From positions 1 through 55,833 of the forward strand of contig JAPLDB010000070.1 of the NCBI GenBank assembly GCA_026391975.1: 55,833 nt of DNA. Direction: 5' to 3'. Shown here piece after piece: positions 1 through 55,833 of the stretch (its first letter is position 1; every line of letters starts with the position of its first letter). The stretch is from Bacteroidota bacterium. GTDB lineage: Bacteria; Bacteroidota; Bacteroidia; AKYH767-A; 2013-40CM-41-45. The position numbers and the translations under genes are program-made. The notes beneath the pieces were generated by a model that was not told the origin of the DNA, ran no database searches, and saw nothing but the letters and a program-made list of their open reading frames with translations.

Positions 1-891
1 AACGGCGCACTGTTGCTTGATAACTTCGCATTCCGCACAGCTACTCCTTATATTGATGTTCCTGCAGGCGTGATATTGAATATCGGTGTTGCTCCGGGTA
101 CAAGCGCATCAGTAGCTGACACACTGAAAAACTTCCAGGTGTCGTTAACAAACGGCCAGACCTATGTAGCGATCGCTAACGGAGTATTGAACCCATCTAA
201 CTTCGCAGTTAATCCTGATGGCAGAAGCACAGCATTCACTTTGTTCCTACAGGACAACATGCGTGAAGAAGCGACTTCAACTGATGTAGACTTCAGGGCT
301 GTTCACGGTTCAAGTGATGCACCGAACGTTGACGTTGTTGCGGTTGGAGCAGGTGTGATTGTTGACAATGCTTCATACGGAGACATTACTCCTTATATCA
401 CAGTGCCTGCAGCAGCTTATACACTGCAAGTTACACCGGGCAATGACAACACTACAGTGGTAGCATCATTTATTGCTGACCTGAGTACATTGGGTGGTGG
501 CGCTGCAGTAGTATTCGCTTCAGGATTTCTTGCACCGGGTGCAAATCAAAACGGACCTGCCTTTGGATTGTTCGCAGCACTTCCTAACGGAACAGTGGTG
601 GCGTTTACAAACAACACAGGAATAGAGGAGAAGAACATCTCTATCAATGGCAGCCTGTTCCCGAATCCGGCTTCACAGTCAATCACAATACCTGTGAAAG
701 TATTGAGTTCAGAAAACGCTACAATTGAAGTGATGGATGCAACAGGAAGAAAAGTATTGGAGAGAAGCATCACCTTCACCGGTAACCAGCAAATAAAAAT
801 TGATGTGAGTTCACTTGAGAATGGAATTTATGCAGTAAGCATAAACAGCAAGGATGGACGTACGTCAAACAGTTTTATCGTTAACCGATAA
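1..891 (+). CDS. DUF4397-domain protein with T9SS type A sorting domain (5' partial)
   Basis: The reading frame is open from base 1 (codons for N-G-A-L precede the first possible start), so the gene begins upstream of the window. The visible 297 codons hold at least two DUF4397-like beta units (around 'TPYIDVPAGV' and 'FRAVHGSSDAPNVDVVA'), followed from about codon 215 by a type A T9SS sorting domain ('SLFPNPASQSITIPV', then 'ENGIYAVSINS' and a basic end, 'SNSFIVNR'). The product is expected to be exported by the Sec pathway and then across the outer membrane by T9SS, with the C-terminal domain removed and the protein attached to the surface or released. DUF4397 has no firm biochemical role. 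The signal peptide lies outside the window. Confidence 0.85.
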   Translation, partial: NGALLLDNFAFRTATPYIDVPAGVILNIGVAPGTSASVADTLKNFQVSLTNGQTYVAIANGVLNPSNFAVNPDGRSTAFTLFLQDNMREEATSTDVDFRAVHGSSDAPNVDVVAVGAGVIVDNASYGDITPYITVPAAAYTLQVTPGNDNTTVVASFIADLSTLGGGAAVVFASGFLAPGANQNGPAFGLFAALPNGTVVAFTNNTGIEEKNISINGSLFPNPASQSITIPVKVLSSENATIEVMDATGRKVLERSITFTGNQQIKIDVSSLENGIYAVSINSKDGRTSNSFIVNR

Positions 892-903
892 TTGAGAGAC
901 CTC

Positions 904-941
904 AAAAAATGCACGTATCAAATCTGATGCGGGCATTTTTT
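904..941 (+). terminator. Rho-independent-type terminator after the DUF4397 gene
   Basis: Arms AAAAAATGC and GCATTTTTT are perfectly complementary, and the T-run of the 3' arm follows 13 bases after the stop codon. The loop is about 20 bases and can pair further. A-rich and T-rich flanks mean it could act on both strands. Confidence 0.6.
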
Positions 942-987
942 CTTGTTTAATGGAATTGATCAATATTAATAGAATAACCTTATAAAC

Positions 988-1004
988 GGCGAAGCGCCTT
1001 TTTT
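988..1004 (+). promoter_or_regulatory. Small hairpin plus T6 immediately before the merR start
   Basis: GGCGAAGCGCC (4-bp stem, AAG loop) is followed by TTTTTT and ends four bases before the ATG of the MerR gene. It looks like a minimal terminator or a hairpin occluding the ribosome site, so it may be an attenuator of merR. The stem is short, so the functional reading is weak. Confidence 0.3.
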
Positions 1005-1007
1005 ACA

Positions 1008-1889
1008 ATGTTAAATCGTTTTTCAATACAGGAAATATCAACACTTACCGGTATCAAGGCCCACACTTTACGCATCTGGGAGCAACGGTACAACATCCCG
1101 AAACCAAAGCGCACTTCGACGAACATTCGCTTTTACGATGACGATGATTTGAAATTACTGTTGAATATTTCCCTGCTGAATAATGAAGGGCATCGTATTT
1201 CACAGATCGCAAAACTTACAGCTGAAGAGATCAATGTCAGGGTAATAGAATATGCCTCCCACAGCAATGATCTTACAGTTCACCTTCAGGCATTGACCTC
1301 TGCCACGCTCAATCTCGATGAGGCTTCTTTCGAGCGTGTCCTTTCTGCAAGTATTTTGCAAATCGGAATGGAGCGTACCATGTCAGAAGTGATATTTCCT
1401 TTTCTGAAAAAGATCGGTGAGATGTGGATGTCGGGAAGTATGCAGCCTGCGTATGAGCATTTCATTTCAAATCTTATCAGGCAGAAGTTGATTGTGGCAA
1501 TTGACGGGCAGGTTCGAGTCAGTCAGAAACATCAGCATAAATATTTGGTTTTTCTTCCGGAAGGAGAAACTCATGAGCTGGGATTGCTTTTTGCAAACTA
1601 CATGATACGTTCACGCGGGCATATTGCTATCTATCTGGGGCAAAGCACGCCACTCGTTGATCTTGAAAAAATATCTTTAAAATTTCAGCCTGATTTTCTA
1701 TTTATGACATTGACTGCAGGCCGTTTACGAAAACCGCTCAGTGACTATATCCGTGCCCTGACTGAGAAATTCCCGGAAGCCAAAATCATCCTCACGGGAC
1801 AATATGCCATATCACAAAAAGAGCAATTGCCTCCTGATACAATGCTCATAGAATCGACTGAGCAATTCATAAAGTTGCTGGAGGAATAG
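1008..1889 (+). CDS. MerR-family regulator with adenosylcobalamin-binding domains (CarH/LitR-like)
   Basis: The protein has 293 aa. Residues 4-70 form a MerR winged helix-turn-helix ('FSIQEISTLTGIKAHTLRIW', then 'RFYDDDDL'). Residues about 85-165 match the four-helix cobalamin cap and carry the W-x9-E-H signature (W140, E150, H151). Residues 175-290 form a Rossmann B12-binding domain with E187-T-H189-E-L-G192, a D-to-E version of DxHxxG whose His189 would be the lower axial cobalt ligand. Family members bind adenosylcobalamin in the dark as DNA-bound tetramers and release DNA in light. The ECF sigma gene 201 bases downstream on the same strand is the usual partner, and a candidate operator lies between them. 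A vitamin-B12-dependent photoreceptor role is inferred from these motifs, not shown. Confidence 0.88.
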   Translation: MLNRFSIQEISTLTGIKAHTLRIWEQRYNIPKPKRTSTNIRFYDDDDLKLLLNISLLNNEGHRISQIAKLTAEEINVRVIEYASHSNDLTVHLQALTSATLNLDEASFERVLSASILQIGMERTMSEVIFPFLKKIGEMWMSGSMQPAYEHFISNLIRQKLIVAIDGQVRVSQKHQHKYLVFLPEGETHELGLLFANYMIRSRGHIAIYLGQSTPLVDLEKISLKFQPDFLFMTLTAGRLRKPLSDYIRALTEKFPEAKIILTGQYAISQKEQLPPDTMLIESTEQFIKLLEE

Positions 1890-2003
1890 ATAAAAAGGAG
1901 CTTTTCCGCTCCGCTGTCATTGCGATTTTCTGGTATCACCGGCTGTTTTTTGATTCAACGAAGAGAAAAAACGCTCAAGAATCGCTAAAAATCGAGAATT
2001 TTA

Positions 2004-2037
2004 TTTGTTTAACTATTTAACTAAAAACTTAAACAAA
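2004..2037. promoter_or_regulatory. Candidate MerR operator (perfect 9-bp inverted repeat)
   Basis: TTTGTTTAA at 2004-2012 and TTAAACAAA at 2029-2037 are perfect inverted copies spaced by 16 bases. A direct repeat TTTAACTA occurs twice in a row at 2008-2023. The site sits upstream of the ECF sigma gene and downstream of the merR gene, the position expected for a CarH/LitR operator that blocks or bends a sigma promoter. Confidence 0.5.
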
Positions 2038-2063
2038 AATGTCGGGCGTATTGTTGAAGTATA

Positions 2064-2071
2064 TACATTTG
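2064..2071 (+). promoter_or_regulatory. -7 box (TACATTTG) of the ECF sigma gene
   Basis: An exact TAnnTTTG -7 element lies 19 bases before the ATG at 2091. No TTTG -33 element is seen at the usual 19-base spacing, consistent with a promoter that depends on another factor or is controlled through the inverted repeat just upstream. Confidence 0.45.
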
Positions 2072-2090
2072 CATCATAAAATCAACCACA

Positions 2091-2609
2091 ATGGAACAAA
2101 CAAATTTTAACCAGATCGTTACTGAGCACTCAACTCCTCTAAAAAGGTTTGCAGTAAAACTCACCCAGGACACAGAAGAAGCACAGGACCTTGTACAGGA
2201 CACCATGCTGAAAGCAATGACCAATGCAGAAAAGTTTCAGGAAGGAACTAACCTGAAAGGCTGGTTGTTTACCATTATGAAAAATATCTTCATCAATAAA
2301 TACCGCAGGGCGATGAAGAGCAAGATATTTAATGATGATACAGATAATCAGTTCTACATTAACTCAGCGTCTATTTCTACCGGTAATGTAGGCGAAGGTT
2401 CATTGGTCATGAAAGATATTACCCAAGCTGTAGGGCAGTTGTCGGATAACCTCCGCACGCCTTTTATGCTGAGTTATACAGGCTACAAGTACGAGGAAAT
2501 CGCCGAACAATTGCAAATCCCTCTCGGTACAGTAAAGGTCCGCATTCACAATGCCAGAAAGGAACTGATGGGTAAACTCAGTACGTATGGCGCCGGGAGA
2601 AGGAAGTGA
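2091..2609 (+). CDS. ECF RNA polymerase sigma factor
   Basis: The protein has 172 aa, the normal length for an ECF sigma. Region 2 (residues about 10-85) includes 'EEAQDLVQDTMLKA' and 'NLKGWLFTIMKNIFINKYRR' (core binding and -10 recognition). Region 4 (about 110-165) has the helix-turn-helix 'YKYEEIAEQLQIPLGTVKVR' for -35/-33 recognition. No anti-sigma gene is adjacent, so control probably comes from the B12-type MerR protein encoded upstream. In other bacteria such MerR-sigma pairs switch on carotenoid genes in light. A crtI gene is present at 23.9-25.3 kb but not next to this pair, so the regulon link is an inference. Confidence 0.93.
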   Translation: MEQTNFNQIVTEHSTPLKRFAVKLTQDTEEAQDLVQDTMLKAMTNAEKFQEGTNLKGWLFTIMKNIFINKYRRAMKSKIFNDDTDNQFYINSASISTGNVGEGSLVMKDITQAVGQLSDNLRTPFMLSYTGYKYEEIAEQLQIPLGTVKVRIHNARKELMGKLSTYGAGRRK

Positions 2610-2621
2610 TTTAAATTAATA

Positions 2622-2679
2622 CCGGTTTATTGAATAGGATCTGTAGTAACAAATTTCAGAATGAAATTCCAATAACCGG
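2622..2679. terminator. Nested hairpin after the ECF sigma gene
   Basis: An outer imperfect stem, CCGGTTTATTG with CAATAACCGG, encloses an inner perfect stem, AATTTCA-gaa-TGAAATT. There is no clear T-run, so it may be a transcript-end structure rather than a classical terminator. Confidence 0.4.
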
Positions 2680-2701
2680 GTGATTCAATTCTATTTTCAG
2701 A

Positions 2702-2769
2702 TCATTCCTTCTCGTCGTAACTTTTGTAACCAATCTTTTTTCGTGGTGGATTTGGCGGCTGCATCAATT
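2702..2769 (-). pseudogene. Detached C-terminal tail of the first ORF6N gene
   Basis: On the reverse strand this encodes 'QLMQPPNPPRKKIGYKSYDE' and a stop, which is the conserved tail of the three neighbouring ORF6N proteins. Here it is separated from its gene body by about 70 bases of inserted sequence, and nothing indicates that it is translated. Confidence 0.75.
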
Positions 2770-2843
2770 GGCTGCTTTGCTCCGCACGCTGACGCTGACG
2801 CTGGAGCTTTAGCGCAGGTGCCTGAAGCTATGCGAAAGCGATG
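2770..2843. repeat. REP-like insertion in the ORF6N coding sequence
   Basis: By comparison with the paralog at 3369-3926, about 70 bases are inserted between the codons for FEAI and QLMQ. The insert has GCTGAC-type direct repeats and an imperfect hairpin, AGCTTTAG with CTGAAGCT, separated by 9 bases. It introduces an in-frame TAG four codons after the junction. Ends are approximate by one to three bases. Confidence 0.6.
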
Positions 2844-3325
2844 ATGGCTTCGAATAATATTTTTAATTCTTTGTCGTGCTCATTTAACCTACCTCCCAAC
2901 TTACGTTCTAACAGTTCTATTTTCACTGAAATGTCCCTGTTAACAGCAAGCACTTCTGTGATTTTTATAAAGATCTTGACTACCTGTATGCTTGCCTGAA
3001 TGGCAACAGGGCTGTTCAATACATTTGCTGCCATTACTGCTCCATGTTCTGTAAAGGCATATGGCAGATACTGACTGAATTTCAACTTATGGAGGTGGTC
3101 ACAATTTGTGACCACATAATTTTTCTCTTTTTCATTCAACCGGAACATGAACTCCTCAGGGAAGCGGTCAATGTTTCTTTTTACCGCCTGATTGAAAACT
3201 TTAGTTGGAACTCCATAAAATGCTGCAAGGTCAGCATCAACCATCACTCTTTTTCCTCGTAAAACCAAGATGGCATTTCGAACCTTTTCTTCCGGAATGA
3301 TTAATTGTTTTGTCATCATCTTCAA
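2828..3325 (-). CDS. ORF6N-domain DNA-binding protein, subtype 1, truncated tail
   Basis: The 165-aa product carries an N-terminal ORF6N domain (residues about 8-110: 'VRNAILVLRGKRVMVDADLA', 'YLPYAFTEHGAVMAANVL'), then a coiled-coil-prone helix. ORF6N domains are found in phage antirepressor-like and KilA-N-related proteins and are thought to bind DNA; no target is known here. The normal tail is lost because an insertion adds the residues IAFA and a stop. The ORF6N domain itself is intact, so the shortened protein may still work. The start is either the first ATG (MKMMTKQ) or the internal MTKQ shared by the subtype 2 genes. It is the last of four tandem reverse-strand paralogs. Confidence 0.7.
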   Translation of the reverse strand: MKMMTKQLIIPEEKVRNAILVLRGKRVMVDADLAAFYGVPTKVFNQAVKRNIDRFPEEFMFRLNEKEKNYVVTNCDHLHKLKFSQYLPYAFTEHGAVMAANVLNSPVAIQASIQVVKIFIKITEVLAVNRDISVKIELLERKLGGRLNEHDKELKILFEAIIAFA

Positions 3326-3368
3326 AATATGTTGTTGTTAAAATTTCTAACAATAATTCTTCCATCAT

Positions 3369-3926
3369 TTATTCAATACCATCTTCGTATCTCTTGTACC
3401 CGATCTTTCTTCGTGGCGGATTGGGTGGTTGCATCAGTTGGCGAATTGCTTCAAATAATACTTTTAGTTCTTTGTCGTGCTTACTCAATTTACTTCCCAG
3501 TTTACGTTCTAACAGTTCCATTTTGGCTGCCAGGTCTTTATGCGCAGCAAGTACTTCTCTGATTTTAATAAACATCCTTACGACTTGAATGCTTGCCAGA
3601 ACAGCCACAGCGCTGTTCAAGACATTGGCTGCCATCACTGCGCCATGTTCTGTAAAGGCGTATGGCAAATACTGACTGAACTTCAACTTTCTGAGGTGGT
3701 CGCAATTTGCGACCACATACTCTTTCTCTTTTTTTGTAAGCTGGAACATAAACTCAGCAGGGAAACGATCAGGGTTGCGTTTTACCTGTTCATTCAATCG
3801 TTTGGTTGAGGTTCCATAGAAATCAGCAAGGTCGGCATCAATCATCACTCTTTTCCCTCGTAAAAACAAGATGGCATTGCGAACTTCTTTTTCCTGAATG
3901 ATTAATTGTTTTGTCATCATCTTCAA
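3369..3926 (-). CDS. ORF6N-domain DNA-binding protein, subtype 1
   Basis: This 185-aa intact paralog of the gene at 2828-3325 has ORF6N residues about 8-110 ('LRGKRVMIDADLADFYG', 'LPYAFTEHGAVMAANVLNSA'), a charged coiled-coil segment about 120-160 ('AKMELLERKLGSKLSKHDKE') and the shared tail 'FEAIRQLMQPPNPPRRKIGY'. About 45 bases upstream of its start closely match those upstream of the truncated paralog (both contain TCAAAATATGTTGTT), so the duplication unit included the promoter region. No phage structural or integrase genes are nearby. Function is unknown beyond likely DNA binding. Confidence 0.8.
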   Translation of the reverse strand: MKMMTKQLIIQEKEVRNAILFLRGKRVMIDADLADFYGTSTKRLNEQVKRNPDRFPAEFMFQLTKKEKEYVVANCDHLRKLKFSQYLPYAFTEHGAVMAANVLNSAVAVLASIQVVRMFIKIREVLAAHKDLAAKMELLERKLGSKLSKHDKELKVLFEAIRQLMQPPNPPRRKIGYKRYEDGIE

Positions 3927-4019
3927 AATATGTTGTTTTCGAAATTTCTAAAAAAGATTCTTCAATCTAATATGCGGCGATCTCATCGGTAGTTACGCAG
4001 TTTGAATATTTTTGAAAAA

Positions 4020-4076
4020 CTTTGTGCCTTAGTGTCTTTGTGGCAGATTCTAAGTTATTGCCACTAAGGCACAAAG
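4020..4076. repeat. 15-bp perfect inverted repeat between ORF6N genes
   Basis: CTTTGTGCCTTAGTG (4020-4034) and CACTAAGGCACAAAG (4062-4076) pair perfectly over a 27-base loop. The loop holds a further 'TCTTTGTGGCA' word. Similar 'TTTGTGCCTTAGTGTCTTTGTGGC' phrases recur in many bacterial genomes (recalled, not searched). It could terminate the ORF6N gene that ends at 4108. Confidence 0.6.
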
Positions 4077-4107
4077 GCTCGAAGGAAATCAAATCATTAA
4101 AAGCAAT

Positions 4108-4665
4108 TTATACCTTTTTTTGAAACTGAGACACAACCATCTCATCATAGCTTTTATACCCAATCTTTTTTCTTGGCGGGTTGGGCGGTTGCATCAGTTG
4201 TCGGATGGCTTCGAAGATTGTCTCAATGGCTTCGTCATTCTTATCAAGGCGACTTTCTAATTTTTTCAACTGCGCAGCAAGTTCTTTATGTGTTTCAAGT
4301 AGTTTACGCATTCTCACAAAAGTGCGCATGATGTAGATGTTAACCTCTCTTGCCCTTTTGCTTTTCAAAACACCGGAAAGCATAGCAACACCTTGTTCGG
4401 TAAAGGCCATCGGTGCATATCGTGTACCTCCCCATTTTGAGGTGCCAAATTGGCTCCTCAAGTTATCCCACTCACCTGGATTGAGTTCAAACATGAAATC
4501 CCCGGGAAAGATGTCCATGTTCCTTCTCACCGCACGTTTCAATGCTTTAGTCTCAACATCATAAAGTAAAGAGAGCTCAAAATCGAGCATAATTTTTTCC
4601 CCACGGATGAAATAAATCTGCCTGGCAATATTTTCCTCTTTTATTATGAATGTTTGTTTTGTCAC
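4108..4665 (-). CDS. ORF6N-domain DNA-binding protein, subtype 2
   Basis: The protein has 185 aa. The ORF6N domain covers residues about 8-120 ('RQIYFIRGEKIMLDFELSLL', 'RYAPMAFTEQGVAMLSGVLK'), followed by 'RTFVRMRKLLETHKELAAQL' and a coiled coil, then the tail 'FEAIRQLMQPPNPPRKKIGY' shared with subtype 1. The N-terminal halves of the two subtypes have diverged, but the tails are almost identical, which suggests gene conversion or domain swapping within the array. The start MTKQ is supported by its conservation in the neighbouring copy. Role unknown; likely DNA-binding. Confidence 0.82.
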   Translation of the reverse strand: MTKQTFIIKEENIARQIYFIRGEKIMLDFELSLLYDVETKALKRAVRRNMDIFPGDFMFELNPGEWDNLRSQFGTSKWGGTRYAPMAFTEQGVAMLSGVLKSKRAREVNIYIMRTFVRMRKLLETHKELAAQLKKLESRLDKNDEAIETIFEAIRQLMQPPNPPRKKIGYKSYDEMVVSQFQKKV

Positions 4666-4774
4666 GGCAGATGTTTAGGAAATTATCAGTGTAGTATCCG
4701 GTGTTTCCTGCCGCTAAATTACTTTGCTAAATATGATTTATAGTCCCGGTAAAAGCAGGATATTATAAAATCCC
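4666..4774 (-). repeat. Upstream duplication unit, copy A
   Basis: The 109 bases upstream of the ORF6N gene at 4108-4665 closely match the 109 bases upstream of the gene at 4805-5359; shared words include GTTTAGGAAATTAT, CCGCTAAATTACTTT and GATTTATAGTCCCGGTAAAA. It presumably contains the promoter of the duplicated gene. Confidence 0.8.
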
Positions 4775-4804
4775 GTTAATCAGTTAGTAAATTTTCATAC
4801 TATG

Positions 4805-5359
4805 TCAATCCTTCTCATCATAGCTTTTAAACCCAATTTTTTTTCGTGGCGGATCGGGAGGTTGCATTAATTGGCGTATGGCTTCGAAAATTGCATCAAT
4901 GGCTTCGTCATTTTTATCAAGCCGGCTTTCTAGTTTTTTTAGTTGTATGGCAAGTTCCTTGTTTGTATCAATCAGTTTACGCATTCTCACAAAAGTGCGC
5001 ATGATGGAGATATTTACGTCCCGTGCCCGTTTGCTTTTTAAAACACCGGAAAGCATTGCAACACCTTGTTCGGTAAAAGCCATCGGTGCGTATCGGGTGC
5101 CACCCCATTCTTTCTTGCCAGCATTTAAACTTGAGGCCGCAATTTGCGACCTCAAGTTCACCATCTCGTTTGGGGTTAACTCAAACATGAAATCATCCGG
5201 GAAGCTTTTGATATTTCTTCTCACAGCCTCTTTCAACCGTTTTGTTGGAACACAATAGAGTGCTGCTAAATCAAAATCGAGCATTACTTTTTCCCCACGG
5301 ATGAAATAGATCTGTTGAGTAATATTTTCCTCTTTTATTATTAAGGTTTGTTTTGTCAC
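4805..5359 (-). CDS. ORF6N-domain DNA-binding protein, subtype 2
   Basis: This 184-aa protein is most similar to the product of 4108-4665. ORF6N residues about 8-128 include 'LDFDLAALYCVPTKRLKEAV' and 'RYAPMAFTEQGVAMLSGVLK'. Compared with its neighbour it keeps extra residues in the middle ('IAASSLNAGKKEWGG'), the usual spacing in this family, so the neighbour is the shortened one. The coiled coil and 'IRQLMQPPDPPRKKIGFKSY' tail are present. It is the first gene of the array in transcription order. Function is unknown beyond probable DNA binding. Confidence 0.82.
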   Translation of the reverse strand: MTKQTLIIKEENITQQIYFIRGEKVMLDFDLAALYCVPTKRLKEAVRRNIKSFPDDFMFELTPNEMVNLRSQIAASSLNAGKKEWGGTRYAPMAFTEQGVAMLSGVLKSKRARDVNISIMRTFVRMRKLIDTNKELAIQLKKLESRLDKNDEAIDAIFEAIRQLMQPPDPPRKKIGFKSYDEKD

Positions 5360-5468
5360 GGCGGAAGTTTAGGAAATTATAATAATTGTATCTGGTGTTT
5401 ATGGCCGCTAAATTACTTTCCATGATATGATTTATAGTCCCGGTAAAAACAGGATATTATAAAATCCC
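5360..5468 (-). repeat. Upstream duplication unit, copy B
   Basis: Second copy of the 109-base region found at 4666-4774, likewise directly before an ORF6N start codon. The match ends at AAAATCCC in both, which marks the edge of the tandem duplication. Confidence 0.8.
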
Positions 5469-5485
5469 TGTCTCAAATCAATAAT

Positions 5486-5509
5486 CCGCCTCCGCCAAGG
5501 CTTCGGCGG
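5486..5509. repeat. REP-like palindrome (CCGCC...GGCGG)
   Basis: CCGCC-AAGGCTTC-GGCGG forms a hairpin. On the reverse strand its core reads CCGAAGCCTTGGCG followed by GAGG, nearly the same word as the core of the 31-bp repeat array at 50.9 kb (CCGAAGCCTTGGCG followed by AAGG). Confidence 0.5.
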
Positions 5510-5530
5510 ACGAGAGGCTGGATTAATTCC

Positions 5531-5552
5531 CCGCAGCTTTCTGCGGATTTTT
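5531..5552 (+). terminator. Terminator-like hairpin CCGCAG-cttt-CTGCGG
   Basis: A perfect 6-bp GC-rich stem with a CTTT loop is followed by ATTTTTGG on the plus strand. No plus-strand gene is seen upstream, so it may insulate the next gene or belong to an unrecognised transcript. Confidence 0.4.
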
Positions 5553-5638
5553 GGTTTCAAGGCTTGCCCTGGGGTTCATACCACTTGAATTGCAAAAGAC
5601 AGCAACTCAATTTTCCGACTTATTGAAATTTGATTCTT

Positions 5639-5646
5639 TACATTTG
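5639..5646 (+). promoter_or_regulatory. -7 box (TACATTTG) before the small membrane protein gene
   Basis: Exact TAnnTTTG 16 bases before the ATG at 5663. A clear TTTG at the -33 position is not seen. It supports the ATG at 5663 over the in-frame start at 5630, which lies before the box. Confidence 0.45.
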
Positions 5647-5662
5647 CAGGAAATCACATCAG

Positions 5663-6043
5663 ATGAAAAAAATCCTGACCTGGTCAATAGCCATCATCGT
5701 CGTTGTCCTTTCATTTTTAATTTACTGGAATTACTACAACACCTACAGCGAGGGCAACCGCTCCGGCATCCTGCAAAAATTTTCCAAGAAGGGAAATATT
5801 TTCAAAACCTATGAAGGCGAACTGATCATGAGCAGTATTGCAAGCACAGGGAATGTAACCATTGCTTCAGAAAAATTCTTTTTCTCTGTGACCAGCGACA
5901 GTCTTGCCCAGGTCCTTTTCAACCTGGAAGGCAAACGTGTTACATTGCACTATGAGCAGAAGCGGAAACACTTGCCGTGGAATGGGGAGTCGGATTACTT
6001 TGTGAGCGGGGTGGTGCAGACGGAGAAGGATCCCGTCGAATAA
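5663..6043 (+). CDS. Conserved small membrane-anchored protein, unknown function
   Basis: The protein has 126 aa. Residues 1-22 (MKK, then 'ILTWSIAIIVVVLSFLIYW') form one N-terminal membrane anchor or uncleaved signal. The rest is a small soluble domain with 'NTYSEGNRSGILQKFSKKG', 'FKTYEGELIM' and 'KRVTLHYEQKRKHLPWNGES', predicted to lie outside the cytoplasm. The 'SEGxRxGxLxKFSxKGxxFKTYEGEL' pattern is typical of a Bacteroidota family sometimes mislabelled 6-phosphogluconate dehydrogenase; it has no resemblance to that enzyme. Start chosen for the signal-anchor and the promoter box at 5639. No operon partner is adjacent. Confidence 0.75.
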   Translation: MKKILTWSIAIIVVVLSFLIYWNYYNTYSEGNRSGILQKFSKKGNIFKTYEGELIMSSIASTGNVTIASEKFFFSVTSDSLAQVLFNLEGKRVTLHYEQKRKHLPWNGESDYFVSGVVQTEKDPVE

Positions 6044-6087
6044 CAAATCTCAGACGAATATGCGAATTCCTAAATCTGTCAATTTTG

Positions 6088-6226
6088 TTGCTGCCGGGTC
6101 TTCGCGCCTGGATTGTGCGGCTGTGAGACCCGGCATATCTAATGAACGAATGTAGAAATAAGTAGCTTGGTTTTAAATTGCAGGTCTCTCAGCGCTTCTT
6201 GCTTTGGTTCGAAGACCTGCCAGCAA
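6088..6226. repeat. MITE-like element, copy 1 (139 bp, 17-bp terminal inverted repeats)
   Basis: The left end TTGCTGCCGGGTCTTCG (6088-6104) and the right end CGAAGACCTGCCAGCAA (6210-6226) are inverted copies with 15 of 17 matches. Inside, AGACCCGGC (6126-6134) pairs perfectly with GCCGGGTCT of the left end, and GCAGGTCT (6180-6187) pairs with AGACCTGC of the right end, so four copies of one motif make two hairpins or one large cruciform. A second copy lies at 9061-9197. No transposase or clear target duplication is seen. Confidence 0.75.
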
Positions 6227-6372
6227 ATAAATTGTCCAATTGAAAAACTAATCTCAAACGAAGATGCAAATTACTAAAGTTGCATGCTCTAATGTATTCG
6301 AGCAGAGATTATACAGTTGAGGCACCAATGCTTTCTGACCTTTTTCTTAATCAAAATCACAATAAAAACATC

Positions 6373-7458
6373 ATGAAAAAAATTCTCATCCTCATTTTTT
6401 CTCTATGCTTCCGGCTTGGATTTTCACAGGCAGGTTCAGGTACCGAAAACATCATCGTTGTCACCACTGATGGTTTTCGTTGGCAGGAAGTTTTTGGCGG
6501 GATGGATTCACTCATTGCCGTGGATTCGGCCTTCAACCAAAATGACATGAAGGGGATATTTAAAAACTACTGGGCATTCACCCAGGAAGAAAGGAGAAAA
6601 GCACTGATGCCGTTTTTATGGGGCACCATGGAAAGGCACGGACAGATTTACGGCAACCGCAAGTACCACGTGGATGTGGACAATGCAAACCCCTACTGGT
6701 TTTCCTACCCGGGCTACAGTGAAATTTTCTGCGGATATGTGGACACGGCCATCAACAGCAACAAGTATCCTCCAAACCCGCATACGAACGTGCTGGAATA
6801 CATCAACCACCAGCCCGGTTTTGCAGGAAAAGTTTCAGCCTTCTGCGCCTGGGATGCATTCGACAGGATTCTGAATGAAGAGCGATCCGGTTTTCCGGTG
6901 ACCTGCGGCGCTGAAATGTGCGGCGGAAAAAATCCTGATGTTGAAGAAAAAACGATCAACGCACTGAAGGCAGATTCTTATTTGCCATTCGGAGAAGAAG
7001 AATACGAAGACGTGTACACACATTACATGGCCATGGATTACCTGCAGAAGAAAAAGCCACGTGTGCTGTATATCAGCTATGGCGAAACAGATGAGTGGGC
7101 TCATGCAGGGCATTACAAGGACTACCTCGATGCTGCTCACCGGGTAGACAAGTGGCTCGGCGACCTATGGAATTTTATTCAGACTGACCCGCAATACAAA
7201 AACAGAACGGCCCTTTTTGTAACCGTCGACCATGGAAGAGGGGATAGGGTGAAGGAAAAATGGACGAGTCACAACAATAAGATCGAAGACTCCCACCAGA
7301 TATGGTTTGCCGTAATGGGTCCGGGGATTCCTGCCAAAGGAGAAATTAAAACGCCGGTGCAGATTTACCAGAAACAGTTTGCAGAAACGATTGCGGAAAT
7401 GCTTGGATTGCAGTTTAAATGTGAGCACCCGGTAGCGGATGGATTGAAGGGGAGATAG
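6373..7458 (+). CDS. Secreted alkaline-phosphatase-superfamily phosphodiesterase
   Basis: The protein has 361 aa from the ATG that gives a signal peptide (MKK, then 'ILILIFSLCFRLGFSQ'); the longer in-frame start at 6280 adds a poor N-terminus. Metal-site motifs of the phosphodiesterase/nucleotide pyrophosphatase-type superfamily are visible: 'NIIVVTTDGFRWQEVF' (first metal Asp), 'FSYPGYSEIFCG' (probable nucleophile region), 'YGETDEWAHAGHYKDYLDAA' (Asp and His), 'LFVTVDHGRGD' (Asp-His) and 'SHQIWFAVMGPGIP'. It is expected to act in the periplasm on phosphate mono- or diesters. It is flanked by the two MITE-like copies together with the convergent M50 gene. The substrate cannot be told from sequence. 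Confidence 0.87.
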   Translation: MKKILILIFSLCFRLGFSQAGSGTENIIVVTTDGFRWQEVFGGMDSLIAVDSAFNQNDMKGIFKNYWAFTQEERRKALMPFLWGTMERHGQIYGNRKYHVDVDNANPYWFSYPGYSEIFCGYVDTAINSNKYPPNPHTNVLEYINHQPGFAGKVSAFCAWDAFDRILNEERSGFPVTCGAEMCGGKNPDVEEKTINALKADSYLPFGEEEYEDVYTHYMAMDYLQKKKPRVLYISYGETDEWAHAGHYKDYLDAAHRVDKWLGDLWNFIQTDPQYKNRTALFVTVDHGRGDRVKEKWTSHNNKIEDSHQIWFAVMGPGIPAKGEIKTPVQIYQKQFAETIAEMLGLQFKCEHPVADGLKGR

Positions 7459-7560
7459 GGAAAATAACTGTCACTGCCGGATGCGTGTTATTTACCTGTG
7501 TTCTACAGACAAGTTTTGAAGTGATGTCCCGACGATTATAAAAATCATAGATCTCATGGA

Positions 7561-8841
7561 TCAGAAAAACGCCAGGAGCAAAGGGCTCACAAGGAAGACA
7601 AGCCATAAAAGGACAAAAATGATTTTACCCGACACAGGAAGATCCTTTGTGATTTGCACTTCTGCCAGTGATTTTATTTTGCTGATGATGGAATCTTCTA
7701 CGGACGTAGAGTAATCACCTGATTTTATATCTTGATACTTATTGTTTCCTGCAATAACGTGTGAACGGATTTTAGCATACTCTTCATTGGTGAGTTCCCC
7801 GAATGGCTTGTTGCAATCGATGCCTTCTTCTTTCAATGCTACCTGTATTTTTTTTCTCTTTGCCTGTGCAGAGATTCCGATGACCATGAAAAATGGGAAT
7901 AATAGAAAGAAGTAATCCTTGAAGTAAATAGCGAAAATGACAAGACCGGCTGCAGAGAGGATAGTAAAAATGTTTTGCAGTAATTGCCGGGTCAAGAAGA
8001 AAAGTGTTTCAATCAATTTCCCTCCATCGAACGGAGTGATGGGAAGAAGGTTAAATGCGTTGATGATGATAAACAGGTTTGCTGCCGACCGCATATATGG
8101 GTTTTCTGTTGCACCGGTTTTGTAAAGTACAAAGCCGATGATCATTCCGGGAACAGGTCCGGCAAGTAGGATGATGGCGCGGTGGCGTTGGGATATTGTA
8201 TTTTTCACACCGGAAACCATGGCCCCGAGCAGGGGAATGAAAAACATTTTCACTTCCGAATAGTGAAAAGCCTTCATGGCAATATAGTGTCCGAGTTCGT
8301 GAATGAAGATGACAATTACAAGGATGAGCACATTGGCCATGCTGTGGTCGAGGGCAACGTAGTAAATAAGTACAAACAGCAATAAACTCCTGAAGGTAGT
8401 CAGCCAGGGATATTCATCCGTGGTTTCCACAGGTTTTGGCGGGAAGGGATGTTCAGCAGGTATTTCCAGACTTCGTTTCAGGGCCATTTCCTTTGCTTCT
8501 TCCAGCGCTTCCTTCGACCACTCTGCAGGGTTTGCCATTACTTCTTTCAATTCATCATCTGAAAAGTCCTTCAGGAACGGTTCCTCTTTTGAGACAAAGT
8601 GGCTTTGTCCATCTTCTGAAAGCAACGGTTCCTTTTCAAGGAGCTCATTTGTCTTTTGAAAATCTTCCTCTTTAAGCATCAGGATGAATTGCCTCAACCA
8701 AGGGTTTTCTGCTGATACCACTTCAAAGCGCATGGAGTGATCATCAAGCCTATAGGGGATGTGATGTCTTTCCAGCAATTCAGTAAATGCTGCTGCTTTT
8801 TCTATCTCAGGAAAGCGGAGAAATTCTTTGAATGATTCCAT
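7561..8841 (-). CDS. Membrane zinc metalloprotease, M50 / site-2-protease family
   Basis: The protein has 426 aa. Residues about 1-50 resemble a DUF2007-type signal-transducing domain ('AAAFTELLERHHIPYRLDD'). Several membrane segments follow from about residue 150. The zinc site 'VIFIHELGHYIAMKAFHY' (HExxH) is in one of them, and the third ligand motif 'NLLPITPFDGGKLIE' is downstream, as in site-2 proteases. Such enzymes cut membrane-embedded substrates, often anti-sigma factors, during stress signalling. No anti-sigma gene is adjacent. The C-terminus holds another transmembrane pair. It is convergent with the phosphodiesterase gene and probably monocistronic. Confidence 0.88.
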   Translation of the reverse strand: MESFKEFLRFPEIEKAAAFTELLERHHIPYRLDDHSMRFEVVSAENPWLRQFILMLKEEDFQKTNELLEKEPLLSEDGQSHFVSKEEPFLKDFSDDELKEVMANPAEWSKEALEEAKEMALKRSLEIPAEHPFPPKPVETTDEYPWLTTFRSLLLFVLIYYVALDHSMANVLILVIVIFIHELGHYIAMKAFHYSEVKMFFIPLLGAMVSGVKNTISQRHRAIILLAGPVPGMIIGFVLYKTGATENPYMRSAANLFIIINAFNLLPITPFDGGKLIETLFFLTRQLLQNIFTILSAAGLVIFAIYFKDYFFLLFPFFMVIGISAQAKRKKIQVALKEEGIDCNKPFGELTNEEYAKIRSHVIAGNNKYQDIKSGDYSTSVEDSIISKIKSLAEVQITKDLPVSGKIIFVLLWLVFLVSPLLLAFF

Positions 8842-9060
8842 GTATGGTTTCAGGTCAGGACCATTTTTTTTAAAAAAGAGTTCTAATGGTGCAATCTAAA
8901 AATAAATATCCGGAGAAGGACATAGAATTATTTAACTGCAATGTGACAGTTTAATCCGGTCTACCGCGACCCCAAACTTTCATGCATTCATGTTTAATTA
9001 TTTCTTTTTTAACAAATGTCCTCCGAAAATCAATAAGCCCAAAGCAAGAGACTCATTTTA

Positions 9061-9197
9061 TTGCTGCCGGTTTTCGCGCCTGGATTGTGCGGCTATGAGA
9101 CGCGGCAGATCTAATGAACGAATGTAGAAATAAGTTGCGAGGTTTTAAATGGCAGGTCTCTCAGCGATCTTGCTTTGGTTCGAAGAGCTGCCAGCAA
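9061..9197. repeat. MITE-like element, copy 2 (137 bp)
   Basis: This matches copy 1 at 6088-6226 over its whole length, in the same orientation, with scattered changes. Its left hairpin has decayed (GCCGGTTTT against AGACGCGGC), while the right one keeps 8 of 9 pairs (GGCAGGTCT against AGAGCTGCC). The rest of the spacer from 8842 to 9292 shows nothing else recognisable except AT-rich sequence. Confidence 0.75.
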
Positions 9198-9292
9198 ATA
9201 ATGTGGTTTTCTGAATCAGACTTCCTTTGTCAGTTCTATAAACCCTCGAATCGAAAAAAGTTAATGCGTCAGCAAGGATTTTTATTGTTAAA

Positions 9293-9367
9293 TGGTGGTC
9301 CCGCCCGGAGTCGAACCGGGAACACAAGCTTCGGAGGCTCATATTATATCCATTTAACTACGGAACC
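9293..9367 (-). tRNA. tRNA-Arg (anticodon CCG)
   Basis: On the reverse strand GGTTCCG pairs with CGGGACC (7 bp, one G-T pair) as the acceptor stem. The T arm GTTCGACTC sits in a CCCGG/CCGGG stem. The anticodon loop is C-T-CCG-A-A, giving CCG, which reads CGG (Arg). The discriminator is A and CCA is encoded in the gene at 9293-9295. Confidence 0.93.
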
Positions 9368-9371
9368 ATAG

Positions 9372-9508
9372 GTGCGAATAACTAATGCTTGCGAATCAGC
9401 GAATTTTCGAATTGCGAATGAAGACCTTCAATTAAACCATTGACTCAAAATTGAAATTGTGATGCCTATGGCTTAATTCGAAAATTCGTAAGCATTAGTT
9501 ATTCGTAC
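9372..9508. repeat. Long inverted repeat of CGAAT-type words beside the tRNA
   Basis: The arm at 9372-9419 (GCGAATAACTAATGCTTGCGA...) and the arm at 9471-9508 (reverse complement TACGAATAACTAATGCTTAC) pair over about 35 bases with an 8-base gap. The right arm runs into the coding end of the acylase gene, supplying its last codons and stop. It may act as a terminator between the acylase gene and the tRNA. Confidence 0.7.
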
Positions 9509-11912
9509 CGACAGGCTGCAAAACTAAATGATTCTTGCAATCTCTTACTATTTCATTTTTATTCATCCACTCTGTCCTTGTTTTACATTGAATGAACATC
9601 TCCGCCTGGTCATCGTAATGTTTGCTCATCAGGTTTCCTGATTGACCTGTCGGTAAAATACTTTCACCGTGCTCAGGATCAGCGAAGTCTAATGTGCGCC
9701 GGAGGGCCGGGCCGAATTTTACTTTGTAAACGCCGTCAGCATATAAATCAAAACCAGCATTGTTCACTGTTTCGTTTCCGCCTGGATCAGGGAACGGACC
9801 AACATTGAAGAACTTGTTCAATGGTTTCTGCTTGCCAACAGGGTGCCCGTGTTCGAGTACATGCACACGGCCCCATTTCCAGGACTGAATATCATCACCC
9901 AACTGCTTTTGAAGTGCAGCAATCGCATTGTCAAAAGCGAGATCAAAAATTTCCCTGCGGGTTTCGGTTTTTTCTTTTGTTGTGATGTTGTCAAACCAGG
10001 CACTTGAATCATTCATCAGCATTGGTACAATGGAACTCTTTTCTATGTGTGTCTGCTGGAACAGGAAAAAATCTTTTTCGCCCAGCTCATCACCCATCAT
10101 GTTCCAGAGAACTTCATATTCCAGTTTATAAAAAATCGTAGGAGCAACATCTTCTGTTTGCATCCTGCCATCCCATGCTGTAAGGATTTCTACCGCTTTT
10201 TTTGAAAGATCAGATTTCGACTTTGCACTTTCACTTGTATTTGATACAATGAAATGTGCAAGATCTCCTGCAACAACAGATGTCACATTGCTGTTGAGCG
10301 TTTTCATGTCAGCAACGAAAAACTTTTTGTCCTGACTTAAAAAAGCTGTAACAACCCTTGCCCTGTCTTCAGGAGTAAAATATCCGGGAACTGAAATGCC
10401 TTCTACCGTATCGGGTGCATTGTTGCAAGTGTACACATAACCTGAAGATGGATTTATTGAATGCGGGTTTTCAGAAAAATCATAAAAGCCCAGCCAGTCA
10501 TCATTTCCTGATGAGCCGTCAAGCAAGAGTCTCGGTTCAACATGGGATGGCCGCTTCACAAGTTTGGCCGCTGTCCACCATGCTATATTTCCTGCATCAT
10601 CACCATATATTACGTTGAGACCGGGCGTGGCAAGCAATGAAATGCCATCACGGAATTCATTCATTGATTTTGATTTGGCCAGCTTGTAGGTGATCTCACA
10701 CAAGTTGCTCGGGAACTGCAACAGCGTCCAGCAGGCGGCTACCGGTGCAGATGTTACATCGGCAAAATCATGAATTACGTCATTACACACAGGCCCATGT
10801 GTTGTAGTGCGGCAGGTGAATTTCAGGTCACCGCTGTCTTTCACATGAATGACTTCTTCACATAATTCCATCGGCTTCCACTCATTCTTATACAAATATT
10901 GATTTCGATGGAGGGAGTCTGTCTTCTCTTCGAAAAAATCAAGGTCGTCATTTTCAAGTATCGTTAATCCCCATGCATGATCCTTCGTATGCGCGATTGC
11001 CGGAAATGGAAATCCTGCGAGGAAATTTCCATACAGGTTAAAGCCGGGGCATTCTAAATATGCTTCATACCAAACGCTTGGTTGCTGGTAGCCGATGTGT
11101 GTGTCATTTGCAAACAACACTTTTCCTGACTGTGACTTCGAAGGCGAAACAGCCCAGCAATTGCTTCCCATCCAGGGTTGAACAGGCATCTGACTGAAAA
11201 TATTTGAAACCGAACTGGTCTGTGGAGGAGTTGTGTTAACGGAATCGTAATTCACGGGCACGTGCAGCGTACCTGGGTAGGTTCCCAGCACAATATCCGT
11301 CAGGTATTTTTCGCCAAACTGTTTTTGGATCTTCGACATCAGCGGATCGGTACGGAATGCCATCTGGAAATTAAATGACATAAAATCCACAACGAGAAAC
11401 ATGTCATTGATCGTAAACTTTTCTTTTGGAATGCCGAGTAAGCGAAATTCAACAGGCGTCTTACCGTTTTCGATGTATTGATTAATTCCTGCGATATAAG
11501 CGACTGCATTTTTATAAAATTGTTGATCTTGTTGTTTTGAAAATTCTCTGGCACTCCATGCTGCATGCTGTGCAAGTCCCATCATCCTGAAAAATTTATC
11601 TACATCAATCATCGGACTGCCGAATAGCTCACTAAGGCGTCCGGCACCAACCCTTCGGATAAGTTCCATCTGAAACAGGCGTTCCTGTGCATGCACATAT
11701 CCAAGTGCGCAAAAAACATCTTCTTCGTTATTTCCAAAAATGTGGGGCACTCCGAAATCGTCAAAGTACACATCCACTTTTTCGCTGATGTTTCTGATAG
11801 GGAGCGTGCCGTTGTAAACAGGTTTTTGCGTGAGCAGAAAAATGTAAATGGCACCAACTGCAACAACAATAAATATTAGTAAGGAAAAAAAAATGCGCTT
11901 GAAATATTTCAT
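9495..11912 (-). CDS. Penicillin acylase / AHL acylase family Ntn-hydrolase
   Basis: The protein has 805 aa with an N-terminal membrane segment (residues 4-28). The family precursor is cut into alpha and beta subunits, and the new N-terminal Ser is the nucleophile: here Ser250 in 'WMGSNCWAVSPSKSQSGK', followed by 'LFANDTHIGYQQPSVWYEAY' and 'GFPFPAIAHTKDHAWGLT'. The C-terminal 'NNAGFDLYADGVYKVKFGPA' and 'LPTGQSGNLMSKHYDDQAEM' blocks are typical of penicillin G acylase/quorum-quenching acylases. Substrates could be acyl-homoserine lactones, other N-acyl amides or peptides; sequence does not decide. Its start is only 6 bases after the alpha/beta hydrolase stop, so the two are co-transcribed. Confidence 0.92.
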   Translation of the reverse strand: MKYFKRIFFSLLIFIVVAVGAIYIFLLTQKPVYNGTLPIRNISEKVDVYFDDFGVPHIFGNNEEDVFCALGYVHAQERLFQMELIRRVGAGRLSELFGSPMIDVDKFFRMMGLAQHAAWSAREFSKQQDQQFYKNAVAYIAGINQYIENGKTPVEFRLLGIPKEKFTINDMFLVVDFMSFNFQMAFRTDPLMSKIQKQFGEKYLTDIVLGTYPGTLHVPVNYDSVNTTPPQTSSVSNIFSQMPVQPWMGSNCWAVSPSKSQSGKVLFANDTHIGYQQPSVWYEAYLECPGFNLYGNFLAGFPFPAIAHTKDHAWGLTILENDDLDFFEEKTDSLHRNQYLYKNEWKPMELCEEVIHVKDSGDLKFTCRTTTHGPVCNDVIHDFADVTSAPVAACWTLLQFPSNLCEITYKLAKSKSMNEFRDGISLLATPGLNVIYGDDAGNIAWWTAAKLVKRPSHVEPRLLLDGSSGNDDWLGFYDFSENPHSINPSSGYVYTCNNAPDTVEGISVPGYFTPEDRARVVTAFLSQDKKFFVADMKTLNSNVTSVVAGDLAHFIVSNTSESAKSKSDLSKKAVEILTAWDGRMQTEDVAPTIFYKLEYEVLWNMMGDELGEKDFFLFQQTHIEKSSIVPMLMNDSSAWFDNITTKEKTETRREIFDLAFDNAIAALQKQLGDDIQSWKWGRVHVLEHGHPVGKQKPLNKFFNVGPFPDPGGNETVNNAGFDLYADGVYKVKFGPALRRTLDFADPEHGESILPTGQSGNLMSKHYDDQAEMFIQCKTRTEWMNKNEIVRDCKNHLVLQPVGTNN

Positions 11913-11918
11913 TGGAAG

Positions 11919-12653
11919 TTACTCATTTTCTTTCTTCATCCTGTTCAGAAAACTCATCAGCGCAGCCCAGTAATCCTGGTTTTCAGGTTTCGACGACCAT
12001 AATACTTTGGAGCCATGATCACCTTCTCCCTTAGGAATAAACTGAACTTTAACGAGTGATATAATATCTTTCGACAGCTCTGTTACCCCGGGAGCTTCTT
12101 CTTTTGAAGATGTGAGAAAAACGGGTTTCTTCAGTCCGTTCACATGTGTGGCAATGAAATTCTCCCCATCAAAATATTCTCCCGGACTAAAAGCAACAGC
12201 AGCAAAGACGTGGTCATTTTCATTTGCAACTTTTAATGCAAGTGATGCGGAGTAAGAACTTCCCAGTAGAATAATTCTTCTTTTGTATTTGGAATACAAC
12301 CATTCAACGGCTGCGGTGATGTCCTGTTCGGCATTGATGAATGTAAGCACCTTCTTTTTATCCTTTGCATCTTTTGCTGTTTCATTCACGACGCCATTTA
12401 CTTCGACTCCAACCCGCTGATCGATGGCCAGGCAGTTGAATCCAAGCTTATTCAGTTTCACAGCTGTTTCGATGTATTCGCCCCTGCTGAATCCATTCTG
12501 ATGACAAAGCAGGATGGTTTGGCTTTCGGAGTTAACAGGATACCAATCGGCAGTGATGGCCACATCGTCCTTTGAAGGGAAGGTGATTTTCAACTGTGCG
12601 ATTGCTGAACTTGTAGTGGCTAAAAATAAAACAATAAGAATATTTGTCCTCAT
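11919..12653 (-). CDS. Secreted alpha/beta hydrolase (dienelactone-hydrolase-like)
   Basis: The protein has 244 aa. Residues 1-19 form a signal peptide ending in 'SSAIAQ'. The oxyanion/first strand region is 'TILLCHQNGFSRGEY', the nucleophile elbow is G131-S-S133-Y-S135 in 'IILLGSSYSASLAL', and the catalytic His is in 'GEGDHGSKVLW'. An exported esterase or peptidase-like hydrolase is likely. It lies between purN (47-base gap) and the acylase (6-base gap), suggesting shared transcription, and possibly the breakdown of an amide or ester compound together with the acylase. Confidence 0.82.
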   Translation of the reverse strand: MRTNILIVLFLATTSSAIAQLKITFPSKDDVAITADWYPVNSESQTILLCHQNGFSRGEYIETAVKLNKLGFNCLAIDQRVGVEVNGVVNETAKDAKDKKKVLTFINAEQDITAAVEWLYSKYKRRIILLGSSYSASLALKVANENDHVFAAVAFSPGEYFDGENFIATHVNGLKKPVFLTSSKEEAPGVTELSKDIISLVKVQFIPKGEGDHGSKVLWSSKPENQDYWAALMSFLNRMKKENE

Positions 12654-12700
12654 CTCCTTGCGGAATATTATTAAGAATGCAATTTAAAACATATTCCTGA

Positions 12701-13270
12701 TTATTGCTGATCAAGTATTTTTTCGATCACCTTCGGGTAATGTTCATGCTCTAAGTTGTGAATTTTTGCGGCCAGTGTTTCAGCAGTTTCGTTTACATCT
12801 ATATCACAGGTTGCCTGAAAAATGATCTTGCCCTCATCAAATTTTTCGTTCACAAAATGGATGGTGATCCCGGATTTTTTATCGCCTGATTTGATCACAG
12901 ATTCGTGCACTTTAGCTCCGTAGAACCCCTTACCTCCATGTTGTGGAAGCAAGGCAGGGTGGATGTTAATGATCTTTCCGGAGTATTTTTTTATGAGCGA
13001 TTCAGGAACAAGCCAGAGAAATCCTGCCAGTACTATCAGGTCAATTTGAAGGCGTTGCAGAAGCTTTTCAATCTTGTCCGATCCGTAAAAGTCCTCTTTA
13101 GAAAAAATAAAAGAGGGTGTATGGAGGTTTTTTGCGCGTTCTATTACGACTGCCCTGGGATTATTGGTCAACACTACCTCGGTAATCGCTTTTCCATTGT
13201 TTTTGAAGTGACGGATGATCTGTTCTGCATTTGTTCCCGAACCGGAGGCAAAAATGGCGATGCGTTTCAT
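12701..13270 (-). CDS. purN: Phosphoribosylglycinamide formyltransferase (GART)
   Basis: The protein has 189 aa from the ATG that gives MKRIAIFASGSGTNAEQII. It transfers the formyl group of 10-formyl-tetrahydrofolate to GAR in purine synthesis. Visible motifs are the N-terminal GSGTNA phosphate loop, 'LVLAGFLWLVPESLI', 'INIHPALLPQHGGKGFYG' (catalytic Asn and His) and 'GITIHFVNEKFDEGKII' (catalytic Asp). Length is normal. A longer frame from 13300 is rejected because the promoter box at 13279-13286 lies inside it. Divergent from the phosphate transport genes. Confidence 0.95.
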   Translation of the reverse strand: MKRIAIFASGSGTNAEQIIRHFKNNGKAITEVVLTNNPRAVVIERAKNLHTPSFIFSKEDFYGSDKIEKLLQRLQIDLIVLAGFLWLVPESLIKKYSGKIINIHPALLPQHGGKGFYGAKVHESVIKSGDKKSGITIHFVNEKFDEGKIIFQATCDIDVNETAETLAAKIHNLEHEHYPKVIEKILDQQ

Positions 13271-13278
13271 TGATGGCC

Positions 13279-13286
13279 CAAAAATA
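13279..13286 (-). promoter_or_regulatory. -7 box (TATTTTTG) of purN
   Basis: Reverse-strand TAnnTTTG only 8 bases before the purN ATG, which would give an almost leaderless mRNA. The -33 element is not clear. Confidence 0.4.
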
Positions 13287-13371
13287 GTTTTTAGTATCAA
13301 ACCATCTATTATTTAACATTAAGTTTACATGGAAAAAATTTCTCTACTTTGGCACAATAAACCAAAATCAC

Positions 13372-14019
13372 ATGTCAGCAAATTCATTTTTTCAGTTATT
13401 AATACCCAAGGACAGAAAATTCTATCCTTTATTCGAAGAAGCATCAGCCAACCTCGTTGCGATCGCGAAAGTATTACAGGAAATGCTTGTCACAACCAAC
13501 GTTGAAAAGCGCATTCTGCTTATACGCCAGATAGAGAAATTAGAACATACAGGTGATGATATAACGCATCGTATTTTCAAAGAAGTGGGAATGACATTTA
13601 TCACTCCTTTCGACAGGGAAGATATTCAACGTCTGGCTTCAGTACTGGATGATATTCTTGATTTTATTCATGGTGCTGCCAAAAGGGTGGAGTTATATAA
13701 AGTGGACCCCATTCATCCTGCAATGATTAAATTGTCTGATCTGATTTTGCAAAGCTCAGAGCAAGTGAACATTGCAGTGTGTGGACTCCGCAACAGACGC
13801 AATTATACCAAGGTTCGGGAAGCACTCGTAAAGATTAACAGTCTGGAAAACCATGCTGATGATGTATTCGACAATGCTGTTGCAAGATTATTCGAAGACA
13901 ATGTAAGTGCGATTGAGGTTATAAAAGTGAAAGAAGTATTATCTGCTTTAGAAACGGCAACAGATAAATGTGAAGATGCTGCCAATGTGATGGAATCGGT
14001 GATTGTTAAATTTTCATAA
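13372..14019 (+). CDS. DUF47/PhoU-like phosphate transport accessory protein
   Basis: The protein has 215 aa, all helical, of the DUF47 (TIGR00153, PhoU-fold) family. Typical blocks are 'FYPLFEEASANLVAIAKVLQ', 'LEHTGDDITHRIFKEVG', 'TPFDREDIQRLASVLDDILD' and 'ETATDKCEDAANVMESVIVK', with acidic residues that bind metal clusters in PhoU proteins. These proteins are nearly always encoded just before a PiT-type transporter, as here (33-base gap), and modulate phosphate uptake from the cytoplasm. Confidence 0.93.
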   Translation: MSANSFFQLLIPKDRKFYPLFEEASANLVAIAKVLQEMLVTTNVEKRILLIRQIEKLEHTGDDITHRIFKEVGMTFITPFDREDIQRLASVLDDILDFIHGAAKRVELYKVDPIHPAMIKLSDLILQSSEQVNIAVCGLRNRRNYTKVREALVKINSLENHADDVFDNAVARLFEDNVSAIEVIKVKEVLSALETATDKCEDAANVMESVIVKFS

Positions 14020-14052
14020 GGCATTTGTTTTTCATCTGCAAAAAATAAAATT

Positions 14053-15039
14053 ATGACATTATTCGTAGTCGTTGTAATACTGGCGCTCGTCTTTGATTTC
14101 ATCAACGGATTTCATGATGCAGCCAACTCGATAGCCACCATTGTTTCTACAAAGGTTCTTTCTCCGCTCACTGCCGTTTTATGGGCAGCAGGATTTAACT
14201 TTCTGGCTTTCTGGTTATTTAAACTGAAGGTAGCTGATACTGTTTCCAAGACTGTACAAACCAATGCCATTACACTTGAAGTTATTCTTTGCGGAATAAT
14301 CGCTGCAATAATCTGGAATTTATTCACCTGGTGGAGGGGAATTCCCTCCAGCTCCTCGCACACCCTGATTGGCGGTTTTGCAGGAGCAGCCATTGCTCAT
14401 GCCGGATGGAGTGTAGTGAAAATGGATAAAGTGACTCCGGTTCTCGAATTTATTTTACTTGCACCAATCATTGGATTGCTGGTCTCGTATTTTATTTCCG
14501 TTCTCATGCTACACTTATTTAAACGGGCCAATCCTCACAAAGTCAATAAGCTCTTTCATGTTCTTCAACTCGCATCTTCGGCTGCATTCAGTTTAGGGCA
14601 TGGTGGTAACGATGCGCAAAAAGTGATGGGAATTATAGGTGCTGCCATGATTGTGAACGGAACAATAACGGATGTTAATTCATTGCCTGCCTGGGTTGAA
14701 ATTGCATGTTATACTTCTATTGCTTTTGGTACGCTATTCGGTGGATGGCGCATTGTAAAAACGATGGGAAGTAAGATTACGAAGCTCGCACCTTTTGAAG
14801 GATTTGCTGCGGAAACTGCAGGCGCCATAACACTTTTCAGTACCGGTGCGCTCGGAATTCCTGTGAGCACCACGCATACAATTACAGGTGCCATCATTGG
14901 CGTTGGTATTACAAAACGTGTTTCTGCGGTGAGATGGGGAGTTACGATTGACCTGATCTGGGCATGGGTGCTCACCATACCGGTTTCAGGATTGCTTGGC
15001 GCAATTATCTATCATGTGGTTAAGCTGTTTCTGAAATAA
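14053..15039 (+). CDS. pit: Inorganic phosphate transporter, PiT family
   Basis: The protein has 328 aa with about ten predicted membrane segments. The duplicated PiT signature is visible near both ends: 'FDFINGFHDAANSIATIVST' at residues about 15-34 and 'FSLGHGGNDAQKVMGIIGAA' near 182-201, with 'GIPSSSSHTLIGGFAGAAI' and 'GIPVSTTHTITGAIIGVGI'. It imports phosphate, usually as a metal-phosphate complex, using the proton or sodium gradient. It forms an operon with the DUF47 gene. The short relatives of this family (about 330 aa) lack the long central loop, as here. Confidence 0.95.
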   Translation: MTLFVVVVILALVFDFINGFHDAANSIATIVSTKVLSPLTAVLWAAGFNFLAFWLFKLKVADTVSKTVQTNAITLEVILCGIIAAIIWNLFTWWRGIPSSSSHTLIGGFAGAAIAHAGWSVVKMDKVTPVLEFILLAPIIGLLVSYFISVLMLHLFKRANPHKVNKLFHVLQLASSAAFSLGHGGNDAQKVMGIIGAAMIVNGTITDVNSLPAWVEIACYTSIAFGTLFGGWRIVKTMGSKITKLAPFEGFAAETAGAITLFSTGALGIPVSTTHTITGAIIGVGITKRVSAVRWGVTIDLIWAWVLTIPVSGLLGAIIYHVVKLFLK

Positions 15040-15050
15040 AGCGTTCTTCT

Positions 15051-15674
15051 TTATTGTTTGCCTGAATTAACCAGGCATCTCGGTACATTCCATTTCCACG
15101 AATATTTTTTCAGGTCTATGATGTTATTCTTGCAATCCATGGAGTTACCCAATGCATCTTTCATAATGACTTTCATTTCACCTACAAGAATTTTGGTACA
15201 AATCAATTTTTGAAGTTCTTCTTTTGAAATCGTTTTATTTTTCCTGCCGATTTCCAGTCCTTTTTTATTGTTGAACAGATCCATAGATCCTGCAATAGAA
15301 TCAGAAAAATATTCTTCACCGCTTCGGTGTTTTTTAAAGTCAATGTAATTACCGCGTTCATGTGCTTTGCCAAGTGAATATGCTTTGCGCCAACACATCT
15401 CCTGCGCCAACCGTGCCATCCAGTATGAATGACGAAATGCATCCACCTGTCCGCCATCGGGATCATGATCAAGGAGCGTATCCTGTTCCATTTCTTTTGA
15501 AATGCTTCTTGCTTCTCGCGAAATGTTGTATGCCTTCTTTGCCACGAAGGGATGAAGTACCACCCACCATTTTTCAGGGCGGGATATTTTTTTGAATTCG
15601 GAGGCCGGAAATTGTGAGAATGAAATCAGCGGCAGGAAAAGGATGACAATAATTATGCGGCTATTATATTGCAT
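15051..15674 (-). CDS. Exported DUF6973-like protein
   Basis: The protein has 207 aa with an N-terminal hydrophobic signal (residues 5-20, 'IIIVILFLPLISFSQ'). The centre carries 'DGGQVDAFRHSYWMARLAQE', 'AYSLGKAHERGNYIDF' and 'GSMDLFNNKKGLEIG', which resemble the AFRHSYW...MDLYNN pattern of DUF6973 proteins; their function is unknown, and the conserved His and Asp residues suggest a metal-site enzyme. It is convergent with the PiT gene (11-base gap). Its start codon is only 2 bases from an 8-bp tandem repeat array and there is no visible ribosome binding site. Confidence 0.68.
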   Translation of the reverse strand: MQYNSRIIIVILFLPLISFSQFPASEFKKISRPEKWWVVLHPFVAKKAYNISREARSISKEMEQDTLLDHDPDGGQVDAFRHSYWMARLAQEMCWRKAYSLGKAHERGNYIDFKKHRSGEEYFSDSIAGSMDLFNNKKGLEIGRKNKTISKEELQKLICTKILVGEMKVIMKDALGNSMDCKNNIIDLKKYSWKWNVPRCLVNSGKQ

Positions 15675-15676
15675 AA

Positions 15677-15740
15677 ATGACCTAATGACCTAATGACCTA
15701 TTGACCTAATGACCTGAAGACCTGATGACCTGATGACGGC
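15677..15740. repeat. 8-bp tandem repeat (ATGACCTA/G, 8 units)
   Basis: Seven complete copies of ATGACCT(A/G), with single changes such as TTGACCTA and AAGACCTG, plus a partial eighth (ATGACGGC), lie directly upstream of the reverse-strand DUF6973-like gene. On that strand the unit reads TAGGTCAT. Copy-number change would alter the spacing between promoter and start codon. Confidence 0.85.
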
Positions 15741-15816
15741 TGCTCCCGGCTGTTTCTCTGACCAATAAGGGCTGTTATTCCTTTCCCCCTTCGGGGGCCA
15801 GGGGGCCGGCTGCTCT

Positions 15817-18800
15817 TCACTTCTCATCCCGAATCACCTCTATCCATCCATGATAATTCCGCTTCCGCGTTTCAAGGATATAATAGAAAACATCTGCCTT
15901 TAGTCCGTGGGCATCCCAGTCGTTCTTGTAATCATCAGAGGTATAAACAAGCAATCCCCACCTGTCCCAAATTTTTATTTTGCTTCCCTGAGGAAGATTT
16001 TTGATGACGAAAAAATCATTGTATCCCGGAGTTCCCGGATAAGGTGTAAAAACATTTGGAATAATAAACGGCTCAAAGTCGATAACGAAAAAGTCTGTTG
16101 CTGTTCCGCATGGTCCGGTTACAACGACAGTGATCACAACTGAATCCAGGGAATAGTCATCAGCGCTTGGAATATAAACGCCGGCTACGTCGGAATCATT
16201 TGGAGAAAAAGTTCCGGAACCACTGGTTGTAAAATTGACAGATGTAGTATAGCCGCTAACTGTGGCAAGCGGAATTTGAACACCGCTTCCATCACTGATC
16301 AATGTATCAGGACGGGTATTTACGAATGGTGGTTGGCTGAAAAACAACTGCATCGTGTCTGTCAGGTTAAGGCAAGCACCGGTTGCATATGCCACAATGA
16401 ATGTTGAACCTGCTGCTGTGTCGTTCGGTCCCGGAATATAGATTGTGCTTTGCTGAGTGCTGCCTGAAAAAGTTCCGTCACCAAGGGTGTTCCAGTACAT
16501 CTGCCCGGCATTAAGGACAGAACCGGTTAGCGGAATAGAATCACTCAGACATGAAATTAAATCAGTGCCTGCATTCGGAATACCCGGAGGTATCACATGA
16601 ATTGTTACAGATTCTGTATCGGGACAATTGAAAGAATTATTTACGATAACTGTAAAAACAGAATCTGCAGTCGGACTTGCAAAGATCGTTGGTGTAAGCG
16701 CCCCATTGTTGGTCCAGTTGTAGGTTCCGCCTCCGGTAGCAGTGATGGAGGTTACGCTTCCCCAGCAAATTGTATCTGGAAGAGCGGTGATGATTGTATT
16801 TGGCGCCGGCACTACAGTCAATACAACGTGTGCAGAATCACTTCCGCAACTTGCCGATGTCAGTATCATAGTGAGGCTTACTACACCTGAATCGGATGGT
16901 CCCGGAATGTAAACCGGAGAAGCGATGGTGGTGTCGCTGAAAGCTCCATTCCCTGATGTTGTCCAATGTATTGTTCCTGCTGTTGCTGTACCTGTGATCT
17001 GCAATGGAATATTTCTGCACAAAGAAGCAGAATCAGGAGTCGCCGTTGCCACAGGAAGCGGAGCCATGCTGACACTGAAATTTGAGATGGCGCTGGCACA
17101 TCCATATTGATTGATGGCGATTAGTGTGATCATTCCGGAAGTTGCTGTTGTATCCCAGTTGACCGATATGCTGTCAGTATTCAGTCCGCTCACAATTGTT
17201 CCACCGGTTACAGTCCAGCTGTAGGTTACACCGCCAACCAGCGGACTGTTGTAAACCTGCATCGTATCACCTGCGCAAACTGTTGCTGCTCCAAGGATTG
17301 CAGGTGTTGGCGGAATCGGGAAAATATAAACGGTCATTAGCACAGATGTACCGGTGCAGCCTGCAGCATTGGTTTCATTTACCTGAAGGGTTCCTGTTCC
17401 TGAAGAACCCCATTGAATGCTCACTACATTATTTGTATTGCTTCCCGAAATGGTACCATTGGTAACACTCCAGTTGTAAGTTGAGCCTGCATTGGGCGTT
17501 ACGAAGTATGTTGTCAGGCTGTTCTCGCAAACAGAATCTTGTCCGCTGATGGGAGAAGTGACAGGAAGAGGATTGATTGTTACAGAAATTGTTTGTGGAA
17601 TTCCCGGACAACCGAATGCATTGGTGTCAACAACAGAAATTGTTCCGGTGCCCGTTGAATCCCAATTGACAGTTATGGAATCATTGCCTTGTCCCTGTGT
17701 GATCGTACCATTGGTGATCGTCCATGTATAATTTCCATTTGGCGGAGTCACGGAATAGACAAGCCCTGTCGCACTGTCGCAAACGCTCTGCAGACCATTT
17801 ATCGGTGATGTCTGCGGAGTCGGATTCACAGTGATGGTAATGGTATCTGATGCTGAACAACTGCTAATGGTTCCTGTAACAATATACTGGTACGGTGAGC
17901 CGGCTGCTGTTAGGCCTGTAACGTTGATAGAGGATGTTGTATCTCCGCCGGGGTTCCACAAAAAACTGTTTGCTCCGCTTGCAGACAGCGTTGTTGAGTC
18001 ACCTTCGCAAATGGTTGGATCAGTTGATATCGTTAATGTTACTCCAGTTACAACGGTAACGGTTTGGTTTACCCGTTTGACACAACCGGAGACGGCATCA
18101 GTAACAAGAATTGAAAAAGTATAAATGCCTGCCCCACAGGAAGTGAAATCAAATACCTGTGAATCGGAATTGGCTGTATTCGGAGTTACGCATGAAGGAA
18201 TGGTATCCCATAAAAAAGTAGATCCCGGACTTGCTCCGGAAATAGTGATCGTCGATTGCAATACCGGATCACTGGTGCAGATGAATGGATTGGCTGCTGC
18301 AATGGAAGGTGTAGGATAAACCGATACTGTATCTGCAAATGTTGAATCGCACCCCAGTGTATCTGTAACGGTGAGATAAAAAATAGTTGCTGTGCTTATG
18401 GTCGCAGTTGTAATCAGCGCAGTTGTATCTGCAAAGACTGCAGATGGATTATTGGAAGTCCAGAGATAAGTAGTTCCGGTGGTAGTATCGCTGCCTGTCC
18501 CGTCAAGAAGGATGGTTGTACTGGTTGCATCACAAATGAGATTTGGCGTACCCGCAGCAACAGCGGCAGGTAATGGATTTTGTATCGCAATTGCAGATGC
18601 CGTATCTGCACATCCGGTTGAAGGGTCTGTAACAATGAGGACAAAAGAATCACTTGTGCAGATGAATGAAGTTGCATCAATCTGATTTGAATTGCTGATA
18701 CCATTGCCGGAAGTGCTTGTCCAGTTATAATTCATCCCCGGAGTACTGAGTATCCCGGTTAGATTAACAGTTGCGCAACCGCAGAACAAAGGAATGAGTG

Positions 18801-21570
18801 AAGCAATGGCATCAGGTTTTGCATTCAACGTGAGCGTATATGTAATTGCCTGACTGCATCCGGCAGCCGTTCCTGTAATGGTGAATACTGTTGTAACTGC
18901 AGGAAAAAAAGTTTGCGTTGCTGAAGTTGAATCTGCAAACACATAGGCCGGTGAAGCAGACCAGGAATAATTTGAAGCACCGCTTACTGTAAGCACAGCA
19001 GAGTCGCCTTCGCAGATGGCAGATGGTCCGCTCACAGTCATGTTCAATCCCGGTGTCATTGTAAATGTTTGCAGAAGTGTATTGATACAACCTGTTATTG
19101 CATCCACTACAACAACAGAGAAAGAATAGGTGGCTATTGAATTCTGTGGAAGTGAAATCGTTACAACAGAAGAATCTGCATTCGATGAAGTGATCAGTAC
19201 ATAATCAGGAGAGTTTCCCCAGCTGTAAGACGATCCCGGTGCAGCGCCGGTAACTGTGAATACGGTTTGCGGATTTGGAGTGGTTGCACAAAGTGTAGCC
19301 GGAGCCGCATTGATTGCCGGTGGCGGATAAACATTCAATGTTACACACTGGCTGTCGCTGAAGCAGGAGTGGATATCGATTACAGCAGCGCAATAGGTGG
19401 CAGGGGCACTGATCGTTGCCGTAGGATTTTGTAAAAGAGAATCATTTAATCCGGCAGCAGGTGACCACACATAAAAATAGGGCGGAGTGCCACCTGAGCC
19501 GTTTGAAAAAATCTGCACCGGTGTATTCGGACAAACCGTAGTATCATTGGATACAGTGATAGTCGGCCGTGCATAAACATTCATGGTATCAGTTACTACC
19601 TGCGTACAGGTGCCAACGGTTCCTGTTACAGTAAAAACTGTTGTAACTGAAGGAATGATCAACTGTGTGGCCAATGTTGAATCAATGAACGGATAAGCCG
19701 GACTTGCTGACCATGCATATGCATTTGCGCCTGCCGCTGATATGGTTGTCGGAATTCCGATACAAGCTTCGTCGGGAATATTCACGACCATGTTTAATCC
19801 GGATATTATCTGGTAGGTGGAAGTAACGGTATCACGGCATCCGGTGATGCCATCAGTAACAACACAAGTAAAATCATAATTTGCAGCAACACCATTTGGA
19901 AATGAAATGGTGATCGAAGATGAATCTGCATTGGTTCCGGTTATCAAAGCATAATCAGGGGATAAGGTCCATGAATACGTTGATCCGGCACCGGCACCAT
20001 TAACAGTCAGTGTCGTTTGTGGATTAGGGTCTGTTGCACACAACACGCCGGGAGCAGCGCTGATGGCCGGCGGCGGAAGAATGTCAATGCTGATGCAATC
20101 AGGGTCGGAGGTGCAACCAATGGCATCCTGTACAACTACACAGTAAGTGACAGGCGCTGAGATAAAAGCGACGGGATTTTGAATTGTGGAATCATTGAGA
20201 CCTGCGGAAGGGGACCAGCTAAATGTAAATGGTGCAGTCCCTGCAGTGATTGCAGCATTAAGTTGAAGCGATGAGTACCGGCATACGATTGTGTCATTGC
20301 CTGCATCAACAACGGGTTTTGGGTTGACGGTAATATTCAATGATGAATCAGCCAGGCAACCATTTGCGTCAGCGATCTGAATGGAAATCGGGTAAGGACC
20401 TCCTGATGGCAATCCGCTCAAAACAGTTGAGGCGCAGGTATCACATGCAAATACGCCGACACCGCTCCACTGATAACTTACGGGCAATGCTCCATTGGTT
20501 ACGATGGCAGCAATCGTTGCATCTTCAAATTCGCATATGACCTGATCAGGGCCGGGATTAACAACAGGTTTTGGATTTACATGGACAGTGGTAGTAACTG
20601 TGTCGTCTCCACAATCTGCGCTTGTAACAATAAGAGTAACCACAAAATTTCCACTGTCAGAAAAGGCATGCTGAACATTTTGTCCGACGGCAGTATTGTT
20701 TGCTCCAGAGCCCGGGTCGCCAAAATTCCAAGCCCAGGAAACAATATTTACCGGAGTGAATGGTGGGTCAGGCAGGTATTGTGCATCTCCGGCAAAATCA
20801 ACGGGAGCATTTTGACAAATGTTTGCAGGTGGCGTAATGGTTGAAACCAGCTCCTCCACATCAATAAATTGTGTAACGGAGGCGCATCCACATTCTGCAT
20901 TGCAAACCTTGAGGTCTATAGTATGACTTCCTGTTGTTGCGAAAACAACCGTTGTATCATTGCCGGTCGCATTCACATACGATCCTCCGTCTAGCCTCCA
21001 CTGGTAGGTAATGTTGGTGCCTCCGCTCAGTGCTGTTGTATTTTGAAGAAATACAGAGAGTGGCGCACATCCGGAAAATGTATTTGGAATAAAGCCCGGC
21101 AATGGACGTCCAATAATTGAATTGGTTGCAGAAGTTGCGAGGATTGTAAATCCTTCCTGATTTCCTGAAGCTCCATCAATCATGATGTAATAGGTAGAAC
21201 CCGCTGCCACGGCAAATGTCAGGTTCATGGAGCCGCCCGGTCCGTTGGCAGAATTACAATTTGCAGTGCTTACCAATGCCCCACAAGAGCCACTGTAAAC
21301 CTCCATTTCCAATCCCGGGTTGTTGTTGATCTGCCCTACATTAATGGTACATGTTCCTGTTGTATTTGCAGTTACTGAGTACCAAACACTGTTATTCACG
21401 GTCAGGTCTCCGCATCCCAAGGCAGGATCATTGACTGCAACCGTTGCTCCGAATGTAGTTGAGGCAATGGTATTATTGGCGCAAAGGGGTGTAGCATTGG
21501 AACAATTGTCCTGCCCTTTTATATATCCCGATAAAAGGAGGGCAACTCCCAATACAAAACGATTCCTCAT
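15817..21570 (-). CDS. Giant PKD/Ig-like surface protein with T9SS type B (CHU_C) domain
   Basis: The protein has 1,917 aa. A signal peptide covers residues 1-19. Residues 20-150 form a pre-peptidase-like beta domain ('SVWYSVTANTTGTC'). PKD repeats follow ('WNFGDPGSG...FSDSGNFVVTLIV'), then many Ig-like/SprB-type repeats with 'NDTxVC' and 'PNTP' borders. The last 80 residues are a gliding-motility-associated C-terminal domain ('IPNVFTPYPGTPGYNDFFVI', 'IKIWDRWGLLVYTSDDYKND', 'DVFYYILETR'), the type B signal. It is an adhesin-like, T9SS-exported surface protein. Residues about 418-667 and 668-917 are a tandem duplication with a period of 250 aa. No matching PorP/SprF partner gene is adjacent. 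Confidence 0.92.
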   Translation of the reverse strand: MRNRFVLGVALLLSGYIKGQDNCSNATPLCANNTIASTTFGATVAVNDPALGCGDLTVNNSVWYSVTANTTGTCTINVGQINNNPGLEMEVYSGSCGALVSTANCNSANGPGGSMNLTFAVAAGSTYYIMIDGASGNQEGFTILATSATNSIIGRPLPGFIPNTFSGCAPLSVFLQNTTALSGGTNITYQWRLDGGSYVNATGNDTTVVFATTGSHTIDLKVCNAECGCASVTQFIDVEELVSTITPPANICQNAPVDFAGDAQYLPDPPFTPVNIVSWAWNFGDPGSGANNTAVGQNVQHAFSDSGNFVVTLIVTSADCGDDTVTTTVHVNPKPVVNPGPDQVICEFEDATIAAIVTNGALPVSYQWSGVGVFACDTCASTVLSGLPSGGPYPISIQIADANGCLADSSLNITVNPKPVVDAGNDTIVCRYSSLQLNAAITAGTAPFTFSWSPSAGLNDSTIQNPVAFISAPVTYCVVVQDAIGCTSDPDCISIDILPPPAISAAPGVLCATDPNPQTTLTVNGAGAGSTYSWTLSPDYALITGTNADSSSITISFPNGVAANYDFTCVVTDGITGCRDTVTSTYQIISGLNMVVNIPDEACIGIPTTISAAGANAYAWSASPAYPFIDSTLATQLIIPSVTTVFTVTGTVGTCTQVVTDTMNVYARPTITVSNDTTVCPNTPVQIFSNGSGGTPPYFYVWSPAAGLNDSLLQNPTATISAPATYCAAVIDIHSCFSDSQCVTLNVYPPPAINAAPATLCATTPNPQTVFTVTGAAPGSSYSWGNSPDYVLITSSNADSSVVTISLPQNSIATYSFSVVVVDAITGCINTLLQTFTMTPGLNMTVSGPSAICEGDSAVLTVSGASNYSWSASPAYVFADSTSATQTFFPAVTTVFTITGTAAGCSQAITYTLTLNAKPDAIASLIPLFCGCATVNLTGILSTPGMNYNWTSTSGNGISNSNQIDATSFICTSDSFVLIVTDPSTGCADTASAIAIQNPLPAAVAAGTPNLICDATSTTILLDGTGSDTTTGTTYLWTSNNPSAVFADTTALITTATISTATIFYLTVTDTLGCDSTFADTVSVYPTPSIAAANPFICTSDPVLQSTITISGASPGSTFLWDTIPSCVTPNTANSDSQVFDFTSCGAGIYTFSILVTDAVSGCVKRVNQTVTVVTGVTLTISTDPTICEGDSTTLSASGANSFLWNPGGDTTSSINVTGLTAAGSPYQYIVTGTISSCSASDTITITVNPTPQTSPINGLQSVCDSATGLVYSVTPPNGNYTWTITNGTITQGQGNDSITVNWDSTGTGTISVVDTNAFGCPGIPQTISVTINPLPVTSPISGQDSVCENSLTTYFVTPNAGSTYNWSVTNGTISGSNTNNVVSIQWGSSGTGTLQVNETNAAGCTGTSVLMTVYIFPIPPTPAILGAATVCAGDTMQVYNSPLVGGVTYSWTVTGGTIVSGLNTDSISVNWDTTATSGMITLIAINQYGCASAISNFSVSMAPLPVATATPDSASLCRNIPLQITGTATAGTIHWTTSGNGAFSDTTIASPVYIPGPSDSGVVSLTMILTSASCGSDSAHVVLTVVPAPNTIITALPDTICWGSVTSITATGGGTYNWTNNGALTPTIFASPTADSVFTVIVNNSFNCPDTESVTIHVIPPGIPNAGTDLISCLSDSIPLTGSVLNAGQMYWNTLGDGTFSGSTQQSTIYIPGPNDTAAGSTFIVAYATGACLNLTDTMQLFFSQPPFVNTRPDTLISDGSGVQIPLATVSGYTTSVNFTTSGSGTFSPNDSDVAGVYIPSADDYSLDSVVITVVVTGPCGTATDFFVIDFEPFIIPNVFTPYPGTPGYNDFFVIKNLPQGSKIKIWDRWGLLVYTSDDYKNDWDAHGLKADVFYYILETRKRNYHGWIEVIRDEK

Positions 21571-21742
21571 GAATTTAAATAAGTTTCTAAATTACTCCTG
21601 CCTGCCATTCTGAGAGGGAAAATGAGGGTGAATTATCAACAATAAAAATAGCCTGTAAATTATTTTTTCATTGATAAAAAAAAAGCGGAGGCTTGCTGTA
21701 TCGCCTGTCAATTCAGATATTGTATGCACTTTTGTACCCGAC

Positions 21743-22765
21743 ATGAATACCCATCCCCGCGATCTTTTCAACATTGCTTCTAAGCTGAGCCTTAAAAAAG
21801 CAGCAAATGCTGCAAAGGTGTTGGGTAGTTTTTATTATTCACGGATGACCGGTTCTCCTAAACAAAAAGGCTTACCTGTTTCAATTGCCATTGAACCTAC
21901 AACTTCATGCAACCTTCGTTGTCCGGAATGCCCGAGTGGATTACGTTCTTTTTCCAGACCTACCGGAATGCTGCAGAGGAACTTTTTTGAAAAAACAATT
22001 GATGAGCTTTCAGACCATTTACTATATCTCATTTTTTATTTTCAGGGAGAGCCATATCTCAATCCGGATTTCCTTGACATGGTAAAATATGCTTCAGGAA
22101 AAAAGATCTATACGGCAACATCCACCAATGCGCATTACCTCAATGATGAAAACGCCAGGCGTACTGTGGAATCAGGCCTGGACAGGCTGATCATTTCCAT
22201 TGATGGAACCACCCAGGATGTTTATGAGCAATACCGGATCGGTGGATCTCTTGAAAAAGTACTGGAAGGAACCCGAAACATTTTGAAATGGAAAAAGGAA
22301 TTGAAATCAAAAACACCTCATACCATTTTCCAGTACCTCGTTGTGCGACCGAATGAGCACCAGATAGATGACCTGAAAAAAATTGCAAAAGAAATGGGAG
22401 TCGATGAAGTGGCTTTCAAGACTGCACAGGTCTATGATTTTGAGAATGGCAATGACCTTATTCCAACCATTGATAAATATGCGCGGTACAAGAAGAAGCC
22501 TGACGGCAAATGGAACATCAAGAACAATCTGTTGAATCATTGCTGGAAAATGTGGCATTCATGTGTGCTAACATGGGACGGAACGGTGGTTCCATGCTGC
22601 TTCGACAAAGACGCTTCTCATTCTCTTGGCAGTCTGAAACAAAAAACATTTAAGGAAATCTGGTTTGGGGAAGCGTATCAAGAATTCAGAAAAAACCTTT
22701 TGACAAGCAGGTCAAAGATTGACATCTGTACGAATTGTACGGAGGGAACGAAGGTGTGGGCGTAG
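21743..22765 (+). CDS. Radical SAM protein with SPASM domain
   Basis: The protein has 340 aa. The 4Fe-4S/SAM motif is C56-x3-C60-x2-C63 ('SCNLRCPECPSGLRSF'). A TIM-barrel-like middle includes 'YFQGEPYLNPDFLDMVKYAS' and 'LDRLIISIDGTTQDVYEQYR'. The C-terminus holds a SPASM-type cysteine set ('HCWKMWHSCVLTWDGTVVPC', 'CFDKDASHSLG', 'KIDICTNCTEG') for auxiliary clusters. Relatives modify peptides, sugars or cofactors; no precursor peptide gene was seen beside it. The start at 21743 (MNTHPRD) is preferred to 21671, whose extra 24 residues are low complexity. The WD40 gene follows after 55 bases. Confidence 0.88.
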   Translation: MNTHPRDLFNIASKLSLKKAANAAKVLGSFYYSRMTGSPKQKGLPVSIAIEPTTSCNLRCPECPSGLRSFSRPTGMLQRNFFEKTIDELSDHLLYLIFYFQGEPYLNPDFLDMVKYASGKKIYTATSTNAHYLNDENARRTVESGLDRLIISIDGTTQDVYEQYRIGGSLEKVLEGTRNILKWKKELKSKTPHTIFQYLVVRPNEHQIDDLKKIAKEMGVDEVAFKTAQVYDFENGNDLIPTIDKYARYKKKPDGKWNIKNNLLNHCWKMWHSCVLTWDGTVVPCCFDKDASHSLGSLKQKTFKEIWFGEAYQEFRKNLLTSRSKIDICTNCTEGTKVWA

Positions 22766-22820
22766 GCCTCATCCCGGCCTTCTCCAAAGGAGAAAAACCA
22801 AATACAATAGGAGCTCGATC

Positions 22821-23732
22821 ATGAATAAAATAAAAATTGAGAAACTTCGGACATATAAAGGTCACGACGGGCCGGTGTATGCGCTGGAGCAGTCTCCTGA
22901 AGGATATAAATTTTTTTCGGGGAGCGGCGACAGGATCGTTGCGGAATGGGACCTTGAAAAGGATGAACCTGCAAAAGCATTGGTAAATGTTGGGGGAATC
23001 GTTTATGCGCTTCGATACATCAAAGAAAAAAATGAACTGCTGATTGGCACATCTGCTGGAGCCATTCACGTAGTGGATTTAAATACCAGGAAAGAAACAA
23101 GAAATATTGCTTTTCACAAATCTCCCATATTCAATCTTCAATATTCTTTTTCGCAGGGAAAGATTTTTGCTGCTACCGGTGAGGGAAACATATCGGTTTG
23201 GTCACTTGATGATTTCACACTCCTGTATAACATCAATCTTTGCAAAGAAAAGTTGCGGAGCATTGCGTTGAACCGAGATCATTCTCTGCTGGCTGTTGCA
23301 TGCGGTGATGGGACCATCAGGATTTTCGATGTGGTTTCCATGCGGGAATTTCATCGTATTGAAGGTCATCATCTCTCTGTCAATGCTGTTTGCTTTCATC
23401 CGGAAGATAATTACCTGCTGAGCGGGGGTAAGGACGCACACCTGAAAATCTGGAGTACGGAGAATTTTTCACTGATAAAATCCATTCCTGCACATAACTA
23501 TGCATTGTATGCATTTTCTTTTTCGGGAGATAATAAAATGTTTGCGTCAGCCAGCCGAGATAAGACATTAAAAATCTGGGATGCCGATACTTTTGAAATT
23601 CTTCAGCGTATTGATAAAGAAAAACATGGAGGCCATCTCAATTCGGTGAATAATGTATTGTGGATGGAAAACGGTTTGCTTGTTTCAACCGGTGATGACC
23701 GGGCGGTTTGTGTTTGGAAAATTCTGAAATAG
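22821..23732 (+). CDS. WD40 repeat protein
   Basis: The protein has 303 aa, starting at an ATG with a good AGGAG ribosome site 7 bases upstream. Six to seven WD40 blades fill the chain; clear ones include 'YKFFSGSGDRIVAEWDL', 'NYLLSGGKDAHLKIWS', 'MFASASRDKTLKIWD' and 'GLLVSTGDDRAVCVWK'. There is no signal peptide, so it is probably a cytoplasmic scaffold. It is likely co-transcribed with the radical SAM gene; any functional link is unknown. Confidence 0.88.
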   Translation: MNKIKIEKLRTYKGHDGPVYALEQSPEGYKFFSGSGDRIVAEWDLEKDEPAKALVNVGGIVYALRYIKEKNELLIGTSAGAIHVVDLNTRKETRNIAFHKSPIFNLQYSFSQGKIFAATGEGNISVWSLDDFTLLYNINLCKEKLRSIALNRDHSLLAVACGDGTIRIFDVVSMREFHRIEGHHLSVNAVCFHPEDNYLLSGGKDAHLKIWSTENFSLIKSIPAHNYALYAFSFSGDNKMFASASRDKTLKIWDADTFEILQRIDKEKHGGHLNSVNNVLWMENGLLVSTGDDRAVCVWKILK

Positions 23733-23750
23733 CAGTGCTGTTTCTTAATT

Positions 23751-23793
23751 CTCATTACTCAATACTCATTACTCATTCCTCAATACTCTTACT
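23751..23793. repeat. Degenerate ATTACTC/AATACTC tandem words
   Basis: Six units of (C)TCATTACT / CAATACT type lie in the spacer between the convergent WD40 and desaturase genes. Another example of the low-complexity word repeats common in this genome's spacers. Confidence 0.6.
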
Positions 23794-23851
23794 TTTTGCC
23801 TCCCTGCATAATTCAGAAAACTGAGCCCAAAAATAGCAGGCGCTGAATTGC

Positions 23852-25333
23852 TTACTGTTCTTTCTTTAAAAATTTCAGCAACTGATCAGCTGCAACCTTA
23901 CCGGAAATGATCGAAGGTGGAACTCCCGGGCCGGGAACTGTCAGCTGTCCTGTATAAAAAAGATTTTTGATCTTCTTATTTCTGATCTTCGGTTTCAGGT
24001 GAGCGGTCTGCATTAATGTATTTGCAAGTCCGTAGGCATTTCCTTTGTATGAATTGTAATCGGCAACAAAGTCATTAACGCAATAACTTCTTTTAAAATC
24101 AATATGTGATGAAATATTTTCTTTCACCTGTTTTTCCAGGCGGGCCATCATCATTAAATAATATTTCTCGCGCATTTCTTCGCTGTCAGCCAGTCCGGGC
24201 GCAAGCGGCATCAATAGAAAAAGATTTTCATGTCCTGCCGGCGCAACTCCTTCATCTGATTTTGAAGTACAGCAGACATAAAACAATGGTTTGGAGGGCC
24301 ACTGTGGTGTTTTGTAAATTTCTCTTGAATGCTGATCCAGGTCTTCATCAAAAAATAAGGTATGGTGATGAAGTGAATTAATTTTTTTGTTGATGCCGAG
24401 ATAATAGATCAGGCTGGAAGGTGCGAGAATTCTTTTCTCCCAGTAACTCTCACTGTAATTTCTGTATTCAGGTTGTAACAACTTACTCTCCACATGGTGA
24501 TAGTCAGCCCCGGCAATTATTGCATCGCAGGTCAATTCTTCTCCGTTTACGACCATTTTTGATGCGCGGTCTTTTTCGACAACGATCTTTTCTACATTAG
24601 CATTAAGGTGAAAGACAACACCATTTTTTTTCGCAACCTTCACCATGGCGTCGATTACTTTTCCAAATCCTCCTGCAGGATACCAGGTGCCAAGCTTCAG
24701 TCCTGCATAATTCATCAGACTATAAAGTGCCGGTGTGTCCTGTGGCATGGCTCCCAGAAATAAAACCGGGAATTCCATCAGTGCGATCAACTTTGGATTG
24801 GAGAAATATTTTCGCACATGCTTGCTGAACGATGAGAAAACCTGCAAACGAAAAATGCCTTTGATCATTCCTGCATCTGCAAATTCTGTGATGGAAAGTC
24901 CGGGCTTGTAAACAAGATTTTCAATTCCAGTTTTGTATTTGAATTCTGCTTCGGCCATGAACTTTTTTAGTTGCACGGCGCTGCCGGGTTCAATAGATTC
25001 AAACAAACTGCATAAGGCATCAAAATTTTCCGGGACATGCATGGTGTCATGTTCACCGAAAACAACATCGAAGGAAGGATTCAGTAACTTCAGATCATAA
25101 AGATCAGAAACCTGATAGCCAAAATCTTTAAAAAACTTTTCAAACACATCAGGCATCCAGTACCAGCTGGGGCCCATGTCAAACATATAGCCTGTTCCGG
25201 TTTCAAATTGTCGTGCCCTACCGCCAAGAGATGTATTTTTTTCAAATACATGTACCTCATGGCCTGCTGCTGCCATGTAACAGGCTGCACTTAATCCTGA
25301 AAAACCTGAACCGATGATGAAAATCCGTGACAT
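23852..25333 (-). CDS. crtI: Phytoene desaturase / CrtI-family carotenoid oxidoreductase
   Basis: The protein has 493 aa, normal for CrtI. The N-terminal FAD-binding fold is 'IFIIGSGFSGLSAACYMAAA' with 'VHVFEKNTSLGGRARQFETG' (GGR motif). The C-terminal signature is 'FYTGQLTVPGPGVPPSIISG'. Family enzymes introduce double bases into phytoene or related C30/C40 carotenoids at the membrane; a desaturase acting on a later intermediate is also possible. crtB normally sits next to it but is absent on either side, with frr upstream and WD40 downstream, so the pathway is split. The MerR/ECF pair at 1-2.6 kb is a candidate regulator. Confidence 0.9.
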   Translation of the reverse strand: MSRIFIIGSGFSGLSAACYMAAAGHEVHVFEKNTSLGGRARQFETGTGYMFDMGPSWYWMPDVFEKFFKDFGYQVSDLYDLKLLNPSFDVVFGEHDTMHVPENFDALCSLFESIEPGSAVQLKKFMAEAEFKYKTGIENLVYKPGLSITEFADAGMIKGIFRLQVFSSFSKHVRKYFSNPKLIALMEFPVLFLGAMPQDTPALYSLMNYAGLKLGTWYPAGGFGKVIDAMVKVAKKNGVVFHLNANVEKIVVEKDRASKMVVNGEELTCDAIIAGADYHHVESKLLQPEYRNYSESYWEKRILAPSSLIYYLGINKKINSLHHHTLFFDEDLDQHSREIYKTPQWPSKPLFYVCCTSKSDEGVAPAGHENLFLLMPLAPGLADSEEMREKYYLMMMARLEKQVKENISSHIDFKRSYCVNDFVADYNSYKGNAYGLANTLMQTAHLKPKIRNKKIKNLFYTGQLTVPGPGVPPSIISGKVAADQLLKFLKKEQ

Positions 25334-25439
25334 AACTTATTCAAATTGTAGAAACACCGTTGTCAGGAAAATGTTCAAATTGAATTAATCAATGAAAGAA
25401 GGTAGAATAGTCAATGATTGTGAGTATCAGAACTATATA

Positions 25440-25585
25440 AATCGCCCCGGCGTAAAAAATAATTCAAGGTTTTGAAACCTTCTGAAACTTCGTACCGTTA
25501 TAGGTACTGTTTCATGTTAAGTTTTAAGTTAAGTAATTTTTGAATTGTTGATCAGCCCCGGTTCCAGACCGGGGTTGTTTTTTTT
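25440..25585 (+). ncRNA. Candidate structured small RNA with intrinsic terminator
   Basis: No open frame fits this spacer, but it contains three stable plus-strand hairpins in a row. AAGGTTTTGAAACCTT is at 25466-25481. A two-part stem at 25483-25514 combines TGAAAC/GTTTCA with inner GTACC/GGTAC. The third is a strong terminator at 25553-25585. Nothing on the plus strand upstream needs that terminator, since the neighbouring genes read the other way. TATATAA just upstream (25434-25440) could be part of a promoter. The 5' end is a guess and the family is not recognised. Confidence 0.4.
25553..25585 (+). terminator. Strong rho-independent terminator
   Basis: CAGCCCCGGT-tccag-ACCGGGGTTG is a 10-bp stem with one G-T pair, followed by eight T. 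It faces the plus strand and probably ends the candidate small RNA. Confidence 0.8.
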
Positions 25586-25721
25586 GGTACGAATCGCAGA
25601 GGTACGAATCGCGAATGCTTGCGAATCTACCTATTGCGAATCTATTCGAATTAAAACAGTTATCCTGAATGGAGGCTGGATTTCATTTGCACACCTGCAC
25701 ATCGGTCCATTTGCACATTAG

Positions 25722-26279
25722 CTACACTGTCATTATTTCTTTCTCTTTTGCTTCAAGGTGCTTGTCAACAGCTAGAATAAACTGATCGGTCATTTTCTGA
25801 ATGTTTGCCTCAAGGCTTTTTACCTGGTCTTCAGGAAGTCCTTTGCTGTCTTTCTTAATGGCTTCATTTGATTCGCGCCGGTGATTTCTTATTCCAACTT
25901 TTGCATGTTCAGCTTCTGCTTTCGCTTTTTTTACAAGGTCTTTTCTTCTTTCTTCTGTAAGCTGGGGGACAGAAATGCGGATCACGATTCCGTCATTCTG
26001 CGGATTGAATCCGAGATTCGCAGCCTGAATCGCTTTCTCAATCGGAACAAGCATTGACTTCTCCCACGGCTGGATCATAATGGTACGTGCATCCTGGATG
26101 CTCACATTTGCAACCTGACTTACCGGCATATAGGAGCCATAATAGTCAACCTGAACACTGTCGACCATGCTCGGATTCGCACGGCCTGCACGTATTTTAG
26201 TCATTTCGGATTCAAGGTGCGTAACTGCTTGCTGCATTTGCGCCTTGGTTGCATCAATAAGTTTATTCGGGTCTATCAT
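25722..26279 (-). CDS. frr: Ribosome recycling factor
   Basis: The protein has 185 aa, standard length. The classic blocks are present: 'EMTKIRAGRANPSMVDSVQV', 'YYGSYMPVSQVANVSIQDAR', 'PWEKSMLVPIEKAIQAANLG', 'PQLTEERRKDLVKKAKAEAE' and 'VGIRNHRRESNEAIKK'. With EF-G it splits the ribosome after termination. It lies 34 bases after pyrH, the conserved pyrH-frr order. Confidence 0.98.
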   Translation of the reverse strand: MIDPNKLIDATKAQMQQAVTHLESEMTKIRAGRANPSMVDSVQVDYYGSYMPVSQVANVSIQDARTIMIQPWEKSMLVPIEKAIQAANLGFNPQNDGIVIRISVPQLTEERRKDLVKKAKAEAEHAKVGIRNHRRESNEAIKKDSKGLPEDQVKSLEANIQKMTDQFILAVDKHLEAKEKEIMTV

Positions 26280-26313
26280 ATAAGTTTATAGTTTTTAGTT
26301 CGGGGTTCGGAGT

Positions 26314-27024
26314 TTAGACTTCTACAAGTGTACCAATTTGTTTTCCTTCCAGAATATTCAACAGGTTGCCGGTCTTATTCATATCGAACACGATTATCGG
26401 TACATTATTTTCTTTGCAAAGTGTGAATGCAGTCATGTCCATGATCTTTAATCCCTTTTCATATACTTCATCAAAGGTAACAGTATCATACTTCACTGCA
26501 TTTTTGTCTTTCTCCGGATCAGCGTTATATATACCGTCTACACGGGTTCCTTTTAATATGACATCGGCTTCAATTTCAATGGCGCGGAGCGATGCAGCTG
26601 TATCGGTAGTGAAATAAGGATTGCCTGTTCCCGCTCCGAAAATAACCACTCTTCCTTTTTCGAGGTGACGAACTGCCCTGCGTTTGATAAATGGTTCGCA
26701 GATCTCTTCCATCTTAATAGCAGACTGAAGCCTGGTGTTTACGCTCATTTTTTCCAGCGCACTTTGCAAAGCCATGCTATTAATGACGGTTGCAAGCATG
26801 CCCATGTAGTCGCCTTGTACGCGGTCGATCACATCCTCAGCATCATTGCCAACCCCACGAAAGATATTACCTCCGCCAATGACGATTGCTACCTGAGTGC
26901 CTTTGTCGACGATGGATTTGATGTCTTCTGCATATTGCTTCAGACGGTCATGATCAATGCCGAATTCCTTCTCGCCCATCAGGGCCTCCCCGCTTAACTT
27001 GAGTAGTACACGTTTGTATTTCAT
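26314..27024 (-). CDS. pyrH: UMP kinase
   Basis: The protein has 236 aa of the amino-acid-kinase fold that phosphorylates UMP to UDP. Motifs are '[15 protein letters not shown]' (Lys and Gly-rich N-terminus), '[12 protein letters not shown]' (phosphate binding), '[20 protein letters not shown]' (UMP site), '[20 protein letters not shown]' and '[16 protein letters not shown]'. In Bacteroidota this gene usually follows tsf directly; here three T9SS genes intervene. Confidence 0.98.
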
Positions 27025-27131
27025 TTCCGGCAGCTTTAATTATGGCGCGAATTTAGGATTAAATTTTTTTGTTTTGCTGTTCAAATAACGAAAGCTTGCG
27101 AATTTTCAAATTACCGTAGATTGTTCCCTGC

Positions 27132-29021
27132 CTACCGGTAAGTAGACTTCACGAATTTACTGCGGAATGTTTTTTCGCCTGCAGTAATTTCGATGTAATA
27201 TAATCCTGATGCGAGCTCTGAAACATCCAAGATTGTTTCGGTCCCGATGGTTATCGGGATGATGTTTGACGTTTGAAGTTGAACAGCCAATACCATTTCA
27301 CTAAGCATATTGTAAATCGAAATCTCAACGGCTGTTTCTCTTGTGACTTCTATCCCGATAGCTATCGGGATTTGAATTATGACTTTGTCCCCAACCGGAT
27401 TTGGATAAAGCTCAAACATTAAACCCCTGACCTCAGAATTCACGCTTGCTATCACATCAAATATTACAGCTTCAACTTCGCAATTGTTTGCATCGGTGCA
27501 CACCACATTGTAGTCACCACTTTGCGGAGCGATGTAAAAATAGTTTGTTGCACCATTTATGATATTGCCGTTCAAATACCATTGATAGGTAATGGCTCCC
27601 TGATTTGCAATAAGCGTATCACCCGCTTGCGAAATTCCCTGAGGTGCAGGATATGGATATACCGTAATATAATTTGAAATGGTAATCGTATCAATCAACG
27701 CACCATTTGTAGCAATGAGCGTAACATCATAGTTGCCCGGAGTATTGTAACAAATGTTTTGCGGATTTACATCGGTACTTGTGTTTGGATTTGCTCCGGG
27801 GAAGGACCATAAATAGGAGGTTGCATTGATGGAAAAGTTTGTGAAGTTAGTACACGTTCCCGGACAGATAAGCGAATCAACAGATTGAAATGATGCAATA
27901 ATTGAAGTGCATGATATAACATTCAGATTGAGTGTATCCGACGCATTGCAGCCGGGATTGCTTACCGAAACGAAATAAATTCCTGAAGTGTCGGCAACAA
28001 AAGTGGGAGCAGAAGAGCCGTCCTGCCAGGCATAAGTCGTTATTCCAGTGCCAGCCGCATTCAGCATCATGCTTTGTCCCTGACAGATTGTAGTATCGTT
28101 ACCGAGGTTTACATTCACTTGCGGATAAATTGTAACAGGAATAATAACTGTATCAACTGAAGTATTTACATAGGTGCGAATTACACGTACAAGAAAAATT
28201 CCGGTGGAAGTGAAAACGTGTGAAGGATTAAATAAGGTGGAAAAGTTATTGATACCTGATGCAAGATCACTGAAATTCCAGTCGGCCGAAACCATTGAAG
28301 TGGTATCGCCCATCAAGAATACAGTTGTATCGCCGAAGCAGACGTTTGCGAAATTTACCGGCTGCATTAAATTAATATTGTCAATGTAAATATATTCAGC
28401 GCAGTTGAGTGCGCATCCCGGAGTGAACACAACAAAATCAAGTGCGGAGGGGGCAGTAAAATTGATTGTGTATTGCAGCCAGTTTACATCGCTCACGGTA
28501 TCGCAACAACCAAGCAATATTGCTCCCGGAAGCTGGTCAGTACAAATATTTGTTTGTGCTCCTCCTGCAACAGGGTTGCCGTTGAATCCATAAACACAAA
28601 CGCCTGTGCATACGCTGCTGTAAAATCCGGAGTTGCTTCTCTTTGCATAAAAACTGATGCGATAGGAATTTCCTGCTATTAAAGGTGTGGCAAGAAATTG
28701 ACCGAATGATTCGGCCGCACCATTAGGATTGCCATACGTTGCGAAGCCGGCATAGCCCAATCCGTTTTGAGCACCGGTAACAGCTTGTGGTGTCCATCCC
28801 TGGTAAATACAATTCATGTAGTCGGCGCTGTAAACAGCATCAAGCCAATTGTCTGCTTTTTGCAGCTCGCCATTTCCAACAGGACAGATGGTGAATTGTT
28901 CGAAGTCGGGATTCACAACAATGTTTTGTGCGAATGCCTTTTGACTCACAAAGAGAGATAGGAAATAAATTACGAGTCCCCATGCGTTGAAACTTCGGCG
29001 GATGAAAATATTTTTTTTCAT
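27132..29021 (-). CDS. PKD-domain secreted protein with T9SS type A sorting domain
   Basis: The protein has 629 aa. Signal peptide residues about 10-31 end in 'KAFAQ'. Residues about 32-215 look like a carbohydrate-binding beta sandwich ('NIVVNPDFEQFTICPVGNGE', 'PLIAGNSYRISFYAKRS'). PKD-type domains follow ('WNFSDLASG...FTSTGIFLVRVI' and 'YLWSFPGANPNTSTDVNPQN'). The type A signal begins at 'FELYPNPVGDKVIIQ' and ends 'YYIEITAGEKTFRSKFVK' plus STYR. Two copies of the CCCGAT...ATCGGG palindrome inside the sorting domain are translated as PIAIG and PITIG. Start and stop overlap the upstream gene as ATGA, so translation is coupled. Function is adhesin- or binding-like; the ligand is unknown. Confidence 0.85.
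   Translation of the reverse strand: MKKNIFIRRSFNAWGLVIYFLSLFVSQKAFAQNIVVNPDFEQFTICPVGNGELQKADNWLDAVYSADYMNCIYQGWTPQAVTGAQNGLGYAGFATYGNPNGAAESFGQFLATPLIAGNSYRISFYAKRSNSGFYSSVCTGVCVYGFNGNPVAGGAQTNICTDQLPGAILLGCCDTVSDVNWLQYTINFTAPSALDFVVFTPGCALNCAEYIYIDNINLMQPVNFANVCFGDTTVFLMGDTTSMVSADWNFSDLASGINNFSTLFNPSHVFTSTGIFLVRVIRTYVNTSVDTVIIPVTIYPQVNVNLGNDTTICQGQSMMLNAAGTGITTYAWQDGSSAPTFVADTSGIYFVSVSNPGCNASDTLNLNVISCTSIIASFQSVDSLICPGTCTNFTNFSINATSYLWSFPGANPNTSTDVNPQNICYNTPGNYDVTLIATNGALIDTITISNYITVYPYPAPQGISQAGDTLIANQGAITYQWYLNGNIINGATNYFYIAPQSGDYNVVCTDANNCEVEAVIFDVIASVNSEVRGLMFELYPNPVGDKVIIQIPIAIGIEVTRETAVEISIYNMLSEMVLAVQLQTSNIIPITIGTETILDVSELASGLYYIEITAGEKTFRSKFVKSTYR
27243..27258. repeat. Palindrome CCCGATggttATCGGG in a coding region
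   Basis: Divergent-centre member of the CCCGATAGCTATCGGG family; it is translated as PITIG within the sorting domain of the 27132-29021 gene. Confidence 0.7.
27352..27371. repeat. 20-bp perfect palindrome ATCCCGATAGCTATCGGGAT
   Basis: Longest member of the family. It lies in the coding region of the 27132-29021 gene and encodes IPIAIGI on the reverse strand, at a place where the sibling sorting domains have no such residues. Confidence 0.85.
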
Positions 29022-31096
29022 TGTTTCACAAATTTACTGCGGTAGGTTTTTCCGCTAGAAGTTATTTCGATGTAATATAATCCGGGAGAAAGAAGTCGGC
29101 AGTCAACGGTCAACTCCCGATAGCTATCAGGACGACTGTCAATGGCGAGAGAAATTTTTTCACCGAGTACATTGTAAATCGAAATCTCAATGGTCCGAAG
29201 GACTCCTTGCGGAGCTGTTCCACTTTTAACTTCTGACTTTTGAATTATGACTTTGTCACCTACCGGATTTGGGAAGACAGTCCACAGTCCACGGTCAACT
29301 GTCGACAGCACATCCGCTATAACATTGAACACCGCCGCTTCCACTTCACACCCATTCTCATCCGTTGCAACAACATTGTAATCTCCGCTGGATTGTGCTA
29401 CATAATAATAATCTGTTGCGCCGCTGATAATGTTCCCGTTGAAATACCATTGATATGAAGGTGCTCCCGCAAGTGCAAACAACGTATCTCCGCTTTGATT
29501 AATGCCCTGTGGTGCCGGGTATGGATACACATTTATATAATTCAGTAGTGTGAGTGTATCTGAGCCAAGTGAATTCGTTACAATCAATGTGACATCATAA
29601 CTACCCGGTAAATTATAGCAGATATTTTGTGGAGAGAAATCTGTGCTGACAGAAGTGCTTGACCCGGGAAAAAACCACAAATAGGAATTCGCGCCCGTTG
29701 AAAGATTAATAAAGTCAGTGCATGTGCCCGGACATACATGGTTTGGTGCGGTAAAAGCAGCAACCGGAATACTGCCACATGAAATTGTACAGGAGGAATC
29801 AGGAGTGAACACCCACATGTCACTATAAAATGCTGTGTTGCAATTCCACCCGCCATAGAGATAGAAACGGTCATCATCGCCCCACCATGCAAGCCCGCCA
29901 ATATGCGATGGAGGAAGGTTGCTTGCCGAAGAAACTCCGAGCGAACCGAAAGAACCATTCTGACTTGCAGTTGACGGCCCGGCAATCCATTTCCATTGAA
30001 GAACATCCGGATCGAAAACCCAGAGATCACTGAAAGGATTACTCGTTGATGATCGTCCGCCAAAGGTCCAGAACCTGCCGCAACGATCGGTGACTGAAGA
30101 ACGCTGTTCGGCACGGCTGCCGGGATTGGAAATGCTATCAGTGTTACAATATGAAATAAATACGCCGGGGTCTCCCATTGTTGAAGTTCCAGCCATCCAT
30201 GTCCATTCATTGTTGCCGATATTATACCTCCACATATCATTTAATATTCCTCCCTGCGATCCGGAACCAAGCCAAAAGAAACCATTGCTGTCTTTATATT
30301 TTGTGTATGTCCACCTCCCGCCCGGATCATTCAACGGACTACTTATTTCTTTGATTCCGTAGTTCGTCGCTGCATTTGTTAAATTAGATCCTTTCATCCA
30401 GGTCCACTCATTTGTGCTAATGTCGTATTTCATCAGGTCATTCAAAAATCCCGTCGTCCCGAAATCACCATAACCATCTCCGCCGAAAAGCCAAAGGTTA
30501 TTCAATGAATCTGTCCACTGGCTGGCAGATTCATACCGGGAGCCCGGAGTATTCGATGGGTCGGGAATGCCTTGTGTGCCGTGGGATCCAAAAGAATTCA
30601 CGGTGGTATCGCCTTTCATCCACGTCCATTCATTGGTTCCGATATCATATCTCCATAAATCATTTCGATAGGGAAGTCCACCAAAGAGCCATAGATTTCC
30701 TGTTGTATCAACCCACGTTCCTGCCCCGAAGTAGCGTTGTCCGGGGCTGTTGGCGGGATCAGAGACTCCCTGACTTCCGTAAACCGGATTCTGACCGGAT
30801 AGTCCTGAACCTTTCACCCATGTCCACTCAAGTGTTAACGGATTAAATTTCCAGAGGTCGTCATCAAAATTAGAATACCCTGAATACACCCAAAAATTTC
30901 CCTGCTTATCCTTCCACTCACATGCTTCATAAACTGCAGGTGGATGGTTGTTTACAGACGGCACACCCTGAATGCCATATATACCGCCAACATTTGGAAT
31001 ATTTGAACCGCTGATCCAGGTCCAAAGGCCGGCCTGAGAATATGCGTTCTGAAAATGAATGGCGATTACTAGCAGGCAAAATAATTTCTTTTTCAT
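29018..31096 (-). CDS. Kelch-repeat secreted protein with PKD and T9SS type A domains
   Basis: The protein has 692 aa with a signal peptide (MKKKLFCLLVIAIHFQNAYS). Residues about 25-440 hold six or more kelch-type beta-propeller repeats, each with patterns such as 'NLWLFGG...NDLWRYDIGTNEWTWMKG'. A PKD-like domain follows ('SYLWFFPGSSTSVSTDFSPQ'), then a second Ig-like unit. The type A signal runs from 'WTVFPNPVGDKVIIQKS' to 'LYYIEITSSGKTYRSKFVKQ'. It is T9SS-exported, probably cell-surface. A palindrome copy in the sorting domain is read as SRPDSYRE. It is the middle gene of the three-gene operon, overlapping both neighbours by 4 bases. Confidence 0.88.
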   Translation of the reverse strand: MKKKLFCLLVIAIHFQNAYSQAGLWTWISGSNIPNVGGIYGIQGVPSVNNHPPAVYEACEWKDKQGNFWVYSGYSNFDDDLWKFNPLTLEWTWVKGSGLSGQNPVYGSQGVSDPANSPGQRYFGAGTWVDTTGNLWLFGGLPYRNDLWRYDIGTNEWTWMKGDTTVNSFGSHGTQGIPDPSNTPGSRYESASQWTDSLNNLWLFGGDGYGDFGTTGFLNDLMKYDISTNEWTWMKGSNLTNAATNYGIKEISSPLNDPGGRWTYTKYKDSNGFFWLGSGSQGGILNDMWRYNIGNNEWTWMAGTSTMGDPGVFISYCNTDSISNPGSRAEQRSSVTDRCGRFWTFGGRSSTSNPFSDLWVFDPDVLQWKWIAGPSTASQNGSFGSLGVSSASNLPPSHIGGLAWWGDDDRFYLYGGWNCNTAFYSDMWVFTPDSSCTISCGSIPVAAFTAPNHVCPGTCTDFINLSTGANSYLWFFPGSSTSVSTDFSPQNICYNLPGSYDVTLIVTNSLGSDTLTLLNYINVYPYPAPQGINQSGDTLFALAGAPSYQWYFNGNIISGATDYYYVAQSSGDYNVVATDENGCEVEAAVFNVIADVLSTVDRGLWTVFPNPVGDKVIIQKSEVKSGTAPQGVLRTIEISIYNVLGEKISLAIDSRPDSYRELTVDCRLLSPGLYYIEITSSGKTYRSKFVKQ
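29115..29132. repeat. Palindrome TCCCGATAGCTATCaGGA in a coding region
   Basis: Member of the CCCGATAGCTATCGGG family with one mismatch, inside the sorting-domain coding region of the kelch gene (reverse strand SRPDSYRE). Confidence 0.8.
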
Positions 31097-33148
31097 TGCT
31101 TCACAAATTTGCTGCGGAATGTTTTTGATCCGTCTGTTATTTCGATGTAATATATTCCAGGAAAAAGAGTTCGGCAGTCAACGGTCAATTCCCGATAGCT
31201 ATCGGGACGACTGTCAACAGCGAGAGAAATTTTTTCACCGAGTACATTGTAAATCGAAATCTCTGTGGCTGTTCTTTTGAATTGTGACTTTCTCTTCAAC
31301 CGGATTCGGGAATATCAATATCTCCTGATCCTCAATTGCGTTCACCAATGCCACAACATTAAAAACCGCTGCTTCAACCTCACACCCATTCGCATCTGTT
31401 GCAACCACATTATAATCTCCGCTTGCCTGTGCAACATAAAAATAATCTGTTGCACCGTTGATGCTATTGCCGTTGAAATACCATTGATAAGATGCCGAAC
31501 CAGCGACTGCAAAAAGGGTGTCGCCACTTTGGGTGATGGATTGCGGAGGAGGATAAGTATAAACGGTGATGTAATTGGTGAGTAATAAAGTATCGCTGCC
31601 GTTGGCGTTGGAGGCGATGAGTTGGACATCGTAGCTGCCGGGAGCGGCATAGCAGATATTTGTTGGATTTATTGCTGTGCTTGTATCGGGAATAGCACCC
31701 TGGAATGACCATTGATATGTGCCGGCATTTGTTGAAATATTTAGAAAGTTTGTACAAGTACCCGGGCATAGATAACGCGCGGCAATGAAGTTGGCGTTGA
31801 ATGTACTGTCACAATATTTTGTGATCCAATAGTCATTTAAACCCTGTGGCGATTGTGTCTTGTCTCCTGCCGATAATGCATCAGAGCGGTTTCCAATAAT
31901 AAAGCATCCGTCAGCCGATTGAACGGCAAATGTATTTTCATCGTGACTCAGGGTATGAAGCGTTTTGTCCCATTGTTGTATTCCCAAAGAATCGGTTTTG
32001 ATCACCCAGGTTTGTTCAATTGAAAGATTGTTTTCTGTTTTGTCGCCTCCAATATTTGAATATGATGTTCCTGAAAACAGAAACCCGCCATCGGTCGTTT
32101 TGAAAACATTGCCGAACTCATCTTCTGTTCCTGTTCCTACAGCAACTTTTTCCCAGAGTTTGTTGCCCTGAAAATCCATTTTAATAATCCAATAGTCGCC
32201 TCCTCCCCAGCAAGGCTGGGCCTTATTTCCGCTGATTACTGATGATGATACTCCTGCGATTACAAAACCGTTGTCGTTTGTCTGCACCAGTGAATAGGCC
32301 AGGTCAGGAAAGTCGCCTCCGAAATCCAGGTCCCATTGCTTGTTGCCTGTTGCATCAAGCTTCACAATCCAATAGTCATAAAAACCCCAGGCTGGTTGGG
32401 TTTTATTTCCACCAACGGGAGAGTCGGAAGAGCCTGCCAGTATGTATCCGCCATCAGAGGTTTGTTTCAGGTCCTGAAGTTGGTCTGTCGCCAGTCCTCC
32501 AAAATCTTTGTCCCATTGCTTATTCCCCAATGAATCAATTTTGACCACCCAGTAATCAGGTGTAACCCATCCCGGATCCCAGTTGTCTTCCGTTTTATCT
32601 CCGCTGATTCCTGAAGTTGAATAACCGCCAAGGATATAACCACCATCCGATGTTTGGGCAATAGAAGTCATCAATTCATCAGCGAGTCCTCCAAAGCTTT
32701 TTTCCCACTGGATGGTTCCAAAGAAATCGAGTTTCAGAATCCAGTAATCGTAACCACCCCAGGTGTCTTGAGTTTTATTTCCACTGATGCCAGAAGAAGA
32801 GTATCCACCAATGATGTATCCCCCGTCCGGAGTTTGTTGCAGGCATGTAAGGACTTCATCATCGATTCCGCCAAAGTCTCTGTCCCATTGTTTGATGCCG
32901 AGTGAATCCAGTTTCACAATCCAGTAATCCACATCATTCAATCCCCATGTACCTTGTGTTTTATCTCCGCTGTTTTGGGACCGCGAATAACCACCGAGCA
33001 CACAACCTCCATCGCTGCTTGGTGCAATGCAAGTAAGATAATCATAATTGGCGCCGCCATACCTGTAATCCCACATCTTCACCAACGGATTCTGCCCTAT
33101 CGAAAAAAGCGAACAGAAAATAAAAAGTATGGGGAGCAAATGTTTCAT
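31093..33148 (-). pseudogene. Beta-propeller-type T9SS type A protein, frameshifted in the sorting domain
   Basis: The first frame (33148 down to 31235) encodes 637 aa with a signal peptide ('LPILFIFCSLFSIGQ') and about seven repeats of roughly 55 aa of the form 'DGGYIIGGYSSSGISGNKTQ' plus 'DYWILKLDFFGTIQWEKSFG', then a PKD-like unit and 'LIFPNPVEEKVTIQK'. It then leaves frame. The rest of the type A signal ('TEISIYNVLGEKISLAVDSR' ... 'YYIEITDGSKTFRSKFVKQ') is in the +1 frame, ending at 31093. Removing one A from the AAAA at 31275-31278 restores the domain. Either a true inactivating indel that prevents T9SS export or a base-calling error. First gene of the operon, with a clear promoter at 33156-33185. 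Confidence 0.8.
31190..31207. repeat. 18-bp perfect palindrome TCCCGATAGCTATCGGGA
   Basis: In the sorting-domain coding region of the frameshifted gene, at the same relative place as in the kelch gene. Confidence 0.85.
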
Positions 33149-33155
33149 GGCACAC

Positions 33156-33185
33156 CAAAGTTAGAAAAGTATTTGTCCCGGCAAA
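33156..33185 (-). promoter_or_regulatory. Bacteroidota promoter of the three-gene T9SS operon
   Basis: Reverse-strand TTTG (33182-33185), an 18-base spacer and TAACTTTG (33156-33163) match the TTTG-N19-TAnnTTTG consensus closely. The -7 box ends 7 bases before the ATG at 33148. Confidence 0.7.
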
Positions 33186-33250
33186 TGATGATTGTGGCCA
33201 AAGTGGCTTGGTGGGTTGTGAAGGGAAGCCAAAGGCTTCAGTACTATCTT

Positions 33251-33290
33251 GGGGAGATTGCTTCGTCCGCTGCGCTTCCTCGCAATGACT
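33251..33290. repeat. REP-like element (GTCATTGCGAGG...GAAGCAATCTCC type)
   Basis: On the reverse strand AGTCATTGCGAGGAAGCG...GACGAAGCAATCTCCCC forms an imperfect hairpin (CATTGC/GCAATC ends). The phrase resembles a repeat found across many unrelated bacterial genomes (recalled, not searched). Confidence 0.5.
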
Positions 33291-33414
33291 ACTTTTTTCG
33301 GGGAGATTGCAAATAAAAACAGCAACCATTTCCTGCTGCCCCCGCTCACCCCTGCCCTAAAGGGAGACCCACGCACAAATTCCGTTTAGATTAACCGCTA
33401 AGAAACTTCTGAAT

Positions 33415-33444
33415 AAAAAAAGAGCAACCATTTCGGGCTGCTCT
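33415..33444 (-). terminator. Duplicate terminator hairpin, distal copy
   Basis: On the reverse strand AGAGCAGCCCGAAATGGTTGCTCT is followed by TTTTTTT; the same design as the copy that follows tsf. Confidence 0.65.
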
Positions 33445-33472
33445 ATTCGTATTTTCGTATGTATCTATTCGT

Positions 33473-33490
33473 TCCCGATAGCTATCGGGA
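33473..33490. repeat. 18-bp perfect palindrome TCCCGATAGCTATCGGGA (intergenic copy)
   Basis: The only copy in this cluster outside a gene, within the tandem terminator region downstream of tsf. Confidence 0.85.
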
Positions 33491-33675
33491 TCGGTGAGGT
33501 CAACCTTACCTAACTCTAAAGGGAGACCTGCGCACAAATTCCATTTCGTTATTCTGCGAAGAAACTTCTGAAAACAAAATGAGCAACCATTTCGGACTGT
33601 CTCCGCTCACCCCTGCCCTAAAGGGAGACCCACGCACAAATTCCGTTTAGATTAACCGCTAAGAAACTTCTGAAT

Positions 33676-33705
33676 AAAAAAAGAGCATCCATTTCCGGCT
33701 GCTCT
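33676..33705 (-). terminator. Rho-independent terminator of the tsf operon
   Basis: On the reverse strand AGAGCA-n12-TGCTCT with extra GCC/GG pairing is followed by seven T, 50 bases after the tsf stop. Confidence 0.75.
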
Positions 33706-33754
33706 TATTCGTTATTCGCAAATTCGAACGTTTCGTTATTCGTACAAGGGAAGA

Positions 33755-34591
33755 TTATCCCAGTTTTACTCTTTTGAAGCTAACGATCTTCAAACCTTTA
33801 TCGATACTCTCAAGATACTGACGCACCGTTAACTTCTCGTCCTTGATGTAAACCTGGTTCAATAAAGTATATTCATTGTAGAACTTGTTGAGTTTGCCCA
33901 AAGCAATTTTCTCAATCATGTTCTCCGGCTTGCCTTCCTGGCGCGCCTGGTCTTTTCCGATCTCGATTTCACGCTCGATCATTTTTGCATCCACATCGTC
34001 CTTGTCGATTGCAACAGGAGCCATGGCTGCGATCTGCATCGCTACATTTCTTCCGGCTTCGTCAATGCCTGCAGGATTCATGTTGAAAGCAACAACTGCT
34101 GTAAGCTTGTTTCCGGGGTGATTGTAAACGATTACTTTTTCTGAAGTGAGGTTCTGGTAATCCACAACATCAATTTTCTCTCCGATCTTTCCCATCTGGT
34201 CGAGCAATGTCTGCTCAACTGTAATGGTTCCGAGATTCAATTTTTTCAGGTCTTCGATTGAAGCAGGATTGCTTGCCATGGCAAGATCCAGAATCGATTC
34301 TCCATATTTTACGAAGTCAGCATTGTTGGCAACGAAGTCTGTTTCGCAACATACGCTTACTGCAACAGCACGTTTTCCGTCAGCAGTTGTTTTACCGAAT
34401 ACGTATCCTTCTTTCGCTTCCCTGTCCTGGCGGTTCGCAGCGATCTTCTGTCCTTTTTTGCGGAGGATGTCGATTGCAGCTTCAAAGTCGCCATTGGCTT
34501 CCATGAGGGCTTTCTTGCAATCCATCATTCCTGAACCTGTTTGCTGACGCAGTTTGTTAACGTCACTTGCACTTATTGTCATTGTAGTCAT
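33755..34591 (-). CDS. tsf: Elongation factor Ts
   Basis: The protein has 278 aa. It exchanges GDP on EF-Tu. The N-terminal helix domain 'ASDVNKLRQQTGSGMMDCKK' and 'ALMEANGDFEAAIDILRKKG' and the core 'VAVSVCCETDFVANNADFVK' (TDFVAxN signature) are intact, as is the C-terminal 'YTLLNQVYIKDEKLTVRQYL'. Start is the first ATG (MTTMTISA), with the internal MTISA also possible. It follows rpsB after 171 bases that contain only inverted-repeat word sequence. Confidence 0.98.
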   Translation of the reverse strand: MTTMTISASDVNKLRQQTGSGMMDCKKALMEANGDFEAAIDILRKKGQKIAANRQDREAKEGYVFGKTTADGKRAVAVSVCCETDFVANNADFVKYGESILDLAMASNPASIEDLKKLNLGTITVEQTLLDQMGKIGEKIDVVDYQNLTSEKVIVYNHPGNKLTAVVAFNMNPAGIDEAGRNVAMQIAAMAPVAIDKDDVDAKMIEREIEIGKDQARQEGKPENMIEKIALGKLNKFYNEYTLLNQVYIKDEKLTVRQYLESIDKGLKIVSFKRVKLG

Positions 34592-34762
34592 TGAATTATT
34601 TTGAATTAATTTGGCATCCCGGATTCGTCTTGAGTTTTGGAATTGAATAATTTCGAAAAAAGAATATCGAAATTCGAAAGAATACCTAATCTTGAAAATT
34701 AAATATTTTGAATTGAAGTTTTTTTCGAATTTCGGGATTAATAATTCGAAATTCTCTTCAAT

Positions 34763-35623
34763 TTATTCCGTTACTTTCTTCTTGCGTGGGCGTTTGCCTG
34801 CAGCAGTGGCGGCAATGGTTTCAGGGGCAATGCCTGTTACAGCAGCTACCTCTTCGTCATCTGCTGCGATCTCTTTTGGCTTGGCTTCAACCATTACTTC
34901 TTCTTCTGAAGCTTTGGCTTCTGCATCCTTGTCCATCTTGCGTTCGCCCAAACCTTCTTCGATCGCGGCAACCATTACGTCAACGATAATTCCAATGCTC
35001 TTGGTTGCATCGTCATTTGCAGGAATTGCAAAATCTACCTGTGTAGGATCTGTATTGGTATCAGTGATAGCGAATGTAGGTATGTTCAGCTTTTGTGCTT
35101 CAGCAACTGCAATGTGCTCCTTCATGATATCCACGATGAAGATCGCAGCCGGAAGACGGGTAAGGTCAGTGATGCTTCCAAGGAAGTGTTCCATCTTGGC
35201 TTTCTGACGTGTGATCTGCAAACGCTCTTTCTTGGAGATGTTCTCAAATGTTCCGTCTGTAGCCATCTTATCGAAACCTGTCATTTTCTTTACTGACTTG
35301 CGCACAGTAGCGAAGTTGGTAAGCATTCCGCCCGGCCATCTTTCAGTGATGTAAGGCATTCCTACTTTCTTGGCAGCGTTGGAAACGATTTCCTTTGCTT
35401 GCTTCTTCGTAGCTACAAAAAGAATTTTGCGTCCCGATTTTGCAATCTGTTTCAATCCTGCAGCAGCTTCATCAAGCTTCACCACAGTTTTATTGAGGTC
35501 AATGATGTGGATACCGCGGCTTTCCATGAAAATATAAGGAGCCATTTTCGGATTCCATTTGCTCTTCAGGTGACCGAAGTGCGCGCCTGCTTCGAGAAGC
35601 TGATCGTAAGATACTCTTGACAT
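34763..35623 (-). CDS. rpsB: 30S ribosomal protein S2
   Basis: The protein has 286 aa. Core motifs are 'YDQLLEAGAHFGHLKSKWNP', 'GIHIIDLNKTVVKLDEAA', 'ITERWPGGMLTNFATVRKSV' and 'PTFAITDTNTDPTQVDFAIP'. After about residue 230 there is the Lys/Glu/Ala-rich extension, ending 'TAAGKRPRKKKVTE', that is usual in Bacteroidota S2. It belongs to the rplM-rpsI-rpsB-tsf operon. Confidence 0.98.
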   Translation of the reverse strand: MSRVSYDQLLEAGAHFGHLKSKWNPKMAPYIFMESRGIHIIDLNKTVVKLDEAAAGLKQIAKSGRKILFVATKKQAKEIVSNAAKKVGMPYITERWPGGMLTNFATVRKSVKKMTGFDKMATDGTFENISKKERLQITRQKAKMEHFLGSITDLTRLPAAIFIVDIMKEHIAVAEAQKLNIPTFAITDTNTDPTQVDFAIPANDDATKSIGIIVDVMVAAIEEGLGERKMDKDAEAKASEEEVMVEAKPKEIAADDEEVAAVTGIAPETIAATAAGKRPRKKKVTE

Positions 35624-35734
35624 ATGTTACTAATTACTAATTTTTACTAATTTACTAAATACTAATTTGGACGTGGTACTTAAATCGAATGTCATACGTA
35701 CCATTTGTATATTCGTATGCATTCGTATTTGGTA

Positions 35735-36115
35735 CTATCGTTTAGAGAACTGGAAGCGTTTCCGTGCCTTCTTTTGTCCCGGTTTTTTACGCTCCACCAT
35801 GCGGGGATCGCGGGTCATCAGGCCTTTTGCTCTCAAAGGCGGTTTGTTATTTTCATCCACCTTCACCAGTGCACGTGCAATGGCAAGACGAATGGCTTCT
35901 GCCTGTCCTGTGTAACCGCCACCTTCAACATTTACATTGATATCGTAAATGTCTTTCTGGTTAATGGTTTCCTGAGCCTGATTAATAATGTATTGAAGGG
36001 GACCAGTTGTGAAATAGTCTTTGTAATCCTTCTTATTAATAGTGATGGTGCCTTTACCCGGCTCCATGTAAATGCGGGCAATGCTTGTTTTTCTTCTGCC
36101 GATAGCGTGAATCAT
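35735..36115 (-). CDS. rpsI: 30S ribosomal protein S9
   Basis: The protein has 126 aa. 'IHAIGRRKTSIARIYMEPGK' at the N-terminus, 'GGYTGQAEAIRLAIARALVK' in the middle and the basic tail 'VERKKPGQKKARKRFQFSKR' that reaches the P-site tRNA are all present. It begins 15 bases after rplM. The 111-base gap to rpsB has ACTAAT and CGTA-type word repeats. Confidence 0.98.
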   Translation of the reverse strand: MIHAIGRRKTSIARIYMEPGKGTITINKKDYKDYFTTGPLQYIINQAQETINQKDIYDINVNVEGGGYTGQAEAIRLAIARALVKVDENNKPPLRAKGLMTRDPRMVERKKPGQKKARKRFQFSKR

Positions 36116-36130
36116 TCGGATATCTGTTGA

Positions 36131-36577
36131 TTAAGAGAATTTAACTTCTTTTGGTTTCTGTGCTGCATGTGGATGCTCAGTTCCTGCATATACATGAAGG
36201 TTGCGGAAAATTTCTGCGCCAAGCTTGGTTTTTGGCAACATCATCCTCACAGCATGTTCGATCATGAATTCAGGTTTTTTCTTCATCATAAGCGTAGGAG
36301 TAGAAAAACGCTGTCCGCCCGGATAACCTGTGTAGCGTACATATTCTTTCATGTTCCATTTCTTTCCTGTGAGCTTAACTTTCTCGCAGTTGATGATGAT
36401 CACATTGTCACCACAGTCAACGTGCGGTGTGTAGTTCGTTTTGTTTTTTCCACGTAACATGACAGCGACATTTGAAGACAAACGACCCAGAATCTGGTCT
36501 TTGGCATCAATGATCACCCAGTTTTTGGTCACCGTTTTTACATTTGCATGCACGGTTTTGTAACTATTCAGTTCCAC
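36131..36577 (-). CDS. rplM: 50S ribosomal protein L13
   Basis: The protein has 148 aa. Typical blocks are 'WVIIDAKDQILGRLSSNVAV', 'LRGKNKTNYTPHVDCGDNVI', 'HTGYPGG'-type sequence (here YTGYPGG), 'AVRMMLPKTKLGAEIFRNLH' and 'VYAGTEHPHAAQKP'. First gene of the operon, with a consensus promoter and a 5' hairpin just upstream. Confidence 0.98.
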   Translation of the reverse strand: MELNSYKTVHANVKTVTKNWVIIDAKDQILGRLSSNVAVMLRGKNKTNYTPHVDCGDNVIIINCEKVKLTGKKWNMKEYVRYTGYPGGQRFSTPTLMMKKKPEFMIEHAVRMMLPKTKLGAEIFRNLHVYAGTEHPHAAQKPKEVKFS

Positions 36578-36611
36578 TTCTTTACTGATTTAAAGGGTTT
36601 TACAATTAAAA

Positions 36612-36630
36612 TCCCCCATATTTTGGGGGA
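36612..36630 (-). promoter_or_regulatory. 5' stem-loop of the rplM transcript
   Basis: TCCCCC-aaaatat-GGGGGA on the reverse strand, followed by TTTTAATT, lies directly after the -7 box, so it would be at the very 5' end of the mRNA. It could be an L13-type feedback leader, an attenuator or a stability hairpin. Confidence 0.6.
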
Positions 36631-36632
36631 CG

Positions 36633-36663
36633 CAAAAGTATAAATCTTTTCTTATTGAGCAAA
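36633..36663 (-). promoter_or_regulatory. Consensus Bacteroidota promoter of rplM-rpsI-rpsB-tsf
   Basis: On the reverse strand TTTG (36660-36663), exactly 19 bases, then TACTTTTG (36633-36640). This is a perfect match to TTTG-N19-TAnnTTTG and the best promoter in the window. Confidence 0.85.
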
Positions 36664-36780
36664 CATTGCTTTAAATATTATTAAAGAGGGGGTTGTGGAG
36701 GAAGAAAGCTGACAATGGAACGCTTATTTGTTATGATTATGATGATAAAAATGATCTAAAATCTTATAAAATCATAACCA

Positions 36781-38589
36781 TCATAATGGATCAGCATTCG
36801 TTTTTTGCGTAAAATGAGCGATTACAAGCTCGCTTTTTGATTTGCCAATGATTTCCGCCAATTCCTCCTGACCGGCTTCTTTAATCCTTTTCACCGATTT
36901 GAAGTGCCGCAGGAGCTCATCGGCTGTCTTTTCTCCAATGCCTTTTATTTCATGTAACTCCGTCTTTACGAACGCTTTACTTCTCTTATTTCGGTGGTGT
37001 GTGATGCCAAAGCGGTGGGCTTCATCTCTGATATTCTGGATTACCCGAAGCGTTTCGGATTTTTTGTCCAGATAAAGCGGAGCAGAATCTCCAGGATAAT
37101 ATATCTCTTCCAGTTTTTTGGCGATTCCAATTACAGCAATTTTTCCCCTGAGATCTAATTTTTCCAGACTGCTCAATGCTGCGCTAAGTTGTCCCTTGCC
37201 TCCATCAATAACGATAAGCTGCGGAAGTTCCTGCGCTTCTTCTGTCATTCGCTTGTATCTCCTGAAAACAATTTCTTCCATTGAAGCAAAATCATCAGGT
37301 CCTTCAACCGTCTTTATATTAAAGTGCCTGTATTCTTTTTTTGATGGCTTGGCATTTCTGAAAACTGTTAACGCAGCAACAGCAAAGTCGCCCTGGAAAT
37401 TAGAGTTATCGAAACACTCAATATGACGCGGAAGGTCTTTCAGTCGCAAATCTTTTTTCATGACTTCCAGTAAACGCAGCACTTTGTTCTCCGGATTCGT
37501 TTTTTCAAACTGAAGTTGTTTCTCCTGAATATAATAATGAACATTTTTTTCAGAGAGCAACAGCAAATGTTTTTTGTCTCCGATCTTCGGAACCGTGATC
37601 TCAACATCTTTTATTTCAAGGTCAAGATGAAAAGGCAAAATAAGTTCCGTGGAATCACTGCTGAAACGTTCGCGCAATTCGGCAATGGCCAATTCAAGTA
37701 ATTCTTCTTTCGTTTCGTCCAGCTTTTTTTTCAATTCAACTGTGTGTGCCTGGATAATGGATCCATTCATCACCTTCAAAAAATTCACCACGGCAAAGTC
37801 TTCTTCAACTTTAATAGAGAACACGTCTACATTATGTATGGCAGGATTAACGATCACACTCTTCTTATGGAACTTGTCCAGCCTGTCCAGTTTTTCTTTG
37901 ATCTGCTGCGCCTCTTCATACTCAAATTTTTCAGCATGCTGCTGCATCTGATCATTCAGGTGTCCGATCACTGAGTTGATATTCCCTTTTAATATCAGTC
38001 TGATGTGCTGAATATTTGCATTGTACTCTTCTTCTTTTTGCAAGCCCTCGCAGGGTCCTTTGCAATTGCCAATGTGAAATTCCAGGCAGACTTTGAATTT
38101 CTTCTTCGCTATATTTTCAGGAGAGAGATTGTAGCTGCAGGTTCGTAATTTATAAAGCTGTGAAAAGAGATCAAGCAGGGTTTCTATCATCCGCACAGAA
38201 GTATATGGACCGAAATATTCCGATCCGTCCCTGATCAGCGTCCGCGTATAAAACACCCGCGGGAAATTTTCTTTTTTAATGCAGATCCAGGGATAAGTTT
38301 TATCGTCTCTTAGATTCACATTGTATTTCGGCTGGTGCTTTTTGATGAGGTTGTTCTCCAGCAGCAAAGCATCCATTTCTGTTTCTACCACAATTGTCTT
38401 GATGTCAGATATCTGCCGCACCATCACCTGCGTCTTCCCTGAATCATGTTCCTTGTGAAAATAACTGCTCACCCTTTTCTTCAGCGACTTGGCCTTGCCT
38501 ACATAGATAAGCCGCCCGTCCTTGTCATAGAACTGGTACACACCCGGACTTTCGGGGAGAACGGACAAATGATGCTGATAATCAAACAT
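36781..38589 (-). CDS. uvrC: UvrABC excinuclease subunit C
   Basis: The protein has 602 aa, the normal length. The N-terminal GIY-YIG nuclease ('LPESPGVYQFYDKDGRLIYV', 'GKAKSLKKRVSSYFHK') makes the 3' cut. The Cys-containing and UVR region lies near residues 165-240, the RNase H-like 5' nuclease near 390-540 ('HIECFDNSNFQGDFAVAALT', 'LIVIDGGKGQLSAALSSL'), and a helix-hairpin-helix pair closes the protein ('LHEIKGIGEKTADELLRHFK'). It acts with UvrA and UvrB in nucleotide excision repair. Confidence 0.98.
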   Translation of the reverse strand: MFDYQHHLSVLPESPGVYQFYDKDGRLIYVGKAKSLKKRVSSYFHKEHDSGKTQVMVRQISDIKTIVVETEMDALLLENNLIKKHQPKYNVNLRDDKTYPWICIKKENFPRVFYTRTLIRDGSEYFGPYTSVRMIETLLDLFSQLYKLRTCSYNLSPENIAKKKFKVCLEFHIGNCKGPCEGLQKEEEYNANIQHIRLILKGNINSVIGHLNDQMQQHAEKFEYEEAQQIKEKLDRLDKFHKKSVIVNPAIHNVDVFSIKVEEDFAVVNFLKVMNGSIIQAHTVELKKKLDETKEELLELAIAELRERFSSDSTELILPFHLDLEIKDVEITVPKIGDKKHLLLLSEKNVHYYIQEKQLQFEKTNPENKVLRLLEVMKKDLRLKDLPRHIECFDNSNFQGDFAVAALTVFRNAKPSKKEYRHFNIKTVEGPDDFASMEEIVFRRYKRMTEEAQELPQLIVIDGGKGQLSAALSSLEKLDLRGKIAVIGIAKKLEEIYYPGDSAPLYLDKKSETLRVIQNIRDEAHRFGITHHRNKRSKAFVKTELHEIKGIGEKTADELLRHFKSVKRIKEAGQEELAEIIGKSKSELVIAHFTQKTNADPL

Positions 38590-38636
38590 TGAAATTTTTC
38601 AGAGGTGACGAAATTAGTTCAAAATCTATTACCACA

Positions 38637-38729
38637 TCGAATAGCGAATCTCCTCCGAATATACGAATTGCGAATACCATGTGTCGAATTCGTATTTCGC
38701 ATATTCGATTGATTTTATTCGCTATTCGA
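38637..38729. repeat. Inverted repeat of CGAAT words between divergent genes
   Basis: TCGAATAGCGAAT (38637-38649) and ATTCGCTATTCGA (38717-38729) pair perfectly, and the inner parts (CGAATATACGAATTGCG / CGCATATTCG) pair further. It lies upstream of both uvrC and the small plus-strand gene. Confidence 0.8.
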
Positions 38730-38749
38730 CGGGATAATCGGAATTTAAA

Positions 38750-38757
38750 TATCTTTG
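38750..38757 (+). promoter_or_regulatory. -7 box (TATCTTTG) for the 89-aa gene
   Basis: Exact TAnnTTTG, 17 bases before the ATG at 38775. TTCG at a spacing of 21 is a weak -33 candidate and lies in the inverted repeat. Confidence 0.5.
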
Positions 38758-38774
38758 AAACTTAATCATCAACA

Positions 38775-39044
38775 ATGGACCGATACATCATCATCTCCGA
38801 ACATACAGCCGAAGACTGCCGTATGGTCGTTAAGGAATTTGTGCATTATCACGCAGGATTTTTAACAAACTTTGAGTGGGGGTGCTACGATAACGACCAC
38901 CATGCATATACAATCCTCGAAGCAGAAAATCATGCACAGGCATTGATGGCTGTTCCTCCTGCTTTAAGAAACAAAGCGCGCGCCATCAAACTCACACACT
39001 TTAAGCCGAGAGAAGGGAAGGACACGGCGCACCAGTCTGCTTAA
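38775..39044 (+). CDS. Small conserved-looking protein, function unknown
   Basis: The protein has 89 aa, with no signal or membrane segment. The sequence 'YIIISEHTAEDCRMVVKEF', 'NFEWGCYDNDHHAYTILEAE', 'NHAQALMAVPPALRNKARAI' looks like a compact alpha/beta (ferredoxin-like, dimeric barrel) fold in which a strand, helix, two strands and a second helix alternate. I do not recognise a named family. It has its own promoter box and stands alone before the VOC gene. Confidence 0.65.
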   Translation: MDRYIIISEHTAEDCRMVVKEFVHYHAGFLTNFEWGCYDNDHHAYTILEAENHAQALMAVPPALRNKARAIKLTHFKPREGKDTAHQSA

Positions 39045-39200
39045 TCAACTGGTCTTTTTCGTTGGTATTTTTTGATTAGCCCCTAACCTGAATTGGACGC
39101 TACATTCCGTGACCAATGATTTTTTTTTCCTCCAATGTCCTGATCTACCGACCTCATTCGTTATCAGGTTATATTCAAAACAATATAAAATAATATTTAA

Positions 39201-39581
39201 ATGAAAAAGGACGTAAACTCACTCAACTGGTTCGAGATTCCCGCTAAAAACATCAAGCGCTCTAAGAAATTCTATGAAAACATTTTCGGAATTAAAATGG
39301 AAGAAATGGAAATGAATGGCATGCAAATGGCTTTCTTCCCGTGGAAGGAAGGTTCAGGAAAGGCAAACGGGGGACTGGTACAAAGCAAAATGCACAAGCC
39401 AAGCAAAGATGGAGCGGTAATTTACCTGAATGCAAATCCAAAGCTGGATAAAGTGCTTGCTAAAATTCCTAAAGCGGGAGGAAAAGTTGTGATGCCGAAA
39501 ATGCAGGCAGGCGACTTTGGGTTCATGGCTTTTTTTATTGATTCTGAAGGTAACAGGGTTGCGCTGCATTCACAAAAATAA
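39201..39581 (+). CDS. VOC (glyoxalase/bleomycin-resistance) family protein
   Basis: The protein has 126 aa. The paired beta-alpha-beta-beta-beta modules of the VOC fold are visible: 'WFEIPAKNIKRSKKFYENIF', 'MQMAFFPWKEGSGKANGGLV', then 'AVIYLNANPKLDKVLAKIPK', 'AGGKVVMPKM' and 'FMAFFIDSEGNRVALHS'. The final Glu of the metal site aligns with D/E-SEGNR. It resembles small-molecule lyases or binding proteins. VOC and YciI genes commonly occur beside ECF42-type sigma genes, as here. Confidence 0.85.
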   Translation: MKKDVNSLNWFEIPAKNIKRSKKFYENIFGIKMEEMEMNGMQMAFFPWKEGSGKANGGLVQSKMHKPSKDGAVIYLNANPKLDKVLAKIPKAGGKVVMPKMQAGDFGFMAFFIDSEGNRVALHSQK

Positions 39582-39663
39582 TTTTTAGACAGATGTCCTG
39601 AATTGCCCCAGGCATTCGTCTTACAGATAATTCAAATAATTAAATCTAAAAAAACCAAGTAAA

Positions 39664-40005
39664 ATGGAAAAGTTCATGTATTTATTTCGCGGAGGAATGG
39701 CCGGCGAACAAGCTGCAAACGTGCCACAGGATCACATGCAAAAATGGATGAAGTGGATGGAGTCGCTTGCTGAAAAAGGGATTATGGTCGGTGGAGAGCC
39801 ACTGGTGCCAACCGGCAAACAGGTGAATGGCTCAAAGAAGGTCGTAACCGACGGGCCGTTTATTGAAGCCAAAGAACTCGTCGGCGGATATCTCATCGTA
39901 AATGCCAAAGACATTAATGACGCAGTGGAAATATCCAAGGGCTGTCCGATTTTTGAAGTTGATGGCAAACTGGAGGTTCGTCCGATTCAGAAAATGGAGA
40001 TGTAA
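39664..40005 (+). CDS. YciI/DGPF-domain protein
   Basis: The protein has 113 aa. 'KFMYLFRGGM', 'MQKWMKWMESLAEKGIMVGG', 'VTDGPFIEAKELVGGYLIV' (the DGPF signature, here TDGPFIE) and 'EISKGCPIFEVDGKLEVRPI' fill the dimeric alpha/beta barrel of the YCII family. DGPF proteins are the standard neighbours of ECF42 sigma factors and are often in their regulon, but their biochemical role is not established. Confidence 0.9.
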   Translation: MEKFMYLFRGGMAGEQAANVPQDHMQKWMKWMESLAEKGIMVGGEPLVPTGKQVNGSKKVVTDGPFIEAKELVGGYLIVNAKDINDAVEISKGCPIFEVDGKLEVRPIQKMEM

Positions 40006-40024
40006 TGTACGAAGTACTGATCAC

Positions 40025-40102
40025 TACGAATATACTAAGTACAAATTGCACAAATTAGAGTGATCGAACTTTAATGGAAAATCGGTAATTAGTATATTCG
40101 TA
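40025..40102. repeat. 13-bp perfect inverted repeat upstream of the sigma gene
   Basis: TACGAATATACTA (40025-40037) and TAGTATATTCGTA (40090-40102) are perfect inverted copies; the following TAATTAGTAATTAGTA adds more of the same words. It sits between the YciI and sigma genes and could terminate the former. Confidence 0.75.
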
Positions 40103-40123
40103 ATAATTAGTAATTAGTACCCG

Positions 40124-41386
40124 ATGAGTGATCAGCAAAATGTTTATAAAACAGTAGACCATCTTTTTCGTCACGAGTCGGGAAAGATGGTTTCTGTTTT
40201 AACGCGCATTTTCGGGTTCTCCAATATCGAGCAGGCTGAAGATATTGTGCAGGACACTTTATTGAAGGCGCTGGAGATCTGGAAGTGGGGAAAAATTCCT
40301 GACAACCCGCAGGCATGGTTGTACAAGGCTGCAAAGAATAAAGCCATCGACATCATCCGCAGGGAAAAGCTGAAGTATAAAATTGAAAATGAAATCGCAG
40401 TATTGCTTCATTCAGAATATTCTCTTGCGCCAAAGGTGAATGAGATGTTTACCGATGGAGAAATTAAAGACAGCCAGCTGCGAATGATGTTTGCCTGTTG
40501 TCATTCATCAATTTCACAGGAAGCACAGATCACACTAATGCTGAAAACACTCTGCGGACTCAGTGTAAAAGAAATCAGTAGTGCATTTCTTACAAATGAG
40601 GAAACCATCAGTAAGCGTCTTTATCGGACGAAGGTAAAAATCCGCGAAGAAAAAATTCCTATCGATTACCCCGGCGCAGGCGTCATGCCTCAGCGCATAG
40701 ATGCAGTACTCAAAACACTATATCTTCTTTTCAATGAAGGATACAATTCTTCTCATCCGGAAAAACTCATACGCGAAGACCTTTGTGAAGAGGCGATGCG
40801 CCTGGCAATCATGCTTTCTGAAAATTTTAAAACCAACCTCCCGCAAACAAATGCTTTGCTTGCACTGATGTGCTTCCAGGTTTCCCGTTTCGGTTCGCGG
40901 CTCGACGACAAAGGGATGATCATATTACTGAAAGATCAGGACAGAAAAACGTGGAATAAATTCCTTATTCAAAAGGGAAATGAATACATGACACATGCAT
41001 CATCAGGAGACAGCTACCATGATTTCCATATTGAAGCCGGTATTGCTTCCATCCATGCCAATGCAGCAGCATATGATCAAACCAACTGGCAGATCATTCT
41101 TGGCCTTTACGATTCTCTCTTCATTCGAACTAATAATCCTCTTGTTGCCCTCAACCGCTGTCTGGTTCTTGCAGAGTTGGAAGGACCATCCATAGCAATA
41201 GAGGAACTTTTGAAGATGAATGGACTCTCGGAAAATTGTCACTACCATGCTTCCCTTGGAGAAATGTATTTTAGGTCCGGAGAAAAGACCGAGGCAAAAA
41301 AATATTTTTTAAAAGCACTCGATTTAACAACTTCAAATGCGGAGGCGGATTTAATCAGACGGAAACTTAGTTTATTGGAAAGCTAA
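40124..41386 (+). CDS. ECF42-type RNA polymerase sigma factor with long C-terminal domain
   Basis: The protein has 420 aa, more than twice the usual ECF length. Residues about 5-75 are region 2 ('FSNIEQAEDIVQDTLLKALE', 'NPQAWLYKAAKNKAIDIIRR'). Region 4 is about 120-180 ('MLKTLCGLSVKEISSAFLTN', 'EETISKRLYRTKVKIREEKI'). The rest is the TPR-like domain of this group ('LYLLFNEGYNSSHPEKLIRE', 'FQVSRFGSRLDDKGMIILL', 'NNPLVALNRCLVLAELEGPS'), believed to replace an anti-sigma factor in controlling activity. The adjacent DGPF gene is the expected partner. Confidence 0.93.
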   Translation: MSDQQNVYKTVDHLFRHESGKMVSVLTRIFGFSNIEQAEDIVQDTLLKALEIWKWGKIPDNPQAWLYKAAKNKAIDIIRREKLKYKIENEIAVLLHSEYSLAPKVNEMFTDGEIKDSQLRMMFACCHSSISQEAQITLMLKTLCGLSVKEISSAFLTNEETISKRLYRTKVKIREEKIPIDYPGAGVMPQRIDAVLKTLYLLFNEGYNSSHPEKLIREDLCEEAMRLAIMLSENFKTNLPQTNALLALMCFQVSRFGSRLDDKGMIILLKDQDRKTWNKFLIQKGNEYMTHASSGDSYHDFHIEAGIASIHANAAAYDQTNWQIILGLYDSLFIRTNNPLVALNRCLVLAELEGPSIAIEELLKMNGLSENCHYHASLGEMYFRSGEKTEAKKYFLKALDLTTSNAEADLIRRKLSLLES

Positions 41387-41435
41387 AACCAATTTCATTG
41401 AAAAATATTTATTGCCTGTATAACGTGGAATAGAT

Positions 41436-41443
41436 TATTTTTG
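41436..41443 (+). promoter_or_regulatory. -7 box (TATTTTTG) of the kinase / regulator-reductase operon
   Basis: Exact TAnnTTTG, 19 bases before the ATG at 41463. ATTG at a spacing of about 21 is a weak -33 candidate. Confidence 0.5.
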
Positions 41444-41462
41444 AAGATAATTTTTTAACCCC

Positions 41463-42884
41463 ATGCAACCAGCCACCATTGAAGAACTCAGAAAAGTCAT
41501 TTGCCTCACGGACTTGCCGAAGGAACATTTGCAATGGATCCTCGAGCATGGCGAGGTTTCGGAACATGCAGATGGGGATCTTATTATAAAGACCGGCGAC
41601 CCCATAGACGAAATGATTATGGCCCTTGAAGGCAAAGGTCATTTCTATATGAATGTGAATGGCAAACTTGTATTCTATTTTACTTTTGAAAATGATGTGC
41701 AGACAGGTGGCGTAGGTGGATTGCTGCCTTATTCACGCATGAAAATATCACCTGGAGATAATTTCGCTGTTGGAAAAGTGCGGTTATTCCGCCTCCACAA
41801 AAAACATTTCAGGGAACTTGAACAGCTCAATCCTGAATTTATCCAACGGCTCATCGGTTATATGACGGAACGCGCCCGGCATTTCGCAACAGAAAAACTG
41901 CAGCAGGAAAAAGTTGGTGCATTGGGTCAGCTTGCTGCCGGCATTGCACACGAGCTGAATAATCCCGCCGCTGCCATAAACAGGATTTCTTCTGAACTCA
42001 TCAAACGCCTCATGCAGAATTATGATCTTACAGAAAGATTGATGCGGGATCATGTAAAGCCTGAGTTTATAACAAGTGCAAGACAATTAGCGGAAGAAAA
42101 AAAAGCAGTCATTACCCAAAAAATAATGCTTACCGCCATGCAACGCCTCGACAGGGAAGACGAGATCAATGCATGGCTTGAGAAAAACAGCGCATCCGAC
42201 GGACAAGTCGCAGAGACATTCACCGATACAGGGATTACCATTAATGATCTGGAGAAAATCAGTAACAGTGTCGGCAAGGAAGCGCTTCCGGATGTACTTC
42301 AATGGCTGGAGAACAACCTCAGCTCTCAACGTATATTGAAAGATCTTGATGATGCCTCATGCCGCATTTCAAATTTAGTTGGAGCAATAAAAAGTCATGT
42401 TCACATGGACCGCACCAGTGACATGCAGCCCACAAATATTCATAAGGACCTGGAAAACACGCTTACGTTACTGGGCTATAAACTCCGTGAAAAAAATATT
42501 ACGGTGAGGAAAGATTTTTGTGCCGACATGCGTGAAATTCCTGCATACGTTGGTGAACTTAACCAGGTGTGGACCAACCTGCTTGACAATGCCATCTATG
42601 CTGTTCCGAAGAACGGAACAATCAGTGTTGAAACAAAATGTAGCCAGCATGACGTCATCGTTAAAGTAATTGATGGTGGAGCGGGCATCCCTGAAGAAAT
42701 CCAATCAAGGATCTTCGATCCTTTTTTCACTACAAAGAAACAGGGAGAAGGCACCGGCATCGGCCTTGACACAGTGATGCGAATTGTAAAGAGGCACAAC
42801 GCAGAAATAAAAGTTGTTTCAGTTCCGGGAAGAACTGTATTCACTGTTTGCATTCCATTCCCTAAAAAAGAAAATGCAGAATGA
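41463..42884 (+). CDS. Histidine kinase with N-terminal cyclic-nucleotide-binding-like domain
   Basis: The protein has 473 aa, without membrane segments. Residues about 15-135 resemble a cNMP-binding (Crp-type) domain ('LPKEHLQWILEHGEVSEHAD', 'GDLIIKTGDPIDEMIMALEG'). Residues about 150-220 hold the HisKA helix with phospho-acceptor His163 in 'GQLAAGIAHELNNPAAAINR'. The ATPase domain is at about 355-470, with N box 'NQVWTNLLDNAIYAVP', G1 'DGGAGIPEEIQSRIFDPFFT' and G2 'GEGTGIGLDTV'. It overlaps the next gene by 4 bases (ATGA), so the kinase and the regulator/reductase fusion form one two-component system. The signal bound by the N-terminal domain is unknown; cAMP is conceivable, given the adenylate cyclase at 48.9 kb. 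Confidence 0.92.
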   Translation: MQPATIEELRKVICLTDLPKEHLQWILEHGEVSEHADGDLIIKTGDPIDEMIMALEGKGHFYMNVNGKLVFYFTFENDVQTGGVGGLLPYSRMKISPGDNFAVGKVRLFRLHKKHFRELEQLNPEFIQRLIGYMTERARHFATEKLQQEKVGALGQLAAGIAHELNNPAAAINRISSELIKRLMQNYDLTERLMRDHVKPEFITSARQLAEEKKAVITQKIMLTAMQRLDREDEINAWLEKNSASDGQVAETFTDTGITINDLEKISNSVGKEALPDVLQWLENNLSSQRILKDLDDASCRISNLVGAIKSHVHMDRTSDMQPTNIHKDLENTLTLLGYKLREKNITVRKDFCADMREIPAYVGELNQVWTNLLDNAIYAVPKNGTISVETKCSQHDVIVKVIDGGAGIPEEIQSRIFDPFFTTKKQGEGTGIGLDTVMRIVKRHNAEIKVVSVPGRTVFTVCIPFPKKENAE

Positions 42885-44542
42885 AACTACCATACATCAT
42901 TATTGTTGATGACGACAGGCAGGTACTCGGTGCCATTCAACGCGACATCCGGAATAAATACAGAGAAGAATATCGAATTGCAGCAACCGAGTCTGCACTT
43001 GAAGCCCTTGATCTCATCAAAGAACTGAAGTTGAAAAATGAAGCGGTAGCTCTTTTTATCTCCGACCAGAAAATGCCGGAGATGGAAGGTGTAGCCTTTC
43101 TTGAAATTGCAAAGCAAACGTATGAAGATGCCGGAATGATATTACTCACCGCCTATTCAGACATTGACGCAGCCATCAAAGCAATCAACACAGTAAAGCT
43201 TGATCACTATTTGCTAAAGCCGTGGAATCCTCCGGAAGAAAAATTATATCCCATTGTAGATGACCTGCTTGAAGAGTGGCATTCGCTTTACAAGCCCGAC
43301 CATGAGGGTATTCGCATTATCGGTTTTCAATGGAGCCCGAAGTCGCACAAGCTTAAAGAATTTCTCTCAGGCAACTTGGTGCCGTTTTTATGGATGGATG
43401 TTGAGCATAATCCTGATGCAGAAAAATACCTCACCAGTGCCAATGTTACACATGCATCGTTGCCGCTTGTAGTTTTGAAAGATGGATCATTTCTTACTGA
43501 TCCTGAACTACCGGATCTCGCTGCGGGAATAGGTCTGAAACAAAAAGCCACGGAGGCAATGTATGACGTCCTCATTATCGGTGCAGGCCCTGCCGGACTG
43601 GCAGCATCAGTATATGGTTCATGTGAAGGATTGAAAACACTGCTGATTGAAAAAAGCAATCCCGGCGGACAAGCGAGCAGCAGTGCGCGCATTGAAAACT
43701 ACCTGGGATTTCCGAATGGCTTATCAGGAGCAGAACTTACCCGAAGGGCCATTGCACAAACAGTACGCTTCGGAACGGAAATGCTTACGCCACAGGAAGT
43801 GAAAAAAATCAATGTGAAAGACGGTTATAAAATTGTGGTAATGGCTGACGGCTCTGTGATCCACACAAAAGCGATTGTGATTTCTACCGGCGTTGCCTAC
43901 GCAAAGCTTGAAGTTGAAGGGATCGAAAAATTTACCGGTGCCGGCGTGTATTATGGTTCTGCTGCCATTGAAGCGCACGCTTGTCGCGACGGTGTTATTT
44001 ATTTAGTCGGCGGGGGAAATTCTGCATGCCAGGCAGCAATGCACCTTTGCAATTTTGCAAAAGAGGTTAACATATTGATCAGGCGCGACGAACTGAAGCA
44101 CGTTGCTGCCAATTACCTCGTAGAGAACATCAGCAAGGTCCCCAACATTCATGTACTTGCAAACACTGAAGTAACTGCTGTACATGGAGCAGAAGTGCTT
44201 GAACAAATCACATTAAAAAATTCCAAAACAGGAGAAGAAAAAACCGTTCCTGCAAAAGCACTGTTTGTTTATATCGGTTCCCGCCCGGGAACATCATGGC
44301 TCAATGATTTATTGTTGAAGGATGAGCGGGGATTCATCATCACAGGCAGAGAGCTCATTGATCAAAAAAACTTTCACTCCCAATGGAAACTGAAACGTGA
44401 GCCTTTCTTGCCTGAATCGATCGTTCCCGGAATTTTTGCATCGGGTGACGTGCGCTCGGGTGCAATGACGGGAATATCCTCAGCAGTTGGTGAAGGGGCA
44501 ATGGCAATACGGTTTGTGAGGAAGTACCTGCAGGAGAACTAG
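42881..44542 (+). CDS. Response regulator fused to a thioredoxin-reductase-like flavoprotein without CxxC
   Basis: The protein has 553 aa in three parts. Residues 1-130 are a receiver domain with the acidic pocket D10-D12, phospho-acceptor D62 ('LFISDQKMPEMEG'), T90 and K113. Residues about 140-222 look like a glutaredoxin-type fold ('LVPFLWMDVEHNPDAEKYL', 'LPLVVLKDGSFLTDPELPDL') with no Cys pair (WSPKS at the usual site). Residues 228-553 are a thioredoxin-reductase fold: FAD site GAGPAG 234-239, NAD(P) site 'IYLVGGGNSACQAAM' and 'GIFASGDVRSGAMTG'. The redox CATC of true reductases is replaced by GSAA (359-362). Phosphorylation by the overlapping kinase gene may control the flavin unit, or the flavin may sense NADPH. 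Enzyme activity is unknown. Confidence 0.93.
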   Translation: MKLPYIIIVDDDRQVLGAIQRDIRNKYREEYRIAATESALEALDLIKELKLKNEAVALFISDQKMPEMEGVAFLEIAKQTYEDAGMILLTAYSDIDAAIKAINTVKLDHYLLKPWNPPEEKLYPIVDDLLEEWHSLYKPDHEGIRIIGFQWSPKSHKLKEFLSGNLVPFLWMDVEHNPDAEKYLTSANVTHASLPLVVLKDGSFLTDPELPDLAAGIGLKQKATEAMYDVLIIGAGPAGLAASVYGSCEGLKTLLIEKSNPGGQASSSARIENYLGFPNGLSGAELTRRAIAQTVRFGTEMLTPQEVKKINVKDGYKIVVMADGSVIHTKAIVISTGVAYAKLEVEGIEKFTGAGVYYGSAAIEAHACRDGVIYLVGGGNSACQAAMHLCNFAKEVNILIRRDELKHVAANYLVENISKVPNIHVLANTEVTAVHGAEVLEQITLKNSKTGEEKTVPAKALFVYIGSRPGTSWLNDLLLKDERGFIITGRELIDQKNFHSQWKLKREPFLPESIVPGIFASGDVRSGAMTGISSAVGEGAMAIRFVRKYLQEN

Positions 44543-44582
44543 CAATGTAAAATGTAAAAAGTAATATGTAGTTGTTGCACTC

Positions 44583-44601
44583 GTACTTTTTATTAAAGTA
44601 C
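44583..44601. terminator. Bidirectional terminator between convergent genes
   Basis: GTACTTT-ttatt-AAAGTAC is a perfect 7-bp stem. It is nested in a wider inverted repeat of TGTAAA / TTTACA words (44544-44570 against 44623-44650). It serves the ends of the reductase fusion and of the reverse-strand flavoprotein. Confidence 0.6.
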
Positions 44602-44643
44602 TGATGCTAAAACTTACATCTTACATAATACATATTACATATT

Positions 44644-45879
44644 TTACATTCCGTTAATCTCAATCACCTTCGCCAGCGCTTTCAACGCCGTATCATGTTT
44701 TTTCACAAAGGGATTATTCAGATCCCACACATAACCCGCAAGCACGGAACAGATCTGGCTTTTGAAACCTTGATTGATGTCGCGTGCGAAAAAGATGTCG
44801 TGTAAAGTGCCGTCATACCATCCTGAAACATAGCTGCGAAAAGTATTGATGCCCTGCATCATGTGTGCAGTGTATTCTTTGTTCCAGTCAATGGTTGAAT
44901 CATTGCGCAGATGACGCGCAACCAATTTTGCTGCCGTATGTCCGCTCTCCATGGCGAATGTAACTCCCGAAGAAAAAACCGGATCAAGAAATTCAGTTGC
45001 ATTTCCGGTGAGCACAAATCCGTCACCGTATAATTTTTTGGTGGTGATCGCATAACCCGTAATCACCGTTGGCTGAAGAATGATTTCAGCATCACGAAAA
45101 CGATCAGCAGTATTCGCATCAGCGGAAATCATTGCTCGGTACGATTTTTCATCTGTGCCATTGAATTGCTCAAAAAATTCAGGTGTGCCCACGAATCCTA
45201 CAGATGTAATTCCATTACTGAAAGGGATAATCCATATCCACACGTCCTGCCTGTGTACCACAACAGTGATGCGGTTTCCGTCAATGCCTTCCGGACGTTT
45301 TAAATCTTTGATATGTGCAAAGAATGCCTTGCGCGTTGGAAATCCGCTCGGCTCATCCAGGTTAAACATGCGCGGTATCACGCGGCCATATCCGCTGGCA
45401 TCCACAATAAACTTTGCTTCGATTTCTTTTTTCGATCCGTCGGCGTGTTCAACAGTTGTTACTGAATGATCATTGTGAAATTTGATGTCGGTAACACCTG
45501 TGCGGTAATCGATCGGAACACCTTTTTTCTCAACAGTATCTGCAAGTGTTTTATCAAACTGCGCCCGCGGTACTTGCCAGGTCCAGTTCCATCCTTTGGT
45601 AAACTGATCTGCAAAATTGAAATCACAGATCTCATCCCCACGTACAAACTTGGCTCCGAATTTTTCCTGGAAGCCCTGGGCTTTCACAGCATCGAGTAAT
45701 CCAGCTGCTTCCAGATGATCCATGCATCGCGGCAGTAAACTTTCTCCGATCACAAAACGTGGGAACTGTTGCTTCTCCACCATTCGAATATTGAATCCCT
45801 CCTTCTTTAATATAGAAGCGGCAATGGTTCCGGCCGGACCGGCACCGATTACGAGTACATCAGTCTTTTCTTTAATCAT
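44644..45879 (-). CDS. FAD-dependent oxidoreductase, tryptophan-halogenase-like
   Basis: The protein has 411 aa. The N-terminal FAD fold is 'TDVLVIGAGPAGTIAASILK' (GxGxxG) with 'MVEKQQFPRFVIGESLLPRC' and 'IVDASGYGRVIPRMF'. The sequence 'DVWIWIIPFSNGITSVGFVG' contains WIWIIP, a match to the WxWxIP motif of flavin-dependent halogenases, and 'LDPVFSSGVTFAMESGHTAA' closes the FAD site. Such proteins occur in Bacteroidota pigment (flexirubin/dialkylresorcinol) clusters and as geranylgeranyl-reductase-like enzymes. Here it stands alone, so halogenation, hydroxylation or reduction cannot be chosen. It would need a flavin reductase partner if it is a halogenase. Confidence 0.85.
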   Translation of the reverse strand: MIKEKTDVLVIGAGPAGTIAASILKKEGFNIRMVEKQQFPRFVIGESLLPRCMDHLEAAGLLDAVKAQGFQEKFGAKFVRGDEICDFNFADQFTKGWNWTWQVPRAQFDKTLADTVEKKGVPIDYRTGVTDIKFHNDHSVTTVEHADGSKKEIEAKFIVDASGYGRVIPRMFNLDEPSGFPTRKAFFAHIKDLKRPEGIDGNRITVVVHRQDVWIWIIPFSNGITSVGFVGTPEFFEQFNGTDEKSYRAMISADANTADRFRDAEIILQPTVITGYAITTKKLYGDGFVLTGNATEFLDPVFSSGVTFAMESGHTAAKLVARHLRNDSTIDWNKEYTAHMMQGINTFRSYVSGWYDGTLHDIFFARDINQGFKSQICSVLAGYVWDLNNPFVKKHDTALKALAKVIEINGM

Positions 45880-46081
45880 GGTTCTTTACCCCGTCGAATA
45901 GCGAATTCGCAAAGGCGAGACGAATGTACGAATTACGAAAGTAGAAAATTCAATCAGGCAAGATGGAGTGTTTGCACTTTTTAAAATGCTATCATTTTCA
46001 GCGTACCCAGCTGGCTGATCCTTTGCGCCCGGTTCCGAGGTGTCGCATCCACATCTGCCTAATTCTCTGATTTGGCTGCAT

Positions 46082-46145
46082 TGTCCCGGAGGGACATTAT
46101 ATTGGTAGGACCAAAGCGCTTAGTGAAGCCAAGTCCCATAGGGAC
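46082..46145. repeat. Paired GTCCC-n-GGGAC palindromes
   Basis: TGTCCCGGAGGGACA (46082-46096) and GTCCCATAGGGAC (46133-46145) are two short hairpins with related stems. The surrounding 'ATTATATTGGTAGGACC' and 'GACATATTTAAAAGG' resemble a dispersed REP-like family of Bacteroidota (recalled, not searched). The rest of the 45880-46284 spacer holds CGAAT words near 45900 and nothing else recognised. Confidence 0.5.
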
Positions 46146-46284
46146 GACATATTTAAAAGGATTGAATAGATATTGATTTATTGCCCCTCAGTGAATGCCC
46201 GCGTTGTGAATTAATTTATAGTTGAAGCGAAAGTGATGCGTCGGGAGATTTCGCCGACTTCGTTATAAAGACTGCTTCACAAAA

Positions 46285-46665
46285 TTATTTCGCGTGACCA
46301 CGGGCAATATTCGGACTTTCCGGGTTTACGCTCAGTTTGAGCAATTTTGGAAGTACGACCAGATCCATATCCTCCATTGGAACAGCGCCAAGCAAAACTT
46401 CATTTCCCATAATCAAAGCACCAACAAAACAATTCCTGTTTTCAAAAGTGATGCGCACAGGACCTGCATATGGTACAGTGTGTGAACTTCCATCTGCTGT
46501 TGTAGCTTCACGCGTTTCAAGAATCGTAAGCTGAAGCTGTGTTGCAATGTGTTCAGGGATCACGAGATATGTTGATCCGCTGTCAGCAAGGCATTTTACA
46601 GTAATGGGTTGTAATTCCTTCCTGACCGGATTTGATAATTTTATTTCGGAGTATACAAGGCCCAT
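46285..46665 (-). CDS. Retropepsin-like aspartyl protease-fold protein
   Basis: The protein has 126 aa from MGLVYSEIKLSNPVRKELQP. The single-domain clan AA signature is D28-S-G-S in 'VKCLADSGSTYLVIPEHIAT', followed by 'ALIMGNEVLLGAVPMEDMDL' (flap and psi-loop hydrophobic-Gly pattern). It would work as a homodimer. There is no signal peptide. The start at 46665 is preferred to the frame start at 46683 because the promoter box at 46681-46688 overlaps the latter. Its cellular role is unknown. Confidence 0.85.
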   Translation of the reverse strand: MGLVYSEIKLSNPVRKELQPITVKCLADSGSTYLVIPEHIATQLQLTILETREATTADGSSHTVPYAGPVRITFENRNCFVGALIMGNEVLLGAVPMEDMDLVVLPKLLKLSVNPESPNIARGHAK

Positions 46666-46680
46666 GATTATTTCTTTTTG

Positions 46681-46688
46681 CAAAGATA
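46681..46688 (-). promoter_or_regulatory. -7 box (TATCTTTG) of the aspartyl protease gene
   Basis: Exact TAnnTTTG on the reverse strand, 15 bases before the chosen ATG. The -33 box is not clear. Confidence 0.5.
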
Positions 46689-46761
46689 AAGTAAATCCAA
46701 GGGAAAAGATTTAATGTTAATGCAATAAAATAGAATAAATTTAAGTGCATTAAATCACATT

Positions 46762-48129
46762 CTACAATCCATATTGGCTGATCAAATAGATCATCGCTGC
46801 CATAGACGCCGCGCCCAGCTCCAGCTCCCGCCGGTTCACTTTGTCGAAGGTATCGCTTGCTGCATGGTGAAGATCAAAGTAGCGTTGGGAGTCAACAGAC
46901 AATCCAAACCCAGGAACACCCTTGTCTGTTATTGGTGAAATGTCAGCGCCGTCACCGTCACCATCCCAGCTCCACAGACCATAAGGGAGTAATAAACTTT
47001 TCCACTGCAATACTTTTTCGCGCTGCTCTTTTTTCATATTCAGTCCGAAGCCATGCGGAGTAAATCCACCTGCATCGCTTTCCATCGCTGCAATGTGTTT
47101 TTCTTTTTTTCGTTCCGCTTCCGCACCATATTTCTTTCCGCCCTTTAATCCATTCTCTTCATTCATGAATGCGATGGCACGTATTGTGCGTTTGGGTTTC
47201 ACGCCTGTTGTTTTGAAAAGCCGCAACACTTCAATGCTTTGTGCAACTCCGGTACCGTCATCAGTAGCGCCTTTTCCTGTTTCCCACGAATCAAGGTGTC
47301 CGCCCACATCAATGATTTCTTCAGGATGCTCGCTTCCTTTGATCTCTCCAATTACATTATAAGATAAAACACTATCCATCATTTTACAACTTTGCTTCAG
47401 GTAGAACCTTGCTTCGGGGTTTGTTTTTAATATCTGGCTGATTACCTCAGCGCCATTGGTACTGACGGCAGCCGCCGGAATTTTCGGAAGTGAGTCATTG
47501 TATCCCATCGCTCCTGTATGCGGAAAATCATCCTGGTTGATCGCCATGCTGCGCACAATAGAAGCAACAGCTCCGTATCGTGCCGCTTCACTGGCTCCTG
47601 CCCACCGGTATTTACCCGCCTCGCTATATGCATCGAAGGTATTGATGAACGTCTGGTCAAAAGGATGATTATAAAAAACAATTTTTCCTTTGATCTTTTC
47701 CGTACCCAGCTTCTTCAGCTCATCAAAAGACTTCACCTCAATGAGCGGTGCAGAAACACCCCAGTCGGGCGTGCCGATGCTCATGCCCAGCGCACATACA
47801 GGAACTTCTTTCATGCCTTTTCCATCCTGTACCATTCCTTTTTCTTTTTCACCGCGCACCCAGTGCGGAACCCATACTTCCTGCAGCCACACGGTATCAG
47901 CGCCGGCATCGATCATGGCCTGCTTCGCCCATTCAACAGCGCGTGCAGCTTCCGGTGATCCGGCAAGTCGCCCGCCGATGGTATTCACAAGCTTGTCAAG
48001 GTTTTTATACGCCACGCTGTTGGTTAGCGCTTCGTTAAAAAACTTTTTAATGGTAACGGAATCCGTTTGCTGTGCGTTGCTGTGCACAGTGAAAATGACA
48101 AGGAAAGAAAAAAGCAGGATTTTTCTCAT
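46762..48129 (-). CDS. Secreted M28-family metallopeptidase (Zn aminopeptidase/carboxypeptidase type)
   Basis: The protein has 455 aa from MRKILLFSFLVIFTVHSNAQ, a clean signal peptide; an upstream in-frame ATG at 48147 adds six residues. A PA-like insert lies at about 130-240. The M28 catalytic domain has 'EIIDVGGHLDSWETGKGATD' and 'DGTGVAQSIEVLRLF' (His and bridging Asp), 'TIRAIAFMNEENGLKGGKKY' (catalytic Glu-Glu), 'AAMESDAGGFTPHGFGL' (Asp) and 'DLHHAASDTFDKVNRRELEL' (final His). It should degrade peptides in the periplasm or outside the cell. Confidence 0.93.
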   Translation of the reverse strand: MRKILLFSFLVIFTVHSNAQQTDSVTIKKFFNEALTNSVAYKNLDKLVNTIGGRLAGSPEAARAVEWAKQAMIDAGADTVWLQEVWVPHWVRGEKEKGMVQDGKGMKEVPVCALGMSIGTPDWGVSAPLIEVKSFDELKKLGTEKIKGKIVFYNHPFDQTFINTFDAYSEAGKYRWAGASEAARYGAVASIVRSMAINQDDFPHTGAMGYNDSLPKIPAAAVSTNGAEVISQILKTNPEARFYLKQSCKMMDSVLSYNVIGEIKGSEHPEEIIDVGGHLDSWETGKGATDDGTGVAQSIEVLRLFKTTGVKPKRTIRAIAFMNEENGLKGGKKYGAEAERKKEKHIAAMESDAGGFTPHGFGLNMKKEQREKVLQWKSLLLPYGLWSWDGDGDGADISPITDKGVPGFGLSVDSQRYFDLHHAASDTFDKVNRRELELGAASMAAMIYLISQYGL

Positions 48130-48392
48130 GGAAGAATTTTTTTCCAAAGAAACGAAATATTCATGAGGACTGGCTGTAAGTTGTAGTTAATGTACCCATT
48201 GCCGGGTATTAAACTCCATTTCGAAATTCAAAATAATTATCTCAAATTTACCGGATGACCATTGGCCTCAAACCAGTTTCACAGAATCTCTGATATACTC
48301 TACTCATCGGCATCTGGAGGTTTAGTTGGAGGTTGATTTAATAGTCAATAGAGAATACAGGTATTGAATTTTTTACTAGTGAATAAAAGCAA

Positions 48393-48897
48393 ATGAAGAA
48401 AATTGATTACGGAATTGATGCACCACATGTAATAAGGAACCTTTTTATTTTTAGCGTTGCCGGGTTTTTTGCGGCGGTTTTTTTTCCAATGATTAAAATT
48501 GGACAGGTCAACATACATTTCTCCGGTTTTATATGGATGGGTGTTTCATGCGGACTCATGGCCTTATGGATGTTGCTTTATTCGGTATATGGAAAACTTA
48601 AACACCGGGATCGGATTTTAGACCTGGTTGACTGGAAAGGAAATGAAATGGTATTGGATATTGGAACAGGAAGAGGATTGTTGGCTATTGGTGCTGCCTG
48701 CTCAAGACAGAAAAAAGGCCTGTCAGGAAATAGGTAGGGTCCTTAAAAATGGAGGCATTGGAATTATTTCTGATTTTAAGCACATGAATGAATATAGAAC
48801 GAATTTCCTTGCTTTGGGGTTGAAAACAGAAATGTTGCCGGCATCATTTTTTACCACATTTCCTCCACTGGCTATTTTGAAGATTTATAAAGTTTGA
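48393..48897 (+). pseudogene. SAM-dependent methyltransferase with internal deletion
   Basis: The 5' frame encodes 'IDYGIDAPHVIRNLFIFSVA', two membrane segments, 'DRILDLVDWKGNEMVLDIGT' and the SAM glycine loop DIGTGRGLLAIGAA. It then shifts into a short unrelated end (stop at 48737). The 3' end of the same kind of enzyme continues in another frame: 'DRKKACQEIGRVLKNGGIGI', 'ISDFKHMNEYRTNFLALGL', ending at 48897. The segment between, which normally holds the acidic SAM-binding strand and the substrate region (about 70-80 residues), is missing at the junction near 48700. Not expected to be active. Confidence 0.8.
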
Positions 48898-48913
48898 ACT
48901 GGAATTGTACTGA

Positions 48914-50941
48914 ATGAAAAAATTGCTGTATGCTATCTTGTTTCTTTTTTCTGTTTTGACTTTTTGTAAGGTTGAAGCGAAAGAAAAATACCTGCTGACG
49001 AGAGACAGCCTGAATGATAATTCCAACTTCATTCCTAAAAACTGGTTGTTCAGCAATGGCGATGATTCGTGTATGGCTTCGTTAACATATAACGACAGTC
49101 AATGGAAAGAGGAAAGGACATCGCTTATCTTTTCCGATACTTCAAAACCGGCTTTTAATGGAATTGGCTGGTTCCGCTTGCATTTTATTTCTGATACTAC
49201 TGTTGCAGGTAAGCCGCTTGCCATGACAGTGACCCATTACGGTGCGTCGGAGATATACATCGATGGCAAACAGATAAAAAAATTCGGGACGATAAACGGG
49301 CCCGACAGTTCTGAATATTATGACCCGCGGGAGGTTCCATTTATCTTTTCAATAGCAGAAGCCGGAGAACATGTTCTTGCTGTGCGCTATGCGAATTACG
49401 AAGCAGAAAAGAATTTTAAAACATTTGGACGTGCGAAGGCGGGATTTGAAATGATGATTGGAATGCCTGATGATTTTATTTCTCAGAAAAACCAGCGAAG
49501 CCTTGCGCTTACTTTCCTTCTTGTTCTACTGGGAGGAATATTCCTCGCATTATGCTTCATCCATCTTTTCCTTTTTTTCTATCATCGGTCCGACCAGTCA
49601 AATCTTTTCTTCAGCATTTTTATGTTCTGCATTGGCGTCCTGTTTATTATTGGCTTCATCACTTATGCCAGCACCTCGCCATCATTTTCAATGAAGTCCA
49701 TTTTCATTGTAAACCCACTTGTTGTTATTGCCTGCATTTCACTTTCAGGATTCATAAAGGAACTGTTCCTCAAAAGCAGCTGGCGCTTCAACGTCATCAT
49801 TTTAATTGGTGTAGTTTCTTTCCTGATGCATATCTTCGGGATTTCTGAATATGCTTATGTAACAGTCGGACTGATTATTACCGTATCGTTTGAAGCCGTT
49901 TTTACGGTCATCTTCGGAATGATTAAGCGGGTCAAAGGGGCGCGCATCATTGGGACCGGAATACTTTTCTTTACACTATTCATACTTACGCTTTTCGCCA
50001 TCGCATTAATAAATGAGGGTAAGTTTGACGTTGACGACAGTACTACAAGCGGACAAATCTGGGAGTTCTTGCTGGCTCTTGCAGTCATCAGCATTCCTGT
50101 TTCGATGTCATTATACCAGGCCTGGCGTTTTGCCAGTATTAATAAAGACTTAGGACTTCAACTTGAACAGGTGCAAATGCTATCTCTTAAAACACTTGCA
50201 CAGGAAAAAGAGAAGAAAAAAATTCTTGAAGCACAAAAGGAAACACTTGAAGAAGAAGTTCTTTTGAGAACAGAGGAGTTGCGGACTGAAAAGAAAAAAT
50301 CGGATGACTTGCTTTTCAATATTCTTCCGATGGAGGTTGCCAATGAGCTTAAGGAAAAAGGGAGTGCTGACGCAAAGCAGTTTGAAGATGTAACGGTAAT
50401 GTTCACTGATTTCAAAGGATTCACACAGCTTTCTGAAAAACTTTCTCCGGCTGAACTGGTTACGGAAATTCATACATGTTTCAAGGCATTCGACGACATC
50501 ATTGGCCGGCATAACATTGAAAAGATCAAGACCATTGGGGATTCTTATATGTGTGCCGGCGGCTTACCTGTGAAAAACACAACCAATGCAGTTGACGTTG
50601 TAAGTGCTGCAATGGAAATTCAGGAATTCATGGATAAGCATTTGCTTCTAAGAAAAAGTGAAGGCAAGGAAATATTTGAAATAAGAATTGGAGTTCACAC
50701 AGGTTCTGTTGTTGCCGGAATTGTAGGGGTCAAGAAATTTGCTTACGATATCTGGGGCGACACAGTTAATATTGCATCAAGAATGGAATCATCCGGAGAA
50801 GCTGGAAAAGTAAACATCAGCGGGAGCACCTATGTATTGGTGAAAGATAAATTCAGTTGCACGCACAGGGGAAAAATTAACGCGAAGAATAAGGGAGAGA
50901 TTGATATGTACTTTGTTAACCGAAGCCTTGGCGAAGGTTAG
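48914..50941 (+). CDS. Membrane class III adenylate cyclase with 7TM module
   Basis: The protein has 675 aa. Signal peptide residues 1-22. Residues about 25-190 form a periplasmic beta-sandwich (galactose-binding/7TMR-DISM-like: 'IGWFRLHFISDTT', 'YIDGKQIKKFGTING'). Seven membrane helices span about 195-405, followed by a coiled coil of about 410-475. The cyclase domain has metal Asp499 ('MFTDFKGFTQLSEKL') and Asp543 (KTIGDSYMC), the adenine-selecting pair Lys539 and Asp612 ('AYDIWGDTVNIASRM') and a homodimer-type layout. It makes cAMP in response to an external or periplasmic cue. The last codons (FVNRSLGEG) come from the first unit of a 31-bp repeat array. Confidence 0.92.
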   Translation: MKKLLYAILFLFSVLTFCKVEAKEKYLLTRDSLNDNSNFIPKNWLFSNGDDSCMASLTYNDSQWKEERTSLIFSDTSKPAFNGIGWFRLHFISDTTVAGKPLAMTVTHYGASEIYIDGKQIKKFGTINGPDSSEYYDPREVPFIFSIAEAGEHVLAVRYANYEAEKNFKTFGRAKAGFEMMIGMPDDFISQKNQRSLALTFLLVLLGGIFLALCFIHLFLFFYHRSDQSNLFFSIFMFCIGVLFIIGFITYASTSPSFSMKSIFIVNPLVVIACISLSGFIKELFLKSSWRFNVIILIGVVSFLMHIFGISEYAYVTVGLIITVSFEAVFTVIFGMIKRVKGARIIGTGILFFTLFILTLFAIALINEGKFDVDDSTTSGQIWEFLLALAVISIPVSMSLYQAWRFASINKDLGLQLEQVQMLSLKTLAQEKEKKKILEAQKETLEEEVLLRTEELRTEKKKSDDLLFNILPMEVANELKEKGSADAKQFEDVTVMFTDFKGFTQLSEKLSPAELVTEIHTCFKAFDDIIGRHNIEKIKTIGDSYMCAGGLPVKNTTNAVDVVSAAMEIQEFMDKHLLLRKSEGKEIFEIRIGVHTGSVVAGIVGVKKFAYDIWGDTVNIASRMESSGEAGKVNISGSTYVLVKDKFSCTHRGKINAKNKGEIDMYFVNRSLGEG

Positions 50942-51066
50942 CTTTGTTAACCGAAGCCTTAGCGAAGGTTAGCTTTGTTAACCGAAGCATTGGCGAAGGT
51001 TAGCTTCGTTAACCGAAGCATTGGCGAAGGTGAAATTCCTTAACAGTAGCTTTAGCAGAGGTTAAT
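50912..51066. repeat. 31-bp tandem repeat array overlapping the cyclase stop codon
   Basis: Five head-to-tail 31-bp units start at 50912, 50943, 50974, 51005 and 51036. The first four are nearly identical (TTTGTTAACCGAAGCCTTGG then CGAAGGTTAGC) and the last is degenerate. Each can fold as TAACC-gaa-GCC-tt-GGC-gaa-GGTTA. There are no spacers between units, so this is not a CRISPR array. Confidence 0.92.
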
Positions 51067-51120
51067 ATTGGTTTAACTGCTTTTCAAAAATGTTTTGCAA
51101 AGAAAGATCAGCCTTTCCGG

Positions 51121-51478
51121 TCACTCAATAACGATTTTCTTTTTTGAAGTCATGTCACCACTTATGACTTCTGCAAGATAAACTCCTTTTGCAAAACCAG
51201 AAACATCCATCGTTGCAGTATTTTTTCCCGCAATAGATAAAACTATTTTTTCACTGCCGATCCGTCCGGCTACTTCTGAAATTCACAAAAGTGCGGGTTC
51301 GTTTTTCGCCGTGTAAAATGAAATCGTGATTTGATCTGTCGCAGGGCTCAGAAACCTGATTTGAAATGTCGACGATCTTTGTTAGCGTAAAAACTCCGTT
51401 CAGGTAGTTGTCAATATAATTTTGCGCGTTTGCTGAAAGGGAAAGGATGAAGCATTCCGTATGAAGGTTCTTATTCAT
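51121..51478 (-). pseudogene. Remnant of a small T9SS type A protein
   Basis: On the reverse strand a start at 51478 gives MNKNLHTECFILSLSANAQN, like the end of a signal peptide, followed by about 55 residues of unclear sequence and a stop near 51253. In another frame the DNA then encodes 'IGSEKIVLSIAGKNTATMDV', 'SGFAKGVYLAEVISGDMTSK' and KKIVIE, a typical type A sorting-domain end, with its stop at 51121. The fusion of gene start and gene end with a frame change indicates large internal deletion. No signal of expression. Confidence 0.65.
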
Positions 51479-51614
51479 TGTAAAGTTATTTTTCAGGAAG
51501 GGCAAATATGTAAGAAGGATGAGTTCAAAAGTGGTTTTTATTGCCTTCCTTAAAGTTGGATAAAAGCAAAATGAACGTAGGTTTGTGTTTCTTTTGAAAT
51601 AAAAACAATTATAG

Positions 51615-52684
51615 GTGAAAGAACCACAGCCTGCCGGTTTGAAATTTGTTTATTGGTTTGCGTATTACAACCTTTCTTCACCCAGCGTTCGCTACCGCGG
51701 CTTGTATGCGCTTCGATTTTTAAAAAATGAATACAAAATAAACTCATATTTTATTGTTCCGCGCTATACACCTTCCGGAGTTTTTGAATTCATTTGGGCA
51801 TTTTTGTCTGCTTTAATATTCAGAAAAGCTGGATCAATAATAGTCATACAGCGGATCCATTCAGGTTTTATTTACAGCACACTTTTAAAGTTGCTGATTA
51901 AAATCAGGAATGACAATACATTTTACGATCTTGACGACGCAGATTATCTGGAGCACCCTCCAGCAACAATTTATTATTTTATCAGGAATTGTTCAGCCGT
52001 CTTCACTGGAAGCAGAGAACTCATGAACAACCTTTCCCCTTTGAGTAAGAAAATATTATTGAACACGTCTCCGGTACCTGATCCGATTGTTTTTAAGAAA
52101 AATAAAAACCAGCTTCTAACGATTGGATGGATCGGTGATTTCAGGGGAGGTCATAGTGAAAGCATGAAAAGTGTTTTCTTCCCGGCCTTATCCTCATTGC
52201 CATTTAACATAAAGCTCATTCTTTTAGGTGTAACAAAAAATCTGAATACGAATTTCTTACAGATTATTTCAAGTCTTTCAAGAATGTGCTATTGGAAATA
52301 CCGCGCAACATTGACTGGAATGATGAACAAAGCATCCAGCAAAAAATTGCAACCTTAGACATTGGTATTGCCACACTGCTTAATACTGAATTACAACGTT
52401 CCAAATCTGCTTTCAAGGCCAAACAATATCTGAATAACGGCGTTCCTGTGCTGAGTTCAGATGTTCCGGAAAATAATTCTTTTGTTGTGCACGGTCGCAA
52501 TGGTTTTCTTTGTTCAACACCTGATGAATTCAGGCAAAGAATTATTGAAATAAATAATATGGGACAGGAGGAATACTGTAAATTATCGTTTGAGGCGATG
52601 GCAACAATTCCCCGGTTTAACCTGAAGGGTTATTGCAGCAATATTCGCGAAGCATATCACGAAAACTCAGGACAATCTCAATAA
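51615..52684 (+). pseudogene. Glycosyltransferase (GT4-like) split by a frameshift
   Basis: Frame 1 (GTG at 51615) gives 'LKFVYWFAYYNLSSPSVRYR', 'TFYDLDDADYLEHPPATIYY', 'SAVFTGSRELMNNLS' and 'LTIGWIGDFRGGHSESMKSV'. Frame 2 (to 52684) continues with 'YFKSFKNVLLEIPRNIDWND', 'LDIGIATLLNTELQRSKSAF', 'YLNNGVPVLSSDVPENNSFV' and 'FRQRIIEINNMG', the C-terminal GT-B half with the sugar-nucleotide-binding pattern. The frames join if one A is added to the six-A run at 52235-52240. The zero-frame sequence there is A-AAA-AAT, so programmed -1 frameshifting is formally possible, but an indel or sequencing error is simpler. It is convergent with the CotH gene (3-base gap). Confidence 0.8.
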
Positions 52685-52687
52685 AGA

Positions 52688-55228
52688 TCACTTCTCCAAA
52701 AACACCTTCACGCTTTTCTGAAAATCGCCTGCAGTAAGTTGCACCATGTACATTCCCGGAGGCAAAGCGGACTGCTGTGCATTCAGTTTGATCTGGTACA
52801 AGCCCTGTTGTTGCCGGCCTTCGCTTTTGATCTGCATCACTTCTTCTCCGAGCAATGAATAAATTTTAATTACAGGAGTAACATTGAAAGGGAGGTAATA
52901 TTCTATGGTTGCCTCCGACGAAATCACGTTCGGAAATACAGTGATGTATGGTTTCTCGCTTTTGACTGCAGGTGGGAGAATTCCGGTAGGAGTCTGCGTA
53001 AAGTGAACAACAAGCGTATCTCCTGTTGTAAGATTCACTTGCGGATTAATTGCCATTGATGATGGTAAATAGGTGGTATTGTTCGATGTCCAGTGATCAA
53101 ACTGGAAGTTCACAGTATCAGTTACGATAGCACGCATATTTACGCTGATGCCGCCGAAATAAAAACCACTCCATGGAAAATGATCGATCGTCATAGAGTT
53201 CATTGACACCTTTCCTGCATTCGCCGGATCGGCATCCAATGTGAGTGGGTAAGGTCCTGTTGTATTGTAACAGCCATTCATAGTGGTTGCAACCAGCGAA
53301 CAACGTGCAGCAACGAAATTCCGCAGCCTGTTAAAATTTGTTTGCCATTCTGTGTAAGTACCAAACCATCTGTTTGCATGTTGTGTCATTTCCGGATCGA
53401 TCATGGCTTTCCATGCATCTAGTTGTCCGAGCATTTCGTCGCAACTGAAAGCGGTATTCATAAGATCAGCATATCGTGAAATATAAAAGTGATTGAAGTC
53501 AGGATTTTGACGAAGGTGTGCAAGCAGGTCAAGGTGTCCGTCCGGATCACTTAAGCCACCGGTTTCAACCTGACACAAGGGGGCATATCTGCTTGTATCA
53601 GGGATGCCGGTATAGTTGATGTAAAAAGCAAATACTGCATCGTTGTCCCAAAGAATGTATCCCCATTTTTTGTGTCCGCCATTCGGATTAAGGCCACGCC
53701 ACCAGCCTGTGTTGTAATTCAGCCAGTCTGTGGTATTGACCAACGCATTTACAATGATGTAGTCAGCAAGACTCTGCACATCAAGCTGAGAAGTGACAGT
53801 TGCATAGTCAGCGGCATTGGTCATATTGTGGCTCATTGTCCAGTTGTAAAAAGTATCCCAGTCGCTCATGGCCTGGTTGCCGCCATATTCAGCCCAACGG
53901 TTTCCCCATCGCTCTACATATTGAATTTCATACTTGCTTTGACCATAGTAATAATTGGTGAAGTCATGGTCGTCGCATCGTTCCCGTAAATCATATACAC
54001 CCCAGTATTGACCATTAATATAGACAATGCATTTATCAGCGCCACGTACATCCAGGTCGAGGCCACCACGTTTTGCAAGCATCTGAACGTAGGAATCACG
54101 CAGGTGAGCGCTGCCGGCATTTTGAGAATGATGCGCTGCCGGATAGTTATCATCTCCGGCTGCACGCATAATAAACCGCTGAAACTGATCGCGGTCACTG
54201 TATGGAAACATTTTTTCATGCAGGGCATCGCTGTAGCCCATTTCATCACGTGCAATAAAATCAATGCTCCGTTGATCATTTGCCCATGAGTCCTGACCGT
54301 GGCGGTTAAATGTTCCGTATGACTTTGAAGTGCGCACTCTCGTCGTGTCAAAATATTCCACTGATCCGAAAGGCACCAGACCCCCGCTACCATTGGCAAG
54401 GGTTGTAAGGCTTGTTCCGGAAATAGAGACCACTTTCAGCGTATGCGATACATTCATGAAATAAGTATTATAAACCATGAAACTTGGCAATATTGTAGGA
54501 TCACTACTGATCGTAATTGCTTTTAATACTGTTGTTGCCGCAATTGTTATGGGAGACGAATACAATGCAGAAGTTCCGGTAGGCTCAGTTCCGTCAGTTG
54601 TAAACCGGATCACTGAGTTTGGCTCAGAAGTATAAAGTGAAACTGTGAAGGAACTTGTGTAATATCCTGCCGGCATGCTGGCATCTGGCTTAGCAGCATA
54701 AGCCGTATAAGAGGCTGTCGTGTTTGAAGTACTGGAAGTTGGCGTTGTAAAAACTCCCCACGTTGCACTGCCATTGGCGATACGTCCAAAGGAGTGACCC
54801 ATCATTGTCCTGGTAAGTTGTGCATAATCAATAATATTCCCGGAAGAATTAGCAAGTACAACGAAGTCGGGATTGTTTTTAGATTGGGTGAGCTTAAAAT
54901 TGGTATGGTAGTTTACACCTGCAGAAACATTTCTGCCTGAAGCCCAGAAACGTTTGAACCCATTGGCAGTTATTGTAACTCCGGCCGGAACCTGCCACAT
55001 GGTTGGATCAGCAGGATTGTCGCTGAGGTAGTATCCGCTGATATCAACGGATGCTCCGCCGGTATTATAAAGTTCTATCCAGTCGCCGTAATCGCCATAG
55101 TCATCTGCTACCTGTGACATGTTGCTGCAGGAATATTCGTTGATTACGATGTCGGCTTGTGCATTTAAAGATGCGATAAGGAAAAATGAAATAAAGATTG
55201 GGAATAATAAAAGTCTTTTTGATGGCAT
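52688..55228 (-). CDS. Lamin-tail / CotH-kinase secreted protein with T9SS type A domain
   Basis: The protein has 846 aa. Signal peptide residues 1-24 ('LLLFPIFISFFLIASLNAQA'). Residues about 25-150 form a lamin-tail domain ('DIVINEYSCSNMSQVADDYG', 'DWIELYNTGGASVDISGYYL'). Residues about 170-255 are a chitobiase/beta-hexosaminidase C-terminal-like domain ('VIRFTTDGTEPTGTSALYSS'). A CotH kinase-like domain covers about 290-660 ('GTFNRHGQDSWANDQRSIDF', 'FQRFIMRAAGDDNYP', 'GQYWGVYDLRERCDDHDFTN', 'WGYILWDNDAVFAF'). The last 80 residues are the type A signal ('ITVFPNVISSEATIEYYLPF', 'LPPGMYMVQLTAGDFQKSVK'). CotH relatives phosphorylate spore-coat proteins in Bacillus; the exported Bacteroidota forms have unknown targets. 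Confidence 0.92.
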   Translation of the reverse strand: MPSKRLLLFPIFISFFLIASLNAQADIVINEYSCSNMSQVADDYGDYGDWIELYNTGGASVDISGYYLSDNPADPTMWQVPAGVTITANGFKRFWASGRNVSAGVNYHTNFKLTQSKNNPDFVVLANSSGNIIDYAQLTRTMMGHSFGRIANGSATWGVFTTPTSSTSNTTASYTAYAAKPDASMPAGYYTSSFTVSLYTSEPNSVIRFTTDGTEPTGTSALYSSPITIAATTVLKAITISSDPTILPSFMVYNTYFMNVSHTLKVVSISGTSLTTLANGSGGLVPFGSVEYFDTTRVRTSKSYGTFNRHGQDSWANDQRSIDFIARDEMGYSDALHEKMFPYSDRDQFQRFIMRAAGDDNYPAAHHSQNAGSAHLRDSYVQMLAKRGGLDLDVRGADKCIVYINGQYWGVYDLRERCDDHDFTNYYYGQSKYEIQYVERWGNRWAEYGGNQAMSDWDTFYNWTMSHNMTNAADYATVTSQLDVQSLADYIIVNALVNTTDWLNYNTGWWRGLNPNGGHKKWGYILWDNDAVFAFYINYTGIPDTSRYAPLCQVETGGLSDPDGHLDLLAHLRQNPDFNHFYISRYADLMNTAFSCDEMLGQLDAWKAMIDPEMTQHANRWFGTYTEWQTNFNRLRNFVAARCSLVATTMNGCYNTTGPYPLTLDADPANAGKVSMNSMTIDHFPWSGFYFGGISVNMRAIVTDTVNFQFDHWTSNNTTYLPSSMAINPQVNLTTGDTLVVHFTQTPTGILPPAVKSEKPYITVFPNVISSEATIEYYLPFNVTPVIKIYSLLGEEVMQIKSEGRQQQGLYQIKLNAQQSALPPGMYMVQLTAGDFQKSVKVFLEK

Positions 55229-55255
55229 AGGGCAAGTGTTAAAGGGTGAGAATTA

Positions 55256-55286
55256 CAAACTTACACTATTTTTTAACATTGAAAAA
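55256..55286 (-). promoter_or_regulatory. Promoter of the CotH gene
   Basis: On the reverse strand TTTT (55283-55286), 19 bases, then TAAGTTTG (55256-55263), one mismatch from the consensus. The -7 box is 27 bases before the ATG. Confidence 0.6.
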
Positions 55287-55381
55287 GCGTTTAAATGATC
55301 GGAAATATTAATAAAACCCTGTAACTTCGACTTTCCCCTAACCGTCCCATACCTGAACAACACCTACTTTCGCCACCGCGA

Positions 55382-55833
55382 ATGACTGCCAGCGAATACA
55401 ACAAATGCGTAGACGAACATGCCGACGGGCTTTATCGCTTTATCCTTAAGAATATGAAGGATGAAGAAGAAGCACGCGACGTGGTTCAGGATGCATTCGA
55501 GAAAATGTGGCGGAACCATGAGAATGTAGACGGACAAAAATCGAAATCGTACCTCTTTACAACAGGATACCATACGATGATAGACAGGATCAGGAAGAAG
55601 AAGCACATCAGCGATTTTACAGAAGTGAATGAAGAAAGTCTGTTTCATACAGAACAATACAGTGATGCGAAAAAGATATTGAATGACGCAGTGAACCTGT
55701 TGCCCGACATACAAAAGGCCGTAATCACGCTCCGCGATTTTGAAGGATACAGCTACTCGGAAATTGGAGTCATCACAAAACTGAATGAATCGCAGGTAAA
55801 GGTTTATATCTATCGTGCTCGATTATTCCTGAA
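55382..55833 (+). CDS. ECF RNA polymerase sigma factor (3' partial)
   Basis: The frame is open from the ATG at 55382 to the window end (150 codons). Region 2 is 'LYRFILKNMKDEEEARDVVQ', 'DAFEKMWRNHENVDGQKSKS', 'YLFTTGYHTMIDRIRKKKHI'. Region 4 begins 'NLLPDIQKAVITLRDFEGYS' and carries the helix-turn-helix 'YSEIGVITKLNESQVKVYIY'. Only the last few residues are missing. It is divergent from the CotH gene. An anti-sigma factor often follows such genes in Bacteroidota, but that region lies beyond the window. Confidence 0.92.
   Translation, partial: MTASEYNKCVDEHADGLYRFILKNMKDEEEARDVVQDAFEKMWRNHENVDGQKSKSYLFTTGYHTMIDRIRKKKHISDFTEVNEESLFHTEQYSDAKKILNDAVNLLPDIQKAVITLRDFEGYSYSEIGVITKLNESQVKVYIYRARLFL

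Follow-up and report, generated by a model that had tools for sequence, protein, structure and literature searches.

The gene pair described here encodes a histidine kinase and a response regulator whose output is a thioredoxin reductase (TrxR)-like flavoprotein devoid of redox cysteines. The cysteines are missing throughout the receiver-type family, and sequence conservation argues that the device is real and widespread rather than a broken enzyme. Our preferred reading, to which we would give about an even chance, is that the protein is a thiol-free, phosphorylation-gated NAD(P)H/FAD flavoprotein acting as the regulatory effector of its cognate two-component pair. The genes lie at positions 41463-44542 of the window, that is, the 55,833 nucleotides (forward strand, 1-55,833) of contig JAPLDB010000070.1 from Bacteroidota bacterium assembly GCA_026391975.1. 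They overlap by an ATGA, as the original prediction had stated:

41463..42884, + strand: HK, soluble sensor histidine kinase of 473 aa (CRP/cNMP-like barrel, DHp with an inserted helical region, HATPase)
42881..42884, + strand: ATGA stop/start overlap of the HK and RR genes, read from the sequence
42881..44542, + strand: RR, response regulator of 553 aa (receiver, glutaredoxin-like and TrxR-like parts)

Directly upstream of HK (window 39664-41386) lie a YCII-domain gene and then the gene of a sigma factor with DUF6596. Convergent with RR is the gene of a tryptophan-halogenase/FAD_binding_3-like flavoprotein (window 44644-45879, - strand), and a small retropepsin-like aspartyl protease protein (PF13650) is encoded at 46285-46683 (- strand).

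The regulator joins a receiver to glutaredoxin (Grx)-like and TrxR-like parts, an architecture proposed from the bare sequence and now recognized by Pfam (Response_reg, 3e-15; Pyr_redox_2, 2e-32) and by NCBIfam (mycoredoxin-type Grx, 5e-8, at residues 145-213). Its features are as follows:

42881..43264, + strand: receiver domain with D10-12, D62 (43064-43066), T90 (43148-43150) and K113 (43217-43219); Response_reg 3e-15 and conservation
43310..43546, + strand: glutaredoxin/mycoredoxin-like domain, residues 144-222; TIGR02200 5e-8 and AlphaFold2
43334..43345, + strand: S152-P-K-S155, at the position of the Grx CPDC of outgroup fusions; alignment with L201 and L227
43556..44539, + strand: TrxR-like FAD/NAD(P)H module, residues 226-553; Pyr_redox_2, PDB phmmer 1e-44, Foldseek 5mh4 TM 0.91
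43580..43597, + strand: FAD motif G234-A-G-P-A-G239, conserved among homologues
43958..43969, + strand: S360-A-A-I363, where TrxR has CATC; aligned with L003, the true TrxR of the same genome
43970..43972, + strand: E364, at the position of TrxR D139, invariant in 124/124 homologues
43982..43984, + strand: C368, sole Cys with wide conservation in the family (94/124); homologue alignment
44009..44026, + strand: NAD(P)-binding motif GGGNSA, residues 377-382, conserved among homologues

The claims that the receiver is complete (D62, T90, K113) and that the FAD and NAD(P) glycine motifs are intact hold well beyond this copy: homologues conserve D10-12, D62, T90, K113, GAGPAG and GGGNSA. RR thus shows the marks of a two-component response regulator (the receiver DD/phospho-Asp/Thr-Ser/Lys set and an adjacent cognate kinase), and we predict with good confidence that it binds FAD and NAD(P)H. 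The redox motifs are another matter. The NADPH domain lacks the CxxC of thioredoxin-disulfide reductases. The original prediction was right that the cysteines are gone from this site but placed their equivalent, as GSAA, at 359-362; when true reductases are aligned so that D139 falls on E364, their CATC corresponds to SAAI at 360-363. The Grx-like part, likewise said to have no CxxC, carries S152-P-K-S155 instead. RR shares the FAD/NAD(P)H fold with the thioredoxin-disulfide reductases of TRX_reduct (TIGR01292), but it lacks their redox CxxC and scores 231.7 bits, below the curated cut-off of 343.45. Very probably, then, RR is no disulfide reductase.

A survey of homologues, drawn from 80 named loci, plasmid records and phylum samples, extends this conclusion to the whole subfamily. 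None of 124 non-redundant receiver-type proteins retains a CxxC at or near the TrxR site, while all 124 keep E364; the suspicion that RR is not a classical thioredoxin reductase is therefore supported for its relatives as well. The observation named beforehand as its refutation, a CxxC kept within the subfamily, did not turn up. At least seven phyla are represented (Bacteroidota and relatives, Cyanobacteria, Acidobacteriota, Actinomycetota, Chloroflexota, Deinococcota and Pseudomonadota). The disappearance of both CxxC motifs could in itself be a sign that a true reductase has decayed. However, RR is a full-length open reading frame, 76% identical to the copy in a sibling genus, its motifs are invariant, and, because the loss is common to every receiver-type homologue, the degenerate-copy reading is rejected; we consider it virtually ruled out. 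We also find it highly improbable that RR is a thiol enzyme relying on a relocated or single cysteine (C368) or on an external thiol partner. The presence of C368 in 94 of the 124 proteins speaks for such an enzyme, as does a trxA gene that adjoins a cNMP-fused relative in Rhodococcus, but C368 sits five residues past the lost motif and, being missing in 30/124, is no universal catalytic residue. Moreover, other residues, often Ser, stand in for the Grx cysteines.

The nearest outgroup consists of thiol-competent single-chain reductases of domain order Grx-TrxR, found in an Acidobacteriota genome (L201) and on an Emticicia plasmid (L227). Unlike RR, both keep their two CxxC motifs (CPDC and CATC) and have no receiver or cNMP domain. 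In the tree they split from all cysteine-less members at 100/100; the receiver form makes up one clade (96/80), and the cNMP-fused form falls into two groups. Judging from these sequences, both CxxC motifs were apparently lost in one ancestral event, a single loss being the simplest reading and no proof, as there are only two outgroup rows, one of them long-branched. The Emticicia protein has two Grx domains, and its gene lies beside those for thioredoxin and a GDCCVxC (seleno)protein.

That the receiver fusion is familiar to annotators, as had been suggested, is borne out by public records, which name such proteins "FAD-dependent oxidoreductase", and by a census of response regulators that lists REC-TrxR as "Mycobacterium-like" (Galperin et al. 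2018, PMC5847659). The literature searched contained no experimental work on the REC-Grx-TrxR family. RR belongs to it by full-length homology, by the same CxxC loss and by its place in the 96/80 clade. Its domain order matches that of REC-TrxR regulators over the full length, with no difference found, and relatives 44-51% identical to it occur in Cyanobacteria, Deinococcus, Burkholderiales and Actinobacteria. Many relatives have a ZnF-UBP partner, which the window copy lacks.

The AlphaFold2 model of RR has three domains (pLDDT 85, pTM 0.71), with low confidence in loop 260-281 on the flavin side. The closest solved structures found by Foldseek are thioredoxin reductases. AhpF structures reach a TM of at most 0.40; AhpF has a tandem thioredoxin-fold N-terminus with CxxC in both parts, whereas RR has a single Grx-like domain and no CxxC. 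Thioredoxin reductases in the flavin-oxidising conformation present their disulfide to the flavin. Against Lactococcus TrxR, the cofactor-free model of RR resembles the flavin-reducing form (5mh4, TM 0.91) far more than the flavin-oxidising one (5mjk, 0.60), a comparison that covered the RR model only and is no more than suggestive of a cysteine-less protein that would have no use for the flavin-oxidising arrangement.

The same arrangement would also suit a gated catalyst, either an NAD(P)H:O2 oxidase or a reductase of quinone, ferredoxin or another small acceptor, in which E364 would donate the proton instead of C138/D139. Conserved E364 and intact cofactor motifs would fit a catalyst and to that extent count against a regulatory effector, and TrxR-fold enzymes without CxxC do exist, namely the ferredoxin-NADP reductases, which RR matches in PDB phmmer searches at 8e-19 and weaker. 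Yet RR is far closer in sequence to TrxR (1e-44) than to these TrxR-like ferredoxin/flavodoxin-NADP reductases of the FNR2/YumC type, and the neighbourhoods contain no conserved acceptor gene, the recurring partner being a zinc-finger protein. We regard a catalytic role as possible but rather doubtful.

In the regulatory-effector reading, a kinase signals to RR. The partner gene encodes one with these features:

41478..41828, + strand: HK residues 6-122, input domain with a CRP/cNMP-like beta-barrel that lacks the Arg needed to bind cyclic nucleotides; weak Pfam, AlphaFold2, alignment of 76 kinases
41949..41951, + strand: HK His163, predicted phospho-acceptor in GIAHELNNP, invariant in a 31-kinase alignment
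42060..42272, + strand: HK residues 200-270, four inserted helices separating the DHp helix pair; AlphaFold2 secondary structure
42423..42857, + strand: HK residues 321-465, HATPase domain, N-box ELNQVWTNLLDNA; Pfam 2e-23, Foldseek to HK ATPase domains

Pfam identifies HATPase_c (2e-23), with weak matches to cNMP_binding (0.023) and HisKA (0.0049). The AlphaFold2 model (pLDDT 88) consists of a CRP-like barrel, a long helix, DHp and ATPase; His163 lies on a 72-residue helix, the four-helix insertion occupies residues 200-270, the ATPase domain is normal, and Foldseek retrieves ordinary histidine kinases. HK contains nothing resembling a membrane segment (highest mean hydropathy over 19 residues, 1.17), in line with the anchorless kinase first proposed. 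The proposal of a cNMP-like input is upheld as regards the barrel, but the Glu and Arg of the cyclic-nucleotide phosphate-binding cassette are absent, HK having GGVGGLLPYSRM at this place, and no Arg was seen at the cassette position among the kinases of the 76-kinase alignment. The barrel is therefore not to be read as a cAMP sensor, and cAMP sensing by HK is unsupported.

Pairing with a kinase is conserved. A related kinase lies within 3.5 kb of the receiver-form gene in 101 of the 115 loci that have at least 1.4 kb of flank on both sides; in Bacteroidota it lies upstream, and in other groups downstream positions prevail. An ATP-binding (HK) protein adjoins the regulator in all five plasmid loci examined. 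We predict, with little reservation, cognate phosphotransfer from HK to RR. Two or three same-family kinases stand near one regulator at four loci (L066, L074, L080 and L091), which suggests multiple inputs to one flavoprotein. Nostoc, Deinococcus and a cyanobacterial MAG (L011, L012, L074) have genes for LtrA (low temperature requirement protein A) near the module.

A sister form, annotated as "thioredoxin-disulfide reductase", has the same Grx-like and TrxR-like parts and the same CxxC loss, but a cNMP-like domain replaces the receiver; some members have ZnF-UBP neighbours, and none of 19 loci has a kinase nearby. From these sequences, the input domain seems either to be carried by the flavoprotein itself or to belong to a kinase signalling to it, as if phosphotransfer had replaced direct coupling. 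The sister form bears on another alternative, namely that the flavoprotein is the sensor, the NAD(P)H/FAD state of RR controlling phosphate acceptance or stimulation of the kinase's phosphatase activity and so feeding back on HK. A soluble kinase, the lack of any further output domain and the tight gene overlap would agree with this arrangement. But the sister forms keep the flavoprotein without receiver or kinase, and its function therefore needs no kinase for feedback; we judge the sensor role improbable. The gated oxidase or electron donor and the flavin/NADPH sensor were the options put forward in the original prediction, and sequence does not tell them apart.

What the regulatory effector might act upon is hinted at by its neighbours. 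In many relatives the module adjoins the gene of a small ZnF-UBP protein, some 90 aa long. In a 248-genome sample, 24 of 26 zf-UBP genomes also carry the flavoprotein family (counts 24/2/12/210), and the co-occurrence spans eight families, but 13 of the 24 genomes come from a single one (f24), so that the Fisher value of 2e-22 overstates independence. A phylum sample of 149 Acidobacteriota genomes gave 20/8/8/113 (2e-12). Adjacency is the stronger evidence: in 19 of the 24 co-occurring genomes the two genes lie within 3 kb of each other. The CGRY of eukaryotic ZnF-UBP domains reads the ubiquitin tail; the bacterial finger has a conserved CCDsS in its place, making a ubiquitin-tail role unlikely.

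In a few genomes, six in all, zf-UBP forms the C-terminal part of a Kef-type antiporter (Na_H_Exchanger PF00999 plus TrkA_N). The fusion adjoins kinase and regulator in four of these (G229, G193, G253, G258) and is encoded elsewhere in G095 and G317; it lies in the module's operon at L130-L132 and is divergent from it at L095/L209. Antiporters of this kind were seen at L130, L131, L132, L133, L209 and L217, mostly beside a kinase and a cysteine-less TrxR. In the sibling genome the regulator gene is followed by one for KUP K+ uptake, as is a UBP gene in G132. For the window genome the cation link is by analogy, since no zf-UBP was found there and its single Na_H_Exchanger and KUP genes are on other contigs than the module.

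Ergothioneine genes (EgtB/EgtD) flank the module in Dyadobacter (L031, L032, L037) and Pararcticibacter (L041), and the Dyadobacter loci, whose gene order varies by species, also have an OpuAC-permease/ABC pair, a candidate ergothioneine importer. EgtD co-occurs with the flavoprotein family (32/36 vs 45/212, 6e-15), but so does the negative control PF18967 (28/36, 2e-7), so that lineage or lifestyle explains much of the association; the window genome has no EgtD, and an ergothioneine link was discarded. Viral contigs held nothing useful on the module.

For the regulatory effector we envision the following course of events. The CRP-like barrel of the soluble kinase would sense a cytosolic signal; HK would autophosphorylate on His163 and donate the phosphate to the receiver's Asp62; the phosphorylated receiver presumably then rearranges the Grx-like and FAD/NAD(P)H domains. 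NAD(P)H should still be able to reduce the flavin, with no electron path to a disulfide because both CxxC relays are lost. Phosphorylation and NAD(P)H/flavin redox state would thus combine to define an effector state that probably acts by contacting a partner, plausibly, in many relatives, the adjacent ZnF-UBP, free or fused to a Kef antiporter. By analogy, the target would plausibly be cation transport. The full picture, in which ion transport is set by phosphorylation together with NAD(P)H/flavin state through a cysteine-less TrxR gating a Kef-type antiporter via a ubiquitin-type zinc finger, is speculative, and we think it unlikely as it stands.

A known and a predicted system can be compared with this picture. 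KefC, together with KefF or KefG, exemplifies flavoprotein-regulated K+/H+ antiporters. There too a flavoprotein is encoded with a Kef-type antiporter, but the flavoprotein fold is unrelated and the likeness is one of working only; the ZnF-UBP adaptor and the two-component input set the cysteine-less TrxR family apart, and it is no member of that system. Burroughs, Iyer and Aravind (Mol Biosyst 7:2261, 2011) reportedly placed bacterial ZF-UBP domains in a predicted cyclic-nucleotide-dependent redox signalling system. Its association of ZF-UBP with cNMP, TrxR and two-component genes recurs in the present family, the window genome with no zf-UBP being an exception, and that prediction may already cover part of the Kef-gating picture. 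Their paper is included in the reference list of PMC4506424. The CxxC loss across the family, the thiol-competent outgroup and the Kef linkage were worked out in the present analysis; the cNMP-fused sister form, the ZnF-UBP partner and the Kef-UBP operons do not figure in the original prediction.

The outputs of most response regulators bind DNA or synthesize second messengers. In this family the output is a redox flavoprotein that has lost its redox thiols, a state which selection has preserved across at least seven phyla. The comparison set now at hand (thiol-competent Grx-TrxR, cNMP-fused, receiver-fused and Grx-TrxR alone) makes the role of the cysteine-less TrxR directly testable, and the ZnF-UBP/Kef linkage provides a concrete candidate for its target.
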